Source: Methanolobus sp.
Lineage (GTDB): Archaea; Halobacteriota; Methanosarcinia; Methanosarcinales; Methanosarcinaceae
DNA: 64,000 bases
Assembly (NCBI RefSeq): GCF_016278365.1
Contig: NZ_JADQBZ010000002.1
Coordinates: 1 to 64,000 of the forward strand
Direction: 5' to 3'
How positions within the stretch are numbered: the first letter of the stretch is position 1; each line of letters opens with the position of its first letter. The position numbers and the translations under genes are program-made. Below, piece after piece: positions 1 through 64,000 of this stretch. The notes under the pieces are model-generated. The model searched no databases. It saw nothing but the letters and a program-made list of their open reading frames with translations, and had not been told where the DNA came from.

Positions 1-53
1 TACGAGACTAGGCCCTCAACCTAGCGCCTTTGGCCTGGCTGGGCAACCCCCGC
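1..53 (-). tRNA. tRNA-Leu (GAG anticodon), 5' part only
   Basis: Read on the minus strand, the sequence begins GCGGGGGTTGCCC, a typical archaeal tRNA-Leu acceptor and D-arm start. An anticodon stem CTAGG/CCTAG follows, enclosing the loop TTGAGGG, which gives anticodon GAG. The T arm and 3' end lie beyond the window edge. It sits 48 bases after the rpoD stop, in line with the ribosomal/RNA polymerase operon, so it may be cut from the same transcript. Confidence 0.88.
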
Positions 54-78
54 ACGAGTGCAAATGAAATAAATTTCC

Positions 79-96
79 AGGAGATATATCTCCTGA
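79..96. other. 18-bp perfect palindrome between rpoD and tRNA-Leu
   Basis: CAGGAGAT followed by AT and its complement ATCTCCTG forms a perfect 18-bp palindrome just after the rpoD stop codon and 26 bases before the tRNA. It has no T run. It could be an RNA-processing hairpin or a 3'-end structure of the rpoD message. The function is inferred from position only. Confidence 0.45.
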
Positions 97-101
97 CCGG
101 A

Positions 102-899
102 TCACAGGGACTCTAGAATTTGCCCCATCCGGGTGGCTTTGTCCTTAATGCTCTTCCCTGCATTTATAATTAACTGTTGGATCGTATAGGAACCATCTGA
201 TTCCATAGTGAAAACAAACGCACGTTCATCCTGAGAAACAGTAATTGCGTCAATTTCACAAATCCCCTGACAGAGTTTGCAGAGTATGCATTTGAGAATG
301 TCATCCTCGGAGATCCCTGCCCCTTCTGGCCCCATTTTGATGATACCCTGAGGACATTCCTCTATACAGGCACCGCAACTATCGCATTTGTTGAATGTGA
401 CCAGAGGCATGTTCTTGTACCCACAGGCAACGCCTGCCTGCCACCGAGCATGCTGGTTACCATAGCCCATGTGGGCTATGGCTTCAAGCACAACTTTCTG
501 GCCTTCCTTCAGTTCAATGATTGGAATGTTGGTCTCGGCTGGCTGTACAGTTTCATCAGATGAAACGAAGTCACCTGAATGGACCATTTTCGGGCCTTCG
601 GCACTAAGTGTGAGAGAGACCCTGCAAGCAGGACACTCCGAACCACCACATATGCACTCTTCAACAGGTACGAACTCTTCAATGTTTGCGGCTAAAGGAA
701 TGAGGGCAAGCCTTAATCCAAGCTGTTCATCAAAAAGGACAGATGTATTGTTGTAAATGTTCACATAGGTTATTGCAAGTGTCGGTACGTCAGAGAGCGC
801 CGCTCTCCGTATACCGTTTGCAAAAGCTGCGCTCACATCGGACAATACGAACTTTGCAGACCTCTCTGACATCTCCAGTATGTCTACTTCCATTGTCAT
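102..899 (-). CDS. rpoD: DNA-directed RNA polymerase subunit D (Rpo3)
   Basis: A 265-residue archaeal homologue of bacterial alpha and eukaryotic Rpb3. It forms the assembly platform of RNA polymerase with subunit L. The N-terminal alpha-like dimerisation fold (about 1-170) is interrupted by a ferredoxin-like domain. That domain has two complete cysteine sets: C172, C175, C178, C182 and C204, C207, C210, C214, the pattern for two 4Fe-4S clusters. Four further cysteines (C82, C84, C89, C92) lie in the insertion region. Many archaea have lost one or both sets; Methanosarcinales generally keep both. The second Met (residue 3) is a possible start. It follows rps11 by 28 bases, the usual order S13-S4-S11-RpoD. 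Confidence 0.95.
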   Translation of the reverse strand: MTMEVDILEMSERSAKFVLSDVSAAFANGIRRAALSDVPTLAITYVNIYNNTSVLFDEQLGLRLALIPLAANIEEFVPVEECICGGSECPACRVSLTLSAEGPKMVHSGDFVSSDETVQPAETNIPIIELKEGQKVVLEAIAHMGYGNQHARWQAGVACGYKNMPLVTFNKCDSCGACIEECPQGIIKMGPEGAGISEDDILKCILCKLCQGICEIDAITVSQDERAFVFTMESDGSYTIQQLIINAGKSIKDKATRMGQILESL

Positions 900-927
900 G
901 AGTCCATATCCATTAGATTATATACAA

Positions 928-1311
928 TTATACCCTTCTTCCACCCTTTGGACGGGTTCCGTCGTGTGGTACAGGAGTTACATCCTGTATTCTGCCAATC
1001 TTGATCCCTGCTCTTGCAAAGGACCTGATAGCAGCCTGCGCTCCGGGTCCCGGGCTTCTCTGCTTGTTGCCACCAGGAGCACGTACCTTGATGTGGATAC
1101 CCTCGATACCCTTATCCCTGAGAAGGTCCGCCAGCTGGCTTGCCATCTGCATAGCAGTGTATGGTGAACTCTCATCACGTGCTGCCTTTACAACCATGCC
1201 ACCGGAGGATTTAGCCAGTGTTTCAGCGCCTGTAATATCAGTCACAGTGATAATAGTGTTATTGAATGAGCATTTTATGTGAGCTATGCCCCATATTCCG
1301 TTTGTAGCCAT
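928..1311 (-). CDS. rps11: Small ribosomal subunit protein uS11
   Basis: A 127-residue platform protein of the 30S subunit that contacts the 16S rRNA 690/790 loops and the mRNA exit region. The sequence has the family's central glycine-rich stretch ending in [20 protein letters not shown] and the basic C-terminus [13 protein letters not shown]. Length is normal for archaea. It lies 15 bases after rps4 and before rpoD on the same strand, in the conserved alpha-operon order. It stops with TAA. Confidence 0.97.
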
Positions 1312-1326
1312 GTCTTATTCCTCCTT

Positions 1327-1872
1327 TCATGCCCCTGCGACATTAGATGCTACCTGGGCCGGCCTTTCCGGATGCATTTCACTGGTCAGCGGAGAGCTGC
1401 CGTAGTAGTCAATGAGCATCTCTTCCTCTTTGGATATAAGCATACTAGGGATAGTTACCCTTTTACCATTGATCGCGATATGTCCATGAGTGATGAACTG
1501 CCTTGCCTGTCTGGGACTGCGTGCAAGACCAAGCCTGTGTACCTGAGTCTGCAACCTGCGCTCAAGGATGGAATTGGTCTGCAGGCCAAGAATATCATCA
1601 ATATTAGACTCGGTGCTCAGCATAGAAAAGCGTATTAGCCTTGCCAGGATCTGATCAGCTTCAGTCTTGTTGTGACCTGAAAGTTCACCTTCTGCCAGAA
1701 GCCTGCGGGCGTCCGCCCTGTATCTTCTGAGGACACTGTGTGCCTTCCAGAGTTCTTTCTTATTACGAAGACCGTACTTTTTAACAAGCTCAAGTTCGCT
1801 TGCCATCCTGGCTGCCTGCCATGGATGTTTCGGAGTATCGTAGCTCTTTCTCTTTTTACCCGGATATCCCAT
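1327..1872 (-). CDS. rps4: Small ribosomal subunit protein uS4
   Basis: A 181-residue primary 16S rRNA binder that nucleates 30S body assembly. It has the archaeal-type N-terminus ([17 protein letters not shown]) without the bacterial zinc motif. A central S4 RNA-binding fold follows ([19 protein letters not shown], about 119-137). It is 9 bases downstream of rps13 and 15 upstream of rps11. Stop TGA. Confidence 0.97.
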
Positions 1873-1881
1873 AAAATCACC

Positions 1882-2328
1882 TTATCTCTTCTTGCTCACA
1901 CCAATGGTGGAACCACGCCTTCCGGTGGATTTTGTTCTCTGACCTCTTACCTTGAGACCCCTCTCATGCCTGAGACCACGATAGGCTCTGACCTTCTTCA
2001 GGTTGTTTATGTCTTCTCTGAAGGTAAGGAGTATGTCCTGCCCGAGCAGGTGCTTGTCTTCTCCGGTCAGGGGATCCTGGCGTCTGTTAAGCATCCAGGT
2101 AGGTAGATTCTTCTCAAAGTCCCCAACAGCTGCGTCTAACTTTGCAACATCCTCATCTGGAAGGTAACCAATAACTCCCTTGGGGTCAATACCGGTATCG
2201 TCTACGATAATCCTTGCGGTCCTTAATCCTATACCACGGATACCAGTCAGCGCGTACATTACGGACTGACTTCCTTTAAGGTCAGTGTTCATGATACGGA
2301 CTAAATGTCTTATTTCTTCATCTGCCAT
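1882..2328 (-). CDS. rps13: Small ribosomal subunit protein uS13
   Basis: A 148-residue head protein of the 30S subunit that contacts the P-site tRNA and the uL5 bridge. It has the helix-hairpin-helix segment ([17 protein letters not shown], about 25-41) and the basic tail [20 protein letters not shown] typical of the family. It is the first gene of the S13-S4-S11-RpoD transcript. It is preceded by a strong AGGAGG site and an upstream leader with hairpins. Confidence 0.97.
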
Positions 2329-2339
2329 TTAATTTCCTC

Positions 2340-2460
2340 CTTAAGGATGCAATGCATCCCGTAGCCCCGGAGCACAGAAACCCCGGCACACCCGGCAATG
2401 CGGGTAATGTTATTCTAAATAATAGAACATGACTCGGCCGTATATACTATCTTTTGTATT
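2340..2460 (-). promoter_or_regulatory. Leader of the rps13 operon with hairpins
   Basis: The roughly 230 bases between the MFS gene and rps13 are AT-rich at the far end and GC-rich near rps13. On the minus strand they contain a hairpin ACCCG-CATTGC-CGGGT (around 2387-2402). A 6-bp hairpin GGATGC-ATT-GCATCC (2345-2359) follows a few bases before the AGGAGG ribosome binding site. A hairpin this close to the site could modulate translation. No specific regulator is recognised, and the promoter itself (AT-rich, about 2440-2465) is only tentative. Confidence 0.4.
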
Positions 2461-2563
2461 TAACGCATTATGCAACACAAAATAGTAGTTTAAGCGAAGT
2501 TCACTACAGTATTATTACATAAATACTTTCCCCAGAGTAGCAGGCCAATAGTGCAGTAATGGT

Positions 2564-3673
2564 TTAGTCCGCCAGGGAATTAACCGCCTGCTGCTTATCA
2601 GAGGTCGCCAGGGATGAGCTGTCCCGGACCTTGAAAAAAGCCATACCCAGCAAAGAGCATACAATCCCGAAAATCAGGGTTTCCTTATACCCGAATTGTT
2701 GAAGCATTATCCCGCCTGCTACCGACCCCACGATGCTGGCTGCAGCAATCACTGAATTGAGAATGCCGGTGGCTGTGGCCTTTTCAGCATTGCGGCTCAC
2801 AAGTAGCTGATTACCGCCCACATAGAGAAAAGACCACCCAAATGCCACGCAGATCATGCCGGGAACCACATAGATGAAACTGGGAGCAAGCAGATAGCAA
2901 GTAAAAGCCAGCCCGGATGTGATGCATCCCCACTTAACAAGCCATTCATTGTCAAGTCCATCCATCCTGCGCATAACAATGAACTGTACAAGGGGATTTA
3001 TAGCGTAGATAATACCGATCCAGAAATTATTGGCACCCAGATGAAGCAAATAAAGAGGTAGCATGGTCCAGACAGCAACAGCGCCCGTATGCCTGACAAA
3101 TATAGAAAGGTACACGCCAATATTGCGGGAGAATGTGTCAACTGAAAAATAACTGATATTCATAGAAGGTTTTTCGATATCCTTTAGTTTCAAGGCATTC
3201 AGGAAAGCTACGAAATAAAATACCGATGAGAGTATGAACAGGAAATGGACATCCTCGATCACGGCTGCAAGCAGATAGCCTATCATCCACCCCAGTGAAC
3301 CAAAGGAAGTAAATTTCCCAATACTTCCTTTCTGATAATAGATGTACACCGTAAGAGCAGCCGGGTATATGCTCATGCAAAAACCCACAAGCGCCCTGGA
3401 AAGCGCCAGAGAAAGGGCATCGTATGCGAACACTTGCAGGAAGAATGCTACCCCGGAGACCACCAGGCCGATCAGAACTATAGGGCGCAGACGATTAATA
3501 TCCGCAGCCTTCCCGAATATAAATGAAGACACAAAAGAGGCCAGACCAAACAAGGCACTTATCAGGCCTATCTCAAAAAAAGAAGCTCCAAGAGAAGCTG
3601 CAAAGATAGGAACAAATACATTGGACATCGTGTGCGAAGTGTTTGTTAAAAGCTGGATCGTGTTTATTCGCAT
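2564..3673 (-). CDS. MFS-type transporter
   Basis: A 369-residue polytopic membrane protein with about 10-12 hydrophobic segments. The loop GKAADINRLRPIVLIG between the second and third segments resembles the major facilitator signature (G-x-x-x-D-R-x-x-R-R). No substrate can be assigned. The N-terminus enters the membrane directly (MRINTIQLLTNTSHTMSNVF), and the length is a little short for a 12-helix carrier. It stands alone, divergent from the PEF-CTERM gene at 3916. It is part of the non-ribosomal cargo between the ribosomal blocks. Confidence 0.8.
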   Translation of the reverse strand: MRINTIQLLTNTSHTMSNVFVPIFAASLGASFFEIGLISALFGLASFVSSFIFGKAADINRLRPIVLIGLVVSGVAFFLQVFAYDALSLALSRALVGFCMSIYPAALTVYIYYQKGSIGKFTSFGSLGWMIGYLLAAVIEDVHFLFILSSVFYFVAFLNALKLKDIEKPSMNISYFSVDTFSRNIGVYLSIFVRHTGAVAVWTMLPLYLLHLGANNFWIGIIYAINPLVQFIVMRRMDGLDNEWLVKWGCITSGLAFTCYLLAPSFIYVVPGMICVAFGWSFLYVGGNQLLVSRNAEKATATGILNSVIAAASIVGSVAGGIMLQQFGYKETLIFGIVCSLLGMAFFKVRDSSSLATSDKQQAVNSLAD

Positions 3674-3825
3674 CGTACAATCGGACCATAATCATGTTTG
3701 TCTATTTCAACCTGTTTATGCATAATTTCGAGAGAGTTGGCGTGGTTACGGCTAGATGATTAATTAAAAAATCCACCGATAGTAAACAGGCATTATTAGC
3801 CCTTAATGGTTGTATAACGCCTTTA

Positions 3826-3840
3826 ATAAGCTTAAATATG
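3826..3840 (+). promoter_or_regulatory. Putative promoter of the first PEF-CTERM gene
   Basis: An AT-rich TATA-like stretch (GCTTAAATATGC, about 3829-3840) lies about 80 bases upstream of the ATG at 3916, implying a leader of roughly 50 bases. A short inverted repeat TTCGC/GCGAA (3886-3904) lies between it and the ribosome binding site. Assignment is by resemblance to the archaeal TATA consensus only. Confidence 0.35.
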
Positions 3841-3915
3841 CGAATAACCTTTAATAATCCGGGTAAATCCCAATAAAGACACATATTTCGCAGGAAATTG
3901 CGAAAGGGGGTACAT

Positions 3916-4422
3916 ATGAAGAGATTAATAATTATATTGCTAGCTTTAGCTATGCTAATTGGAAACGCATCAGCATTCGATGCATCCATATGGAATGCTG
4001 CAGGAACTACAGCTGTGACAAACCCTGTTGTGATCCAGCCGGGGCAAACACTGGTACTTAGTTATCATGGTGCATATTTTGCTTCACCAGGACAGGTAAT
4101 GTCATATTTGTATAACGTCCAGGCGCTTACAGGAACGGGAGCAGACACTTCCGACATGACAGTTAATATGCTGAAGGACAACTTCGAGCCGGGAGAGAAT
4201 GACCCTTATACCGATGTGGGTGTAATTGAGCTCACACTCAACGAAAACGCATCTGCAACTGGTAAATGGAGAGTGACTATTACTGCAGGAGAAGACACCA
4301 ACACCCTTGATGTAGGCTCAGCAGCAAGGAACTTCGAGATACCAGAGTTCCCAACCATTGCGCTCCCGGTAGCAGCAATCCTTGGCCTTGCATTCTTCAT
4401 GCAGCGCCGCAAGGAAGAATAA
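3916..4422 (+). CDS. Secreted PEF-CTERM surface protein
   Basis: A 168-residue protein of unknown function. A signal peptide (MKRLIIILLALAMLIGNASA, cut expected near residue 20) precedes a beta-rich extracellular region of about 120 residues. The tail is PEF (about 143-145), a hydrophobic helix and a basic RRKEE end. This is the PEF-CTERM sorting signal, processed by archaeosortase C and thought to give a lipid-anchored or S-layer-associated protein. The ATG at 3916 is chosen over an upstream TTG because it has an AGGGGG site at correct spacing and gives a clean signal peptide. A hairpin terminator follows directly. A second PEF-CTERM gene is at 28740. Confidence 0.85.
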   Translation: MKRLIIILLALAMLIGNASAFDASIWNAAGTTAVTNPVVIQPGQTLVLSYHGAYFASPGQVMSYLYNVQALTGTGADTSDMTVNMLKDNFEPGENDPYTDVGVIELTLNENASATGKWRVTITAGEDTNTLDVGSAARNFEIPEFPTIALPVAAILGLAFFMQRRKEE

Positions 4423-4448
4423 GTATAAACTTATTCTTTTCTTTTTTT
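4415..4448 (+). terminator. Hairpin plus T-run after the first PEF-CTERM gene
   Basis: A perfect 10-bp inverted repeat (AAGAATAAGT / ACTTATTCTT with loop ATAA) overlaps the stop codon. It is followed by a T-rich tract including eight consecutive T at 4442-4448 and neighbours. It looks like an intrinsic-type terminator. Confidence 0.65.
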
Positions 4449-4642
4449 ACTTTAAGCATTCTTAATAACGATAGTATCTATGTTTGAACAGAGTGTCTTT
4501 GCCTCTACTCAAGAAAATCATGACACCGACTGGTTCTTAGGCTGCATCAAGCGATTAAAGTAGAGCTATCAATATGCATCGACTTGGTTTTTAAATTGTT
4601 TCGCAGTCCATTTTTTGAAGAACACTTTTATAGGAGTACTAA

Positions 4643-7600
4643 ATGGCTAGCCCAAACTTCATTTATAATGGAAGTGATAATAATACAAATTATCATATAA
4701 TAATAGCATGTGGCGAAAAAATGAATAAAAACAAGAAATATAGTAAATCACACTTATCCCTCCTTGCAATCTTGTTGGTAACAATGGCTCTGACACCTGC
4801 ATCCGCGCAGGATAGCGTCAGGATAGAGATGCCGGACAATGTAGCATCAGGAGAGATGTTCAAAGTGGTCCTTATCATCGATGACCCGCTGGTAAGGGAA
4901 CTGACACAAACTATAGATATAACGAGGAACGGCGGAAGGATCCAGCTAAAGATGGAGGGGGACATAAATAATCCCTCACAGATAGAATACGCCGGACAGG
5001 AAAGGATAGTATTTGATGCTGTCAAGTTCTCAGGTTTCCAGGAAGGAGATGAGGAGTCTACCCTGACATTCCAATTCTTTGGCAACACCGGAGAAATACA
5101 GGAGAAATATCCTGACTGGCAGCCCTCGTATCCTGACTACCTGGTCAAAGTCTCAAAGAAGGTGTACGCATCTCCCGTGAGCTTCTCTGTCGAGACTCCA
5201 GATTTCCCGGATACAGAGACCAGCAGGTTTGAGACCGACTACTGGGACAAGGTCATTTTCACCCCTGTATTCAGGTATGTTGACAGTGATTATTATGCAA
5301 GGACCAGTTTGTACCGAGGAGATTTTAGCAGGGGGACGAGCTACTTTACGTATGATGGGTATCTGGTTGACAACTATTTCAGTACAGAAGATTTGAACAA
5401 CCCCCCGGAAAATACTAAAGTGTCCAGTTATAGTTATGGCACCTTCGGACAGGAAGGAGCATCAATAGGCTATTACTCATTGACATGGTCTCCAAGGAGT
5501 AAGGTCACACATAAAGATCCTGCCACTTTTGAGCTATACGATGTATATGACATCTCCATAAGCTACACCTATGCAGTGCTAATCAATGATTTTCTCCTAT
5601 ATCACGGCAACTTCATACAAAGAATGAAAGTCAAAGAGTCCGAGATAGAGGACGCTGTTAGTGAATTTGAGGAAGAGTGCCACAGAATAGTTATGAGCCA
5701 GAAATATACGCCCATATCGATGGGAAGTGGTGCACATCCATCCATTCTTGAAACAAACCTGCCGGTCTCCGGAAAGAAGAGTGTTTCAATTTACGGTTAC
5801 GTTGTAGATGCTGATGGAAATCCTATGCCGTATGCTCAACTGACAGTTAAGGTGAAAGAGGAGGTATTCAAAGGGAGTACGGACAAGAATGGAGACTTCA
5901 GGATACCGCTCACAATAGAGTTAAAAGATAAAGAGGATGATGTCAAAGTAGAATTATGGGTTGACTTCATTTATGAGAGGGATGGAAAGAACTATTTCAT
6001 TGTATATGACTTGAGCGGCAGCACATACAAAAACGTGTTCTATTATAAAGAGTTCAGGTTGGTGGACCATCAGGACATTGAGGCTAACATAAGGCTTAAC
6101 GGGGCATGGGACAATAAAGCTGGCAGTAGTACAGGACAGCTTTCAGACCTCAAAAGCCTTTCCGTTATATATGCCCATATGCACGAGTCAGTGGATTTCT
6201 GCCTTGTGGAATTAAAAACAGACGTGGACTACAAACTTCCTGTGAAAGTGCTTGTTGGCAATACTGCGGATAAGACACTCTACTCACCCTCCGATGCACG
6301 GATACTTATTTCCAGGAATGATGCAGGATATTCAAACTCCAACAGGCCGAAAAACCGTGAGTACCATGAGTTTGCTCACCACCTGATGTATGCCACCTAT
6401 GGAGACTGGACACATGGAAGCAAGGTATCCGGCACTGTCAACCACAACGGTTTCCTTAACCCCAATACAGGAGACTCTTATGAAGAAGGGTTTGCTGAGT
6501 TCATAGCACTGGCAATATCTGACAAGTATGGCGATTCCAACCCTGCGGACGGTGTCACAAAACCGGCTGCCTATGCATCTTTCGGAAGCCTAGAAAACAA
6601 CTACCGGCCCTGGGATAGGCAGGGAGATCTGGAAGAATTCGCTGTTGCTTCGCTGCTCTGGGACCTTTACGACAGCAACAACGAGGAAGGAGATACCATT
6701 ACCATGTCCCTGGAGAACATCTGGTCAGTGCTCAAGGTCCAGAGGAATGACTTCTACGATTATTACCTGGCATTCCAACAGGCCAATCCCAGCAAGGCTG
6801 CCGACATCGACAAGCTCTTCATTGAGCATGGTTTCTTTGCAGATATCACTGAAGGTAATGGCAAGAGGGATTCGTTTGAAGGCTTCATAGATGCCAATAG
6901 CAATAATGCATACAATACCGGAGAGTATTTCTTTGACCTTGGTTGCCTGAACTCCACAAACGAGATACAGTACAGGAAGGGCATGATTGTCGGGCGGGCT
7001 GCAAACTATGATAGGATCAACAGGAGTACTGCAGTGAGGCTGGATGGCGCCTACCTCAAGGTCAGCGACAAGGAATTAAAACAGTACCTTGTCAAAGTAC
7101 ACTATACCAAACCGGGAAGAGGGGATGACTACGAGTATGTCGTGGATCTCAGGGACGGTCTGCTGTACGTGCAACCCCTGCCCGGAAATGTGTATGCGGA
7201 TATCAGTATCATCCCTTATTCTGTTGAATATGCCGCAAAGGAAGACTATACTATAAGCAACCAGGAGCTGAACAGCCGGCTGGAACAGCCCGGAAAGTAT
7301 TTTGACAGCCACAAGTTCTCCCTGAACAAGACCGGTGTTGTGGGTGATATGCCTTATGAGACTTACAAGGATACGGACCCTGTCTATGCCTATGAGGGCG
7401 ACCTTGGAGAGGAATTCGACCTGAAGATAGCCGACGGGACAGACCACAACGACACTGACAGGAAGTTCCCCCTAATGTGGCTGTGGTTCCCAATACTGGG
7501 GGTGGGGCTCATTGTGCTCGGAAAAAAGAATTCAAGAGTCGGAGAGATTTCGAGAAGAGGAGTTAAAGAGTTCAACGAAAAAGGGCTCCCTGCGATTAAA

Positions 7601-7759
7601 GAAGGAAGCAGGAAGGCTGCCGAGCTGACCTCAAAGGGGGCAAAAGAGTTTGCCCGTCAGAGCAAGGTAGCTTACGAACAGACCAAGCCTCATCTAAAAA
7701 AGGCACAGGAGGATGTCAAGGAAAAAGTAGAGGGCATGAAAGAGAAGAAGGATAAGTGA
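4643..7759 (+). CDS. Large membrane-anchored zinc metallopeptidase (gluzincin-like)
   Basis: 1038 residues. A signal sequence lies at about residues 27-56, followed by a large ectodomain. A carboxypeptidase-regulatory-like beta domain at about 381-430 (YGYVVDADGNPMPYAQLTVK) precedes the catalytic centre: HEFAHH with H575, E576 and H579, and a glutamate in EEGFAEF (E615 or E619) about 40 residues later as third zinc ligand. The chain ends with one membrane helix (about 942-959) and a charged, helical cytoplasmic tail of about 79 residues (GAKEFARQSKVAYEQ and similar). An AGGAG site six bases before 4643 supports this start, although the Met at 4721 would give a cleaner signal peptide. Substrate unknown; a cell-surface protease role is inferred. 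A terminator follows. Confidence 0.8.
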   Translation: MASPNFIYNGSDNNTNYHIIIACGEKMNKNKKYSKSHLSLLAILLVTMALTPASAQDSVRIEMPDNVASGEMFKVVLIIDDPLVRELTQTIDITRNGGRIQLKMEGDINNPSQIEYAGQERIVFDAVKFSGFQEGDEESTLTFQFFGNTGEIQEKYPDWQPSYPDYLVKVSKKVYASPVSFSVETPDFPDTETSRFETDYWDKVIFTPVFRYVDSDYYARTSLYRGDFSRGTSYFTYDGYLVDNYFSTEDLNNPPENTKVSSYSYGTFGQEGASIGYYSLTWSPRSKVTHKDPATFELYDVYDISISYTYAVLINDFLLYHGNFIQRMKVKESEIEDAVSEFEEECHRIVMSQKYTPISMGSGAHPSILETNLPVSGKKSVSIYGYVVDADGNPMPYAQLTVKVKEEVFKGSTDKNGDFRIPLTIELKDKEDDVKVELWVDFIYERDGKNYFIVYDLSGSTYKNVFYYKEFRLVDHQDIEANIRLNGAWDNKAGSSTGQLSDLKSLSVIYAHMHESVDFCLVELKTDVDYKLPVKVLVGNTADKTLYSPSDARILISRNDAGYSNSNRPKNREYHEFAHHLMYATYGDWTHGSKVSGTVNHNGFLNPNTGDSYEEGFAEFIALAISDKYGDSNPADGVTKPAAYASFGSLENNYRPWDRQGDLEEFAVASLLWDLYDSNNEEGDTITMSLENIWSVLKVQRNDFYDYYLAFQQANPSKAADIDKLFIEHGFFADITEGNGKRDSFEGFIDANSNNAYNTGEYFFDLGCLNSTNEIQYRKGMIVGRAANYDRINRSTAVRLDGAYLKVSDKELKQYLVKVHYTKPGRGDDYEYVVDLRDGLLYVQPLPGNVYADISIIPYSVEYAAKEDYTISNQELNSRLEQPGKYFDSHKFSLNKTGVVGDMPYETYKDTDPVYAYEGDLGEEFDLKIADGTDHNDTDRKFPLMWLWFPILGVGLIVLGKKNSRVGEISRRGVKEFNEKGLPAIKEGSRKAAELTSKGAKEFARQSKVAYEQTKPHLKKAQEDVKEKVEGMKEKKDK

Positions 7760-7782
7760 AGGTTTAACCTTCACTGTTTTTT
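7756..7782 (+). terminator. Hairpin terminator after the metallopeptidase gene
   Basis: GTGAAGG and CCTTCAC pair across a five-base loop (up to 9 bp if the inner bases pair), starting at the stop codon. A run of six T follows at 7777-7782. This is a classic hairpin plus U-tract arrangement. Confidence 0.65.
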
Positions 7783-7801
7783 CTAGTGCAGCTTCTGGCA
7801 A

Positions 7802-8260
7802 TTACAGATAACCGCTGTCCTGGTCAGACATAAATGGATTCAATTTCGCCATTGCAGTACGCATTTTTCTGAAGCCGCATTTCATGTAAAAACCCTCACG
7901 ACCCGGGACTGAATACAGGATTATGTTTTCGACAGGCAGTTTTTTAAATATTCTGGAAATCATCTCTTTTCCGATGCCTTTTCCCTGATACTCCGGGAGC
8001 ACCACCATATCATATATAGCAGCCTGATATTCACCATCGCAGAGGGCACGGCCCATATCAACCAGTTTTCCGGAATCATACACAACTATAACAGCATAAC
8101 TTGCCTCAAAAGCGCGCTTCAGTTTTTCCGGTTCACGTTTCTGCCTTCCGAGAGGAGCAAGCTCAAATACTGTCGAAGCTTCCTCCCAGTTCACTTCCCG
8201 CAAGCAATCACTAAAAGTGATGCATGATAACTCCACGGAGGATTCATTTTCAGCAACCAT
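7802..8260 (-). CDS. GNAT-family N-acetyltransferase
   Basis: 152 residues with the GNAT fold. The acetyl-CoA binding motif A is visible as VLPEYQGKGIGKEMISRI (about 87-104; the Q/R-x-x-G-x-G/A loop). Motif B follows at about 113-132 (ILYSVPGREGFYMKCGFRKM). The acceptor substrate cannot be read from the sequence. It stands alone between the metallopeptidase gene (convergent) and tRNA-Ser. The N-terminal 40 residues are less family-like. Confidence 0.85.
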   Translation of the reverse strand: MVAENESSVELSCITFSDCLREVNWEEASTVFELAPLGRQKREPEKLKRAFEASYAVIVVYDSGKLVDMGRALCDGEYQAAIYDMVVLPEYQGKGIGKEMISRIFKKLPVENIILYSVPGREGFYMKCGFRKMRTAMAKLNPFMSDQDSGYL

Positions 8261-8352
8261 ACCTTTAACAAAGAAATAAAAACAGATAAAAGTAATCGCT
8301 GTATGATCACATCAGGATTGAGTCTGGCTCAGTAACTGATTTTTTAAAAAAG

Positions 8353-8436
8353 CGCCGAGGGGGAGATTCGAACTCCCGAGGGGCGGATGCCCCACAAGCT
8401 TTCCAGGCTTGCGCCCTACCACTAGACTACCTCGGC
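8353..8436 (-). tRNA. tRNA-Ser (GGA anticodon)
   Basis: An 84-nt gene on the minus strand with acceptor stem GCCGAGG/CCTCGGC. The anticodon stem CAAGC/GCTTG encloses loop CTGGAAA, giving anticodon GGA. A long variable arm GGGGC-ATCC-GCCCC and a T arm with GTTCGAATC follow. CCA is not encoded. Its 5' end is one base after the cbf5 stop codon, so it probably lies at the 3' end of the secY-adk-cmk-cbf5 transcript and is released by processing. Confidence 0.93.
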
Positions 8437-8437
8437 A

Positions 8438-9478
8438 TTATGTTTCGCGTGGTTTGCTCTTCCAGCCTTGCGGATAAGTGCCAGCAACCATTATTACTCT
8501 TTCGGTCAATGCAGCAAGACCATGCTCCGAACTGAGCATTTCCTCAGTGTCCATGAGCGCTCTGGACAGGGACACTGCCTCACCTTTCAGGCTGAAGATG
8601 CATACCTGATCATCTCTCCGGATGCTTTTTTCAAGGCTGACTATCCCTGGCACAGCAAGTGCGGCGCCCTGACATACTGCATCAATGGCGCTATCCCGAA
8701 CGATAATCCTTGGCAAGTGGGCAAGACCTTCTTCAAGGGGTCTGACCACCCTGCGAAGACATGATTCATCGCCGTCCTCTTTCCAGAATACATAAGCATC
8801 CTTCAGTTCATGAAGATTCACAAGGGTATCCTCCCTGAAAGGGCCTGTTTTGGTCCTGCGCAATTGCTGCATGTGAGCGCCGGTGCCAAGGGCCATACCG
8901 ATGTCATGGCACAATTTACGCATATATGTGCCCGCTTCGCAGCCAACTCTCATAAGTACGGACTTGTCTTTTACCTCAAGTACTTCGAGATAATAGATCA
9001 TTCTAATTCTCAGTTCACGCTTCACGGCAGATATCACGGGAGGCATCTGGAATAGAGGGCCTACGAACTCACTGCATACGTTGCGCACATCCTTTTCCGG
9101 AGCCTGCTCATGAAGGCGCATGTGGCAGATATATTCCTTGCCTGACAGGCGCAAGGCTGAGACCACCTTTGTAGCTTTTTCAAGCATTATTGGCTGAACC
9201 CCGGTGACACCGGGGTCCAGGGAACCCGAATGTCCAGCGCGGCGCAGCTCAAGTATATCCTTGACCCATGCAGTCACTTCATGGCTTGTAGGACCTTGCA
9301 GCTTATCAAGGTTCACCACACCCATTTCCACATATTCCCGAATAGGACGTTCGGCAGGCGTACATCCATATGAAGGATTGGTTGTTGCCTGTACCCTTTG
9401 AACCAGTTCCCGTGGATACTCTGAGGGTAGCATCCCAGCACACCTCACGCCATCAAATATCATTTCATCAGATTTCAT
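8438..9478 (-). CDS. cbf5: tRNA/rRNA pseudouridine synthase Cbf5 (TruB family)
   Basis: 346-residue catalytic subunit of archaeal H/ACA ribonucleoproteins, converting uridine to pseudouridine in rRNA and at tRNA position 55. The catalytic aspartate is in GHSGSLDPGVTGVQP (about 78-92). The family motif GTYMRKLCHDIGMALGTGAH follows at about 183-202, and a PUA RNA-binding domain makes up the last ~80 residues (from about IIVRDSAIDAVCQGA). An N-terminal extension before the TruB core is normal for Cbf5. It lies downstream of cmk (19-base gap) and directly before tRNA-Ser. Confidence 0.95.
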   Translation of the reverse strand: MKSDEMIFDGVRCAGMLPSEYPRELVQRVQATTNPSYGCTPAERPIREYVEMGVVNLDKLQGPTSHEVTAWVKDILELRRAGHSGSLDPGVTGVQPIMLEKATKVVSALRLSGKEYICHMRLHEQAPEKDVRNVCSEFVGPLFQMPPVISAVKRELRIRMIYYLEVLEVKDKSVLMRVGCEAGTYMRKLCHDIGMALGTGAHMQQLRRTKTGPFREDTLVNLHELKDAYVFWKEDGDESCLRRVVRPLEEGLAHLPRIIVRDSAIDAVCQGAALAVPGIVSLEKSIRRDDQVCIFSLKGEAVSLSRALMDTEEMLSSEHGLAALTERVIMVAGTYPQGWKSKPRET

Positions 9479-9497
9479 ATCATAACCTGCCGGAAAA

Positions 9498-10025
9498 CTA
9501 TTGTTCAGAAAAGCGTTTTATCGCACAGGAGATAATATCTGCAACCTGGAACTGGTCCCATTTCGTGGAATCGATGACCAGGTCATAGACTGAGAGATCA
9601 CCTATGTCAATACTGTATATGCCTTTGTAACGGATAGCTTCTGAGGCTTCACGTTCCCTCGTTTCCTCAAGCTTCTCTTCAAAAGAACCACATTCTCGCG
9701 CCACTACACGCTGGACCCTTACTTCTACAGGGGCTTTTATCCATACCTTCAGATCGTGCGTTGCCATATGGCCTGCAAGCCTTCCTTCGAGGATTATATT
9801 ATCCCTCGTACTGGCAATTTCCTTCTGGCGCTCGTCTATCTGGAGATCTATGGAATCATCCGATTCAGCCAGTTCTCCAAACTCGGAAAGAGTCATACCA
9901 TACTCCTTCGCAAGAGAACGGAAAACCTCACCTGCAGATATCATCTCAAGTCCATGTCTCTGGGAAAGTATACGGGAAACAGTGGTAGTACCACTGCCCG
10001 GAAGACCGCTGATTGTCAGCAGCAA
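9498..10025 (-). CDS. cmk: Cytidylate kinase (archaeal type)
   Basis: 175 residues. It phosphorylates CMP/dCMP with ATP. The P-loop is at the very N-terminus (MLLTISGLPGSGTTTVSRI; GLPGSGTTT at 7-15), followed by the archaeal Cmk substrate region. The protein is shorter than bacterial Cmk, as is normal in archaea. It begins one base after the stop of the EMC3-like gene and ends with TAG. In many euryarchaea the L34e gene lies at this junction; here there is no room for it. Confidence 0.93.
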   Translation of the reverse strand: MLLTISGLPGSGTTTVSRILSQRHGLEMISAGEVFRSLAKEYGMTLSEFGELAESDDSIDLQIDERQKEIASTRDNIILEGRLAGHMATHDLKVWIKAPVEVRVQRVVARECGSFEEKLEETREREASEAIRYKGIYSIDIGDLSVYDLVIDSTKWDQFQVADIISCAIKRFSEQ

Positions 10026-10646
10026 TTAAATTCCACCGACATCCAGCGCTTTTCTCATTAACTGGCTTACTGCCAGGGACGCTATGAAGTACCAGAATAT
10101 CCAGTACTGGAAAGGACCAAGTACTCCATTTGTCAATATATGCTCACCCCAGAAAGGGAAAACCATAGTTGCAGCTTCATGGCTGTTAATGTAAAAGTAA
10201 GCCCACATGAACAACGGCAGAGAGATTATACTGATATATGCCATCGGTTTGAACTGCTGTTTTGACATTTCCAGTTGCTGAGTCATCATTTCAGAGCGCT
10301 GGGTCTCCATCTTCTTCATCAGGGCAGTATTGTTAGAGAGCTGGGCCTCTCTGAATTCTTTCTGGAACACGCGCATTTTCTCCTGGACATTGCGCATAAG
10401 ATCCCAGTCCATTGTGTACTTTTGGATAAGCGTTGCGTAAAGAGCAGTTATGGCTGCCATTATGAACAGTACAATATGAAAATTGCTGTCCCCCAGAAGA
10501 GTGACCATGGGATCCATGAAGAATCCAACTGACCTTCCCAGTGAATCCCTGAAATCCTGTCCCAAGACCACAATGCCAATCATCAGGGAAATGCCCAGAG
10601 CAAGCAGCGCTCGCTCAAACTGTTTCTTATAGTTGGCAGTTGCCAT
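10026..10646 (-). CDS. EMC3/TMCO1/YidC-like membrane insertase (DUF106)
   Basis: 206 residues with three membrane helices: one at about 16-36, one at 55-75, and a C-terminal helical pair after about residue 130. A long charged cytosolic coiled-coil (about 78-130, including VQEKMRVFQKEFREAQL) separates the early and late segments. This is the layout of the archaeal DUF106 proteins now grouped with YidC/Oxa1/EMC3 as membrane protein insertases. Its position between adk and cmk downstream of secY fits a role at the Sec translocon. Confidence 0.9.
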   Translation of the reverse strand: MATANYKKQFERALLALGISLMIGIVVLGQDFRDSLGRSVGFFMDPMVTLLGDSNFHIVLFIMAAITALYATLIQKYTMDWDLMRNVQEKMRVFQKEFREAQLSNNTALMKKMETQRSEMMTQQLEMSKQQFKPMAYISIISLPLFMWAYFYINSHEAATMVFPFWGEHILTNGVLGPFQYWIFWYFIASLAVSQLMRKALDVGGI

Positions 10647-10678
10647 GGATTATCATCACCTTATCTCTATTAAATCAG

Positions 10679-11329
10679 TTATTTGTACTTGTCCATTACC
10701 CCGGAAACCGCCTGGAATACTTTATCGACATTATTACTTCCATCGATATTCACAAGAATACCTGCCTTGTCATAATAATCGATCAGTGGCTTCGTTTTTT
10801 GGTTATAGACAGTGAGCCTCTGCCTGATAACTTCTTCCCGGTCATCGTCCCTCTGGTAAAGCTGAGAACCGCATACATTGCATATACCCTGCTTTTCAGG
10901 AGAATTGAATACAACGTGATAACTTTCACCGCAATTAGGACAGGTCCTGCGGCCGCTCAACCTCTCCACAAGTTTGTCATCTGAAACATCGATATTAATT
11001 ACAACGTCCAGAGGTTTGCCAATCTCCCGGAGTATTCCATCAAGAGCATCTGCCTGTGGGATGGTTCGTGGATAGCCATCAAGAAGATAGCCGTCCTCAC
11101 AATCGTCTTCATTTAGCCTGTTCCTGATAAGGCCAATGAGCACACTGTCCGGGACAAGCTCGCCCCGGTCCATGTACCCCTTTGCTTCCTTACCAAGTTC
11201 GGTCCCATCGCGGACATTTGCCCGGAGAATGTCTCCCGTAGAGATGTGGGGAATGTTGTATTTCTTTATCAGTTCTTTGGCCTGGGTGCCTTTTCCAGCA
11301 CCCGGCGGACCGAATAATACTACGTTCAT
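10679..11329 (-). CDS. adk: Adenylate kinase
   Basis: 216 residues from the ATG at 11329, which follows an AGGTG site at good spacing; three in-frame residues upstream are not needed. It interconverts ATP + AMP and 2 ADP. P-loop GPPGAGKGT at 7-15, NMP-binding region STGDILR, and the LID region with four cysteines C130, C133, C150, C153 that form a structural zinc site. This is the long bacterial-type adenylate kinase rather than the short archaeal trimeric type, usual in Methanosarcinales. It follows secY by 14 bases. Confidence 0.95.
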   Translation of the reverse strand: MNVVLFGPPGAGKGTQAKELIKKYNIPHISTGDILRANVRDGTELGKEAKGYMDRGELVPDSVLIGLIRNRLNEDDCEDGYLLDGYPRTIPQADALDGILREIGKPLDVVINIDVSDDKLVERLSGRRTCPNCGESYHVVFNSPEKQGICNVCGSQLYQRDDDREEVIRQRLTVYNQKTKPLIDYYDKAGILVNIDGSNNVDKVFQAVSGVMDKYK

Positions 11330-11343
11330 ACTCAACACCTGAT

Positions 11344-12828
11344 TTATTGTCCGAAGAAGGACCTCACCATCGGATGCATTTCCATCATCTGCTCGGACGC
11401 TATATCCTCATAGAGACGGTAGACGATACTGACTGCAAGCAAAAGCCCTGTACCTCCTGCACCCCCAAGAGTACCCATCAGGCTTGCAACAAGAGTCAGA
11501 AGACCTATGAAAGCACCACCGATGACAGTGACCTTCGGAATGTAACGAATCATTACTTTTTCGATGCTGCCGATGTTCCTTCTGAAACCAGGTATCTGCA
11601 TACCCGAGTTAAAGATCTTCTTTGCAGTAGGTTTTGCACCCATCCCGGTTGTTTCGATCCAGAACAGAGCGAATATGATACCTCCACCTATCAGGAATAC
11701 TGCGTCGACCAGCACATGTAATGCAATCTGCCATGTTGCGGGAGCAACAGCGCCTAAACTGGTAAATGACTCCCTTACAAGAGACGGTATCCAGTCATAA
11801 GGACTGTTGATCGGTGCCAGGTAATACATTAATCCGTTGATTGGTGTCGAACCCTGGAACTCACCCAAAATAGTGATTCCCCTACTGCTGAGCAGGAGCC
11901 CTATCAATTGGAGATTGGCCTGCAATGCCCTTACAAGGATCATTGGAAGGACTGATGCATAGATGAGTTTTACCGGGAACTTTCCTCTTGCTCCTCTCAC
12001 GGCACTGTGAGCCAGAGGAATTTCGATACGGGTACTTTCAACATATACTACAAGCAGGAAGATAACGATCGTGCTCAGAAGGGCAAGTATTCCTCCCCTG
12101 ATCAACATGAACATTATACCATCACCTGTGAAGAGATAGTCAGCGCCTACATTTTGAATAATGTAGATCCATTTAGGGAAGAAACCTGCAGGTAAACCTG
12201 TGGAATCACTTACCCAACTGAATAGACCGGTAACTATCTGCTGCGAAACGCCAGCCACGATGAACAGGCCTACGCCTGAGCCAATTCCCCATTTGGAAAC
12301 GACCTCATCCATGAACAGGATCAGCACACCGCCTATGCATATCTGAAGGAACAGGATCAATGTAATAGCTCCGACACCGACACCAAGAGCAGCTGCAATA
12401 GTCTCATCGGGCATTACAAATCCACCAATTATCTGTGGAAGAGCCTCAAGGACTATCATTACGAAAACCAGCGCTTTTTGTGCACCCTGGAAGAATGCCT
12501 GATCCTCCGGATTGGACATATCAAGCTTTATTACGTCGGCTCCGACCAGCAACTGAAGGACGATGGATGCGGTGACTATTGGCCCTATACCAAGGAGCAT
12601 CAATGATCCGGAAGCTCCTGCAAAGAATGCTCGATAAGATTCGAAAAGGTCTATCGAATCCGGTGACAATCCAAACAGCGGGACATTAGCAAGTACGAAG
12701 TAAAGCACAAGTATCCCAAGTGTCCACATCAACTTGTTTTTGAAATGCACGTGCCCTTCGGGACTTGCAACCGCAGGTAGTTTATTAAAAATTGGTTTTA
12801 AACTTTCCTTAAGACTCATTAATTCCAC
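11344..12828 (-). CDS. secY: Protein translocase subunit SecY
   Basis: 494-residue channel subunit of the SecYEG/Sec61 translocon, with ten membrane helices. Recognisable stretches include the plug and second-helix region (SGSLMLLGIGPIVTASIVLQ) and the fifth-helix and cytosolic loop region (VVYVESTRIEIPLAHSAVRG). The C-terminal tail is short, ending MHPMVRSFFGQ. It follows rpl15 after a 123-base AT-rich gap that could hold an internal promoter, and leads the adk/EMC3/cmk/cbf5 group. Confidence 0.96.
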   Translation of the reverse strand: MELMSLKESLKPIFNKLPAVASPEGHVHFKNKLMWTLGILVLYFVLANVPLFGLSPDSIDLFESYRAFFAGASGSLMLLGIGPIVTASIVLQLLVGADVIKLDMSNPEDQAFFQGAQKALVFVMIVLEALPQIIGGFVMPDETIAAALGVGVGAITLILFLQICIGGVLILFMDEVVSKWGIGSGVGLFIVAGVSQQIVTGLFSWVSDSTGLPAGFFPKWIYIIQNVGADYLFTGDGIMFMLIRGGILALLSTIVIFLLVVYVESTRIEIPLAHSAVRGARGKFPVKLIYASVLPMILVRALQANLQLIGLLLSSRGITILGEFQGSTPINGLMYYLAPINSPYDWIPSLVRESFTSLGAVAPATWQIALHVLVDAVFLIGGGIIFALFWIETTGMGAKPTAKKIFNSGMQIPGFRRNIGSIEKVMIRYIPKVTVIGGAFIGLLTLVASLMGTLGGAGGTGLLLAVSIVYRLYEDIASEQMMEMHPMVRSFFGQ

Positions 12829-12875
12829 CCTTGACTGGGAAATCCATACTATTGGTTTAAACGGGTATGGCTAAA

Positions 12876-12895
12876 TAATCTTAAATATTAATAAA
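12876..12895 (-). promoter_or_regulatory. Possible internal promoter before secY
   Basis: In the 123-base rpl15-secY gap the minus strand reads AATATTTAAGATTATTTAG, close to an archaeal TATA box and about 55-60 bases ahead of the secY ATG. It may allow separate transcription of the secY-adk-cmk-cbf5 segment. The call rests only on resemblance and on this being the longest gap in the cluster. Confidence 0.35.
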
Positions 12896-12951
12896 TATAC
12901 GCTTTCTTTGCGATATAGAACAATGAATAAATAAGTAATGCCAGAGAGGCA

Positions 12952-13389
12952 TTACTCTTCAGGTTCTGTGCAGGAACCACCTGCATTCTCGATCTTGGTC
13001 TTTGCTGTCGCTGAGAATTCACATGCAGTAATGGCCAGTTTCTTTGATATCCTGCCAGTACCGAGTACTTTCTCAATGTAAAGATCATCAAGATCTATGT
13101 GGTAAACTCCATCCTTGAGTTCAGCAAAACCATCTTCTACAAGCTGATCTGCCAGTTCATCGAGTTCACCTACATTGACAATGGAGGTGTCATGCAGTGT
13201 CTTGAAAGGACGGACAAACCCCTTTTGCAAACCAAGGTTGTAACCACGCTGCATTGCACGGGTATGATGATGGGCGTTTCCACCACATTTGCCTCTTCCA
13301 CCACGGTTTCCTGCACCACGCCTATTCTTACCGGTGCCTCCACCGCAGCTGCGTGATCCCCTGAACTTCTTAGTGTTACCTTTTACCAT
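12952..13389 (-). CDS. rpl15: Large ribosomal subunit protein uL15
   Basis: 145 residues. The N-terminal glycine/arginine-rich extension ([20 protein letters not shown], about 8-27) penetrates 23S rRNA. The compact C-terminal L15e/L18e-like domain follows. Length is normal for archaea. It is 6 bases after rpl30 and last of the spc ribosomal block before secY. Confidence 0.96.
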
Positions 13390-13395
13390 CCCGGA

Positions 13396-13857
13396 TCACC
13401 TCATCTTCTTCAATAACTGGTTGATATCTTCACCATGGTTACCAAGAACGCCGCCCTGCTGTACAGTCCTCTTTATGCCAGCGTGCCCTTTTCTTGGAGG
13501 ATGCAGCCTGAATACCGGCTTGAGCTTTGGAACATCTTTGATAGTTGCGCTGCCATCACATACGGCCTGCGCAAAAGCTTCGATGTTGGCAAACTTGGTA
13601 TTTGCTGCCACATACTCGTTGGTGAGCTTTTCGCCACCTTGGAGCATTCCACGGTTATTGAGCATCTCTGTCAGCGCGTCCGCATCGATGATACCATAGG
13701 CCACATAGTCCTTGACCTTCTGGATCATGCCCAAGTTCTGCGGGCTGTCGTTGAGGAGTACACAATGGTTCACCCTGTGAAGGCGAAGCATCTTAAGGGT
13801 ATCTTCAATTGATCCCCTTACGTTCACATTACCTCGTACTCTTACCAAAGCGTACAT
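13396..13857 (-). CDS. rpl30: Large ribosomal subunit protein uL30
   Basis: 153-residue archaeal/eukaryotic long form. The N-terminal ferredoxin-like L30 domain ([20 protein letters not shown]) carries a C-terminal archaeal extension ending [20 protein letters not shown]. It lies one base after rps5 and six before rpl15. Stop TGA. Confidence 0.96.
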
Positions 13858-13858
13858 C

Positions 13859-14491
13859 TCAGGCCTCCTTTTCCAGACAGAGAGGCTGCTTTACAATACC
13901 AGTGTTCTGTAATGCATTGAATGTTGCCTTTGCAAAGTTCAATGTTGTTCTGGTAGTACCTTCGGTTCTTGTCCATACATCTTTGACACCTGCTTTCTCA
14001 AGCACTTTCCTTGCAGTGTCTCCGGCAGCAAGTCCAAGACCACGTGGTGCCGGCTTGAGTGCAACTATTACACTGCCTGCCTTACCCTTTACCTCGGAAG
14101 GTACGGTATGTTCACGGCCGCATGTACATTCCCATGAGCCGCATCCGCGCCTTACCCTGATGATGTTGATCTTGGCGTTGTCTATCGCCTTTCTGATAGC
14201 TGGACCGACCTGGACATCCTTACCCTGTCCAAGGCCTACAAAACCGTTGCCGTTCCCTACAATTACAGTTGCTCTGAACTTCACACGGCGTCCGGAGTCA
14301 GTCATCCTCTGGACCATGTTAATATCGAGCACCTCGTCTTCGAGTTCGGGCAACAGGAGATCTATGATCTTGGGCTCCCTTATGGGGAGGCCGGAGTCGA
14401 TAGCCTCATCCATGGAAGTGATCTGCCCTTCTTGAACGAGTATTCCAAGCCTTGTTTGCGGAACCCATTCTTCTTCATATTGATATGCCAT
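13859..14491 (-). CDS. rps5: Small ribosomal subunit protein uS5
   Basis: 210-residue 30S protein important for decoding accuracy and mRNA entry. The double-stranded RNA-binding-like N-terminal domain includes [20 protein letters not shown] (about 69-88). The C-terminal S5 domain contains the Gly-rich [33 protein letters not shown] cysteine cluster (about 117-128) is typical of archaeal S5. It follows rpl18 by 8 bases. Confidence 0.96.
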
Positions 14492-14499
14492 ATAATCAC

Positions 14500-15021
14500 C
14501 TAATTGAAGTCAGCAGAGATCTTTTCCTTAACTGCGTCAAACAGTTCCGGCAGATTTGATCCTTCCATATACTCTGCTATGTGTTCTCCTCTTATCCTCT
14601 CATCAGAAGGCAATATGGATGGGTCGTGAGGAATCTCAAACCCGGCGTCCACTATGCCCTTCATGGTTGCATATACCCTTGAACCGGGTGATGCCACCTG
14701 CAGTCCAAGGTCAAGGATACCATACTCATAACCGTTGGCCTGTGCCCTGTAACCGAACAGAAGACCGGTAAGGTACGCAGCAGTTGTGTTTCCTGTGGAT
14801 GCGTCATATCCATACTTCTTCAGTTCTGTTGAGATTGCAGATGAACGAGTTACATCTCCTTCCGGAGTAGGAGCAACAAGCTGGACCTGCATGTGCTTTG
14901 AACTCTTGCGCACAACCACACGGTTCTCCTTTGAAAGGAGTAACCTGAGTCTCAGGTGGTAATCAGTGCGTCCTTCCCTTCGTCTCCTGAAAGCGACTTT
15001 ATATCTGGGTCCTGTTGCCAT
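14500..15021 (-). CDS. rpl18: Large ribosomal subunit protein uL18
   Basis: 173-residue 5S rRNA-binding protein, with uL5 part of the central protuberance. The N-terminus [20 protein letters not shown] and the [17 protein letters not shown] motif (about 107-123) match archaeal L18. It ends with TAG. A 47-base gap separates it from rpl19e upstream. Confidence 0.96.
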
Positions 15022-15068
15022 GATTAATTTCTCCTAATTGAAACATATATAGTATTTAATCTCATGAA

Positions 15069-15527
15069 TCATTCCCCGTGCTTTATTAGCTTCTCGGACT
15101 CCAGGTGTGCCATCAGGTGAGCAACACTGCGGTATTCTCCACCTTTTGCCTTGCGGTATACCTTACAGTAAGTAGATTTATCCAGTGAGCCGTCGGCACG
15201 CATATCTTTCAGTCTCTGCCTCAGAGCACGGATCTTCTTCATCCACTGCTCTTTGCTTGGAGCACGTGCACCCTTTCTACCTTTTCTCTTACCATGCCCT
15301 TTGCGGTGACCATACTTACGTTTGGCATCCCTTGCTCTTGCACGGCCACGGCTGACACCCTTGACAGCTTCTGCCTTGATGTTGCCGTTCCCGATCTGCT
15401 CACGTATGTCAGCTCTGGTAATGGCAACAGCAATATCTTCTGCTGCTTCCGGATTGAGCCAGACCCTGTGAACTCCGCACCCAAGGACCTGTGATGCGAT
15501 CCTCTTCTGGTTTGTAAGATCGGTCAT
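15069..15527 (-). CDS. rpl19e: Large ribosomal subunit protein eL19
   Basis: 152 residues from the ATG at 15527, preferred over the codon at 15536 because a GAGGTG site precedes it and it avoids overlap with the rpl32e stop. This is an archaeal/eukaryotic-specific 50S protein ([20 protein letters not shown] at the N-terminus) with a very basic middle ([20 protein letters not shown]) and a helical tail. It begins one base after rpl32e ends. Confidence 0.96.
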
Positions 15528-15528
15528 C

Positions 15529-15918
15529 TTATTCACCTCTGGTCGGGTTCAGGATTTTAAGGCCAAGTTCCTGGGCTTTTGCCTGAATGATTGCTTTCTT
15601 TCTTCCACCGACCTTTGCCGCGATCCTTACAGCCTGGAAGGATGCGTCTACAGTAGTCAGGTCAGTGATTGTGTTCACAAGGACCTCAGCGTATCCTGAG
15701 GGGTGAAGTCCCTTGACTACTAGAGGGCTTCCATAACCCACCTGTGCAAGGGCACCCTTTGCCTTGTAGTGCCTGCGCTGTTTACCACGAAGACCCCTTG
15801 GGCGTCTCCAGTTGGAATCCAGACGCTTGTATTTGTGGGAATCGGTCCTCTTGAAATCGGGTTTCTTACCCTTCTGAACCTTTCTTACCTTAAAAAGGCG
15901 TTTGGTTTTTACATCCAT
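15529..15918 (-). CDS. rpl32e: Large ribosomal subunit protein eL32
   Basis: 129 residues, found only in archaea and eukaryotes. Basic N-terminus and the conserved segment [20 protein letters not shown] (about 34-53), followed by GYGSP and HPSGY motifs. It sits 9 bases downstream of rpl6 and is followed closely by rpl19e. Confidence 0.96.
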
Positions 15919-15927
15919 TCAAATCAC

Positions 15928-16461
15928 CTACGCTGTCTTCTCCACTATGTATATTCCATCTTGGAATGTACGCGGGTCAAATCTCTTGATCTTGGTTGCC
16001 TGTTCGATATTAGCTGCTGTCTGGCCAACGTCTTCCTTGTTGATACCTGTGACGATGACTTCATCAGCACTTGTTTTTATCTTGGTCTCACCAAGAACCT
16101 TAGCAGACCTGGCTTTTTTCTCACCGAGGAAATTACCGATGGTGAGCTTCTTGCCTTCTACCTTCACCTGCATCGGGAAGTGAGCATAGACGATCTTCAT
16201 ACGGTATTCAAAGCCTTCTGTCACACCTGTGATCAGGTTTGTGATGTGTGAGGAAAAAGTACCGACCATTGCTCTCTGGGTCTTCTTTTTCACGTCAGTG
16301 TCAACTATGACCATTGAGTCAGCAACCTCGATATTGATGCCCGGATACCAGAAATATCTCTCATTGGAGCCTTTTGGCCCGGATACTGACAGGACGTTTC
16401 CCTTGAGTGTGACTGTCACACCACTAGGAATGGGAATTTCTGTTCTAATTTCTTTTGCCAT
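15928..16461 (-). CDS. rpl6: Large ribosomal subunit protein uL6
   Basis: 177 residues with the two tandem L6 folds near the sarcin-ricin loop. Motif [19 protein letters not shown] appears at the N-terminus and [19 protein letters not shown] in the second half. Ends with TAG. 15 bases after rps8 and 9 before rpl32e. Confidence 0.96.
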
Positions 16462-16476
16462 TGTTTCCCTCCGTCA

Positions 16477-16869
16477 TCAGTACACATATGCCAGCAGCTG
16501 TCCGCCTACATTGTTCTCACGAGCTTCATACTGTGATATTACACCTATAGAGGTTGTCAATATCAAGGCACCGAAGTTCTTTGCAGGAAGATATTGCTTC
16601 TCCCATCTTTCAAAATTAGCAGCGCCTACTGAGTAGCGTGGCTTGATAGCGCCACACTTGTTGATTCTGCCAACAAGTTCCACTTTGTAGATTCCTGCCT
16701 TACCATCTTCAATAAACTCAAACTCGCCAACATATCCACGGGACTGCATGACCTTCAGGACGGTTCCAATAAGCTTTGAAGCTGGCTGGATCGTACAGGA
16801 GTTCTTACCTATAGCCTCTGCATTCTTTATTGTGGATAATGCATCTGCGAGTGGATCTAGTAATACCAT
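16477..16869 (-). CDS. rps8: Small ribosomal subunit protein uS8
   Basis: 130-residue 16S rRNA-binding protein with the archaeal N-terminus [20 protein letters not shown]. The conserved C-terminal region contains [20 protein letters not shown]. It follows rps14 by 10 bases. Stop TGA. Confidence 0.96.
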
Positions 16870-16879
16870 TTATCTCACC

Positions 16880-17032
16880 TCACGCATATTTCTCGAATCC
16901 CATGTCGTGGGCTATCTCGCGGAAGCAGTGTCTGCACAGGAAAATGTCATATTTCCTGACCAAGCCTTGCTTTCTGCCGCATCTCTTGCATTCGTTTGCG
17001 CCCTGTCCGAATTTCTTAGTGGTCTGAACCAT
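16880..17032 (-). CDS. rps14: Small ribosomal subunit protein uS14 (zinc form)
   Basis: A 50-residue protein, too short for ordinary ORF cut-offs. The minus-strand translation begins [20 protein letters not shown] and ends GFEKYA. Cysteines C15, C18, C33 and C36 form the zinc-binding CxxC...CxxC pair of the archaeal S14 type. The ATG overlaps the rpl5 stop codon by one base (TAATG), suggesting coupled translation. Its place between rpl5 and rps8 is the conserved one. Confidence 0.95.
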
Positions 17033-17541
17033 TAAATGACCTCCACGGAATATTTCTCATTAAAGAAGGCGACCGTGTCATCCATTGTGATTCTGTGGGA
17101 TGTTGGAACCTTGCTTTTTGCAATCTTTCTCTTGCTGATCCTGTAACCCGGACGCTTGACGACCACATTGATATCCATACCAAAGATTCCAATATTAGGA
17201 TCGTACCTCATACCAGGGAAGTCAGTGTGCTCCTCTATACCGAAAGCAACGTTCCCGTTCTTGTCAAACTGAGTTGAACGGAGTTTGCCCTCGATTATCC
17301 CAAGTGCAGTGGTGAGGAACGCTTCAGCTCTTTCACTACGGAGAGTTACTTTGCATCCGATTGGTTCATTCTTCTTGATACTGAAAGCTGGCAGGGTCCT
17401 CTTGGAATAGGTCCTGATGACCTTTTGCCCGGTAATCTCTGCAAGTATCCCTTCTGCATACACAAGGTTCTGACCGCTTTCTCCAACACCCATATGAACA
17501 ACGACCTTCTCAACTACGGGTGCTCTCATTACATTACTCAA
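17032..17541 (-). CDS. rpl5: Large ribosomal subunit protein uL5
   Basis: 169-residue 5S rRNA-binding protein of the central protuberance. Diagnostic stretches are [17 protein letters not shown] (about 10-26) and [20 protein letters not shown] (about 111-130). Its start overlaps the end of rps4e by 8 bases and its stop overlaps the rps14 start by one, so translation of the three is probably coupled. Confidence 0.96.
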
Positions 17542-18244
17542 CTACTTCACCACCTAGCTTGATAGCAGGTTCTTTCTCGCCGATGACGACCACATAGTCC
17601 TCAATTGTCTCAAAGTCATAATCACCTGATATGAATACAGTGTTATGCCTGGAACTGCGGACTGCATTGATCTCCTTGATAGTACCAATGGAACCAGTGT
17701 GTTTACCACCAACGATCATCGCCAGGTTGCCTGCCTGATACTTGATATGTTGTACCACTTTTTTATCAGGGAGTGAGAGGATGATCGAATCCTTAGTGTT
17801 ATAGTCATTTGATCCGATGATGTTTGAACCATCGTTGAGGTTCAACTGGATTACTCCGCCCTTAAGCACGGTCTTCCCATTGATCCTGCAAAGTTTATTG
17901 TCAGTGGATTCCTTGATCTTATGGAGTTCAAGTCTTCCCTTGCCATCCAGCAGTACGCGGTATGCCACATTTTCAACAGGCATGGATATTACATCCAGCA
18001 GCCCGACCGGGAATCTAAGATCCTTGCGGATGACCCCGTCAACAAGTACTTTGCCTTCTGAGAGCACACGTTTTGCCTCAGCGCGATTGTCAACTACACA
18101 CAGCATATCTCTCAGGACTACAGCGAGAGGGATACTTTGCTGCTTGTTGTGTGGACCAGGCCTTGTTGCAGTGATCCACTTATTGGATTTCTTTGATATC
18201 TGCCAGCTGTTTGGAACAGATATTCTCTTTTGATGTTTGCCCAC
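17534..18244 (-). CDS. rps4e: Small ribosomal subunit protein eS4
   Basis: 236 residues, archaeal/eukaryotic-specific. An N-terminal S4-like RNA-binding segment ([20 protein letters not shown], about 54-73) precedes a central S4e domain. A C-terminal KOW motif lies at about 168-200 ([20 protein letters not shown]). It lies between rpl24 and rpl5 in the canonical archaeal order. Confidence 0.96.
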
Positions 18245-18252
18245 AGAACCAC

Positions 18253-18603
18253 CTACTTTCTAATTACTGCTTCCCTGAGTTTATCCTTCATTTCCAGGGA
18301 TGTGATCATTACATTCGAAGGATAGACAGGTCTTGCAACTTCAGTGCCATCCGCCTTGGACACACTGACCCCTTCGATCACGATAGTACCGTGCTTCAGG
18401 GAGACTGCTTCTACCTTTCCCGTAGTGTCGGCGTGGTCTCCACGCATGACCTTTACGGTGTCACCAACGATAACGCTTGCTGATCTGCAACCGTATTTCT
18501 CACGCAGTTCCTTTGAAAGGAGAGCACCCATGTATTTCTGTCTAATATGCTGAGGAGCGTTGTATCTTGCTTTCCTCTGTTTTCTTGGCTGATTTGATAC
18601 CAT
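18253..18603 (-). CDS. rpl24: Large ribosomal subunit protein uL24
   Basis: 116 residues; an early-assembly 50S protein. KOW motif in [20 protein letters not shown] (about 48-67), preceded by a basic archaeal N-terminal extension ([20 protein letters not shown]). Ends with TAG, 8 bases before rps4e. Confidence 0.96.
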
Positions 18604-18613
18604 ATCTCACACC

Positions 18614-19012
18614 TCAGGCTACAATGGATGCTGTGGTTCCGATCTTTGGATACCTCTCTGCCGCTTCCCTGGCCACAGGACCCTTAAAGTCGGTTCCCTT
18701 GGGTACGCCGTCCTTATCAACTATAACAACGGCATTGTCCTCAAAGGCTACCCTAAGGCCGTCCGGGCGACGGAATTCCTGCTTCTGTCGAACTATAACA
18801 GCAAGGAGGATCTGCTTACGCATCTCAGGTGTACCCTTCTTTACGGATACGACACACATATCGCCAATGCCTGCCTTGGGATATCTGTTCTTGACACCCC
18901 TGTATTTTTTAACAGCTATTATCTCAACAACACGTGCGCCGCTATTGTCTACACACTCGATACGTGCTCCTTTGTTCAAAGCACGCGGGATAGTCGATCT
19001 GATACCCCTCAT
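18614..19012 (-). CDS. rpl14: Large ribosomal subunit protein uL14
   Basis: 132 residues. Family motif [20 protein letters not shown] near the N-terminus and [20 protein letters not shown] in the middle. It contacts bridge B5/B8 and the GTPase-factor side of the 50S subunit. Its ATG overlaps the rps17 stop by four bases (ATGA-type coupling). Confidence 0.96.
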
Positions 19013-19338
19013 GCCTGAGCCTCCGCTTTTATGACAACATATGACTTTGTCTTACTTAACGGCCTGCATTCCGCGATCGTCACAATATCTCCTACTTTTG
19101 CATCAATGCAATCAGGATTGTGTGCATGGATCTTGGATTGCCTTTTCTCGTATCTTTGATATTTCTTGATAAGCATCTCGTGCTTGCGCTGGATGACCAC
19201 AGTCCTGTCCATCTTGTTACTAACGACAGTCCCTACGAGGACCTGTCCGCGAACAGGAAGTTGTCCATGGAAAGGGCAATTAACGTCATTGCACTCCTTC
19301 TCCGGGGATGGGACATCCAATCCGATATCTTTTGCCAT
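19009..19338 (-). CDS. rps17: Small ribosomal subunit protein uS17
   Basis: 109 residues with the OB-fold core ([20 protein letters not shown], about 30-49). The archaeal N-terminal extension holds [10 protein letters not shown]. It is 5 bases after rnp1 and overlaps rpl14 by four bases. Stop TGA. Confidence 0.96.
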
Positions 19339-19343
19339 GATTA

Positions 19344-19655
19344 TTACCTCATGCGAATTTTTTTTATGTTCTTTGTCCTGTTCTCAGGTTGTGAGACCAG
19401 AAGGTTCCCATCTATTTTTACATGCTTCACAGCATGTTCGCCCGATAACCGGGCAGGTATCCGAAACACAAAGGTCGTACCAGCTTTTGGAACCAGTTTC
19501 TTGCTGTCCGCCTTTGTCAGAATAATTATCATATTCTTCGTTTCGTCAACCACTTTACCGCTGATACTTATCAGCGAAGGGTTTGTGGCATCCACTACTT
19601 CAACAAATAATCCAATCAATTCATGGAATATTAGTTTGGAAGGAGTGATTTCCAC
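19344..19655 (-). CDS. rnp1: Ribonuclease P protein component 1 (Rpp29/Pop4)
   Basis: 103 residues. This Sm-like protein pairs with Rpp21 on RNase P RNA to help mature tRNA 5' ends. The family core is visible as [20 protein letters not shown], then GTTFVFRIP. It lies between rpl29 and rps17, the standard archaeal location, linking tRNA maturation with ribosome synthesis. Confidence 0.93.
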
Positions 19656-19656
19656 T

Positions 19657-19860
19657 TCAGATCTCCGTCATTTCTCTCTGGATAGTCTTCACCCTTGCAA
19701 TGGTCCTCCTGAGTTCCCCGATCCTGCCGGGGTTATCAGGAGCGCCACCTGCGGATGAGAGAGCACGTTCACGAATGAGCTCATCTCTCATCTTATCGAG
19801 TTCGTCCATCCTTTCCTGAGGAGACATGTCCCTTATTTCGTTTAATCGAAGAATCGCCAT
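19657..19860 (-). CDS. rpl29: Large ribosomal subunit protein uL29
   Basis: 67-residue helical protein at the polypeptide exit tunnel. [20 protein letters not shown] and the C-terminal [18 protein letters not shown] are typical. Its start touches the rps3 stop (shared base 19860), and one base separates it from rnp1. Confidence 0.95.
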
Positions 19861-20807
19861 TACTTCTCCTCCTTATGAACACGTGCAATGGGGTGCCAGT
19901 AGTCATAGCCATCATGCTTGTGTTGCCAGACATCATCTGTAAGCCTGCGTTGTTCATTAACAACTTCTTCCAGTGCCACTGGCCCTTCATCGGAGGCTGC
20001 ATTTCCTACATCTTCACCGCTCTCAGAAGTTTCATTTTCAGAAACTTCATTGGTCTCTGCCGGAGCAACGGGTTCGGTAGTTGCAGGTATTTCTTCCTCA
20101 ACGGTCTCTTCCTCATCGGCGACCTCGCCTTTGGCCTCAGCGTCAACAAGCTCCTTAATGCCAGCTTTTGTATCTTTGCTGACAACTGCTGCTTCAACTT
20201 TGGGCTCTTCTACGATGTCCTTAAGATGGAAAGAGTCAGGCAATACTGCGCCCGGTGGGATGATTCTTACTTTACAGCCAAGGGTACCGAGTTTTTTGAC
20301 AGCGACCGCAAAACCCTCATCGACAATATCATCGACAGGTTTCCCGGCGTGCTTGATGTAACCCTGAACGATCTTCTCGACCCTGGACCTTGCACCGGTA
20401 AGCTTTCCGGAGATAACGATCTCACAGCCCAGTGCGCCAGCATTCATGATAGCTCTGATCGTGTTGTGACCGGCTTTCCTGAAGTACCAGCCCCTCTCAA
20501 TAGAGGAGGCAAGGCGTGTCGCCATCATCTGTGCATTAAGCTCAGGTCTTCTGACTTCCTGTGCATCGATCTGAGGATTGTCGATGTCATACATTCTGTC
20601 AATGTCACGGGTAAGCTTACGAATGACCTTACCGGCCTTACCGATGACCATGCCTGGCTTCTCAGCATAGATGGTGATCTGGGTACCCATTGGAGTACGG
20701 TTGAGCTCCATACCTCCGTAACCAGCCCTGTTGAGCTGTTTCGCGAAATATTCATCCATGGAGGCTTTTACGTAGCCTTCCTGGACAAACTTCTTCTCTA
20801 TTGCCAT
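19860..20807 (-). CDS. rps3: Small ribosomal subunit protein uS3 with long acidic tail
   Basis: 315 residues, against roughly 200-250 in many archaea. The KH-type N-terminal domain ([20 protein letters not shown], about 49-68) and the C-terminal S3 domain end near residue 200 ([16 protein letters not shown]). The remaining ~110 residues are strongly acidic and low-complexity ([20 protein letters not shown]). They finish with a conserved-looking basic/aromatic end, [20 protein letters not shown]. The tail is probably disordered and surface-exposed near the mRNA entry; its role is unknown. It follows rpl22 directly. Confidence 0.95.
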
Positions 20808-21262
20808 TACCGCACCTCACTCAGAATAATCTCTATATTTACAGTGTCCGTATTTTTAGGACTGCCACGTCCACGGGCCCTGGCCATCATGCCGTGTATC
20901 ACACGACCCTGCTTTGTGGCAATGTGTGAGAGATACATCTTACTTGAGTCCAGTCCTTTGTACTCGGCATTGCTCTTGGCATTTTCCAGGATCTTCATAA
21001 AAGCTTCTGCAGCCTTTATAGGATACCTGCCTGTTGCCATTGGACCCTTTCTGTGCCCTGTACCCACGTGGTGCCTCTTGAAAGGAACTGCCCTTTTGAG
21101 CCCTATTACTTCTTCGAGATACCTCTGTGCTACTTCAGTGCGCATGCCCTTTATAGCGTGCCCGAGTTCACGGGATTTCTTAGGTGATATGTGAAGCTCC
21201 GAACCCATTGCCCTTGAGGATGTTTTCGGTTCCAGTTCCACGGTATATCCAATTCTTGCCAT
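20807..21262 (-). CDS. rpl22: Large ribosomal subunit protein uL22
   Basis: 151 residues in the archaeal long form. The globular domain includes [20 protein letters not shown], and a C-terminal beta hairpin lines the exit tunnel ([20 protein letters not shown]). It shares one base with rps3 (stop/start overlap) and lies 11 bases after rps19. Confidence 0.96.
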
Positions 21263-21273
21263 ACATTATCACC

Positions 21274-21687
21274 TTATTTCAACGGAACGAACTTACTTGA
21301 ACGGGTTGACCCGACACCTGCACTTCCGTGAGAAACCTTTGGACGTGTTGGTGCAAACTCTCCGAACCTGTGTCCGATCATTTCAGGCTGCACTTCAAAT
21401 GCCACAAAAGTCTTACCGTTGTACACTTCGAGATTTTTGCCAACCATATCAGGGAATATTATGATGTCCCTGTGGTGGGTACGCAAGCTGTCCTTACCGT
21501 CCTTGAGCTGTTGCATAACGTTCTTTTTGCCTTCTGAAAGTCCCCTGTTAAGCGTACGGCGCTCACGTGCCGGCAGCAATTCAGAGAATTCCTCACTACT
21601 CAGGGAGCGAAGTTCTTCAACCGTCTTGCCACGGTATGTATATTCACCCTTTCGTTTTGGTAATTTTGATAATGTTTTCTTTGCCAT
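21274..21687 (-). CDS. rps19: Small ribosomal subunit protein uS19
   Basis: 137 residues. The family signature KTHHRD-like region reads [20 protein letters not shown] (about 67-86), and the C-terminal part contains [20 protein letters not shown]. It is a head protein that contacts the A-site tRNA region. It follows rpl2 by 15 bases with an AGGAG-type site. Confidence 0.96.
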
Positions 21688-21702
21688 GATCTATTCCTCC
21701 GG

Positions 21703-22416
21703 TTAACGCTTTCCTGTCCTGCGTGCTGCGATCTGCCCGACCTTACGTCCTGGAGGTGCATTCCTGCTGACCGTGGTTGGTCTTCCCGGATGCTTTCTGT
21801 TACCTCCTCCAAAGGGGTGATCGATAACGTTCATGGCGACTCCACTTACGCGCGGATACTTTGCAGCCCTGGATTTCATCTTGTGGTATTTCTTACCAGC
21901 CTTCAGGAACGGCCTGTCTACCCTGCCGCCACCTGCGATGATACCGATAGTTGCACGGCATCGTGGGTTCACCCATTTCATCTCACCGGACGGCATCTGT
22001 ACGACAGTCTTGCCACGCTCATGTGAGACAACAGTGGCGTAAGTTCCGGAAGCTCTTGCGAACTGTCCGCCGTCATTTGGCTTGCCCTCTACATTACATA
22101 CAGGTATTCCTTCAGGGATCTCTGCCAGTGGCAGGATATTGCCTGGTTTTACCTCGGCAGATATACCGCACGCGATCTTGTCGCCAACTGCGATACCCTC
22201 TGGTGCAATGATCAGACGCTCTTCACCGTTATCAAAGGAAACTCTTACAACAGGTGCAGAGCGGGCTGGATCGTGAGTTACCTCAAGTACTACACCATAC
22301 ACCGTATCATTCTCATCTACACGGGGGTGTTTCATTGAAGCTTTATACCTGTGAGATGGAGCCCTGTAGGTGGGGCCTCCACGGCCTCTGTTCTGTGAAA
22401 TTAGTCGCTTACCCAT
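21703..22416 (-). CDS. rpl2: Large ribosomal subunit protein uL2
   Basis: 237-residue primary 23S rRNA binder needed for subunit joining and peptidyl transfer. The C-terminal motif [20 protein letters not shown] (about 191-210) includes the invariant histidine near the peptidyl transferase centre. Length is normal for archaea. 11 bases after rpl23. Confidence 0.97.
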
Positions 22417-22427
22417 ACTAGTTCACC

Positions 22428-22676
22428 TCACATTAAACCTATACGGTTAGCTATTTCGTGGGCAGCGTCTTTGCCTTCGAAAGTAACTATGGCCTTCTTC
22501 AGGCCGTTCATTGTGCTCATAGTACATACGGAAGCTACCGGGAAGCCATACATCTTCATTATCTCGGATTTGAGCTGATTCTTGTTTGCACGGGAATCAA
22601 CGATAAACTGAAGCTTGTTGTCCTCCAGGAGCATCATTGCCTTTTCTGTAATAAAAGGATATTTGACTGATGTCAT
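22428..22676 (-). CDS. rpl23: Large ribosomal subunit protein uL23
   Basis: 82 residues; protein at the tunnel exit that docks SRP and chaperones. [20 protein letters not shown] at the N-terminus is typical. The ATG overlaps the rpl4 stop by four bases (ATGA). Confidence 0.95.
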
Positions 22677-23434
22677 TGGAATAGTCCCTCCAGATCAGCT
22701 ATTGCAGACTCAGTCCATACTGTAAGTCTGCCTGCATGAGTTCCGGGTGCAAGCGTCTCAGCGTTCAGAGAGGTAACTGCTACCACATCGACACCTGCAA
22801 GATTCCTTGCAGACTTGAAAACCGCTGAATCGCCAGAAGCTACGATCAGGATACTCTTCCTGTTCTTGTATCTTCTGCCACGAAGCTTTCCTCTGCCTGC
22901 CCTGATATTCCTGCCATCCTTTGCACGGAGAACATCAGTGTATATGCCTGCAGCCTGCAGGAAAGTGATAACCTCTTTTGTCTTCTCGATGTTCTCGAGT
23001 GCATCTTCAGCGACCAATGGAAGCTGTGCATCGAACTTGTGACCGCGTCCCTTGACAAGATCCTCATTGGCTGTTGATGCAATGGCTGAACGGATAGCCA
23101 TAAGCCTTTCTTTCCTGTTGACCTTTTCAGTTCTGTCGGTCTCGGTCTTTGGTGGGTGTGCCCTCCTACCGCCGACAGCCTGAGGAACTCTTGCCGCACG
23201 GCTACCGTTGACTATTCTCGGGATCTGTGCAGCACCCCTGCCTGAACCCCATGACACTGCAGAGGTTCGCATACCTGCGTACAGTTTTGTACCATAGGGC
23301 TGCAGTCTGTTTGCCTGTGCTGCAACGACCGCTCTCTTGATCAGGTCGGGCCTGTATGTTTCACTGAATATAGCAGGCAGTTCCACATTGCCCTTTATAT
23401 TACCAGATAAATCAATAATATTTGCTGTAACCAT
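22673..23434 (-). CDS. rpl4: Large ribosomal subunit protein uL4
   Basis: 253 residues, archaeal/eukaryotic type without a separate HemK fusion. The extended tunnel loop contains [20 protein letters not shown] (about 53-72). The C-terminal Rossmann-like part includes [20 protein letters not shown]. It follows rpl3 by 5 bases and overlaps rpl23 by 4. Confidence 0.96.
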
Positions 23435-23439
23435 TCACT

Positions 23440-24453
23440 TCACCCCTGCAGGGACTGTGTACTTACGTGGAGAAGCTGTGGTTCACCCATCGCGGACACT
23501 TTTGCCCTTATAGGATCTCTGAGCCTTACAAGTCTCTTAGAAGGTCCGGGAATACTTCCCTTGATAAGGATATAATCTCCCCTCACAAGACCATAGTTTA
23601 TGAAACCGCCTGCGGGATTGATCTCTTCACCATTCGTTGAGACTTTAAGGATACGTTTGTTAAAATCTGTCCTCTGGTGATAACCCATCTGACCCATCTG
23701 TGGTACTCTCCAGTTAACGCGAGCCGGACGGAAGGGACCAAGAGTACCGATTTGCCTCAGGCTTCCCTGACGGGAATGCTTGCCTTTCATCATACCGATA
23801 CCCCATCTCTTCACAGGACCCTGTGTACCTTTACCGATGGTGATAGCTGCCACATCTATGAAGGTGCCGTTGTTAAAGACATCACTTATCTTTATCTCGC
23901 TGCCAAGTATTGACTTTGCGTATTCGAACCTTGCCCTGAGATCGGAGCCGCTTACTGCAGTTTCCATGATATCAGAGTTCTTCTTCGGAACACCGGTAAG
24001 GCTCTTTGGCAGAGTGTAAGTCACGACTTTAATATCAGAAACAGTGCCGTTTTCAATCAGGCTGCCAATCTTCTCGAGAGATGCATCAGTGTTAGAGGTC
24101 TTCGGTAAGTGCATAGTCTTGCCAAGGCTTGGGTCAAGGTCTGAACTCCATGCCTCTGCAACAGCTTTGCCACCGTAGCTATCACTGGCGTAAGCACGTA
24201 TTGCAGCAACACGAACTGCAGGTGTTTCCACAACTGTGACAGGCACGGAGATTTCCATACCTTCAGTGAGGCTGTTCTTCACATCGTCCACCAATATCAC
24301 ATGGGTCATACCCACTTTATAGCCTGCGAAGTCCTGAAGCTTTGGCTCCCCTGCAGACTCCGGCCATGAATTGAACCTCGGTATGTGGCCTTTTGCTCTT
24401 TTGCGAGGACTGTAAGCGAGTGAACCTCGTCTTGGTCTGTGTCCTTTTGCCAT
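23440..24453 (-). CDS. rpl3: Large ribosomal subunit protein uL3
   Basis: 337 residues, first gene of the long ribosomal transcript. N-terminus [20 protein letters not shown] and the core motif [20 protein letters not shown] (about 212-231) are diagnostic. A GGAG ribosome binding site precedes the ATG. Upstream is a roughly 210-base leader that folds into a compact RNA (24531-24670). The SPOUT-like methyltransferase gene that sits ahead of rpl3 in some archaea is not present. Confidence 0.97.
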
Positions 24454-24518
24454 TCTTATTCTCCTAGTTACACATTTTATACTAAATCAGGCAACACATT
24501 ACTGTATAGCCAGAATGC

Positions 24519-24524
24519 AAAAAA
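24519..24524 (-). terminator. U6 tract after the rpl3 leader RNA
   Basis: On the minus strand six T follow the 3' strand of the leader RNA's closing stem after about seven bases (GATGGC then TTTTTT). Together with the stem it resembles an intrinsic or factor-independent archaeal terminator or attenuator placed about 65 bases ahead of the rpl3 ATG. Confidence 0.4.
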
Positions 24525-24530
24525 GCCATC

Positions 24531-24670
24531 AAGTTCGCCAGAATCCACCGCTTACGGGGAGTCTGACCACTGTAAGAACTCCACGTACCTTAGATACGCA
24601 TCCTTATAGTGGACTGCTGCCTTCCATTGTCTACTGAAAGACCTTAGCATACCCTTAAAGGGCAAACTCC
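24531..24670 (-). ncRNA. Structured 140-nt leader or small RNA upstream of rpl3
   Basis: Read on the minus strand, the predicted transcript start region GGAGUUUGCC pairs with GGCGAACUU at the other end (9 bp with G-U pairs), closing a multibranched fold. Inside are three arms. First, a stem closed by UGCU/AGCA containing GUCU/AGAC. Second, a long interrupted hairpin: CCACU/AGUGG, AAGGA/UUCUU and GCGUAUC/GGUACGU with loop UAA. Third, an arm with ACUCC/GGAUU and CCG-UAAG-CGG. A TATA box lies about 20 bases before its 5' end and a U6 tract follows. It does not match tRNA, 5S, RNase P or SRP RNA as I know them. It could be an autoregulatory rpl3 leader or a processed small RNA. Pairing was found by eye. 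Confidence 0.5.
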
Positions 24671-24685
24671 GGATCATCTCGAAAA

Positions 24686-24693
24686 GATTTAAA
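24686..24693 (-). promoter_or_regulatory. TATA box of the rpl3 ribosomal operon
   Basis: The minus strand reads TTTAAATC, a strong archaeal TATA element. About 20-26 bases downstream lies the 5' GGAG that begins the foldable leader, at the expected transcription start distance. It is the only good TATA element far enough ahead of rpl3 to leave an untranslated leader. Confidence 0.65.
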
Positions 24694-24848
24694 CACATCT
24701 GCACTTTGGCGCACTATATTGCGCGCGACGGGCATTCTTGAAGAGGCCCTGATACTTCATGTTAAATCCGACTTTTTCGCACTGTAATCTTAATCTTGTC
24801 AGATACTCTTCACTGTAATCTAACGTTGGGCCATTAAACGTATATTAA

Positions 24849-24858
24849 GTATTTAAAT
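24849..24858 (+). promoter_or_regulatory. Possible galU promoter
   Basis: TATTTAAATT on the plus strand in an AT-rich stretch, about 160 bases ahead of galU. A second weaker candidate (CATATAAAAT, 24982-24991) is closer and would give an almost leaderless message. The sequence cannot decide between them. Confidence 0.35.
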
Positions 24859-25017
24859 TCTTTGCATAGCACAGCATGGACTTTTCAAGACAAGTCAGAA
24901 AAGATTTCTCATTCCATAGTACAAAATATCAAGAAAAGTAATATGTAATAATTATAAGTAGACATATTGTAATACAGTCCAGCCATATAAAATGAACTAA
25001 TAATTAAAAGTGGACAT

Positions 25018-25881
25018 ATGGAAGTTAAAAAAGCCGTCATACCGGTAGCGGGACTTGGAACAAGATTTCTTCCCGTTACAAAATCCATGCCAAAAGAAAT
25101 GCTCCCTATAATTGACAAACCAGTCATACATTATGTAGTAGAGGAAGCGATTGCGTCGGGAATTGATGACATCATATTCATAACAGGCAGAAGTAAAAGA
25201 TCTATTGAAGACTATTTTGATGATTCACCTGAACTTGAGCATCATCTCAAACAAAAGAACCAGCAAAATATGTTGAAGATCGTCCAGGATATTTCTTCCA
25301 TGGTAGACTTTCACTATATCCGGCAGAAAGAACCAAAAGGTCTTGGTGATGCAATACTCACCGCCCGAAAACACATAAATGACGAGCCGTTCGCGGTACT
25401 GCTGGGCGATGACATAATAGTTAACAAGACACCATGCACCAAACAATTGATAGATAATTTCTACAAATACGGGCGTTCAACATTGGCAGTTGAAGAAGTG
25501 CCCCTGGAAAAAACCGGCAACTACGGAATAATAAAAGGCACTCCGCTGGACGATTCACTTTACATCCTTGAAGACATCGTAGAGAAACCCAGACCGGAGG
25601 ATGCACCCTCAAATATCGGAGCCATTGGCAGATACGTTTTCACACCCGAGATACTTGATTGCATAAAAGAGACCGTAACAGGTGTCGGCAATGAGATACA
25701 GCTTACTGACGGGATACGCCTTCTGAACAATACACAGAAGATATATGCCTACAAGTTCACAGGGAAAAGATACGATACCGGAGACAAGACCGAATACGTA
25801 AAAGCAATTATAGACTTTGCTCTGAACAACGAAGATATGAAAGAGCAGATAAAAGAGCATCTTGCAGGCATACACATTTAA
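25018..25881 (+). CDS. galU: UTP--glucose-1-phosphate uridylyltransferase
   Basis: 287 residues. It makes UDP-glucose from UTP and glucose-1-phosphate for surface glycan and lipid synthesis. The nucleotidyltransferase signature AGLGTRFLPVTKSMPKEMLP lies at about 11-30. The metal/substrate segment is AVLLGDDIIVN, and the conserved EKPRPEDAPSNIGAIGRYVF is at about 188-207. Length matches GalU. It stands alone, convergent with iorBA with only 40 bases between them. Confidence 0.94.
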   Translation: MEVKKAVIPVAGLGTRFLPVTKSMPKEMLPIIDKPVIHYVVEEAIASGIDDIIFITGRSKRSIEDYFDDSPELEHHLKQKNQQNMLKIVQDISSMVDFHYIRQKEPKGLGDAILTARKHINDEPFAVLLGDDIIVNKTPCTKQLIDNFYKYGRSTLAVEEVPLEKTGNYGIIKGTPLDDSLYILEDIVEKPRPEDAPSNIGAIGRYVFTPEILDCIKETVTGVGNEIQLTDGIRLLNNTQKIYAYKFTGKRYDTGDKTEYVKAIIDFALNNEDMKEQIKEHLAGIHI

Positions 25882-25921
25882 AATGCAGAAAAAAGAAGAG
25901 GGCAGATAAGCACTACCAACA

Positions 25922-26512
25922 CTATACCTGAGACCTGCCCACTTCAAATGCCCTGACATTGATGTCAATGGTCTTTGGTGGGACAAGTTCCCTGACACAT
26001 TCCAGCATTGAATCAACAGACATTGGCAGGTAATTTGAGACTGCGCCCACCATGACAACATTCATAGATTGCGGATGTCCTGCCTCTTTTGCAAGCTCAT
26101 TTGCATTGAAGGCTTTTACTTCCCGATTTTCCCTTAAGATCGAGACAATATCATCGACATCAGGGTAAGTACAAAGTCCTGAAGTTACAGTTACCGGAAG
26201 TATCGGGTCGGTGTTCACTATGATCACTCCATCCTCTGAAAGATATTCCAGATACCTCAGTGCCTCGCTTGGTTCAAGAGCAAGCAGCACATCGGCGCTT
26301 TTCAGAGGGATCATTGAACCAAGTTCACATCCTAGTCTTATATGGTTAACCACAGAACCGCCACGTTGTGCCATTCCATGAGTTTCTGCTGCACGTACAG
26401 ACAGGTTCTCCTTTACGGCAGCCTTGCCTATAATATCAGATGCAAGGATGGCACCCTGTCCGCCCACACCGGCAATGATAAGGTCAAATTGGGATATTCC
26501 TGGAGCACTCAT
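25922..26512 (-). CDS. iorB: Indolepyruvate:ferredoxin oxidoreductase, beta subunit
   Basis: 196 residues from the ATG at 26512, chosen because a GGAGGTGAAG site precedes it and its ATG overlaps the iorA stop (ATGA). It is the gamma/beta-type domain of 2-oxoacid:ferredoxin oxidoreductases. The nucleotide-binding-like GVGGQGAILASDIIG follows the N-terminus, and GMAQRGGSVVNHIRLG is the family hallmark. With IorA it converts aryl pyruvates (from Trp, Phe, Tyr) to aryl-acetyl-CoA, or runs in reverse for aromatic amino acid synthesis from aryl acids. Ends with TAG. Confidence 0.94.
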   Translation of the reverse strand: MSAPGISQFDLIIAGVGGQGAILASDIIGKAAVKENLSVRAAETHGMAQRGGSVVNHIRLGCELGSMIPLKSADVLLALEPSEALRYLEYLSEDGVIIVNTDPILPVTVTSGLCTYPDVDDIVSILRENREVKAFNANELAKEAGHPQSMNVVMVGAVSNYLPMSVDSMLECVRELVPPKTIDINVRAFEVGRSQV

Positions 26513-28338
26513 TTCTTCACCTCCGAGATAGAATCGAACTTGCACATGCGGGAACATACTCCGCAGCCAGCACACATGCTATTGATAGAAGCCTTTTTGG
26601 CCTTAACGTCAAATTCAATTGCAGGACAACCAAGCCTTACACATATCTTGCACCCGGTACATTTTCCAGCATCGATGATAAATGGTTTCCTGCGAATACC
26701 CGAACGTTTTGCATCGATAACACAAAGCTGCTTCGTGATTACAACAGAAGTTCCATTGTAACTTTTTGCCCTCTTAAACACCTCTTCAGTCTGTTCAAGG
26801 TCATAAGCATCAACAACTTCGACAAATTCAGCGCCAAGTCCCCTGCAAAGCGCTTCCAGGGAAACCTCCACAGTATCCTCACCTGTGGCAGTTTTACCCA
26901 TACCGGGATTCGGCTGGTGGCCGGTCATTGCAGTGGTGCGGTTGTCCACGATAGTAACCGTGATGTCAGCTTTATTATAGATAGCATTGAGGAGACCGTT
27001 CATTCCGGTGTGGAAAAATGTGGAGTCCCCAATTGAGCAGCAGATAGGTTTTTTCTCACCGGCCTGATACATCCCGCTTGCAACTGTTATACTTCCGCCC
27101 ATGCAGAGGGTCGTGTCAACAGTTCCACTCTGGATACCCAGAGTATAGCAGCCAATGTCGCTTGGGAAGATTGCGTCTTTACCATATACTTTTTTCATAG
27201 CATGGAAAGTTGCCCTGTGAGAACATCCCGGACACATAACAGGCGGGCGCATCGGAAGGTCAATTCTGCAGATATTATAATCGAAATCCTCACCGGCATC
27301 AATCGGAACAGCAGTTCTTTCAAGTCCCAGGACTTCTGCAAGGACATCTGCACATATATCAGTGTTCAATTCAAATATTCTTGGAACAGGACCCTGCATT
27401 TTACCGATGATCTCAACACTCAAGCCTGCCTGCTGCGCTATTATCCTCACCTGCTCCTCGACAACAGGCTCCATTTCCTCGAAAACGAGTACTTGGTCCA
27501 CATTCTCCAACATGGTCCGTATCTGGTTCTCAGGAACAGGATAGATCCCAATCTTTAGGAGTGATGCATTTATGCCCAGTTTGAGGAGTGCTTCTTTTGC
27601 ATAGACAGATGCAATTCCTGATGCAATGACGCCAAACTTTGCGTCCTCACAGATATCCAGCTCGTTCCAGGGAGAGTTCTCAAGCTCCCTGAGAATATCC
27701 TTTTGCAACTCAAGCAAATGAATGTGGCGTAGACGAGCATTTTTAGGGATCATGACCCATCTTTCAAGTTCTTTCCGGAAATCTGCCACCGGCTTGTCTG
27801 GAGTTACATTTCCGAGTACCACATCGGATTTCCCGTGTGATATGCGTGTTGTAGGCCTGAAAATAACGGGCATCTGCATCTTGCCGGACAATTCGGATGC
27901 ATAGGACATCATGTCTTTTGCTTCCTGAGGTGTTGATGGGTCCAGACATGGAATAAGCGCGAATTGCGAGTACCTGCGGGTATCCTGCTCGTTCTGCGAC
28001 GAATGGCATGAAGGGTCGTCCGCAACGATGATGATCATACTACCCTTGATACCTGTGTATGCAAGAGTCATCAGCGGGTCTGCTGCTACATTAAGCCCCA
28101 CATGTTTCATGGTGACGACAGAACGCACACCCGCCATGGCGGCGCCTGCAGCTACCTCAAAAGCGACCTTCTCATTCACCGACCATTCGACATAGAAATT
28201 CCTTTCCTTCATTGAAGCAAGGGTGCCGATTATCTCGGAGGAGGGTGTGCCTGGGTAACCGGATATTACCTGCGCTCCACTTTCCACTATACCGCGCGCT
28301 ATCGCATCATTTCCCAGCATATACTCGCGTTTTATCAT
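26509..28338 (-). CDS. iorA: Indolepyruvate:ferredoxin oxidoreductase, alpha subunit
   Basis: 609 residues; the TPP- and iron-sulfur-binding subunit. The N-terminal pyrimidine-binding domain includes ISGYPGTPSSEIIGTLAS. The TPP-binding region holds CPGCSHRATFHAMKKVYG, then DIGCYTLG and CMGGSITVASG. Two ferredoxin motifs close the protein (KCTGCKICVRLGCP and CAGCGVCSRMCK). The gene overlaps iorB. It is oxygen-sensitive and ferredoxin-linked, as expected in a strict anaerobe. An AGGAGA site precedes the start. Confidence 0.95.
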   Translation of the reverse strand: MIKREYMLGNDAIARGIVESGAQVISGYPGTPSSEIIGTLASMKERNFYVEWSVNEKVAFEVAAGAAMAGVRSVVTMKHVGLNVAADPLMTLAYTGIKGSMIIIVADDPSCHSSQNEQDTRRYSQFALIPCLDPSTPQEAKDMMSYASELSGKMQMPVIFRPTTRISHGKSDVVLGNVTPDKPVADFRKELERWVMIPKNARLRHIHLLELQKDILRELENSPWNELDICEDAKFGVIASGIASVYAKEALLKLGINASLLKIGIYPVPENQIRTMLENVDQVLVFEEMEPVVEEQVRIIAQQAGLSVEIIGKMQGPVPRIFELNTDICADVLAEVLGLERTAVPIDAGEDFDYNICRIDLPMRPPVMCPGCSHRATFHAMKKVYGKDAIFPSDIGCYTLGIQSGTVDTTLCMGGSITVASGMYQAGEKKPICCSIGDSTFFHTGMNGLLNAIYNKADITVTIVDNRTTAMTGHQPNPGMGKTATGEDTVEVSLEALCRGLGAEFVEVVDAYDLEQTEEVFKRAKSYNGTSVVITKQLCVIDAKRSGIRRKPFIIDAGKCTGCKICVRLGCPAIEFDVKAKKASINSMCAGCGVCSRMCKFDSISEVKK

Positions 28339-28739
28339 GAGAATCTCCTGCTAGCCCTAACTTAATGATTATTAATAAACATATCCGAAGGAGCGGTGGA
28401 GACTATCAGTTAAGTGAGTGGATTTAAGCTTAAAAATGTCGTACTCATAGTTCTTTACCTTAATAATTGCTTACTACAAACTGCTTTATTCAAAATGAGT
28501 CGAGTTCTGCATGAAAGCAAGTTTGTGCCTTAATGGAATAATATATAACCATATTAATAGAACTTAGTGAAAATAAGCAGATAGTAAAAAAGTATTTATC
28601 TTACTTAAATGTAGTACTTATTAAAGTAGATTCTGTCGCTTGGAAATGAGAACAATAACATTTCATTATTTGTTTTTGTTACTCACACTTAGTTGGCTAG
28701 ATTTACCATATGCAAACTTTCGTGGAGGTACGATACTAA
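28339..28739. other. AT-rich divergent intergenic region
   Basis: This 400-base stretch separates iorA (minus) from the second PEF-CTERM gene (plus). The minus strand has a TATA-like TTTATTAATAATC at about 28365-28378, suitable for iorA. For the plus gene the only clear signal is the GGAGGT site at 28723-28728. Several TATA-like runs exist (for example around 28540-28550 and 28590-28600), and none stands out. I see no coding potential or repeat. Confidence 0.5.
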
Positions 28740-29495
28740 ATGAAAAATATTAGAGACAGAATACAAACCAATGTATTCATAAAAGCAATTGTGGCGTTAA
28801 CTCTATTGTCACTGTCCCTTGGGATTTCTGCGGCGGCCCCTATGACCTTTTTCGGTGAAGACACTGGGCTAGGAGAAGGTACTCCCCTAACAAGCCACCC
28901 TAATGCTGATGAGGCTCGTGACAATTTCCTAGCGCATCTTGTAAACCCTGGTGTAGAAGACCTAGAGAGCTTTAGTCATGGAACATCTGCACCACTATCA
29001 GTTAACTTTGGAGTGGCAGGAACGGCGACATTGCAAGGCACAGGCTCTGTCTATGAAGGTGCGACCAACGTTGGACGATATCCTATTTCAGGAAGCAAAT
29101 ACTGGGAAGCGAGTTCCGATTTCTATCTAGAGTTCACAGATCCACAGGTTGCATTTGGTTTTTATGGGATTGATGTCGGAGACTATAATGGGCAGCTTAC
29201 CATTACTTACGAAGATGGAACCAGTGAGACTCTTACTGTTCCTCATAAAACAAACACTATGGGCGGGACTGTAATTTACTTTGGTTTCATTGATGTGGAT
29301 CATCCTTTCGTAAAAGTGACATTTGGAAATACTGCATCAGGAACTGACTATTTTGGATTTGATGACTTCACTATAGGTACTATAGGACAGGTTATTATCG
29401 AAGACCCTACAAATATACCAGAGTTCCCAACTGTTGCGCTTCCGATGATTGCAATCATTGGTCTTGCACTCTTCTTCCAGCGCAGAAAGGAATGA
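28740..29495 (+). CDS. Secreted PEF-CTERM protein
   Basis: 251 residues. A signal peptide (about 1-33, ending SLGISAAAP) precedes a beta-rich extracellular region. Its aromatic/glycine-rich motif FGFYGIDVGDYNGQLTITYE and later YFGFDDFTIG resemble PEP-CTERM/PEF-CTERM ectodomains of the DUF642/lectin-like kind. The end is the sorting tail: PEF near residue 226, a hydrophobic helix, and QRRKE. It is predicted to be processed by archaeosortase C. It closely resembles the tail of the protein at 3916 (PEFPT...ALP in both). Function unknown. A hairpin terminator follows. Confidence 0.85.
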   Translation: MKNIRDRIQTNVFIKAIVALTLLSLSLGISAAAPMTFFGEDTGLGEGTPLTSHPNADEARDNFLAHLVNPGVEDLESFSHGTSAPLSVNFGVAGTATLQGTGSVYEGATNVGRYPISGSKYWEASSDFYLEFTDPQVAFGFYGIDVGDYNGQLTITYEDGTSETLTVPHKTNTMGGTVIYFGFIDVDHPFVKVTFGNTASGTDYFGFDDFTIGTIGQVIIEDPTNIPEFPTVALPMIAIIGLALFFQRRKE

Positions 29496-29514
29496 AGATA
29501 AAAGACGGGATTTA

Positions 29515-29548
29515 AAGTAGAGGATTTAATCCTCTTACTTTTCTATTT
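29515..29548 (+). terminator. Hairpin plus T-rich tract after the second PEF-CTERM gene
   Basis: AGAGGATT and AATCCTCT form an 8-bp stem around a single T (realistically 6-7 bp with a small loop), followed by ACTTTTCTATTTTC. It parallels the terminators of the other two secreted-protein genes at 4415 and 7756. Confidence 0.55.
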
Positions 29549-29647
29549 TCTAGTCCTTCTCACTAAAAGCCCAATACGATCATCTAATTTATTCCGACCG
29601 CTGCCCGTATCTACATGAACAGCATCAAGAGGAGTAAAATAACCACC

Positions 29648-30727
29648 ATGCAGGATAGCATGCGATGCGATAGCACTTCGGTTTTACAGGATCTATGATA
29701 TCGGACTGGAAATATATCTCGACTGGCTTGAAAAGGAGCTTGCCAACAGTTTCCCCACTGCAAGGACAAGTTTCCTGCGTGTCAAGCCCACAGCTATCAT
29801 AATGGATGCACCTCCCCTCCAGATAAGGATGGGGCAGTCCATTGTGGAAAAAGACGGCAGGACTTTTAATTTCAGCGTATTTGCCCGCATATTTGACATA
29901 GGGGTCATCAGCCTGTGTTTTATATATGAAAGGCCGGAGTATGATTTTGCGCTCCTGGAGGAAACTGCGCTTCTTTTTGCAGAACAGGAAGGACTTTCGG
30001 ATCTGTTCCTGTCACATCTCAATGCACTTGCGGATATGCTCAAACCCCACAGCAGAGGATTTGCGTTAAGCCCGGATTTCTTTGAGGATTACACCATATA
30101 CATGATGGACTGGATGGACGGCTCCATAGACCCGATACCCTTGCTTGCAGTGGAAAAAAGAGATTGTCCCCCCCATATGAAAGAAGAGATCTTCAAAGAT
30201 TCATAAAGTTATACTAAAGAGGATGTTGCCATCCTATCCTAGGGCTCGGCCCGCTATGCAATCCGGAGAGTCCCACCGATCTTTTCGACCTCATCGAGTT
30301 TGCAAATGTACAGGTTTTCGAACTGCGCTACTATGACAGGGAATTGAGCCGCCAGATAGGAAAGATGTATGAAGACATCGTGATTGCCGACAACCTTCCT
30401 CCATTAAGAAGGAGACAGAAGTACCGAACCATCATGATGCAATTGATGCAGAATAATGCCGAGCTGTCCGAAGTTACCGAAAAGGTAAACAATCTGATCA
30501 AGGTCACCGAGGATATCTACTATGCCAGGGGATATGCATCGGTCTTAAGAAAACTGCGAAGCAATCAGTGGAGTGAAAGTGTCAGTCATAAGATAGAAGT
30601 GATCAGGGATAATTATTCCATGCTCTCTGAAGAGGTCCGCACCCAACACTCCAATTATCTGGAATGGATAGTCATAGCCCTCATATCTCTTGAGGTCATC
30701 ATGGCAGTAGTGGAAAGGCTTTTGTGA
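29648..30727 (+). pseudogene. Decayed RMD1/DUF155 (YagE) family gene
   Basis: The translation is recognisable as a DUF155/RMD1-type protein. The N-terminal part reads ALRFYRIYDIGLEIYLDWLE, the middle FANVQVFELRYYDRELSRQI, and the end is the typical membrane helix LEWIVIALISLEVIMAVVER. The frame is broken in several places. A GATAGC-flanked duplication near 29655-29675 disconnects the ATG at 29648 from the body. In-frame TAA (30204) and TAG (30240) interrupt the middle. A frameshift at about 30245-30260 moves the last third to another frame. Shorter open pieces at 29802-30206 and 30344-30727 are fragments, not genes. The family is membrane-associated and of uncertain function. Confidence 0.82.
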
Positions 30728-30759
30728 ATGACTTAATGTTCAAACAACAGTAAAATGCA

Positions 30760-31497
30760 TCAAAATGCAAATACCAACCCATCATAAATAAACTTCATGC
30801 TCACTATACCGATGCAAACCAGCACGAATATCCTGAACTTTTCCTGTAGCACCTTTGATATAATTCTTCTCCCGATGAATGAACCCGCAATCGCCACTAT
30901 AAAAAGGACCGGGATAAAATAATAATACTCTTGGGAGAGATACCCGCTTGCGAGATAGACAGGTATCCGGGACATATCCACAGCCAGCGAGATTGCAGCA
31001 GCTGTGGAGATATAGACCGATTTCTCAAGGCCATAGGAGGTCAGGAAAGAGCCTCTAAGCGCACCGCCCGTACCTATCAGCCCGGCGAAAAAGCCGGAAA
31101 TGCTGCCGCCAACCAAGGTGTTCCTTCCTGTTGGTTGCACGGCCAGACCGGGATGGGAGATTGAAAACACGACATAGATAATGAAGAAAAGACCAAGTAT
31201 CAGTTTCAGAAGGTGCTGTGGCACATAATCTACAAGCAATGCACCAATGATTGTAAATATGACACTTGGGAGACCGAACCTGAGCAACATCCCTTTATCA
31301 AAACCATGCCTGAAGAAGGCGATCCTGCCAATGTTACCTGACATATGGAATATCGCTACTAATATTAGTGCGGTCCTGAAGTCGAAGAAGAGCAAAGCTA
31401 TGGGAAGAAAGATCGTAGAAGAGCCGAAACCTGCCATGGTCCCGACTATCTCTGAAAATAATGCAGCAATGAAAAAGAGGATATCCGGGTCTGGCAT
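30760..31497 (-). CDS. TauE/SafE-family (DUF81) membrane transporter
   Basis: 245 residues with about 7-8 hydrophobic helices and the two glycine-rich repeats of the family: EIVGTMAGFGSSTIFLPIAL near residue 16-35 and GSISGFFAGLIGTGGALRG near 130-148. Members export sulfite, sulfoacetate or related anions. The substrate here is unknown, and no sulfonate-metabolism genes lie nearby. Single gene, convergent with the DUF155 remnant. Confidence 0.87.
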   Translation of the reverse strand: MPDPDILFFIAALFSEIVGTMAGFGSSTIFLPIALLFFDFRTALILVAIFHMSGNIGRIAFFRHGFDKGMLLRFGLPSVIFTIIGALLVDYVPQHLLKLILGLFFIIYVVFSISHPGLAVQPTGRNTLVGGSISGFFAGLIGTGGALRGSFLTSYGLEKSVYISTAAAISLAVDMSRIPVYLASGYLSQEYYYFIPVLFIVAIAGSFIGRRIISKVLQEKFRIFVLVCIGIVSMKFIYDGLVFAF

Positions 31498-31693
31498 TTA
31501 CAACATATTTGTTAGCAGATAGTAAAAAGATTATGTAAAGGCTCCTGAAAGTTCTCATCATGTGGCTGGGTTCGGGCAGAAAGCAAAGTACATCGACAAA
31601 TATATGTGTAAAGAATTATTTGCATTAGGTTATATTGTAGTTGCGAGAAACAAATTCCAATCTTCTTTTACAAACTTATCCGGATGATTATTC

Positions 31694-33049
31694 ATGGTTA
31701 CAGATATCGAAGCTAAAGTGATGCAGGCAAAAAGGGCATCTATAATAATTGCAAGTGTTGACACGGCGACAAAGAACGCTGCCCTTGAAGCTATGGCAAA
31801 GGCACTGGATGAGAACCGCCAGGCCATCTTGGAAGCGAACGTAAGGGATGTTGAACTTGCAGATAAGCTCAAAAGAAAAGGAGAGCTTCCCCAGGCGCTT
31901 GTGGACAGGCTGAAGGTCAATGACAGCAAGATCACCGGAATGATAAGCGGGATAAGAGATGTTATTAAGCTGGATGACCCTGTGGGTGAGACCATCAGCG
32001 CCCTTGAGCTTGACAAGGAACTTGAGCTCTACCAGGTAAGTTGTCCCATAGGACTTATCGGCGTGATATTTGAGGCGCGTCCTGACGTAGTGCCACAGGT
32101 TATGTCTTTGTGCCTCAAAAGCGGGAACTCCACCATTTTCAAGGGCGGGAGCGAAGCATCCAATTCCAATCGCGTAATATTCGAGATACTTGTGGAGGCA
32201 GCACAGTCTATTGAAGGAATGCCAGAGGGTGCTTTCCAGTTAATAGAAACAAGGGAGGAAGTAAAGGACCTTTTGAGCATGGATGCATACATCGACCTAT
32301 TGATTCCCAGAGGCTCCAATGCTTTCGTGAAATTCATCCAGGATAACACAAGGATACCAGTCCTGGGGCATGCAGATGGCATATGCCACGCGTATGTTGA
32401 TAGCAATGCGGACCTTGGTAAAGCCTACAGTGTCTGCTTAGACTCCAAGGTGCAGTACCCTGCAGTCTGTAACGCCATCGAGACATTGCTGGTCCATGAA
32501 AATGTGGTTGAGAAGTTCCTGCCCGCAATGGCACAGATGTTTGACAGTGCAGGAGTAGAAATGCGATGTGATGGGAAGTCCTATGCTATTCTTGAGCACA
32601 TCGAGTTTCTCAAGAGCATAGTCCGGGCTACGGAAGAGGACTGGTCGACAGAATACAACGATCTCATCATTTCCATTAAGGTCGTAAGTTCCATCGAAGA
32701 GGCCATTGATCATATAAACACATATGGTTCTCATCATACTGATGCCATCATCACAGAGAACCTTTACAATAGAAGATTATTCAAGGACCTTGTAGATTCT
32801 TCAAGTATAATGGTTAATGCTTCCACCAGATTTGCCGATGGATTCCGTTACGGAAAAGGCGCAGAAGTAGGCATCAGTACGAACAAGGTCCATGCAAGGG
32901 GGCCCGTAGGAATGGAAGGGCTGCTGATATACAAATATATACTCCTTGGTAAGGGCGACAAAGTGGCAGACTATGTAGGTCCTGATGCCCGTGAGTTCAC
33001 TCACAAAAAGCTGGACAAGAACATCTCGGAAATAATGGATATAGAATGA
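31694..33049 (+). CDS. proA: Glutamate-5-semialdehyde dehydrogenase (gamma-glutamyl phosphate reductase)
   Basis: 451 residues. It reduces gamma-glutamyl phosphate to glutamate semialdehyde with NADPH, the second step of proline synthesis. Catalytic cysteine in YPAVCNAIETLLVH (around residue 258). The substrate loop FKGGSEASNSNRVIF and the C-terminal STRFADGFRYGKGAEVGIST are diagnostic. It is followed 46 bases later by proB, the reverse of the bacterial proB-proA order. No proC is in the window. Confidence 0.95.
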   Translation: MVTDIEAKVMQAKRASIIIASVDTATKNAALEAMAKALDENRQAILEANVRDVELADKLKRKGELPQALVDRLKVNDSKITGMISGIRDVIKLDDPVGETISALELDKELELYQVSCPIGLIGVIFEARPDVVPQVMSLCLKSGNSTIFKGGSEASNSNRVIFEILVEAAQSIEGMPEGAFQLIETREEVKDLLSMDAYIDLLIPRGSNAFVKFIQDNTRIPVLGHADGICHAYVDSNADLGKAYSVCLDSKVQYPAVCNAIETLLVHENVVEKFLPAMAQMFDSAGVEMRCDGKSYAILEHIEFLKSIVRATEEDWSTEYNDLIISIKVVSSIEEAIDHINTYGSHHTDAIITENLYNRRLFKDLVDSSSIMVNASTRFADGFRYGKGAEVGISTNKVHARGPVGMEGLLIYKYILLGKGDKVADYVGPDAREFTHKKLDKNISEIMDIE

Positions 33050-33101
33050 GTTCATAAAAGGTGCGCATACCCCTTATCCCTTTACTACAGAGGCATTGAT
33101 C

Positions 33102-34241
33102 GTGATCAATAGGAAAGAGCTCTTTAGCATTCTTAACAAGATAGTGGTGAAGATAGGCACGTCTTCCATCAGCACCGAGGATGGAAACCTCAATCACCGG
33201 TTAATGGACGACATGGCTTCCCAGGTTGCTACATTGCATGCACAGGGCAAACAGGTCATCCTGGTAAGTTCAGGCGCCATCGGCATAGGCATCGATATCC
33301 TTGGCCTTGACTGTCGCCCCCGGGAAATACCCATCCGGCAGGCCTGTGCAGCAGTAGGGCAGAGTGTACTTATGCAGGAGTGGAGTAATTCTTTTGCCAG
33401 GCACAATCTTAAGGTGGCCCAGATACTCCTTACATACGAATCATTTTCGAACCGGCTAACCTACCTCAACCTGAGGAACAGCATTTCCACGCTGCTCAGC
33501 TACGGAGTTATTCCCATTATCAATGAGAACGATACTGTATGCGTCAATGAGATAGAAGCCACCTTCGGGGACAATGACAAACTTTCAGCGATGGTAGCAA
33601 GCAAAACAGAAGCAGATCTGTTGATAATACTTTCCGACATCGATGGCCTGTACGATAAGAATCCCAAGCGTAACCATGATGCACAGATGATAAGTGTCAT
33701 TGAGGAAATCACACCTGAAGTGGAGAGCTATGGGGGCAACCCTACCAGCATGAAAGGTGTCGGCGGGATGCGTACAAAGATAAAGGCAGCCAAGATATGC
33801 CATATGGCGGGCTGCAATATGATAATTGCAAACAGCAGCACTGAGGATGTTGTCAGAAGAGTGCTTGCAGGGGAAGATATCGGCACCTTGTTCCTTGCAA
33901 ACCAGGAAGTGCACAAGAACAGGATACGCTGGATAATACTCTCAAAATCATCAGGCTCGGTGGATGTCGATGAAGGTGCAAGGGATGCCATAATGGGCAG
34001 CATGAGCCTGCTTCCATCAGGTGTCATCAATGTCAATGGCACCTTTGACAGAGGTGACATCATAGAGATCAAATGCAATGGAGAAGTATTCTCAAAAGGT
34101 ATAACTGACTATACATCCGACGAACTGGAAAAGATCAAGGGAAAGCATACCAACCTGATAGCGGACATTCTTGGCTATAAGAACTATAACAATGTTGTCA
34201 AAAAAGAGAACATCGGACTGTTCAATCATTCGGAAAAGTAG
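33102..34241 (+). CDS. proB: Glutamate 5-kinase
   Basis: 379 residues from a GTG at 33102, chosen because the CAGAGG site is 8 bases upstream; a TTG at 33096 is the alternative. It phosphorylates glutamate for proline synthesis. The amino-acid kinase fold is seen in KIVVKIGTSSISTEDGNLNH and INENDTVCVNEIEATFGDND. A PUA domain forms the last ~95 residues (from RIRWIILSKSSGSVDVDEGA). Ends with TAG. Its last 20 bases overlap the convergent TrmB-type gene. Confidence 0.93.
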   Translation: MINRKELFSILNKIVVKIGTSSISTEDGNLNHRLMDDMASQVATLHAQGKQVILVSSGAIGIGIDILGLDCRPREIPIRQACAAVGQSVLMQEWSNSFARHNLKVAQILLTYESFSNRLTYLNLRNSISTLLSYGVIPIINENDTVCVNEIEATFGDNDKLSAMVASKTEADLLIILSDIDGLYDKNPKRNHDAQMISVIEEITPEVESYGGNPTSMKGVGGMRTKIKAAKICHMAGCNMIIANSSTEDVVRRVLAGEDIGTLFLANQEVHKNRIRWIILSKSSGSVDVDEGARDAIMGSMSLLPSGVINVNGTFDRGDIIEIKCNGEVFSKGITDYTSDELEKIKGKHTNLIADILGYKNYNNVVKKENIGLFNHSEK

Positions 34242-35037
34242 TGATATCTTCCGAAGATTCCCACTCGACTTCCAGCAGATGCCTGAATATAGTCACAAAC
34301 TCTTTCCCGTTGGACCATAAGGCGGTCAGATCCTCTTTGCTCCCTGCGACTTCTTTTATATCGATTAGAACTTCACTGGAGTCAACAACGATGATACCGC
34401 CTTTTGAAGGCAACTCCTCGCCTTTTCTTGAGTATAACTTTACATGAGCCCCGGGAAGAGCCTTTGCAATGTGACAGGCCTTTTCAAGATCATAAGATAT
34501 TAACCTAACAATAATCCCGGAATTGATTTTCTCAAGCAAAGTATCAAGCATTACACAAGTGTTCTTTTCAGCCATTCTGGGAGTCGTCCCGGGTACTTCC
34601 CTGTTGAAAGGATGCGGAGCAGTCAAAAAGAGTTCTTTTCTTGCACCACTTACTATCTGCATCATCTTTTCTGTTACATGCCGATAGCCGTTTATTGTCC
34701 ATATGGACTCGTCATTGCCATTAGAATCAACAGACTCATAAATCTCCTCAAGCTGAAGGAGCGCATTGCCGGATTCGAGGTCAAAATCCGTTTTCAGTCT
34801 TTCAATAGCAATCTTGGGAGGAACGCATTTATATTCCATAGGCTTGGTATTCCGGACTTCGATTATGCCCTTTTCGTCCAGTTTTTTCAGCGCGCCATAG
34901 ACAGCGGACCGGGGAATGCCGGAAAGCTCATGCACATCAGCAACAGTACTGCTGCCCTTCTTAGTGAGAGCTACAAACACTTTCGCCTCATAAGCAGTCA
35001 ATCCTAGATTGCGCAGAGAATCGATAAGATATACCAT
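34222..35037 (-). CDS. TrmB-family transcriptional regulator
   Basis: 271 residues. An N-terminal winged helix-turn-helix lies at about 9-62 (LRNLGLTAYEAKVFVALTKK, SGIPRSAVYGALKKLDEKG). A short coiled linker and a C-terminal TrmB effector domain follow (PLD-like half seen in ARKELFLTAPHPFN). TrmB proteins are archaeal regulators often tied to sugar uptake or redox state. The target is unknown. It overlaps the end of proB by 20 bases, and the RND operon lies beyond its 5' end on the same strand. Confidence 0.87.
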   Translation of the reverse strand: MVYLIDSLRNLGLTAYEAKVFVALTKKGSSTVADVHELSGIPRSAVYGALKKLDEKGIIEVRNTKPMEYKCVPPKIAIERLKTDFDLESGNALLQLEEIYESVDSNGNDESIWTINGYRHVTEKMMQIVSGARKELFLTAPHPFNREVPGTTPRMAEKNTCVMLDTLLEKINSGIIVRLISYDLEKACHIAKALPGAHVKLYSRKGEELPSKGGIIVVDSSEVLIDIKEVAGSKEDLTALWSNGKEFVTIFRHLLEVEWESSEDITTFPND

Positions 35038-35109
35038 ATCAGTAAACCGAATTAAAGAATTGCATTAGAGTATTGTGTTCCATAGTAGGCCCGGAGGAAA
35101 TAAGGGAGT

Positions 35110-36216
35110 TTATCCCTTATTCTTAAAGAACCTGCCGTAAGCGAAATATCCGGCCACGGCCACAAGTGCGATGGCTATGATCGCAAATATCCATGTGTTC
35201 CCGGAGAGTCCGTCAAAAACAGACCTTGCAGGCAATGTATGGGTCCGGATCTTGAGCGTGTCAGATATCCGGCTGTGTCCATCGCTATCCTCATACCTGA
35301 TCTCACTGTTGATGGCATAATCCTTTGGCACAGCAGATTCATCTACTTTTAATTTGAATAGCGCATTTGCAGTTTCCCCGGGTGCAATAGAGCCAAGGAA
35401 AGCCTGATCGTCAGTAGTACTGAAAGGAGTATCAGCACTTATCCGGACTATCGCATCCTTCACAGATTCCTCCCCACTGTTCCTGAACGTCACGTAAAGG
35501 AGGTTCTCCTGATTGGCGTATAGGTCGCCTTCAACTTCCACGACCTCAAAGCGGGCTTCGTCCTTTACAATAATATTCACAGTCTGGTTCTGATGCCCTA
35601 CAGCATACCACAGACCAACTTCCATATTGGTTATCCCAAGGTCGGTCTCATCATCACCACTAATCTGCACATTCTCCTGGTAACCATAGAACATGTCAAG
35701 TGTAAGCGGATAAGTGCCAGAAGGTGCATTATTTGAAATCTCTATGTTGAACTTTACCGGATTCTCAGCCTGCTGGCCACTGGGCAGTGTTCCGGCTTCC
35801 TGAGGACCGGACTTAACTCTGATATAAGAGTTGGTGGAATTGAGCATAGTGACTATACCAATAGCAGTAGTTCTCTGTGATTCATAACCCATTTCACTCT
35901 GCTGTATCTTCTGCTCAAGAGTTGTCAGCGAATTTGATCTTGTTTCTGACTTGAAGCCTGTCACAACACCTTTGTTCATGAGTTCCAGATTAATAGTTAC
36001 TTCATCTCCGCGGGAGAACTCATTGCTTCCAATGAATGTTGCACTCACGTCAGGTCCGCCGTATACCGTATAATAATTCTCGTCGAAATTGAAGAAATCA
36101 GGCATCCTGATGTCCATTACAGACATCTGTGCATTTACGGGCACTGCCGCCTGCATGAATATCAATGTCAATATGATTATCGAAGTTATTCTTTTCAAGT
36201 GTTCCAGATTGGGCAT
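35110..36216 (-). CDS. Secreted, membrane-anchored NEW3/CARDB-type protein (COG1361-like)
   Basis: 368 residues. Signal sequence at about 8-30, extracellular beta-sandwich repeats, one C-terminal membrane helix (about 342-362) and a short basic tail (RFFKNKG). The second domain, EVEGDLYANQENLLYVTFRN through FLGSIAPGETANALFKLKVD, is a typical CARDB/NEW3 immunoglobulin-like fold, as in COG1361 S-layer-related proteins. It is a paralogue of the gene just upstream at 36244 (shared YYxxYGxPDxS motif near the N-terminus). It is third in a likely operon behind the RND exporter, suggesting a periplasm-side accessory role. Confidence 0.8.
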   Translation of the reverse strand: MPNLEHLKRITSIIILTLIFMQAAVPVNAQMSVMDIRMPDFFNFDENYYTVYGGPDVSATFIGSNEFSRGDEVTINLELMNKGVVTGFKSETRSNSLTTLEQKIQQSEMGYESQRTTAIGIVTMLNSTNSYIRVKSGPQEAGTLPSGQQAENPVKFNIEISNNAPSGTYPLTLDMFYGYQENVQISGDDETDLGITNMEVGLWYAVGHQNQTVNIIVKDEARFEVVEVEGDLYANQENLLYVTFRNSGEESVKDAIVRISADTPFSTTDDQAFLGSIAPGETANALFKLKVDESAVPKDYAINSEIRYEDSDGHSRISDTLKIRTHTLPARSVFDGLSGNTWIFAIIAIALVAVAGYFAYGRFFKNKG

Positions 36217-36243
36217 GTATTTTCCTCCGATCCTAACTCATGT

Positions 36244-37341
36244 TTATCCTTTGCGATTCTTTTTAAGAGATTTGATTACAAGTACAACACACATGATCAG
36301 TATGCCTGCCAGAGCCATCCTTGTGATATTGAATTGCCTCTCAGGGGACTGCATCCTGACATTGGCCTTCATATTTCCGGAATAAGCAAGGTTATCATCC
36401 GTATCACGATATTTTATTTCTGTGTCAAGAGCATATGTTTTATCAAGTGCCTGCCCATCCGAGGAGATGCTAAATGAAACCGTCCTGCTCTCACCGGGCA
36501 TTATTGTGCCAAGAGAATGAACGGAGCTGTCCACTGAGAGGGGTTTCATCAATATCACTCTGGCAACCGCGTCTGTTGCAGGAAAATCGCCTACATTAGC
36601 ATAGGTGATATTGACAGTAGTTTCTCTGCCAGCTACAAGCCCACCGGAAACAGCCATGACTTCAAATTTTGCAGCTGGCTTTACAATTACCGGAATATAA
36701 AGCGTCTTATTCACAGGAGTATAGTATTTCACGTGATCAAGGTCGGGAAGGCCCAAGGTTACTGCCTTGCCACCTGTCATTCTGACATCACTCTGATATT
36801 CATAGCTTATAGGCATCTCCAACATGTAAACTCCAGCCGGTGCATTATTGGATACAGTAACTGTATACACCAGTGGATTTTCTGGCAACGTGCCCGGATA
36901 TAATGGGTCTTTCAGCGTCTGGCTACTGGTTGCAGAATCTACCATGATATATTCCGTACCTGAGACAAGGCCTGTCTTTATCCCATAGGCAGTCGTCCGG
37001 AGCTTTTCATATTCCAGTTCCTGCAAAGATTGTGCATGATCTGAATTGGATGTGCCAACATTGGTGATACTTTTGACACCGTAGAATATGCCCCTGTTAG
37101 AAAGGACAATTTCCAGGTTAGCAGTTTCTCCCCTTTCAAGCTCGGTATCACCTAACACGGAAACTGATATGTCGGGTTCACCGTAGCTTCGGTAGTAGTT
37201 TGTAGTAAGTTCATAAGCAGGAGGTATGAATTCCTTTGCTGCTGACACTGACATCATAGGGATCACTGCAGCCATAAGGATACAGAGCCCAGCAGCTACA
37301 AGACTAAACCTCCTTAGAAGCATTTTATCATTTATACTCAT
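36244..37341 (-). CDS. Secreted, membrane-anchored NEW3/CARDB-type protein, paralogue
   Basis: 365 residues with signal sequence (about 11-34), two beta-sandwich domains and a C-terminal helix (ALAGILIMCVVLVIKSL, about 343-359) followed by KKNRKG. Motif TNYYRSYGEPDISVSVLGDT near the N-terminus matches the neighbour's ENYYTVYGGPDVSATFIGS. The ATG overlaps the RND stop by one base (TGATG), so translation is probably coupled. An outer-surface adaptor for the exporter is an inference from context. Confidence 0.8.
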   Translation of the reverse strand: MSINDKMLLRRFSLVAAGLCILMAAVIPMMSVSAAKEFIPPAYELTTNYYRSYGEPDISVSVLGDTELERGETANLEIVLSNRGIFYGVKSITNVGTSNSDHAQSLQELEYEKLRTTAYGIKTGLVSGTEYIMVDSATSSQTLKDPLYPGTLPENPLVYTVTVSNNAPAGVYMLEMPISYEYQSDVRMTGGKAVTLGLPDLDHVKYYTPVNKTLYIPVIVKPAAKFEVMAVSGGLVAGRETTVNITYANVGDFPATDAVARVILMKPLSVDSSVHSLGTIMPGESRTVSFSISSDGQALDKTYALDTEIKYRDTDDNLAYSGNMKANVRMQSPERQFNITRMALAGILIMCVVLVIKSLKKNRKG

Positions 37342-39704
37342 CAGAACGCTGCCTCCATGGGCGCTGTTTTTCCATCAGAACCAACAATGTGCAAAGCATG
37401 CTTATCCTTCCCCTGTTTCCTGTTCTCACGGTGCTTGTCAAGCAGCACTATAACTGCCGGGAATACAATGAAAGAAGCAAGCAGTGCCAGGATGACATTT
37501 AAGACAGTTATAAAACCGAAATTACTTGTCATGCTGAAGGGTGAAGCTATCAGGGCCGAGAATCCAAAAACCGTTGTAAGACCGGAAGTAACAATAGCTT
37601 TTCCTATCTTAACACTTGACTCCTTCATTGCTTCTTCCGGAGAGGCTCCTTTTTCCCTTTCCTCAAAGTATCTCTCCATCATGAGCACCGCATACTCCGA
37701 ACCGACACCGAGGATGAGGGCCCCCAGTGTGGCGGTCATAGGAGTGTATTCTATTCCCAGATAGTACATCAGTCCGCCAGACCAGCCAATGACCATGAAC
37801 ATAGTGATTACCGGGGTCAAGGCCTTCAGGTAGTCACGGTATATCACAAGAAGCCCTGCAAAGACCAGCACAAGCCCAAGCAGTGTCATCATCATACGCC
37901 CGGAAGTAAGTGCGGAGATGACCGTAAAGAACACCACAGAACTACCTGTTATTGTGACACTGGTGCCTGGTGGAGGTGGCATCCATCCGATGTCCTCTTC
38001 GACTATATGCGTAAGGTCTTTGATGCCTTCCAGTCCGAGTTCTCCCATCGCATTACCAATGCCCAGGTTCAGGACCAGCATATTATTTCCATGCAGATAT
38101 CTCTCCCTCTGGACTTCCGGTATCTGCATGTACAATTCTTTGATATCCTGGGAATTATCGGGTATTGTCCCTTCATTCATGGACTTGACAGTATCGGCGA
38201 TACTGGATGAACTGTATATATGGCCCCGGTTATCAACCTCATGGGATGAAAAATGGTCTATCCACTCCAGCAGTCGGGGGTCAGCATTATTGTCCGTTTT
38301 TATAATTAGATTGAGTTCCTCATCTCCTCCCAGAATCTCACCCAGGTGGACCAGATCAATAAGTGCAGGCATATCCTGAGGAACGAATGTCTGAACATCA
38401 GTCTGTATCGGAACCTGTGCGTCAAAATACAGACCGCCAAGACAAAGGAAACCTGCAATCCCAATCACAATTAAAGGATGGCGCATAGAGATAACGGCCG
38501 CCTTTTCCAGCAGCTTTTCTATCAGATCAGGCTTATGCACCTCATTTCCGCGTTTCTTCTTTGCATCCGGGAGTGACTTTTTCCTGAAAGAGAGTTTTGT
38601 GAAAAGAGGATGTTGTGAAACTTCATGAAAGCCATAAAGAATTGTCACGCCCACGAACAGGGAAGCAATAAAGCACATAATGATTCCTATAAGCAGCAGT
38701 TTCCCAAAGTCCTGCACCATAGGAACGGAAGAAGTGAAAAGCGATACAAACCCAAGTGCAGTGATTATAAGTGCAATCAAAACTGCAGGTCCCGTGTGCT
38801 TAACTGTCTCGATCACAGCATTAGCAGCAGAGTGGTTACGTTCGAATTCCTCTTCGATACGGTTATGGAACTGTATCGCATAGTCAATCCCAAGACCTAT
38901 GAGTACAGGAAAGGCTGCCATTGAGACCATCGTCATAGGAATATCCAGATAACCCATTGCCCCAAAAGTGAAAATAATACCCAGCAAGACCACCGGAAGA
39001 GGGAGAAGTCTCCAGCGCACATGCTTGAAGACGACATACAGTACCAGTACCATCAGAAGTACTGAAATTACAAGCAGTGTACCCATACTGGAATTCATCT
39101 CGTTGTTCATCGCATTGTTGAAAGCCACATCCCCTGTAACAATTACCTTATAGCCCGGAGGGAATTCGGCGAACCTGATAGCAGCTTTTGTTTCACGAAG
39201 AATCTCTTCCTGCGTGCTGTCTGAAGTGGTCCCGCTGAACACAACAGAGATAACCGCGTGAGTCCTGTCAGGCATTATATATGAAGGCATATCGGAAGCA
39301 ATGAGCGAATCGAGAGTCTCGGCATCGTCAGGGATTATCCTGGTGCCTGTATTGCGGTAATTGGCTTCCTTGATTACCTGAGATGGGGACGTTACCTCCA
39401 GTACACCCGGGATATTCCGGGCAACCTGGTGTATACGGTCCATTGCCTGGAGAGCAGCAGGATTTGTGACGTCATCACCTTCTAAAAGGATGACTATCGA
39501 CCCTGTGCTAAAGAGATTGAGATAGAGGTGGTCAAAGTCCTGATACAGTGTGGAGGTCTTTTCGACAAAGGTATCTGTACCTGACCTCATCTCTATGAAC
39601 TGGGCACCCTGGAATGAAATAATGATGCATAAGAGGGCAATGAGAATAATAGGGATGGTGTTATCTTCAATAAACTGGCCAAGCCTCTCAAAGAAGTTCT
39701 TTAT
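37341..39704 (-). CDS. RND/MMPL-family exporter (HAE3 type), apparent AUA start
   Basis: About 787 residues. Two repeats each have one helix, a large external loop and five to six helices (first block from about residue 205, second near 580). Sterol-sensing/MMPL-like stretches include LPVLIGLGIDYAIQFHNRIE and LGALILGVGSEYAVLMMERY. The first ATG (39590) would delete the first membrane helix. The frame stays open for 38 codons upstream and encodes a normal N-terminus (KNFFERLGQFIEDNTIPIII, then a helix). No ATG, GTG or TTG occurs there. An ATA at 39702-39704 lies 8 bases after GGAGG and is the likely start. Such exporters move hydrophobic compounds or lipids. It leads the operon with the two CARDB-type proteins. 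Confidence 0.85.
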   Translation of the reverse strand: MKNFFERLGQFIEDNTIPIILIALLCIIISFQGAQFIEMRSGTDTFVEKTSTLYQDFDHLYLNLFSTGSIVILLEGDDVTNPAALQAMDRIHQVARNIPGVLEVTSPSQVIKEANYRNTGTRIIPDDAETLDSLIASDMPSYIMPDRTHAVISVVFSGTTSDSTQEEILRETKAAIRFAEFPPGYKVIVTGDVAFNNAMNNEMNSSMGTLLVISVLLMVLVLYVVFKHVRWRLLPLPVVLLGIIFTFGAMGYLDIPMTMVSMAAFPVLIGLGIDYAIQFHNRIEEEFERNHSAANAVIETVKHTGPAVLIALIITALGFVSLFTSSVPMVQDFGKLLLIGIIMCFIASLFVGVTILYGFHEVSQHPLFTKLSFRKKSLPDAKKKRGNEVHKPDLIEKLLEKAAVISMRHPLIVIGIAGFLCLGGLYFDAQVPIQTDVQTFVPQDMPALIDLVHLGEILGGDEELNLIIKTDNNADPRLLEWIDHFSSHEVDNRGHIYSSSSIADTVKSMNEGTIPDNSQDIKELYMQIPEVQRERYLHGNNMLVLNLGIGNAMGELGLEGIKDLTHIVEEDIGWMPPPPGTSVTITGSSVVFFTVISALTSGRMMMTLLGLVLVFAGLLVIYRDYLKALTPVITMFMVIGWSGGLMYYLGIEYTPMTATLGALILGVGSEYAVLMMERYFEEREKGASPEEAMKESSVKIGKAIVTSGLTTVFGFSALIASPFSMTSNFGFITVLNVILALLASFIVFPAVIVLLDKHRENRKQGKDKHALHIVGSDGKTAPMEAAF

Positions 39705-39744
39705 ATATAATGCCTCCGCGATTTTTCGTCAGGTTTGAACATAT

Positions 39745-39767
39745 ATCTTATCGGGCATAGATAAGAT
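39745..39767. promoter_or_regulatory. Inverted repeat at the RND operon start site
   Basis: ATCTTATC and GATAAGAT form an 8-bp perfect inverted repeat with a 7-base spacer. It lies just downstream of the TATA element at 39774-39782, about where minus-strand transcription should start. This is a typical place for a repressor operator. Confidence 0.5.
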
Positions 39768-39773
39768 TAATTC

Positions 39774-39782
39774 TATAAATAG
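39774..39782 (-). promoter_or_regulatory. TATA box of the RND operon
   Basis: The minus strand reads ACTATTTATAGAA here, a good archaeal TATA element. It is about 70 bases ahead of the proposed AUA start and is flanked by palindromes on both sides. Confidence 0.5.
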
Positions 39783-39802
39783 TTTATCAAAACGAGAGAA
39801 TT

Positions 39803-39824
39803 TGTTGTTATTATAATAACAACA
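39803..39824. promoter_or_regulatory. 22-bp perfect palindrome in the RND/cca intergenic region
   Basis: TGTTGTTATTA followed immediately by its exact complement TAATAACAACA. The palindrome lies about 20 bases upstream of the RND TATA box in the divergent spacer shared with the CCA-adding enzyme gene. A perfect palindrome of this length is a strong candidate binding site for a dimeric regulator. Confidence 0.55.
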
Positions 39825-39943
39825 CATCAATGTTAATAAAAACCGAAATGTAAGGATAGAAAATTGAAACTTACCGGATTTCAGCTAAATTTGACTACTG
39901 GATATGCAAAACTTGATATCAGAAAAAAAGAACTAACTCTCAA

Positions 39944-41299
39944 ATGGATACGATAATGGATGTGGAAATTGAAGTTCTCAGCAGAGTCAAACCTTCCCCG
40001 GGGGAGAGAAAGAGGCTCCTTCTGGTAGTAGAAGAACTTCTTCAGAAAGTGGATTCCACTGCGACTACACTCGGAATTCAAGACATCCGGGCAAAACTTG
40101 TGGGTTCCGCCGCCAGAGGAACATGGACTTCCGGGACCCATGATCTGGATATCTTTATTCCTTTCCCGGTACATACTACAAGGGAAGAGCTGGAAAAGCA
40201 CGGCCTGATGATAGCAAGGGAAATAGCAAAGGATGCGGACAGATTCGAAGAGCGCTATGCTGAACACCCTTATCTTAATATGAAGTACAAAGGATTCGAT
40301 GTTGATGTAGTTCCCTGTTTTGCGGTGGACTGCGCCTCGAACATAAAATCTGCTGTTGACAGAACACCCTTTCACAATAAGTTCATCAAAAAGCACATCA
40401 GAGGAATCGAAGATGAAGTTCTCAAGCTTAAGCAGTTCATGAAAGGTACCGGCGTCTACGGTTCAGAACTGCGAACCCAGGGCTTTTCCGGATACCTCAC
40501 GGAACTGCTGATCATCCGTTATGGTTCTTTCAGAGAGGTCATATCCAATGCATGCAACTGGAAACCGGGAATTATTATCGACCTCCGGGAACATGGTTCT
40601 GTGGAACATAAGGAACCACTTGTAGTAGTTGATCCAACCGACCCCAAAAGAAATGTGGCTGCAGCCCTTTCTGTAGAAAAGTTTGCCATTTTCATTGACA
40701 TGTGCTGTTCCTATTTGGAGGAGTCTACCCCCGAGTTCTTCTTCCCTGTGCCCGAGAAACCCCTTACTGATCAGGAAATGCTGGAAATGATATCCGAAAG
40801 GAAAAGCTCCTTTATTGCAATTATTTTCAGGAAGCCGGATGTTGTTGATGATGTTCTTTATCCACAGCTGGACAAAATGGAAGCCAGTGTACGAGCGCTA
40901 CTTGAACAGCATGATTTTATTATATTGAACAGCGGCAGATGGGCAGGAAAGGAAGCTATAGTTATACTAGAATTGAGCTCTGCAAGGTTACCCTATGTCA
41001 AGAAGCATCGGGGTCCGCCAGTATGGGAACGGAAGCATGCACAGAGCTTCATATCAAAGTATAAGGGTTCAGAGGAAGCTTTCGCTTTTTACATAGAGGA
41101 CGGAAACTATGTTGCGGACATTAGAAGGAAGTACTCGGCAGCAAAAGTCCTCCTTGACGAGAGACTGGCAACCTGCTCCATGGGAAAGCAACTTACACAG
41201 GCCGTGAAAGAAGGATATATGGTGCTGGAGAACGAAGATATCTGCAACATAAAAGAGGAGGATTTCAGGAGATTCCTGAGGAAATGGAAAACTGACTGA
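39944..41299 (+). CDS. cca: CCA-adding enzyme (archaeal class I tRNA nucleotidyltransferase)
   Basis: 451 residues. It adds or repairs the 3' CCA of tRNAs, needed here because tRNA-Ser at 8353 does not encode CCA. The polymerase signature GSAARGTWTSGTHDLDIFIP (about 53-72) holds the catalytic DxD. The archaeal central and tail domains follow, with RGPPVWERKHAQSFISKYKG near residue 356-375. The Met at residue 4 is an equally possible start; neither has a clear ribosome binding site. It is divergent from the RND operon. Confidence 0.94.
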   Translation: MDTIMDVEIEVLSRVKPSPGERKRLLLVVEELLQKVDSTATTLGIQDIRAKLVGSAARGTWTSGTHDLDIFIPFPVHTTREELEKHGLMIAREIAKDADRFEERYAEHPYLNMKYKGFDVDVVPCFAVDCASNIKSAVDRTPFHNKFIKKHIRGIEDEVLKLKQFMKGTGVYGSELRTQGFSGYLTELLIIRYGSFREVISNACNWKPGIIIDLREHGSVEHKEPLVVVDPTDPKRNVAAALSVEKFAIFIDMCCSYLEESTPEFFFPVPEKPLTDQEMLEMISERKSSFIAIIFRKPDVVDDVLYPQLDKMEASVRALLEQHDFIILNSGRWAGKEAIVILELSSARLPYVKKHRGPPVWERKHAQSFISKYKGSEEAFAFYIEDGNYVADIRRKYSAAKVLLDERLATCSMGKQLTQAVKEGYMVLENEDICNIKEEDFRRFLRKWKTD

Positions 41300-41342
41300 A
41301 GCATACTGATCCCACATGCATTTTTAGTTTCATTTACATAAA

Positions 41343-42182
41343 TCAGATGAGGCCTTCAAGCCTCTTCTGGTAAAAGAAATACTGCTGTGCATAACCACAG
41401 TATTCTCCGAAATACATGCGTCCCCAATCCCCGATTTTGCTCTTTGTGGCAGTGCCGTTGAAGAATTCATGGTCGCCGTAGTAATGCCTGACGACCTTCT
41501 CGACGTGGGTGTCCACTGGAAAAGCTTCCATTTTATCAAATGCAAAGAGCAGGATGCAGTCGGCGACTTTCTCACCTATACCTTCCAGAAACATCAGGCG
41601 CTGTTTTGCTTCTTTATAGCCAATTGTGAAAAGATCATCCAGCACCAGATTCCCATCAACCACATGCTTTGCAGCTTTAACTATGCGATTTGACCTGAAT
41701 CCCAGTTTGCAGTCCCTCAGTTCACCGTCACATAGATCTGCAAGGGCTTCTGGTTCAGGAAAACTGAAAAGTCCTTCCTCTAATTCCTCCCCGTAGGTGC
41801 TGCTCAGCATAGATATTCCTCTTTTGATGTTGGGGATGCTCCAGGCAGTGGCAAGCATATAGGATATCAGGCATTCCCACGGGTCCTGCCTTATAAGCCG
41901 AAGTCCCCTGTATTTCCTTATAGCCTCATCCATGAAACTATCCTTATTGACCTGGCGCAGGATGTCATCAAGGTCATCATCGAAACGAAAGTAATTTCCC
42001 ATGTATGCTTCTGAGAGGGACGAATCCACAAGCACTTCGTTACTCCCAGGGTCTTGTTGCAAGCGGACGATGTTGCCATTAACAACACCCACCCACCATG
42101 AACCTAATTTGTTCCACCTGAAGGCCTGTCCACAGTCAAGAGTGTAGTCCAGGTTGAAGTCCTCGCAGAAAAGCTTGTACAT
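41343..42182 (-). CDS. ogg: 8-oxoguanine DNA glycosylase/AP lyase (Ogg1 type)
   Basis: 279 residues from the ATG at 42182, two bases after the preceding gene's stop; a TTG at 42200 is the alternative. The helix-hairpin-helix-GPD fold is visible as LMFLEGIGEKVADCILLFAF, with catalytic K205 and the active-site D224 in FPVDTHVEK. The N-terminal domain begins NLDYTLDCGQAFRW, typical of Ogg1. It removes oxidised guanine from DNA. It is third in a run of overlapping genes with the two ADP-dependent kinases, a grouping whose meaning is unclear. Confidence 0.93.
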   Translation of the reverse strand: MYKLFCEDFNLDYTLDCGQAFRWNKLGSWWVGVVNGNIVRLQQDPGSNEVLVDSSLSEAYMGNYFRFDDDLDDILRQVNKDSFMDEAIRKYRGLRLIRQDPWECLISYMLATAWSIPNIKRGISMLSSTYGEELEEGLFSFPEPEALADLCDGELRDCKLGFRSNRIVKAAKHVVDGNLVLDDLFTIGYKEAKQRLMFLEGIGEKVADCILLFAFDKMEAFPVDTHVEKVVRHYYGDHEFFNGTATKSKIGDWGRMYFGEYCGYAQQYFFYQKRLEGLI

Positions 42183-42183
42183 A

Positions 42184-43536
42184 TCATGACCCAAGTTCAA
42201 GTTCCCTTAAGAATATAGCGGAAGAGACAGTGTCGCCAAGCCCTACAGTCGATACGGGATGAATGCATAACCGGGTCGGAACTGCGCACACCGAATAACC
42301 CCGATATTCACCAATTATACCATTTTCCCTGTACTGAATCGGGATATTGTCTTCCAGCTTTGCAATCTGCATCCTGCCGGGATCACTTTCATCTATCCCG
42401 GAGGCAACTGCCAGTAAAGTGTTCCTGTCTGCCAGTTTCCCGGTACACGCAAACGCTGCTGCGCATTTGACGCCAAAGTGCAGGGCTTCGAATGTTTTAA
42501 CAGATTCGGAGACTGATGTGGGGGAGACTGAAATCACGAACTCCCGGGTGTGAATAAGTATCCTCCTGATTCCGAAGGATTCACATAAGGCTGCAGATGC
42601 CCGTACTATGGACAGGGCATCCATCTCAAGTATCCCGGCACTATCTATATTATATATACCCGCAAGCATGGCAAGTTCATCCTCATTAATACCAATACTG
42701 TCAACTAGGGGTGCCAGGCCTGAAAAAGCATCTGAGGCTATGCCTGCCGAGTAGAAATGGCCCAGTTCGGCATGTATATGCAGCTTACTGTTCCGGTCTT
42801 TCCATGCCTTTAGCTGCTCCAGAGACCTGCGAAGCTTTTCCTTATAGCCGCTACCATCGGGGTAGGTCTCCCGCAGCATGTGGTATCCTGCTATCAGAGC
42901 TCCATCTATATCCCCGATGTTGCTGAGAGCATATTTACTGAATTCTTCATCTATATACAGCTCAAAGTTAAGGGGATCATAAGTTGCAATGAACCGGTTC
43001 TCTCTTGGCACTGACATCTGTTTTCCAAGAAGCAGGAAGCTATCGCCCTTCTTGAAGTCAAATACGAAATGTATCATTTCCTGAGAATCTTCTGATGGCT
43101 CTCTTTGATGGACGTCGGAAATCCTTTTGAGGCCGCCTTCACTCGGGACGTATATCGCCCTGCCAGAGAAAAAGGACATCTGCAGCGGGGAAGGATTGGG
43201 AATGTTCGGTATCACCCTGGAAGCACCCAGTTCTGAAAGGACATTTGCCATTATGCCCATGTTGCCGCCGATGCGCATGAAAGAGTCTTCAAGAAAACTT
43301 GACTTAAGCCATTGGAAAACTTCCTCATCCCGGACCATCCATTCAGCCCCTGTCCCATTCTGCATGCAGAGGAACAGTCCCGCAAAAAGGTCAGGTATCA
43401 ATGATATCGAGCCAGGAGGATTCTGCAGCCTGACGGATATCTCTTGCCCATAATCTTGAGCAAATGAACTCATCTGCAGGCCGTTCACCTTGTATATTGC
43501 ATCGATGTTAGCATTATAAGCGCATAGTATTTTCAT
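42184..43536 (-). CDS. ADP-dependent phosphofructokinase/glucokinase family protein, divergent paralogue
   Basis: 450 residues from the ATG at 43536, which overlaps the stop of the preceding kinase gene (ATGA). The fold matches the neighbour: N-terminal MKILCAYNANIDAIYKVNGL, and a C-terminal TVGLGDTVSSAIFLRELELG in which the GxGD aspartate (catalytic base of ADP-dependent sugar kinases) is present. Middle regions differ strongly from the neighbour, so it may use another sugar phosphate or have drifted in role. Confident to family, not to substrate. Confidence 0.8.
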   Translation of the reverse strand: MKILCAYNANIDAIYKVNGLQMSSFAQDYGQEISVRLQNPPGSISLIPDLFAGLFLCMQNGTGAEWMVRDEEVFQWLKSSFLEDSFMRIGGNMGIMANVLSELGASRVIPNIPNPSPLQMSFFSGRAIYVPSEGGLKRISDVHQREPSEDSQEMIHFVFDFKKGDSFLLLGKQMSVPRENRFIATYDPLNFELYIDEEFSKYALSNIGDIDGALIAGYHMLRETYPDGSGYKEKLRRSLEQLKAWKDRNSKLHIHAELGHFYSAGIASDAFSGLAPLVDSIGINEDELAMLAGIYNIDSAGILEMDALSIVRASAALCESFGIRRILIHTREFVISVSPTSVSESVKTFEALHFGVKCAAAFACTGKLADRNTLLAVASGIDESDPGRMQIAKLEDNIPIQYRENGIIGEYRGYSVCAVPTRLCIHPVSTVGLGDTVSSAIFLRELELGS

Positions 43537-45023
43537 GTATGCCCCGGACATTTTTCCCCTTTGTCTTTGATCTTGGTCAGCAGGGCTATAAAGGCACCTG
43601 CAGAGATGGCATCCCCTATGCCCACGGTGCCCGCGGGCTTGTCTACGACCTTTGTCGGCACGATCACAAGGCTATGTCCCATGGCATTGATGCACCCACT
43701 CTCGAACTCATCCATCGAACACACCCCTTTGTGCACAAGATATGCAGCCAGACTTCCAAGGTCTTCGTGACCTTTTTCATAGATAGGCACCTTGAGACCT
43801 TCCTTTGTGTCATCAATACTATTGATATATCCAATAGAAGCCTGGGTAGCCGCCAGTACTGACGCAAACAGCAGCGCATCGCGGTGGCCCTCCACATCCA
43901 CAGGATGGTCCTGAGAGACAAGACTGATATAGTGCCCCAGGGAATGGATGTTGACCACCTGCAGTTGCAGGTCATTGAGCAGCCTGACAGCCCCTTCATA
44001 AAGAGCTATTACGCTTTTCTCGTCCTTGCTCATGACCGCAAATGCCAGCTCCTCATATCCGAGGACGTTAAGTGCGTTTGCGACCTCCACGGTATCAAGT
44101 CCAAGGGATGTGGTATGTTTTTTGACTATCTCTGTCAGAATTGCCTTGCGGATAACACGGTTCTGTATGGATGTGAACTCGACGTGTATCTGCATCCTGG
44201 GATTGCATTCTTTTAGCCTGCTGATTACATTGACCGACTTCTTCACGTAATCGTGGTACGTTGTACCGTCCTCATACTCTTCCTTGATCATCTGATAACC
44301 AGCAAGCAGTGCCCCGTCTATATTCTGCCTTATCTGTGGGAGCCGGTCGTACAGCTCGCTGCTCATATCGATATGCAGCCAGTCCGGTCTGGACGATATG
44401 ATGAGACGGTTATCCCTGGGAACTGCGAAACATTCCCCGGCACAGCAGACCTTGGTATCTTTTGAGAACTCGAGTATCCAGTTGACCTTGGGTTTGAGAT
44501 GAGGGTTATAGACTTCCCTGGGAGGCTTGAGCACAAGCTCTCCGTTCTCCACTGCCGGATGAAGGAGGTTGGGAGAATCCACGAAATACTCCGCCTGCTC
44601 CTTTGACAGCCAGGGCACATAGGTGGTGACATTATGAATTCCCAGGTTTGCCAGCAGGTTGGACATGATACCTGCCTGTCCGCCCATACGTGCCCGGTCG
44701 AATCCGAGATTGTCCATTAACCATTCATGGAGGTCTGTGTTGTAAGTAGGCACCTCTGCCGCTTTCCCGTCCCGCATGGATATGACCAGGCGAGCCATGA
44801 GATCCACGGGGTCCTTTATCTCCCGGGGATACTGCACGACCTGTCCCTGGATGACACTGCATCCCAGAAGGTCCACCAGCTTCCTTACTTCTTCTTCTTT
44901 GACGTGCTTGATGGCATCTATATTACTGTTATAAGCGACAAAGACCCCTCTTATGTCCTTTAAAGAGTCCTTGATGTTCACATATGCCTCTGCGTATTGT
45001 ATCTCCCAGTCATTTATGTCCAT
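43533..45023 (-). CDS. pfkC: ADP-dependent phosphofructokinase (PfkC family)
   Basis: 496 residues. It phosphorylates fructose 6-phosphate (and often glucose) with ADP as donor, the archaeal modified Embden-Meyerhof route, probably for glycogen turnover in a methanogen. Recognised by GVFVAYNSNIDAIKHVKEEE (about 27-46) and a C-terminal PAGTVGIGDAISAGAFIALL holding the GxGD catalytic aspartate. A GGTGA site precedes the ATG. The first ~45 codons are duplicated as a fragment at 46609-46739. Confidence 0.9.
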   Translation of the reverse strand: MDINDWEIQYAEAYVNIKDSLKDIRGVFVAYNSNIDAIKHVKEEEVRKLVDLLGCSVIQGQVVQYPREIKDPVDLMARLVISMRDGKAAEVPTYNTDLHEWLMDNLGFDRARMGGQAGIMSNLLANLGIHNVTTYVPWLSKEQAEYFVDSPNLLHPAVENGELVLKPPREVYNPHLKPKVNWILEFSKDTKVCCAGECFAVPRDNRLIISSRPDWLHIDMSSELYDRLPQIRQNIDGALLAGYQMIKEEYEDGTTYHDYVKKSVNVISRLKECNPRMQIHVEFTSIQNRVIRKAILTEIVKKHTTSLGLDTVEVANALNVLGYEELAFAVMSKDEKSVIALYEGAVRLLNDLQLQVVNIHSLGHYISLVSQDHPVDVEGHRDALLFASVLAATQASIGYINSIDDTKEGLKVPIYEKGHEDLGSLAAYLVHKGVCSMDEFESGCINAMGHSLVIVPTKVVDKPAGTVGIGDAISAGAFIALLTKIKDKGEKCPGHT

Positions 45024-45113
45024 TGTTTCACCCGGTGAGTATAGGATATGGCAGGAATTTATATATAAAGATTAGATGTGGAGAGGGTATGGAATGCGAA
45101 ATGCAGTAAATGC

Positions 45114-46298
45114 TTATGCTTGGTAAGAATCCAAAATCTCTTCAAAATCATAAACAAAAACCATTCCGGATTTATAATCAGGTTGTGTAGCATACTGGGA
45201 ACCTCTCTTTGCGTTCAATGCTATCACAAGATGGTTGCCATCGTCTGAGAATGTGCCTGCTGAGAAAGAGCGGGTAAAATTGAGTCTTTGGCTTTTGCTA
45301 CTGACAATCATTCTTTTTGAATCCGTATCCCAGACTATCAGCCTGGTAAAATCCATACTCATTATATATTTTCCATCCCTTGACAATGAAGTGCTGTCAG
45401 GTGAAAGTTCCAATCCCCCCAAACGGTACATTTCCTCGAAAGAGTTGCCATCCCAGACAATTACCTCACTGCGATAGATACTACCTGCTGCAAGGATATT
45501 TCCATCATCAGAGAACTGAAGATCAGCAACCGCCCTTTCCTCTATTGTCCTGATAACTTCCCCGCTTCCCAAATCAAAGAAGACGATTCTGTCAGGATTT
45601 ATATTGATGTCAAAACTTGCAACAAGATATTTCCCCTCAGGCGTGAATGCGATCGACGTTGCCTTGTAATTATCACTTGTAATTGAATTTACCACTTCAC
45701 CAGTTCCCATATCCCAGAATGTTATTGTACAACTCTCGGGGTTTGCGGTCATTTCCGTACAGGCGGTATAGGTACTCTCATCTGGAGAAATGGCAGTATC
45801 TTCTATGAGAGTATTGTTTATCTGGTGGGTTCTGAAAACCCTGCTGGCAACACCTATGCTGTGTGTCATGTTGTAGAGTGTTAGATGTGACGCTGTTATT
45901 CCAACATAATGCGGATGATTGCTGTTGGAACCTACCAAATAATAGTTTCCTAGTGTAGAAAACTCAACGTCTACAAGGTTGTAGTATGGCTCCTCTTTTT
46001 CTATTGTAGCACCGCTCCCATCATTCACTACATGATAACCATATAATAAGTCAAGATCCAGCGTATCCCAAAAGTTGACCGTACCCAGTGTACTGCTTAC
46101 AATAAATTTCCCATCAGGGGAAATATCGATATTTTCCACGTCACTTCCTTCTACATAGGATGTTTTCAAAGGTTCAAACTCGTCAAGTGATTTTGCAGGA
46201 GATACGAAATCCCAGACATCTGTCATGACTCCCGGCAATATGGACATTATAAGTAACAAGAAAATAATCGGCGCAATCTTCTTTTTGTATTCTGTCAT
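45114..46298 (-). CDS. Secreted WD40-like beta-propeller protein, intact copy
   Basis: 394 residues from the Met at 46298 (a longer start at 46325 is possible). Signal peptide about 5-28 (KKIAPIIFLLLIMSILPGVM). Repeats of about 45 residues follow, of the type ISPDGKFIVSSTLGTVNFWD and FTPEGKYLVASFDININPDR, building a WD40/YVTN-like propeller. It is predicted extracellular or membrane-tethered. Function unknown, perhaps surface protein binding. It is duplicated in the neighbouring copy at 46830-48014, whose frame is interrupted. Confidence 0.78.
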   Translation of the reverse strand: MTEYKKKIAPIIFLLLIMSILPGVMTDVWDFVSPAKSLDEFEPLKTSYVEGSDVENIDISPDGKFIVSSTLGTVNFWDTLDLDLLYGYHVVNDGSGATIEKEEPYYNLVDVEFSTLGNYYLVGSNSNHPHYVGITASHLTLYNMTHSIGVASRVFRTHQINNTLIEDTAISPDESTYTACTEMTANPESCTITFWDMGTGEVVNSITSDNYKATSIAFTPEGKYLVASFDININPDRIVFFDLGSGEVIRTIEERAVADLQFSDDGNILAAGSIYRSEVIVWDGNSFEEMYRLGGLELSPDSTSLSRDGKYIMSMDFTRLIVWDTDSKRMIVSSKSQRLNFTRSFSAGTFSDDGNHLVIALNAKRGSQYATQPDYKSGMVFVYDFEEILDSYQA

Positions 46299-46549
46299 GA
46301 TGATGTACTCATAAGTTAGTAACAAGTTTCAAATAAATCAATTAAATTTGAAAAAATATTATAGGATTATAGTAAATCAATGAATCATATTTATTTTTAT
46401 TGTATTGATTGAAATCAGATTTAAAAAACAGATATTTCCCTTATTTCAACAACAAGATTATCAGATAGACATAGCTGAATTTTTTCAGCTAGAGATTCTA
46501 TATATGTTTGGAATCTACCCCAATAATCAGTCCAACAAAACAACCTCCC

Positions 46550-46595
46550 TCACAGAAGACCGGTCGTTTCATACATGCCAAGCATAAAATGGCAT
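46550..46595 (-). pseudogene. 3' fragment of argC (type 2) left by the duplication
   Basis: The minus strand translates as MLGMYETTGLL followed by TGA, matching the C-terminus of the argC product at 48274 (MLDMDETTGLL). It marks the right edge of duplication copy A. It is followed on the minus strand by AT-rich DNA homologous to that downstream of the real argC. Confidence 0.75.
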
Positions 46596-46608
46596 TATCC
46601 ACAGATTC

Positions 46609-46739
46609 TTCTCATTAATATGCTTGATGGCATCGATGTTATTATTATAGGCTACGAACACTCCTCTGATATCCTTTAAAGGGTTCTTGATATTTGCATA
46701 CGCCTGCTCGTAGTGCTTCTCTCATTCTTCGATCTCCAT
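46609..46739 (-). pseudogene. 5' fragment of pfkC left by the duplication
   Basis: Translation from 46739 gives MEIEE, a TGA where pfkC has Trp6, then EKHYEQAYANIKNPLKDIRG and VFVAYNNNIDAIKHINEKN. This matches the first ~42 residues of PfkC (VFVAYNSNIDAIKHVKEEE). The match stops abruptly at about 46609, where argC-like sequence begins. The upstream promoter/leader region is also copied. It is a non-functional duplication end. Confidence 0.85.
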
Positions 46740-46829
46740 TGTTTCACCCGGGGAATATAGGATATGACTGAAATTTATATATAAAGATTGGATGTGGAGA
46801 GGGTATGGAATGCGAAATGCAGTAAATGC

Positions 46830-48014
46830 TTATGCTTGGTAAGCATCCAGAATCTCCTTGAAATCGTAGATAAAAACCATGCCCGAGCCGGTTGGAGGAT
46901 CTGTTATATACTCCGACTCCCATGGAGCATCCAGAGCTATCACAATATATTTTCCATCGTCAGAGAAAGTGCCTGATTTAAAAGCGTCGACAAAATCGAG
47001 TTTGAGACTTCTGCTACTTACAATCTTTCTTCCGGAATCCGTATCCCATACAATCAGCCTGCGGAAATCCATAGCCATGACGTATCTCCCATCAGGGGAC
47101 AGTGCGGTGCTATCAGGTGAAAGATCCAGCCCTTTTAATCGGCGCATTTCCTCGTAAGTAGTGCCGTCCCAGACTATAACCTCACTGCGATAAACGCTGC
47201 CTGCTGCAAGAATTTTCCCGTCATCGGAGAACTGGAGGTCAGCAACCGGCCTTTCCTCTATCGTCCTGAAAATATCTCCGCTTTCCAGATCAAAGAAGAC
47301 TATCCTGTCAGGATTGATATCGTTGTCAAAACTTGCAACCAGGTATTTCCCATCGGGCGTGAATGTGATTGACGTTGCCTTGTAATTATCACTTGTAATC
47401 GAATTCACCACTTCACCAGTTTTAATATCCCAGAAAGTTATTGTGCAACTCTCGGGATTTGCAGTCATTTCTGTACATGCAACATAGGTATTTTCATCCG
47501 GTGAAATAGCAGTATCTTCTATGAAAATACCGTTGATCTGGTGAGTCCTGAAAACCCTGCTGGCAACACCTCTGCTATGTGTCATGTTGTAGAGTGTCAG
47601 ATGTGATGCTTCAATTTCTCCATCATACAAGCTGTTGCTATTGGAACCTACCAGATAATAATTACCAATTTCAGAAAACTCAATGTCTACAATGTTCCAA
47701 TATGGTTCACGTTTTATTACAGTATAGCTGCTCCCGTCATTCATTACGTGATGACCAAAGGATTCATCACCTTGCAGTCTATTCAAAAAATTAATCGCGC
47801 TTCCTGTGCTGCTTACGACAAATTTCCCATCCGGGGAGATGTCAATGCTTTTTGTGTCACCCCCCTTAAGGTAGGAGGTTTTAAAAGGTTCAAACTCGTC
47901 AAGGGATTTTGCAGGAGATACTAAATCCTAGGCATCTGTCAGAACTCCGGGTAACATGGACATTATGACTAATATTGAAATGGTCAGGGTAATCTTCTTT
48001 TTCTTATCTAGCAT
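46830..48014 (-). pseudogene. WD40-like beta-propeller gene, second copy with in-frame TAG
   Basis: One continuous frame of 395 codons from the ATG at 48014 to the stop at 46830, except for a TAG at codon 29 (47928-47930), where the intact copy has Trp (DVWDFVSPAKS versus DA-stop-DLVSPAKS). Upstream of it is an intact signal peptide; downstream the propeller repeats are fully preserved (ISPDGKFVVSSTGSAINFLN). The open piece 46830-47786 is only part of it. Either a recent nonsense mutation, amber suppression, or reinitiation could apply. With TAG common as a stop here, a pseudogene is the simplest reading. Confidence 0.7.
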
Positions 48015-48273
48015 GGTGATGAACTCACAAGTTAGTAATCAGTTTCAAATAGATTGATGACATTTGAAAAAATGTTATATAACTTAATTAAATCAATGGA
48101 TTATATTTATTTTTATTGTATTGATTGAAACCAGACTTAAAAAACAGATATTCCTCCTATTTAAACAACAAGATTACCAGAGAGACATAGCTGGATTTTT
48201 CTTTCAGCTGGGGATTCTATAATATATTGGTTGGGATCTACCCCAATAATCATTCCAATAACAGAAACCGGCC

Positions 48274-49215
48274 TCACAAAAGGCCGGTTGTCTCATCCAT
48301 GTCAAGCATTATGTTCATGTTCTGGATAGCCGCACCTGAGGCGCCTTTCCAGAGATTATCCAGGCGGGATATTACCTGTATCTGCTCATCATTGCCGTAA
48401 ATGTAGAGGTCAAGGTAGTTAGTGTCATTGCTTCTCTGCACATCAAAAGCATTATCCACCAGATCCTTTGTCTCATCCGCTGTGTGAATGCGGATGAATG
48501 TAGAATCCCCATAGTATTTCTGATAGAGCTCATACAGGCCCTGCTTCGTCAGGGATTTTTCCAGATCCTTCACGGACAGGGGCAGTGTGACAGCCAGTCC
48601 CCTTGGATAATTGGAAACCACCGGCATGAAAATGGGCTTGACTTTAAGACCGGAGTGGACCATTATCTCAGGCACATGCTTGTGGTTCAGCCCCAGAGCA
48701 TACTGCCTTGGTGCTTTGTATGCCCTTTCTGTCGTGGTCTCATAGGTCTCGATCATCTTTTTCCCGCCACCGGTATATCCGGTGATGGAGAACAGCGGGA
48801 CAGCCGTTTCCCTGGAGATGATGCCTTCCTCCAGAAGTGGATACAGGGCAACTATGGACGCCGTTGCATGGCAGCCAGGGTTGGAAACCCTGCTCGCTAC
48901 GGCCACCCTGTCCCTGTGTGCGGCGGAGAGCTCGGGCAATCCGTAAGCCCATGTCTCATTCACGCGGTTGGCTGTGGATGCATCAATGATCTTTGTATTC
49001 GGGTTTGTGATCAGACCCACTGCCTCTGCGACCGCTTCATCCGGCAGGCAGAGGAACACTAGATCTGCCTCATTGAGCAGTTTCTTCCTTAATTCTTTGT
49101 CGTGGCGTTTCTCATAGGGGATTTCCAGAATCTCCACTTCCGGATGGTCCGCCAGACGCTCATTCACCAGCAGACCTGTAGTTCCGTGCTGGCCGTCCAC
49201 ATATATCTTATACAT
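48274..49215 (-). CDS. argC: N-acetyl-gamma-glutamyl-phosphate reductase, type 2
   Basis: 313 residues. It reduces N-acetylglutamyl phosphate in arginine synthesis. It belongs to the shorter type 2 family, best known from bacteria: N-terminus YVDGQHGTTGLLVNERLADH, then DLVFLCLPDEAVAEAV, DASTANRV, catalytic cysteine in VSNPGCHATASIV and SITGYTGGGKKMIETYE. A GAGG site precedes the ATG, 17 bases after argJ. The scar of a type 1 argC lies at 50966-51076, so this enzyme probably replaced it. Its 3' end was copied in the neighbouring tandem duplication. Confidence 0.92.
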   Translation of the reverse strand: MYKIYVDGQHGTTGLLVNERLADHPEVEILEIPYEKRHDKELRKKLLNEADLVFLCLPDEAVAEAVGLITNPNTKIIDASTANRVNETWAYGLPELSAAHRDRVAVASRVSNPGCHATASIVALYPLLEEGIISRETAVPLFSITGYTGGGKKMIETYETTTERAYKAPRQYALGLNHKHVPEIMVHSGLKVKPIFMPVVSNYPRGLAVTLPLSVKDLEKSLTKQGLYELYQKYYGDSTFIRIHTADETKDLVDNAFDVQRSNDTNYLDLYIYGNDEQIQVISRLDNLWKGASGAAIQNMNIMLDMDETTGLL

Positions 49216-49232
49216 TCTTTTCCTCAGGTAGA

Positions 49233-50417
49233 TCAGGTTGTATAATCCGCGTTGATCCTCACATAGTCGTAGGTCAGGTCACAGCCCCAGGCGGTTGCGC
49301 TCTCGTGTCCCATACCAAGGTCGGTTATGATGAAAACCTCGTCCTGGGACATGATGGATTTCAACTGGGCCAGCGTAGCCTCGTCGTTGCGTACGACCTT
49401 ACCGCTCTTCACAAGTTCCACGACCTCGGTGCCGGCTGAGAATGACAGGGAGATCTTCGTCTGGTCCATATTGGCACCGGAATAGCCGGCTGCAACCACG
49501 ATACGGCCCCAGTTGGGATCCTTTCCGAAGATGGCGGATTTCACCAATGGTGAGCGAACTATTGATTTTGCAACAAGGCGGGCATCCTCAACTGTGGCTG
49601 CACCGGTAACTTTTGATTCGATAAGCTTGGTAGCACCTTCTCCATCGACGGCTATCATCTTGGCAAGTTCGGTAAGCACAAGGTCAAGACCGGACTGGAA
49701 ATCTGCGACTTCAGGACTGATACCTGAGCTTCCGGTAGCTGTGAGCAGCGCCATGTCATTACAACTGGTGTCACCGTCCACAACCACCATGTTGAAGCTC
49801 TTGTCCACGGCTGTTGTGAGAACTGACTGCAGTTCCTTTGACGGGATCTGTGCATCGGTGTAAATAAAAGCAAGCATGGTACCCATGTTGGGCTCGATCA
49901 TCCCTGAGCCTTTGGCAATACCTGCGATACGGATACCGGATTCCATCTCAATGGCTATCTCCTTGGGAACCGTGTCAGTGGTCATGATCGCACGTGCTGC
50001 CCTCATGCTGGCTGCTGCATCCTCGCCCATGGAGTCCATCGCTTCCTGGAGATGGGAGCTGATCCAGCCGGTATCGAGTTTACGTCCCACGACACCTGTT
50101 GATGACACGCCTATAAGCTCCTCGTCAACTCCCAACCGGGATGCCAGCAGGGAAGCCATGGTCCTTGCATCAGCCATACCCTGCTCACCTGTGAAAGCAT
50201 TGGCATTGCCACTGTTCACGATAACGCCTGAGAGTCTGCCGGTCTTTGCGATACGCTCCCTTGTGAGCACAAGGGGTGCTGCAATAACCTTATTCCTTGT
50301 ATAGGCTCCGGCAGCATTTCCTTCTGCCAGTATGACCGCAATTCCCATCTTTCCGGGCTTGATGCCTCCTGCACGGACACCCTTTACCGCGCAGATACCG
50401 CCTTCAATGAAATTCAT
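49233..50417 (-). CDS. argJ: Glutamate N-acetyltransferase/ornithine acetyltransferase
   Basis: 394 residues, bifunctional or monofunctional ArgJ that recycles the acetyl group from N-acetylornithine to glutamate. It self-cleaves before the nucleophilic threonine; the site is visible in KGSGMIEPNMGTMLAFIYTD (around residue 177-196), where cleavage precedes the T of MGTMLAF. The C-terminal beta chain includes FGKDPNWGRIVVAAGYSGAN. It lies between a CBS-domain gene and argC on one transcript. Confidence 0.94.
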   Translation of the reverse strand: MNFIEGGICAVKGVRAGGIKPGKMGIAVILAEGNAAGAYTRNKVIAAPLVLTRERIAKTGRLSGVIVNSGNANAFTGEQGMADARTMASLLASRLGVDEELIGVSSTGVVGRKLDTGWISSHLQEAMDSMGEDAAASMRAARAIMTTDTVPKEIAIEMESGIRIAGIAKGSGMIEPNMGTMLAFIYTDAQIPSKELQSVLTTAVDKSFNMVVVDGDTSCNDMALLTATGSSGISPEVADFQSGLDLVLTELAKMIAVDGEGATKLIESKVTGAATVEDARLVAKSIVRSPLVKSAIFGKDPNWGRIVVAAGYSGANMDQTKISLSFSAGTEVVELVKSGKVVRNDEATLAQLKSIMSQDEVFIITDLGMGHESATAWGCDLTYDYVRINADYTT

Positions 50418-50462
50418 GTGATACCTTCTGATACCTTACTGATGCCTTGTTCTGATAATTTG

Positions 50463-50927
50463 TTACAACTCGCCAAGTCCGCGGATAATATCACCGCGTG
50501 TGATGATTCCGACGATTACACCATTTTCGACAACAGGTAATCGGTTTATCTTGTGTTTTGTAATGATACTGGAAGCTTCTTCTATGGAGTCATCAGGAGA
50601 GACAGTATACACATCCTTTTCCATGATCTCCGTTACAGGTTTTGAGCCCACATCTTCAAGCATGCGCTTGGTCTCTTCCCAGTTAAGAAGTTCCCTTATA
50701 GGCACTTCTATGACCTCAAACGGACTGGGAAGCCACAGACCCGAGCGGTCCGGCACCTCAAGCAGCTTAAGAAGGTCGCCTTCGGACACTATACCCACTA
50801 CCTTTCCGTTCTTCACTACTGGAAGACCGCTTATACGGTTCTGCTTAAGCACCATGGCGACATATCTTATAGAGTCCTCCGGACTGCAAACAATAACATT
50901 CGGGTTCATTACATCTTGGACTTTCAT
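50463..50927 (-). CDS. CBS-domain pair protein
   Basis: 154 residues from the ATG at 50927, where MKVQDVMNPNVIVCSPEDSI begins a CBS domain; the longer reading overlaps the argC remnant. Two CBS modules (about 1-58 and 90-150) end with GIVSEGDLLKLLE and GIITRGDIIRGLGEL. Such stand-alone pairs bind adenine nucleotides and act as energy sensors. It lies between the type 1 argC scar and argJ, so it was probably part of the arginine operon. Confidence 0.88.
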   Translation of the reverse strand: MKVQDVMNPNVIVCSPEDSIRYVAMVLKQNRISGLPVVKNGKVVGIVSEGDLLKLLEVPDRSGLWLPSPFEVIEVPIRELLNWEETKRMLEDVGSKPVTEIMEKDVYTVSPDDSIEEASSIITKHKINRLPVVENGVIVGIITRGDIIRGLGEL

Positions 50928-50965
50928 TTGTACACCTGTTAATAATTCATATTTTAGGGCTTTGT

Positions 50966-51076
50966 TTACGGGTTTGTCGCTGCTGCCCAAAGACCTGCCT
51001 TTTCATCGAACCCACACAGCAGGTTCATGTTCTGTATAGCCTGTCCTGAAGCACCGATGATTCCTGCGTTTATCAT
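50966..51076 (-). pseudogene. Collapsed remnant of a type 1 argC
   Basis: A 36-codon reading frame from the ATG at 51076. It begins MINAGIIGASG, like the N-terminus of type 1 ArgC, and continues without a break as QAIQNMNLLCGFDEKAGL, then WAAATNP and TAA, like the C-terminus of type 1 ArgC. The central ~300 codons are missing. GASG occurs at both ends of a normal type 1 protein, so deletion between the two GASG-coding stretches explains the fusion. A functional type 2 argC lies 1.8 kb away in the same operon. Confidence 0.85.
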
Positions 51077-51385
51077 GTATCACTGCAAATTTATTATCAG
51101 CTATATGAGGGAGTAGTAATTGTAGCGGTATAATGTTTGCGCTTTGGGAATATGAAGGAGAGAGGATTGTTGCGAGTGATGTTCACAGACCTATCATAAT
51201 CAAAGAAAAGAGAAAACGACTACTTAGGTTAATGGTCTTAAAAATACATTAAAAGAAGATTGACCAGAATCCCATTCTTCAGGTGTGATTGGTTGAGAAA
51301 TAGAAATAGTCCAGATAAACCTTGCATTGGACAGGTCTGGTTTTTAGAACCTGTTCAAGTAGGGTTTATCTATACATCAATTCCC
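51077..51385. other. Intergenic region with a small ORF and an inverted repeat
   Basis: This 309-base stretch has no recognisable gene. A 39-codon plus-strand frame (51133-51252, MFALWEYEGERIVASD at its start) lacks a good ribosome binding site and is unlikely to be real. The inverted repeat at 51314-51370 is described separately. The region just upstream of the argC remnant should hold the promoter of the old arginine operon, but no clear TATA box stands out. Confidence 0.4.
51314..51370. repeat. Nested inverted repeat downstream of the DUF4870-like gene
   Basis: Outer arms GATAAACC/GGTTTATC (8 bp) enclose inner arms ACAGGT/ACCTGT (6 bp). Located 15 bases after the stop of the minus-strand gene at 51386, it may be its terminator or a small mobile-element relic. 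No long T run follows. Confidence 0.45.
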
Positions 51386-51718
51386 TTATAATGAACTTTC
51401 TAATTTGTCAGCGTAGTCTGCAAGGATTGGCAGCCTGTACATGGTACCTTTGTAGGCCATGAACATCAGATATAGCCACAGTGCAAATCCAACAAGGGGC
51501 AAAAATAATGCTATTAGCCACCCAATAATTGGTATGAATCCCAAAATGATGCTCAATATGAACAGGACACCAAACACTACAGTGGACTGTGCTGCATGGA
51601 AACGTACAAATTTATTTTCTTTCTCAATTAGCAAGAAAATTATACCGGTAACAAATCCTAGAACATAGGCTATTACTCCAGTTATGTTTTCACTTAAACC
51701 AATTTTTGTATCGCTCAT
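51386..51718 (-). CDS. Small DUF4870-like membrane protein
   Basis: 110 residues with three hydrophobic helices (about 12-30, 48-65 and 67-92). The family-like motifs are KENKFVRFHAAQSTVVFGVL between helices one and two and GFIPIIGWLIALFLPLVGFA later. Matching Tic20/DUF4870-type proteins are common in methanogens. Function unknown. Single gene on the minus strand. Confidence 0.8.
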   Translation of the reverse strand: MSDTKIGLSENITGVIAYVLGFVTGIIFLLIEKENKFVRFHAAQSTVVFGVLFILSIILGFIPIIGWLIALFLPLVGFALWLYLMFMAYKGTMYRLPILADYADKLESSL

Positions 51719-51887
51719 TTTTCATAACTCTCCTCATAAATATCTATATATTTCAGTGGCAAATCATTCTTGTGGAACAGAGCCACAATAGAAGTCACAC
51801 TACTTAGTTAAATAATATACAAATTAACATGCATCAAAGAACTATTTATATTTATCTCACATCGTGACTATTTCCAACACTGAGGAA

Positions 51888-51996
51888 GTTGTCCGACAAT
51901 CACTAACGAAAGTATGAAAACGCATTATTATGCGTTTAAGCACCTTATAAGTCTCCTTTCTCAACTTTTTGTCCCGAAATGGAATTGTCGGACAAC
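51888..51996. mobile_element. MITE-like 109-bp inverted-repeat element
   Basis: Perfect 13-bp terminal inverted repeats GTTGTCCGACAAT and ATTGTCGGACAAC flank about 83 bases. These contain a further hairpin, AACGCAT-TATT-ATGCGTT, near the middle. There is no coding capacity. No target-site duplication is obvious. The form matches a miniature inverted-repeat transposable element or a long bipartite hairpin RNA. It lies in the roughly 400-base non-coding gap 51719-52120, in which I see nothing else. Confidence 0.55.
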
Positions 51997-52064
51997 CTGT
52001 TGAAGTCATGAGCAGGTGCTAAAATACAAACCGAACATCACTAGAAGCATTCCCTCAACAAGTG

Positions 52065-52098
52065 TAAAAATAGAATTTGATGGTCTTCCGGACCACCT
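52065..52098 (-). terminator. Hairpin terminator after the secreted protein gene
   Basis: On the minus strand GGTGGTC-CGGAA-GACCATC forms a 7-bp stem (one G-U pair), 22 bases after the stop. It is followed by ATTCTATTTTT. Consistent with a simple terminator. Confidence 0.5.
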
Positions 52099-52120
52099 TT
52101 TAATCATTATTTGGCTCAGA

Positions 52121-52582
52121 TTACATAAAGCCAAACAATTGTGATACTTTCACTACAACAATTGCAACGGTGTACTTGACAGTATTTACAAAGCCCACGG
52201 GTTCTATCACGATCTCTCCGTTGTCTTTTGCAGCAATGAACTCTTGCAGTGGATCCTGTGAATTAATGATTGTTCTTAATGTAGCTTCATTTGCTCCTAC
52301 AACCATCGTTGCATCGAATTCTGCATTTTCGTCAACTTCTTCAAATGCAGTTATATACGCATCTTCGGTGATTGCTTTAATGTATTCCTCTTCTCCGTCA
52401 TCGGTAACAATTACCAGCTTGATGATCTCGCTACCCAGAAGAGATTTCAGGTAAGAAGGTATATATTCGGCGTTCTGGTTATATTCGCTAACCTTATTAT
52501 CGAGATCATTGACAATATCAGCGCTTGCCATCGGAACAAAGACCGTTAGCAGCAACATTAATGTAACTAATATCTTTTTCAT
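52121..52582 (-). CDS. Small secreted protein of unknown function
   Basis: 153 residues. A signal peptide (about 1-21, ending PMASA) precedes an acidic globular domain and a hydrophobic C-terminal stretch (VNTVKYTVAIVVVKVSQLFG). The segment DATMVVGANEATLRTIINSQ followed by PLQEFIAAKDNGEIVIEPVG has the rhythm of an SCP2-like lipid-binding fold, but this is only an impression. AGGAAG-type ribosome binding site. Single gene with its own promoter and terminator. Confidence 0.65.
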   Translation of the reverse strand: MKKILVTLMLLLTVFVPMASADIVNDLDNKVSEYNQNAEYIPSYLKSLLGSEIIKLVIVTDDGEEEYIKAITEDAYITAFEEVDENAEFDATMVVGANEATLRTIINSQDPLQEFIAAKDNGEIVIEPVGFVNTVKYTVAIVVVKVSQLFGFM

Positions 52583-52969
52583 CCACTTCCTCCGTTTGAA
52601 TATCTTAGTTTAACACACGGCTCTGTGAAAATTATCAGAAAAAATACTAATAGAGCAGGATTCACGAGTATTTAAATACCTAATGGTATTTTAATAACTG
52701 TCTAATAACTGTCTTTTTCATCCTGGTGCAAGTACAGACGCTTTTACAGGCACATATGTGTCCTCAGGACACTTCGCATCATAGATATGTCATAATTATA
52801 GTTATATGTTTTGAATACCCCATAAATATATAAATATTAAAACCAACTAGTGTAGTTATATCTTGAACAACAGAATTATCATTAAAGCAAGTATAAATAA
52901 GTGTTTTAGTTGAAAGCTTCAAACATTATAAACAAATGTAAAAAATGAAGAGAAGAATCAACCAACCAT
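52583..52969. other. AT-rich intergenic region
   Basis: The 387 bases contain the promoter of the secreted-protein gene at the low end. A 13-base near-perfect palindrome TGTCCT-C-AGGACA lies near 52770. No coding frame is convincing. The rest is AT-rich without visible repeats. Confidence 0.45.
52667..52680 (-). promoter_or_regulatory. TATA box of the secreted-protein gene at 52121
   Basis: TATTTAAATA (52669-52678) is a near-consensus archaeal TATA element about 90 bases ahead of the start codon, implying a 60-70 base leader. The core is self-complementary, so direction is assigned from the downstream gene. Confidence 0.5.
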
Positions 52970-53518
52970 CTACCTTGTAGACGGCCGATCAAAGAAAATA
53001 TTCTTCCCCCTGACGCTCAGCGGCAGTGCCATAGCCACATCTGCATCCATCATCTCAAAATAACACGCCGCAGCCCCTGCGCTGTACATAATCCTGTTAT
53101 CGATGCACAGGTCCTTTGCCTTTGATGCTGCGCAGCCGACTGCGATTCCCAGGTCCAGGTACTTGATCATGCAATGTGGGCCGGAGAACTCCTTCTTCAC
53201 TTTTTTGGTCTCAAGCATGCCCTTGCATGTCTCAAAGCCGCATGCACCACAATCAAGGCCGGATGCACCGGAGGACTTGAGGCCGATGAGGACAACAGCG
53301 TCAGAATCCCTGACGTTCTTAGCATCACGCAGAAGGAACTTCATTCCCTTGATGTCGCTCAGCTCTTCCATCTTATTTGCAAGCTCGGCACATTCCTTGT
53401 CATCCAGGAGGCAGGTCACGATATCATCGATACCTTTTCCTTTTGGTGCTGTCCTTGCAGCTACAAGGATTGTCTTTGCAAGCAACTCAATGATTTCGGT
53501 TTCCGGATTGAGTTTCAT
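52970..53518 (-). CDS. DUF2148 ferredoxin-like domain protein
   Basis: 182 residues. The hallmark SGLDCGACGFETCKGMLETK (about 84-103), with further cysteines nearby (GPHCMIKYLDLGIAVGCAAS, C-rich), suggests a bound 4Fe-4S cluster. Members are common in methanogens and other anaerobes; the role is unknown. Ends with TAG. It lies downstream of the CobW-type gene (77-base gap), possibly co-transcribed and sharing a link to metal or cluster handling. Confidence 0.85.
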   Translation of the reverse strand: MKLNPETEIIELLAKTILVAARTAPKGKGIDDIVTCLLDDKECAELANKMEELSDIKGMKFLLRDAKNVRDSDAVVLIGLKSSGASGLDCGACGFETCKGMLETKKVKKEFSGPHCMIKYLDLGIAVGCAASKAKDLCIDNRIMYSAGAAACYFEMMDADVAMALPLSVRGKNIFFDRPSTR

Positions 53519-53595
53519 GGGAAAAGGAAGGCGACAATCCTATTTATTTATTAGTTCCCATGATATACCTTACAGCTTTCCTTATGCGTCTTCCT

Positions 53596-54633
53596 TCACA
53601 GATTTATAGGCTTTTGTTCCTGCTGTGCTTTCTTCTCGAAGCTGATGCCTTCATTCCCCAGGACCTTGCTGATAGAGCTTTCAATTATCCCTGCAAGCTT
53701 GTCCCGGGGCACAAGGGTCACAGCAGAAAGTAACTTCAAGTGCTGTTCTTCATCCCCGGTCTCATCCAGTATTTCCACAAATGGGTCTCCATGTGCCGAT
53801 GTAAGATTTGCCTTGATGAGTCCTTCCCTGAACTTAAGGGTCATCTTCACATGACCAATGAACTCAGGGTTGATCTCCATCAGCCGGGATTTGATTTCCT
53901 CCAGAAGATGCACAAGCATGGAAGTCATTCTGTCTGAATGCAGGTTATCAGCTCGCAGGAAGTATTCTCCTGAATAGCTGCCAACCCCTGACATCTCAAT
54001 GGAGTTCAGGTCGGCCCCTGTATGCTCCGCCTCGCTCTCCCCTGCAAGCAGATCTATGAACATGCGGAACTTATCATCCATTCTCTTTGCAGAAAACTCG
54101 ATTACCAGTGCATCTGGATTAAGTTGCATAACGGTCCTGGTTACCGAAGCCACGGTTTCCGCATCCACAAGGTCGATCTTGTTAATGCATACTATTTCCG
54201 ATTCCTTTATCTGGTTGGCTATGAATACAGGCACCTGGCTAATCTCCATGTTTATCCTGCTTGCGTCCACCAGGGAAACTACCGGAGCGAAGGAAAGATC
54301 CTCAACATCCATAAGTTCAATATGTTCCTTTATCTGCATGGGGAAAGCTATGCCGGTAGGCTCTATTATAACAATATCGGGATTATATTCCTCTACAAGT
54401 GTCTGAAGGGTATATTCCATGCTGATGCGCAGGGAACAGCAAATACAGCCGCTAGTAAGCTCTTTTGTGACCAAGCCGCTGCCTGATATGGTTTCACCGT
54501 CCACGCCAACTTCACCGATCTCATTGACAATTATAGCTATCTTGTGGCCTTTCTCCACAAGGTGCCTGCCAAGGCTTCGTAGTGTTGTCGTTTTCCCGCT
54601 TCCAAGGAAGCCACCTATGATCATCACTTTCAT
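53596..54633 (-). CDS. CobW/G3E-family GTPase (metal chaperone type)
   Basis: 345 residues. Walker A GGFLGSGKTT (7-16); metal-binding CxCC motif at C63, C65, C66 (SGCICCSLRI); Walker B region IVIIEPTG; guanine-specificity motif INKIDL near residue 161. A C-terminal CobW-C-like domain follows. These proteins deliver zinc, nickel or cobalt to target enzymes. In a methylotrophic methanogen, cobalt/corrinoid or nickel enzymes are plausible clients, but the metal cannot be told from sequence. Confidence 0.9.
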   Translation of the reverse strand: MKVMIIGGFLGSGKTTTLRSLGRHLVEKGHKIAIIVNEIGEVGVDGETISGSGLVTKELTSGCICCSLRISMEYTLQTLVEEYNPDIVIIEPTGIAFPMQIKEHIELMDVEDLSFAPVVSLVDASRINMEISQVPVFIANQIKESEIVCINKIDLVDAETVASVTRTVMQLNPDALVIEFSAKRMDDKFRMFIDLLAGESEAEHTGADLNSIEMSGVGSYSGEYFLRADNLHSDRMTSMLVHLLEEIKSRLMEINPEFIGHVKMTLKFREGLIKANLTSAHGDPFVEILDETGDEEQHLKLLSAVTLVPRDKLAGIIESSISKVLGNEGISFEKKAQQEQKPINL

Positions 54634-54709
54634 CTATGTCACCTGTCCAGTACAAAAAGAGATTTGCGGGAACATGTATATGGATTTTGGTTAAATCTGC
54701 CTTCCGGTT

Positions 54710-57700
54710 TCACTCCAGAGGTAGCAGCACATGGAAGGTACTTCCTTTTCCCTCCTCGCTCTCAACCCATATTTTCCCCTTATGGTCCTCTACTATCATC
54801 TTGCAGATATACAGACCAAGCCCTGTCCCACCGTATCTTCTTCTGATAGAGGAATCAACCTGATAGAACCGCCCAAAGAGATTGGGAATCTTATCCGCGG
54901 GGATACCAATACCCGAGTCACTGACATATACATGAATCTTACCATTATCTACCGAAGCACCCACTTCTACCTTTCCTCCCGTGGGAGTGAACTTGATGGC
55001 ATTATCAAGCAGGTTTACTAGTACATCGACAAGCTTATCCCGGTCTCCCCTGATAAGAGGCAGGTTTTCCTCCAGGTTCTTTTCAAATATGATGTTCTTC
55101 TTTTCAGCCTGAAGTGCAAGATCCTGTATGGAATTATCGATAATGGAAGTTATTGGCACCATTGAGAAAGAATAGGTGAGCTTTCCAGCCTGCGCCCTGC
55201 TGATATATAGGAGGGAATCCACCAGCTTCCTGAGTCTTTCGGAATTGCGGATAACCGTATCCACCGCTTTTTTCTGCTGGTCGTTCACAGAACCCAAGGT
55301 TCCGTCAGATATCAACTGGCTGTATCCCTGGATAGAAGTTAGAGGGGTCTTGAACTCATGGCTCACGTTTGAAAGGAATTCGTCCTTCATCCTGTCAAGG
55401 GACTTAAGTTCTTCGTTAGCAGCCGAGAGCTCAACATTGGCTTTGTATAATTCACTGTTAACCTGGGCCAGCTCTCCTGCATATTTGCGCAGGGTCTCAT
55501 CGATCTTTTTCTGCTCGATGATCTGCCACATACCCTCCATGAGCAGGGTCAGTTGCCTGACATCAGCCTGGTCATAAGGGCTCTTCTTGTTGCCTACACC
55601 CGCAACCCCGACCACTTTTCCGCTGTCAAGTATGGGAACGCTCATGTACCGCTTCATCTTGATATGGCCCGAAGGATAACCTTTTTTAAGTGGATCAGGT
55701 GCCAGGTAATCATTTATTATAATAGGACGTTTCTGTCGGACAGCCTCGCCCCATAGCCCTGTGGATTCAAGCAGGTAATCAAACTTCTTTTCTTCAACAT
55801 CACAATCTATCATCACGTTTTTTGACCATGAATAGATAGTAAGGACATTCCCCTCCTCATTGAGGAACGCCAGATACCCCATCTTGCTCTGGGTGAGTCT
55901 CACAGCCTCTTCCTGGACAAAATCGGCTATTTCTTTGAGGGTTTTATTCGTTATCCTGCTTAGCTGAAGGAGTGTCTCAAGCCTCGATTCATCCAGCCGC
56001 AATGCTTCCTCGGCCTTCTTACGCCCGGAGATATCCTCAAAGATGCCGATACCTCCCAGATATTTGCCATCCTCGGAGATATTGGGACTGAAATGTCCTT
56101 TGATAGATACTGTTATGCCACTTACCGCCGTATGATATTCCCCTTCAAAATGACCTGTCTTTCTTGAGAGTACAGCATCGACAGCTTTTCTCATGTTCTC
56201 ATCTGTCACTGTCGTGACCATATTAAAACCGATTATGTCCTCCTTTTTCTCAAGCCCGATAATCTCAAGGTACTTTTCATTACAGTGAGTGATGATACCA
56301 TTCTCATCGAAATGGAATATCCCAAGAGGCGAGTTCTTAAATATCAGATGGTACTTCTTTTCGGCCTCAAGGGCAGCCTCTTCTGCTTTTTTCCGATCAC
56401 TGACATCGATCAGTATGCCCTGGTAATAAGCAGGTCCACTTTTTTCATCTCTTAACAGATAAGATCTCTCAGTAACCCATCTGGCCTCTCCTGATCTGGT
56501 CAGCAACCTGTATTCTTTTGCGAAATATATCCTTCCTTCAATCTCAAGTTGTGAAACATCCTTTTTGACCATATCAAGATCATCAGGGTGAATAATATCC
56601 TCAAAAACAAGACGTCCGGATGTGAAATCTTCAGGCATATAGCCAAACTGTGTGATGTTCTCTGAGATGAACTCTACCGGCCAGCCACTTTCCGCACTCC
56701 AGAGAACTGCAACTACGGGACTCTTTTTGTAGATGTCTTCCAGTTTCTCGATAGACCGGACCTTATCCCTAAGCAACTTATGACTGATGTTCTGTTCATA
56801 GACCTTGCCGATCGTACCCATCATTCCACCATAGGTGCCATCCTCATCTATCAGGGGAAGCAGGACCCCACTGTGATAAATGAATTGCCCGTCCGGTTTG
56901 ATGAACGGGAACACATCATAGCTTTTAGATTGCAGGCTTTCTTTTGCAATCTCAAAAAGTTCGGCAAAACTCAGTTCTTCTCCATTCACCTGTCGCGGTA
57001 TGAACTTGACCAGTTTTTTCCCCAGCACTTCAGTTTTTGGAAGGCCGGATATCGATTCCATGCCTTTGTTGAAATACACGATATTGTCGTTCCTGTCAAC
57101 AGCCCATACACCAGTCCAGATATTCTCAAGCATGTCATCCTGAAAACTTTTCTCCTTCAGGAATGGCTTGCAGTATGTTGAACTCTGCAACAGGGTCCAC
57201 CTGCCGTTACGCAGGATGACAGTGCCATCATGCATTCCTATTATGTCGAGTAGCTCCTGTCCTGTCCTTGCTTCCTTAAGAAAACCGGACATGCCTACGA
57301 TATGCTTCCCACGTACTATCTCCATACCCTTTTTAGCAAATCCCACAAAGTTCTTCCAGGCATCTTCACCGGCTATCGTGAACTTATCAGCAACCCTCAG
57401 CCCGTCATAACCTTCAGATAGTGCCACATTGTACATCGATTCCCAGGCACCGGGAATGCTCGGTGAAGCAGACTCTTTTCCAGCAAAATAACATTCAGTA
57501 CATGGTGTGATTATCAACTGGCCGCTTTCAAGATATTTATCAACATCAATACCCCTTTCCCTGAGAAACTTCTCCCCTTCTTCCATAGCTATCTGGCCGG
57601 AAACTGCCCAAACACAAAGTTCCTTGTTCTGCAGACCAGCTTCAAGGAACAATGCCATTACGCTCATGAACTCCTCCGTAGTATCATACAGAAAAGAGAA

Positions 57701-57718
57701 GGAACTACCTTGAGGCAA
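54710..57718 (-). CDS. MEDS-PAS-PAS-PAS-GAF sensor histidine kinase
   Basis: 1002 residues, no membrane helix, so a cytoplasmic sensor. An N-terminal MEDS domain (about 1-180; FSFLYDTTEEFMSVMALFLE, ITPCTECYF) is followed by three PAS domains (about 195-310, 330-455, 460-575). A GAF domain lies at about 585-745, then HisKA with the phosphorylated H787 (SNVSHEFKTPLTS) and a HATPase (DNAIKFTPTGGKVEVG; GTGLGLYICKMIVE). The start is a TTG; homologous-looking codons continue upstream to at least 57750 without an ATG, so the true start may be non-standard. A likely TATA lies near 57816-57823. No receiver protein is adjacent. Confidence 0.88.
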   Translation of the reverse strand: MPQGSSFSFLYDTTEEFMSVMALFLEAGLQNKELCVWAVSGQIAMEEGEKFLRERGIDVDKYLESGQLIITPCTECYFAGKESASPSIPGAWESMYNVALSEGYDGLRVADKFTIAGEDAWKNFVGFAKKGMEIVRGKHIVGMSGFLKEARTGQELLDIIGMHDGTVILRNGRWTLLQSSTYCKPFLKEKSFQDDMLENIWTGVWAVDRNDNIVYFNKGMESISGLPKTEVLGKKLVKFIPRQVNGEELSFAELFEIAKESLQSKSYDVFPFIKPDGQFIYHSGVLLPLIDEDGTYGGMMGTIGKVYEQNISHKLLRDKVRSIEKLEDIYKKSPVVAVLWSAESGWPVEFISENITQFGYMPEDFTSGRLVFEDIIHPDDLDMVKKDVSQLEIEGRIYFAKEYRLLTRSGEARWVTERSYLLRDEKSGPAYYQGILIDVSDRKKAEEAALEAEKKYHLIFKNSPLGIFHFDENGIITHCNEKYLEIIGLEKKEDIIGFNMVTTVTDENMRKAVDAVLSRKTGHFEGEYHTAVSGITVSIKGHFSPNISEDGKYLGGIGIFEDISGRKKAEEALRLDESRLETLLQLSRITNKTLKEIADFVQEEAVRLTQSKMGYLAFLNEEGNVLTIYSWSKNVMIDCDVEEKKFDYLLESTGLWGEAVRQKRPIIINDYLAPDPLKKGYPSGHIKMKRYMSVPILDSGKVVGVAGVGNKKSPYDQADVRQLTLLMEGMWQIIEQKKIDETLRKYAGELAQVNSELYKANVELSAANEELKSLDRMKDEFLSNVSHEFKTPLTSIQGYSQLISDGTLGSVNDQQKKAVDTVIRNSERLRKLVDSLLYISRAQAGKLTYSFSMVPITSIIDNSIQDLALQAEKKNIIFEKNLEENLPLIRGDRDKLVDVLVNLLDNAIKFTPTGGKVEVGASVDNGKIHVYVSDSGIGIPADKIPNLFGRFYQVDSSIRRRYGGTGLGLYICKMIVEDHKGKIWVESEEGKGSTFHVLLPLE

Positions 57719-57925
57719 ATCGAGTACAAAATCAATATCTGAATTTATTGCAGCAGCGCCGATGCTATTACCCCGCAGATTATGGTACTATATTAACATT
57801 ATTTGTCTCTTATATGTATTTAAGCATTTTAAATATTAGAATGGGACACACTTTCACCCAGCTTACATCAATATTATTAACCATCCCGACAATCTATGTT
57901 CTCTCAAAAATGGACGGATGAGATG

Positions 57926-58354
57926 ATGGGATCAAAAAAACAAATTTACCTTGCAGGCCCTCTGTTTTCAAAGGCCGAGAGAGATTTTAATATATACTTA
58001 AAGGACAGGCTGGTGGAGATGGGATTCAAGGTATTCCTGCCTCAGGTAGACGGAGAGGATAACCTTTCATCCAGAATGCATGAGAGACAGATGTGCATCT
58101 TTGAGAATGACATCAGGGGAATAGATGAATCAGATATTATCCTTGCTGTACTTGATGGTGGCAGCGATGTGGACTCAGGGACAGCATGGGAGATGGGATA
58201 CGCTTATGCCAGAGGTAAGAAGGTACTGGGACTAAAGACTGATTTCAGGACATTCGGAGAAGAAGGCATTGTCAATCTTATGATGGAAATGTCAGTGGAA
58301 GTGCTTGCAAGGGATGTAGAAAGTATCCTGAAAGTGCTTGAGGATCACAGATAA
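57926..58354 (+). CDS. Nucleoside 2-deoxyribosyltransferase family protein
   Basis: 142 residues from the Met at 57926 (MGSKKQIYLAGPLFSKAERD); upstream in-frame Mets at 57923 and 57896 are possible. The family signature is YLAGPLF at the N-terminus and a later GTAWEMGYAYARGKKVLGLK holding the catalytic glutamate. Members cleave or exchange N-glycosidic bonds of deoxynucleosides or nucleotides (also DNPH1-like hydrolases). The exact substrate is uncertain. Single gene on the plus strand, with a T-rich tract after it. Confidence 0.85.
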   Translation: MGSKKQIYLAGPLFSKAERDFNIYLKDRLVEMGFKVFLPQVDGEDNLSSRMHERQMCIFENDIRGIDESDIILAVLDGGSDVDSGTAWEMGYAYARGKKVLGLKTDFRTFGEEGIVNLMMEMSVEVLARDVESILKVLEDHR

Positions 58355-58502
58355 GATTTTTTAATACCTTTTCTTTTTAAGTGGATTGATTCCGGCTCTC
58401 TATTGTTATTGACGGACTGCAAATGATGTGCACTCCTGCCGACAGGATACATTCTTAAGAGTTGCCAGCATTATACTTTTAAAATAATAAAATAAAGGTA
58501 GC

Positions 58503-59411
58503 ATGCTTAAAAGGTTCACCACTCTGTTTCCATTATGGGCCGTAATGCTCTCAGCTGTTGCACTCTTCTATCCGGAGTTATTCCTTCCCTACCGCAATAC
58601 CATCCCTCTGCTTCTGGGTGTTGTGATGTTCGCAATGGGCATGACCCTTTCAGTAAAAGATTTCATGCTGGTTTTAAAGAGGCCGAAGGTGATCATTATC
58701 GGAACGGCAATGCAGTATACATTTATGCCCCTGGCAGGTTTTGCTCTTTCCAGACTCTTTGGTCTTTCTCCGGAACTTACGGCAGGCTTCGTATTACTTG
58801 GATGCTGCCCTGGAGGCACAGCCTCCAATGTGATCTGCTACCTTGCCAAAGGAGATGTCGCACTTTCCATTATGCTGACATCCGTATCGACGTTGATAGC
58901 CTTTGTAATGACCCCCCTGCTCACATGGTTGTACATCGGCCAGACGATAACTGTCGATATGTATGGAATGGTCGTCAGCATCCTGCAGATAGTGGTAGTA
59001 CCTGTTGCCCTGGGAATCGGACTTAATGCTATCCTGGGTACCCGCACAGAACGCATCCGGCCTGCTTTACCTGCACTTTCTGTGATTACGATAGTAGTCA
59101 TAATAGCTATCATAATGGCATTGAACAAGGATACCGTCATGTCTGCAGGAATATTAGTGATGAGTGTGGTAGTGATGCATAACCTCATCGGGCTTGCAAG
59201 CGGCTATGGATTCTCCCGAATGCTGGGTCTAAGCGAAATAGAATCAAGGACAATTGCGTTTGAGGTCGGGATGCAGAACTCGGGCCTGAGCGTTGCTCTT
59301 GCGATCAAGCATTTCTCAGCCATAGCTGCCCTTCCAGGAGCGCTTTTCAGTATATGGCATAATATCTCCGGCTCTTTCCTGGCATCATACTGGAACGGAA
59401 AGAAGATATGA
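58503..59411 (+). CDS. Bile acid:sodium symporter (BASS) family transporter
   Basis: 302 residues, about nine to ten membrane helices. Typical family segments are VVMFAMGMTLSVKDFMLVLK and GFVLLGCCPGGTASNVICYL (the sodium-site region), plus FEVGMQNSGLSVALAIKHFS at the second discontinuous helix. Archaeal members probably carry organic acids such as pantoate or 2-oxoacids with sodium. The substrate here is unknown. Convergent with the AMMECR1 gene. Confidence 0.9.
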   Translation: MLKRFTTLFPLWAVMLSAVALFYPELFLPYRNTIPLLLGVVMFAMGMTLSVKDFMLVLKRPKVIIIGTAMQYTFMPLAGFALSRLFGLSPELTAGFVLLGCCPGGTASNVICYLAKGDVALSIMLTSVSTLIAFVMTPLLTWLYIGQTITVDMYGMVVSILQIVVVPVALGIGLNAILGTRTERIRPALPALSVITIVVIIAIIMALNKDTVMSAGILVMSVVVMHNLIGLASGYGFSRMLGLSEIESRTIAFEVGMQNSGLSVALAIKHFSAIAALPGALFSIWHNISGSFLASYWNGKKI

Positions 59412-59438
59412 CAGAGTTAGAAAAGAATTAAAGGAATC

Positions 59439-60074
59439 TTATTCCCTCAAGCAGGCTTTCTCCAGAATGTCCTTTTCCACTACTTCCCCATTGGGTTCCT
59501 TTTCCGTGAATATCTGGCCTTCGAAACAGTAAACTTCGGCACCTGTGACCCAGGCATCAGGGGACAGGCCCGCCTTGAGACAGGTGTGGCTCAGGAACTC
59601 CACTTCATCCATCTCATTCTCCGGTGCTACCTGAGGAAGGAGAAGGCCCTGCCGGTAGCCGCTCTTGATGATCAGACCGTGCCGGCCTATCTTAATTGAG
59701 GAAGGGAGGTCTTTGGGTGGGACATCCATACGCTCAGGCTGAGTGAGAACCGTAACCTCCACAGTGACATTTGTCATCTCATCTATGCGCACCTGCGGGA
59801 ACCTGGGATCCCTGAAGCCAGCCGAAACGGCAGAATCCGTTATTGCATACTTCAGGGCTGAATCCGCATAAGGGTGCCCTATGCAACCTCTAAGTTCGCC
59901 TTTTTTAGTAAGGGTCACGAATACCCCTCGGGGCTCATCAAATATAGCGGGAAGCTGTATCTCCGATCCGTCGATCATCTCGCCAGTCCGCAAATAAGTC
60001 TCTATGGTGTCCCTCGCCAGCCCTACAGCCGTCTTACCTTCTTCTTCCGTAAGTAATGTTACCTTCTCTTCCAT
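59439..60074 (-). CDS. AMMECR1-domain protein
   Basis: 211 residues from the ATG at 60074, with GGGAG eight bases upstream; five further residues are possible. The hallmark [10 protein letters not shown] lies around residue 48, and [20 protein letters not shown] follows. The family is conserved from archaea to humans. Its biochemical role is unsettled, and a link to radical-SAM or Memo-type partners is proposed for related proteins. It is downstream of pgk on the same strand, 86 bases apart. Confidence 0.9.
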
Positions 60075-60160
60075 TACAACCACTCCCATATAACTCTTTG
60101 AGCATTCTCAGCCACGATGAAAACATTATCGTATTCATCTATACATTTAGAATTAGCATC

Positions 60161-61393
60161 TCATGGGTTATGTCTGTAACGTGTAGCAGCTTTTCTTAAT
60201 GCATCGATGCCCGGCAGGACAGTGCCTGCAAGATAATCTATACATGCGCCGCCACCTGTACTCAGGTGAGAGAATCGGTCCTCATACCCCAGATTCCTTA
60301 TCTCCGCAGAAATATGTCCTCCGCCTGCAATTGAATATTCAGAGTGCACTGCTGCCTTGATAATCTCATGGGTGCCCAGTGCAAACGGGTCGATCTCCGA
60401 AAGACCGGCAGGGCCATTGAGAACAACGGTCTTTGCGCTCCTTATCTCCTTGGAGTATGACACTATGGTCTCCAACCCGATATCATTGATCGGGAAGTTA
60501 TCCGATGGGAGCTCATCAACCTGAACCTCTATCCTCTTTCCGTTATCGTTCAGTGCAACGTCTATCGGGAGTCCGATCTTACCATCGAACTTTTCAAGAA
60601 GCTCTTTTCCACGCTCGATCTGCTCAAGATAGCCCTGGGATTCTATAAAGTCCATATTTGCCGGACCGATATCGACCCCTGATGCTGCAAGCATGACATT
60701 GGCCACCACACCTGAAAGCAGAACCCTGTCGACACTGCCGTTGCTCAGGACATTGTCGGTGACATTGAGAGAATCATCAACCTTTGCCCCCCCGAGCACG
60801 AAAATGCACGGACATTCCCCCCCCTTGATGCCCCTGTCAAGCGAGCTTATCTCTTTTTCCATGAGCCTGCCCGCCCCGCTTGGAAGGACTTCAGTAAAGC
60901 CTGTGATAGATAACTGTGATCTGTGTGAGACGGCAAAAGCATCATTCAGGAACAGGTCAAACAATGGTGCGAGCTTCCTTACCATATGTGTATTAGAATG
61001 TGCTTTTGAAGGACGGTCCAAGCTTTCCTCGGAATAGAACCTAACGTTCTCAAGCAATATCACATCCCCTTTCTTCATGGAAGTTATACGCGACTTGGCA
61101 TATGTACCAAAGATATCGTCTACGTATTCCACTTCTTTCCCAAGGTAACGTGACAGACGCTCAGCATGTGGTTTCATCGTAGTAAAATCACTTTTCCCAG
61201 CCCTGCTCTGGTGTGCAAGCAACACGACCCTGGCATTCTCCAGGTCTTTCAGAGTAGGTACATGGCTCTTGATCCTCATGTCGTCAAGGATATTATCCTC
61301 AGGATCCATGGGCACATTCAGGTCCACTCTCACTAGGACTGTTTTTCCTTCCACGTCAAAATCATCGATAGTAAGATAATCTTTAGCAGTCAA
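60161..61393 (-). CDS. pgk: Phosphoglycerate kinase
   Basis: 410 residues. It interconverts 1,3-bisphosphoglycerate + ADP and 3-phosphoglycerate + ATP. N-terminal substrate motif VLVRVDLNVPMDPEDN (about 15-30), then LLAHQSRAGKSDFTTMKP, and nucleotide-binding FVLGGAKVDDSLNVTDNVLS. The C-terminal STGGGACIDYLAGTVLPGID replaces the usual STGGGA-S of bacteria. Length matches archaeal Pgk. It serves gluconeogenesis in a methanogen. Confidence 0.95.
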   Translation of the reverse strand: MTAKDYLTIDDFDVEGKTVLVRVDLNVPMDPEDNILDDMRIKSHVPTLKDLENARVVLLAHQSRAGKSDFTTMKPHAERLSRYLGKEVEYVDDIFGTYAKSRITSMKKGDVILLENVRFYSEESLDRPSKAHSNTHMVRKLAPLFDLFLNDAFAVSHRSQLSITGFTEVLPSGAGRLMEKEISSLDRGIKGGECPCIFVLGGAKVDDSLNVTDNVLSNGSVDRVLLSGVVANVMLAASGVDIGPANMDFIESQGYLEQIERGKELLEKFDGKIGLPIDVALNDNGKRIEVQVDELPSDNFPINDIGLETIVSYSKEIRSAKTVVLNGPAGLSEIDPFALGTHEIIKAAVHSEYSIAGGGHISAEIRNLGYEDRFSHLSTGGGACIDYLAGTVLPGIDALRKAATRYRHNP

Positions 61394-61613
61394 AGTTCCA
61401 TCACCACAATTTAATCGCCCCTATATCTCAGGCAATATAAGTCAATATACAGAGTCTATATACATTATGCCTTTATGTGATATAAATTAGTTAACTACCA
61501 CATTTTGCTGTAAATGAACCATTCCGGTTATATCTTTTTCGTATATGCAGCAAGTAAACACGAAAAATACAAAAACTAATATCTATTGACTTACAATCCA
61601 ATCTCGTGATCAT

Positions 61614-62177
61614 ATGAAGATTCTGGGAATTTCAGGAAGTCCTAAAGCAGGCGGAAATAACGACAAGCTCATAGAAAGAGTATTGAGTATCGCTGAGGAT
61701 AGAGTTTTTGAGACAGAGACGGTCTTTATCTCTTCATCCTCAATAGCTCCCTGCACTGCCTGTGGCGTGTGTGCAAAAGAAGGTGGAAAATGTCCAATTG
61801 AAGACGGAATGGAAACCGTTTACAACAAACTTCTGTCCGCAGACGGGATAATTGTGTCATCACCGGTCTATTTCGGCACAATGACAGCACAATTGAAAGC
61901 ACTTTTTGACAGGAGCGTACTGCTCAGAAGGCAGGGTTTCCAGCTCAGCAATAAGGTCGGAGCTGCCATGGCTGTCGGTGGTTCAAGGAATGGCGGACAG
62001 GAAAAGACGATACAATCCATCCACGAGTGGATGCACATCCATGGCATGATAGTTATCGGAGACGGAGGGCATTTTGGCGGGATACTGCAAAAGCCTGCTC
62101 AGGACGATGAAGAAGGAATGAAGACAGCTGTTGATACTGTCAACAAGTTGTGTGATGTCCTTGAAATGATGAAATAG
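61614..62177 (+). CDS. Iron-sulfur flavoprotein (flavodoxin-like, NADPH-dependent FMN reductase family)
   Basis: 187 residues. An FMN-binding flavodoxin fold (ILGISGSPKAGGNNDKLIER at the start; SSPVYFGTMTAQLKALFDRS) carries a compact cysteine motif C47, C50, C53, C60 (CTACGVCAKEGGKC). This is the 4Fe-4S signature of the iron-sulfur flavoproteins first described in Methanosarcina. They accept electrons from ferredoxin and are linked to oxygen/peroxide detoxification. Ends with TAG. Single gene. Confidence 0.92.
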   Translation: MKILGISGSPKAGGNNDKLIERVLSIAEDRVFETETVFISSSSIAPCTACGVCAKEGGKCPIEDGMETVYNKLLSADGIIVSSPVYFGTMTAQLKALFDRSVLLRRQGFQLSNKVGAAMAVGGSRNGGQEKTIQSIHEWMHIHGMIVIGDGGHFGGILQKPAQDDEEGMKTAVDTVNKLCDVLEMMK

Positions 62178-62227
62178 TCCTTGAAAATAGTAAGTAAAGG
62201 AAAGGAGAAAAACATCCCCTTTCCCAC

Positions 62228-63301
62228 TCACATTTTAATGCCTACAATCTCAGCTATCTCTTTCACATTGACGTTCTTTTCCAGCAGGGCCAGTATCCTG
62301 TCGAGCTTGACCTGCTGCTTGACATGGGCATGACCTATCAGGTGTTCCATTCTTTCAATTGTACCCATCGTATCGCCCCTGACCATGATCACAGGAATGC
62401 CCACACCTTCGGCGCTTGCAAGCACAGCACCGCTTGGTTGCATGTTTCCTGTAAGTATCAGGCACTTGACCCTTGCTTCAATGGCAGCCATCTGTATGTC
62501 TGCCCTGTCTCCTCCTGTAATTACAGCGCTGTCAGGTGTCCTGCGGAAATACTTGATAGCAGAACCGGCCTCCATGGCTCCTACAAGGTAACTATCCACA
62601 AGGTCGGCAAGCTTGTCAGAACCTATAAGGATCTCACCGTGAAGTCCTTCAACGATATCGGAAATGGGAATAGAACGAAGAGTCTCATCCAGCGGGATAA
62701 CTCCAAAAACACTGACGCCTTTCTTTTCCAGGAAGGGCACAACAAGCTCTTTCACTCTCTCAAGCATACTCAGGGGCACCTCGTTCAGGATGACACCTGC
62801 AAGCATTTCAGGGTCCTGAATTATCCGCAGATCACACAGTATGCGGTCAACCGCAAAGATGGAATCGAAACGGGTTACAAGAAGCATCTTTGTCCCAAGT
62901 TTGGAAGCAACCTCCGGATCGGAGAGATTATACATAGCACCGCCTCCGATGCCTCCGGTACCTTCGATAATTACAATGTCCTTTCCTTTGGAGATCCTTG
63001 CATAAGCTTCCAGCAACTTGCTGTCCAGGTCTTTCTTTATCCCGGTGAGCGCATCATTGGTCAGGCTGTCAGTCAGATATATTGGTGTAATGAACTCACT
63101 CGGATCCTGTAGTCCAAGCAGTTGCTTTATGCTCTCCGAGTCCTCATCTGCAAGGGACCCATGTACATTGATCAGCAGATTCCCGACCGGCTTCATGTAT
63201 CCAATAATAAAGCCTTTGTTCTGGAAGATCTTACCCAGTCCCATGCATATGGAACTTTTGCCCGAATATTCCTCTGAAGAACTTATCAATATCGATGCCA
63301 T
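62228..63301 (-). CDS. BioD-like/DRTGG-domain protein (phosphotransacetylase N-domain family)
   Basis: 357 residues. An N-terminal P-loop domain of the dethiobiotin-synthetase type (ILISSSEEYSGKSSICMGLG, about 4-23; VIIEGTGGIGGGAMYNLSDP) is followed by a DRTGG domain (about 215-320; AVITGGDRADIQMAAIEARV). The same pair forms the N-terminal regulatory part of long phosphotransacetylases, but here no acetyltransferase domain is attached. It is 65 bases downstream of the acyl-CoA synthetase gene, suggesting a regulatory or sensing role in acetyl-CoA metabolism. Confidence 0.87.
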   Translation of the reverse strand: MASILISSSEEYSGKSSICMGLGKIFQNKGFIIGYMKPVGNLLINVHGSLADEDSESIKQLLGLQDPSEFITPIYLTDSLTNDALTGIKKDLDSKLLEAYARISKGKDIVIIEGTGGIGGGAMYNLSDPEVASKLGTKMLLVTRFDSIFAVDRILCDLRIIQDPEMLAGVILNEVPLSMLERVKELVVPFLEKKGVSVFGVIPLDETLRSIPISDIVEGLHGEILIGSDKLADLVDSYLVGAMEAGSAIKYFRRTPDSAVITGGDRADIQMAAIEARVKCLILTGNMQPSGAVLASAEGVGIPVIMVRGDTMGTIERMEHLIGHAHVKQQVKLDRILALLEKNVNVKEIAEIVGIKM

Positions 63302-63366
63302 TATTTTGCTCCCAACCTGTCCTTGTTAATGCTATATGTTGCTGCTAGTTATTGCTACTAATACTC

Positions 63367-64000
63367 TCACTTAGTGTCGATGGTAAACCGTACATCCATT
63401 GCAACACAGCCCTTCCCTTCCTGCATTACCATCAGCGGATTTATCTCAAACTCCATTATCTCTGGGAAATCCATGCTAAGCTGTGATACTTTCATGAGCG
63501 CATCTATTATCGAGCCGATATCTGAAGGTTGTTCGCCCCTGACGCCTGCTATAAGTGGATATGTCTTGATGGAAGTTACCATGTGCTTTGCATCATCAAT
63601 GCTGATAGGCGCTACAGCGAACGAAACATCCCGGAGGAATTCCACATACGTCCCTCCAAGCCCGAACATGAGAAGAGGTCCGAATTGCGGATCCCGGTTC
63701 ATTCCGATTATTACCTCCTTCCCCCCACCGAGCATCTTCTGTATCTGGACACCCGATATCTGCGCGTTATGCATATAGTGGCTGACATCTGACATCATGG
63801 TATTATAAGCGCGCTCCACATCATCCGCATGTTTCAGGTTGAGGCGGATACCTCCCACATCAGTCTTGTGAGAGATATCAGGAGATACGATCTTCATAAC
63901 CACAGGGTAACCAATCTCTTCGGATATCCTCACGGCTTCCGGAAGGTCTTTCGCGATCCTGGAATCAACCACCGGAATACCGTAGGAAGAAAGTATATCC
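63367..64000 (-). CDS. ADP-forming acetyl/acyl-CoA synthetase, ATP-grasp (beta) part, 5' end outside window
   Basis: Partial gene. The frame is open to the window edge, and the first residues seen are DILSSYGIPVVDSRIAKDLP. The ATP-grasp domain of NDP-forming acyl-CoA synthetases is clear: GYPVVMKIVSPDISHKTDVG, GVQIQKMLGGGKEVIIGMNR and LMFGLGGTYVEFLRDVSFAV, ending EFEINPLMVMQEGKGCVAMD. The enzyme makes acetyl-CoA + ADP + Pi from acetate + ATP, or the reverse. Whether the alpha domain is fused in front cannot be seen. The start codon lies beyond 64000; the GTG at 63972 is internal. Confidence 0.9.
   Translation of the reverse strand, partial: DILSSYGIPVVDSRIAKDLPEAVRISEEIGYPVVMKIVSPDISHKTDVGGIRLNLKHADDVERAYNTMMSDVSHYMHNAQISGVQIQKMLGGGKEVIIGMNRDPQFGPLLMFGLGGTYVEFLRDVSFAVAPISIDDAKHMVTSIKTYPLIAGVRGEQPSDIGSIIDALMKVSQLSMDFPEIMEFEINPLMVMQEGKGCVAMDVRFTIDTK

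Follow-up and report, generated by a model that had tools for sequence, protein, structure and literature searches.

The window, a stretch of 64,000 nucleotides from a Methanolobus genome (its nearest named relatives, by comparison of rpl3 loci, are also Methanolobus), leaves a gap of about 565 nt on the minus strand between a divergent nucleotidyltransferase gene (25018-25881) and rpl3, the first gene of a ribosomal protein operon. A sequence-only reading had placed in this gap a compact 140-base RNA with its own promoter and a terminal U-tract, which would serve as an attenuator or else be a stable small RNA. The locus raises the question of whether the gap encodes a conserved RNA structure, where that structure lies, and what it does for the operon. 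We find that the structured RNA ahead of rpl3 in Methanolobus (Methanosarcinaceae) is real and that its conserved core occupies 24674-24782.

The leader RNA and its conserved core

Across the 59 rpl3 loci used to measure conservation at this locus, the peak falls at 24674-24782, upstream of the segment chosen by the sequence-only reading and running across its proposed TATA box. In Table 1, we report the features of the leader. The core consists of helix P2, which opens into the junction stem P3 and the hairpins P4 and P5, with GUCGG before it and UCUUUU after it. P3 takes different versions in different lineages, such as GUUGU/ACAAC, AUGUU/AACAU and GGCGC/GCGCC. The outer stem of P4 is paired in 100% of the sequences, as GGGC/GCCC, GGGU/GCCC or GGGU/ACCC, and its inner stem occurs in more than 10 different complementary versions. 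An initial RNAalifold run on a mixed alignment of the core recovered two stems only, P2 and P3 being smeared out by shifts of register, a problem that was solved with covariance models and an anchored alignment.

Table 1. Features of the rpl3 leader and operon start in the window, with the evidence for each.
Feature	Position	Strand	Evidence or remarks
rpl3 (uL3), operon gene 1; then rpl4, rpl23, rpl2	23440..24453	-	Pfam PF00297, PF00573, PF00276, PF03947
Shine-Dalgarno AGGAG of rpl3	24461..24465	-	sequence
P7 hairpin, in the interval from P1 to the Shine-Dalgarno	24490..24511	-	Methanolobus sequences, read by eye
P1, 3' strand GGCUUUUUUGCAU, includes the U6 tract	24515..24527	-	RNAalifold and duplex analysis
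Methanolobus-specific insert (the fold of the sequence-only reading)	24531..24672	-	z -3.2 versus shuffles
Hairpin GCGUAUCUAAGGUACGUGGAG, like 23S rRNA helix 35	24579..24599	-	same position in nearly all Methanolobus
3' flank UCUUUUCGAGAUGA, translating as IFSR* in the old frame	24674..24687	-	conserved from CDS members to leaders
P2, 3' strand UGUGUUUAAAUC, includes the TATA-like sequence	24686..24697	-	covarying pairs
P3, 3' strand GUGC	24701..24704	-	pairs with 24752-24755
P5 variable hairpin GCGCGC/GUGCGC	24709..24726	-	two-sided changes at all nine modelled pairs in alignment A5
P4 hairpin GGGC(CUC)UUC-AA-GAA(U)GCCC	24730..24749	-	outer and inner stems compensated
P3, 5' strand GUAU, three-way-junction stem	24752..24755	-	varies together with its partner
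P2, 5' strand GAUUUAACAU	24759..24768	-	CG/UA, GC/AU and AU/GC exchanges
Near-invariant GUCGG, before and opening P2	24768..24772	-	kept from Methanolobus to haloarchaea
P1, 5' strand GUGCGAAAAAGUC, long-range closing helix	24770..24782	-	RNAalifold, 17 Methanolobus sequences
Promoter: BRE TGCAAAG (24866-24860) and TATA TTTAAATA (24857-24850)	24850..24866	-	conserved

Covariation across relatives, to which the sequence-only reading had looked for support, is present in the pairs proposed here. We measured it in a structure-agnostic alignment of 103 sequences anchored on flanking motifs rather than on pairing, against a null in which the inferred substitutions are re-dealt along the tree (our own implementation, not R-scape). 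Pairs of P2 and P4 rank 1, 2, 4, 5 and 10 among 3741 column pairs, ranks 1, 2 and 5 belonging to P2. Five pairs have E below 0.05 in the test restricted to the proposed set, which is the informative one; the unrestricted scan of all column pairs returns a single top pair, with E about 0.09. In the joint model alignment (A5), the covariation score is 0.375, and slid versions reach no more than 0.131. Support is stronger for P2 and P4 than for P1 and P3.

Outside the core, P1 appears in the Methanosarcinaceae as an addition, a long-range helix that would pair 24782-24770 with 24527-24515. Duplex analysis finds equivalents with different sequences in other genera; taken singly, these duplexes beat shuffles only moderately, and P1 is therefore less certain than the core. 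Closer to rpl3, the P7 hairpin looks covarying within Methanolobus, with variants GACCAUGC/GUGUGGUC, GGCCUAUGC/GCAUAGACC and many more.

Copies inside the PF02598 gene and the relation to RF03135

A covariance model built from Methanosarcinaceae sequences only (R1) detects a single copy per genome, in almost all Methanosarcinaceae and also in Methanoperedenaceae. In two 2.4-Mb genomes of another family (f2; G048 and G044), its sole match lies inside a PF02598 gene directly upstream of rpl3, which ends some 30-60 nt before rpl3. In their predicted minimum free energy folds, the f2 coding sequences show this P2-P4 core too, and both sides of a helix have changed between them and Methanolobus (GAUCUGACA/UGUCAGAAUC versus GAUUUAACA/UGUUUAAAUC). 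The 3' strand of P2 is coding sequence (V-x-V-R-I) within PF02598 in f2, haloarchaea and Methanothrix, and the 3' flank UCUUUUCGAGAUGA has AUCUUUUCGCGACGA as its counterpart in the coding members. A second covariance model (R2) finds a copy in 231 of the 393 Halobacteriota genomes, single in all but one of them, and every copy inspected lies upstream of rpl3. It is inside the PF02598 gene that directly precedes rpl3 in Methanothrix, in haloarchaea and in many families besides.

These coding copies are matched above the Rfam gathering threshold (f2, haloarchaeal, Methanothrix and others) by RF03135, the L4-Archaeoglobi r-leader of Eckert & Weinberg 2020, found in 222/393 genomes. In that paper, the motif is rated borderline, its ligand L4 is a prediction only, and the main text makes no mention of the motif overlapping a gene (PMC7247131). 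Rfam 15 added three covarying pairs to it (PMC11701678). RF03135 has no match in window positions 23500-25800 at E up to 5, and even at E 5 it misses every Methanosarcinaceae and Methanoperedenaceae copy tested. A cmscan of the region likewise finds no known Rfam family at threshold. RNase P RNA was considered and set aside as an identity, the true one being elsewhere in the genome (G000:C6).

The link is made by intermediates: R2 unites the RF03135 copies embedded in coding sequence with the window element. On this sequence comparison, the window element is a divergent homologue of RF03135 by descent and not a member by Rfam's rule, because it falls below the RF03135 threshold and is linked only through intermediates. 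Like RF03135, it is placed upstream of rplC-rplD-rplW-rplB and has the P2-P3-P4-P5 topology in the same order (in RF03135, a closing stem CUGA..UCAG, a junction stem GCGC..GCGC, a GGGY..RCCC hairpin with an inner stem, and a variable hairpin); the pairs of this topology covary across the joint alignment. Unlike RF03135, the Methanosarcinaceae and Methanoperedenaceae copies add the long-range P1 and lineage-specific inserts, and unlike the copies embedded in coding sequence they are in a plain 5' leader and not inside a gene. The element has a covarying structure upstream of ribosomal protein genes, the mark of an r-leader; the archaeal S15 and eL15 leaders (PMC7247131) are also ribosomal protein leaders found by covariation, in other operons and with other structures. 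What had been a borderline, lineage-restricted r-leader prediction becomes a phylum-wide element with strong covariation.

Possible roles in the operon

The RNA structure is conserved, it keeps a fixed position ahead of rpl3, and it is independent of the protein gene. We think it fairly likely that the element is an RF03135 homologue in the rpl3-rpl4-rpl23-rpl2 leader that was born inside the PF02598 coding sequence, outlived that gene, and serves feedback by a ribosomal protein. Operon autoregulation of this kind is the likeliest role; for its ligand and mechanism, we infer that the core would be co-transcribed with rpl3 and that, when ribosomal proteins are in excess, operon-encoded uL3, uL4 or uL22 would bind the RNA and thereby lower expression of the operon downstream. 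Inside the PF02598 gene the RNA can sit 350-460 nt ahead of rpl3, so direct masking of the rpl3 ribosome-binding site is implausible; the RNA would more likely act on the elongation of transcription, on processing of the mRNA, or on translation by way of coupling with the gene upstream.

In E. coli, the leader of the S10 operon is bound by L4. Our element is like it in being the leader of the equivalent operon and in the presumed feedback by an operon product; unlike our element in its coding copies, the E. coli leader is not within another gene, and we found no sequence or structural relationship between the two.

A distance too great for simple start-site masking would also suit an element for processing, stability or transcription elongation of the long operon that answers to a signal other than a ribosomal protein. 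We regard this as possible and rather doubtful, since structured RNAs at the same operon position have been interpreted as leaders responsive to ribosomal proteins (PMC7247131) and positive evidence for another signal was found nowhere in our analysis. Both states of the RNA are represented in genetically tractable organisms, within the gene in Haloferax volcanii and without it in Methanosarcina acetivorans, so that the way this operon, the largest ribosomal one in archaea, is controlled can be tested directly.

The fold described by the sequence-only reading belongs to a Methanolobus-specific insert between the core and the 3' strand of P1. Its stability holds up: the minus strand of 24515-24672 folds at -55.4 kcal/mol versus -43.8 +/- 3.6 kcal/mol (z -3.2), better than all 200 dinucleotide shuffles. 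The ends pair as described, and the long hairpin, put at about 20 pairs, has about 18. As the conserved RNA it does not qualify, for the insert is restricted to Methanolobus and its sequence has no counterpart in the other genera compared. Unrelated inserts occupy the same place in Methanosarcina, ANME-3-like genomes, Methanomethylovorans and others. The Methanosarcina leaders (L052, L056, L062) are about 500 nt long and carry a long conserved insert (CUGCUCGAGGC..CCAGGCAGGUCUG, CCUGGUAGCGUUCGGGGAAUCCAG, GACCGGAGGGGCUGGU) unrelated to that of Methanolobus.

One hairpin of the Methanolobus insert resembles 23S rRNA helix 35, in which its counterpart is GCGUGGCGAAAGCUACGUGGAG and a flanking GAA also matches; this likeness may point to uL22 or uL4 as a candidate ligand in Methanolobus. 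That the Methanolobus leader acts mainly through uL22 or uL4 by mimicking helix 35 is nonetheless unlikely: the hairpin GCGUA..UACGUGGAG with its preceding (GUU)GAA is conserved and matches GUUGAAGCGUGGCGAAAGCUACGUGGAGGACC of helix 35, and the bipartite pattern has few matches per genome besides the leaders and the 23S genes, but the hairpin is limited to one genus and the comparison was made post hoc. General sequence comparison of the leaders with 23S rRNA gives nothing above shuffles. Between the core and rRNA sites we find no convincing mimicry; the top model hit, the 23S segment GGUCGGUUACUAUCUACUAGAGGUG, has E 1.6 and is regarded as chance.

The position of the promoter bears on the extent of the leader. 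A BRE/TATA motif, TGCAAAG-nn-TTTATATA, stands 67-112 nt ahead of the core in most of the Methanosarcinaceae and Methanoperedenaceae genera checked, and about 190-207 nt before it in Methanosarcina. Because the BRE/TATA of the window at 24866-24850 has counterparts in most related genera checked, the transcript would start near 24830, most likely within 24825-24833 by the usual archaeal TATA spacing, which would most likely make the leader about 375 nt long. In Methanolobus psychrophilus, a dRNA-seq study reports one mapped start for a 23-gene ribosomal protein operon and long 5' UTRs on ribosomal protein mRNAs (PMC5378194).

The elements that the sequence-only reading named are all present where it put them, and what changes is their meaning. 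One part of its reading is supported, namely a structured and conserved leader RNA with a probable role in regulating the rpl3 operon; the framing by promoter, start and U-tract is not. What was taken for a strong TATA box, TTTAAATC at 24693-24686, belongs to the 3' strand of the conserved, covarying P2, a site that is coding in relatives, and so fails as the RNA's own promoter; the conserved BRE/TATA is upstream of it. A transcription start placed where the fold begins misses the true conserved element, which begins about 110 nt further upstream. The U6 tract, taken for a terminator, pairs with upstream GCGAAAAAGUC (24780-24770) as part of P1, and the U-run is not conserved, reading GACUUUCUCGCGU in half of Methanolobus. 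A stable small RNA is thus left with a promoter inside the conserved RNA and an end in a non-conserved part of a helix. A segment that folds better than shuffles, together with TATA-like and U6 sequences that do exist, is what speaks for a self-contained 140-nt RNA; with its fold confined to Methanolobus and the conserved promoter elsewhere, we consider that model very improbable.

Selection on the RNA and loss of the gene

The PF02598 gene encodes a SPOUT RNA methyltransferase, and the RNA would have arisen within its coding sequence, just upstream of rpl3, in the Halobacteriota ancestor. The gene probably predates the RNA, because Sulfolobus acidocaldarius, used as a control, has PF02598 and no RF03135. 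Where the gene is intact, its synonymous sites carry a further constraint. At fourfold sites of conserved codons in haloarchaea, third-base diversity is 0.21 in the core versus 0.43 in the rest of the coding sequence (p 6.5e-4). Diversity in the core is also lower in other families (p 0.004); in f2 alone the constraint is merely suggestive (p 0.06).

PF02598 occurs in 186/393 genomes. A Pfam profile search finds it nowhere in the genome of the window, where stop codons interrupt the old reading frame at the site and the coding gene is not intact, nor in any Methanosarcinaceae or Methanoperedenaceae genome tested. Comparison of the two lists gives 44 RF03135-positive genomes without PF02598, in families f8, f16 and f19 and parts of f25 and f27; R2 adds 64 gene-less Methanosarcinaceae and Methanoperedenaceae genomes with the RNA, and nearly all f1 and f5 genomes tested lack the gene and have the RNA. 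The converse, PF02598 with no RNA match, is seen in about eight genomes. Gene-less copies inspected outside Methanosarcinaceae and Methanoperedenaceae lie about 225-280 nt before rpl3 with no long frame, and in Methanomicrobium mobile, another gene-less case, about 430 nt separate the copy from rpl3. The gene has decayed in Methanosarcinaceae, Methanoperedenaceae and several other families, and the RNA alone has remained. Counted by family and genus labels, and assuming no regain, there were at least three losses, since f25, f27 and Methanosarcinales each contain both genera that have the gene and genera that lack it.

Covariation, synonymous constraint and the persistence of the RNA after gene loss all agree, at the level of sequence, in pointing to selection on the RNA. 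The core does derive from the gene and retains traces of its reading frame, yet a slowly decaying methyltransferase remnant with no RNA function, similar only through old coding constraint, is hardly credible when the core is recognisable throughout a family in which rpl3 identity has fallen to about 70%, compensatory changes dominate in it, intact genes show extra synonymous constraint at the core, and the same segment survives in each lineage without the gene.

We hold it likely, instead, that the RNA evolved inside the methyltransferase coding sequence next to rpl3 and outranked the protein in selection, and that the gene was afterwards lost on at least three separate occasions, leaving the RNA in place as a plain 5' leader, a coding stretch repeatedly turned purely regulatory. 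If so, a regulatory RNA can reside within a protein gene, constrain it and survive its loss. Annotation conceals such an RNA twice: in methanogens the region is labelled "intergenic", and in haloarchaea it passes for "just coding".

Five f3 loci (L158, L159, L170, L171, L172) have PF02598 but no rpl3 start was found near it, and in them the conserved VGSD..IFSR codons and the core are missing, which is what an RNA in the service of rpl3 would predict. Traces of the former frame can still be read as KVGFN..IFSR* in the window and as VGSDRDVQVDVF..VNVRVF at another locus (L255). In one haloarchaeal PF02598 gene (L232), the protein sequence NCGLQHP has become NSPLREHP and P4 is still paired; here, RNA structure seems to override protein sequence.
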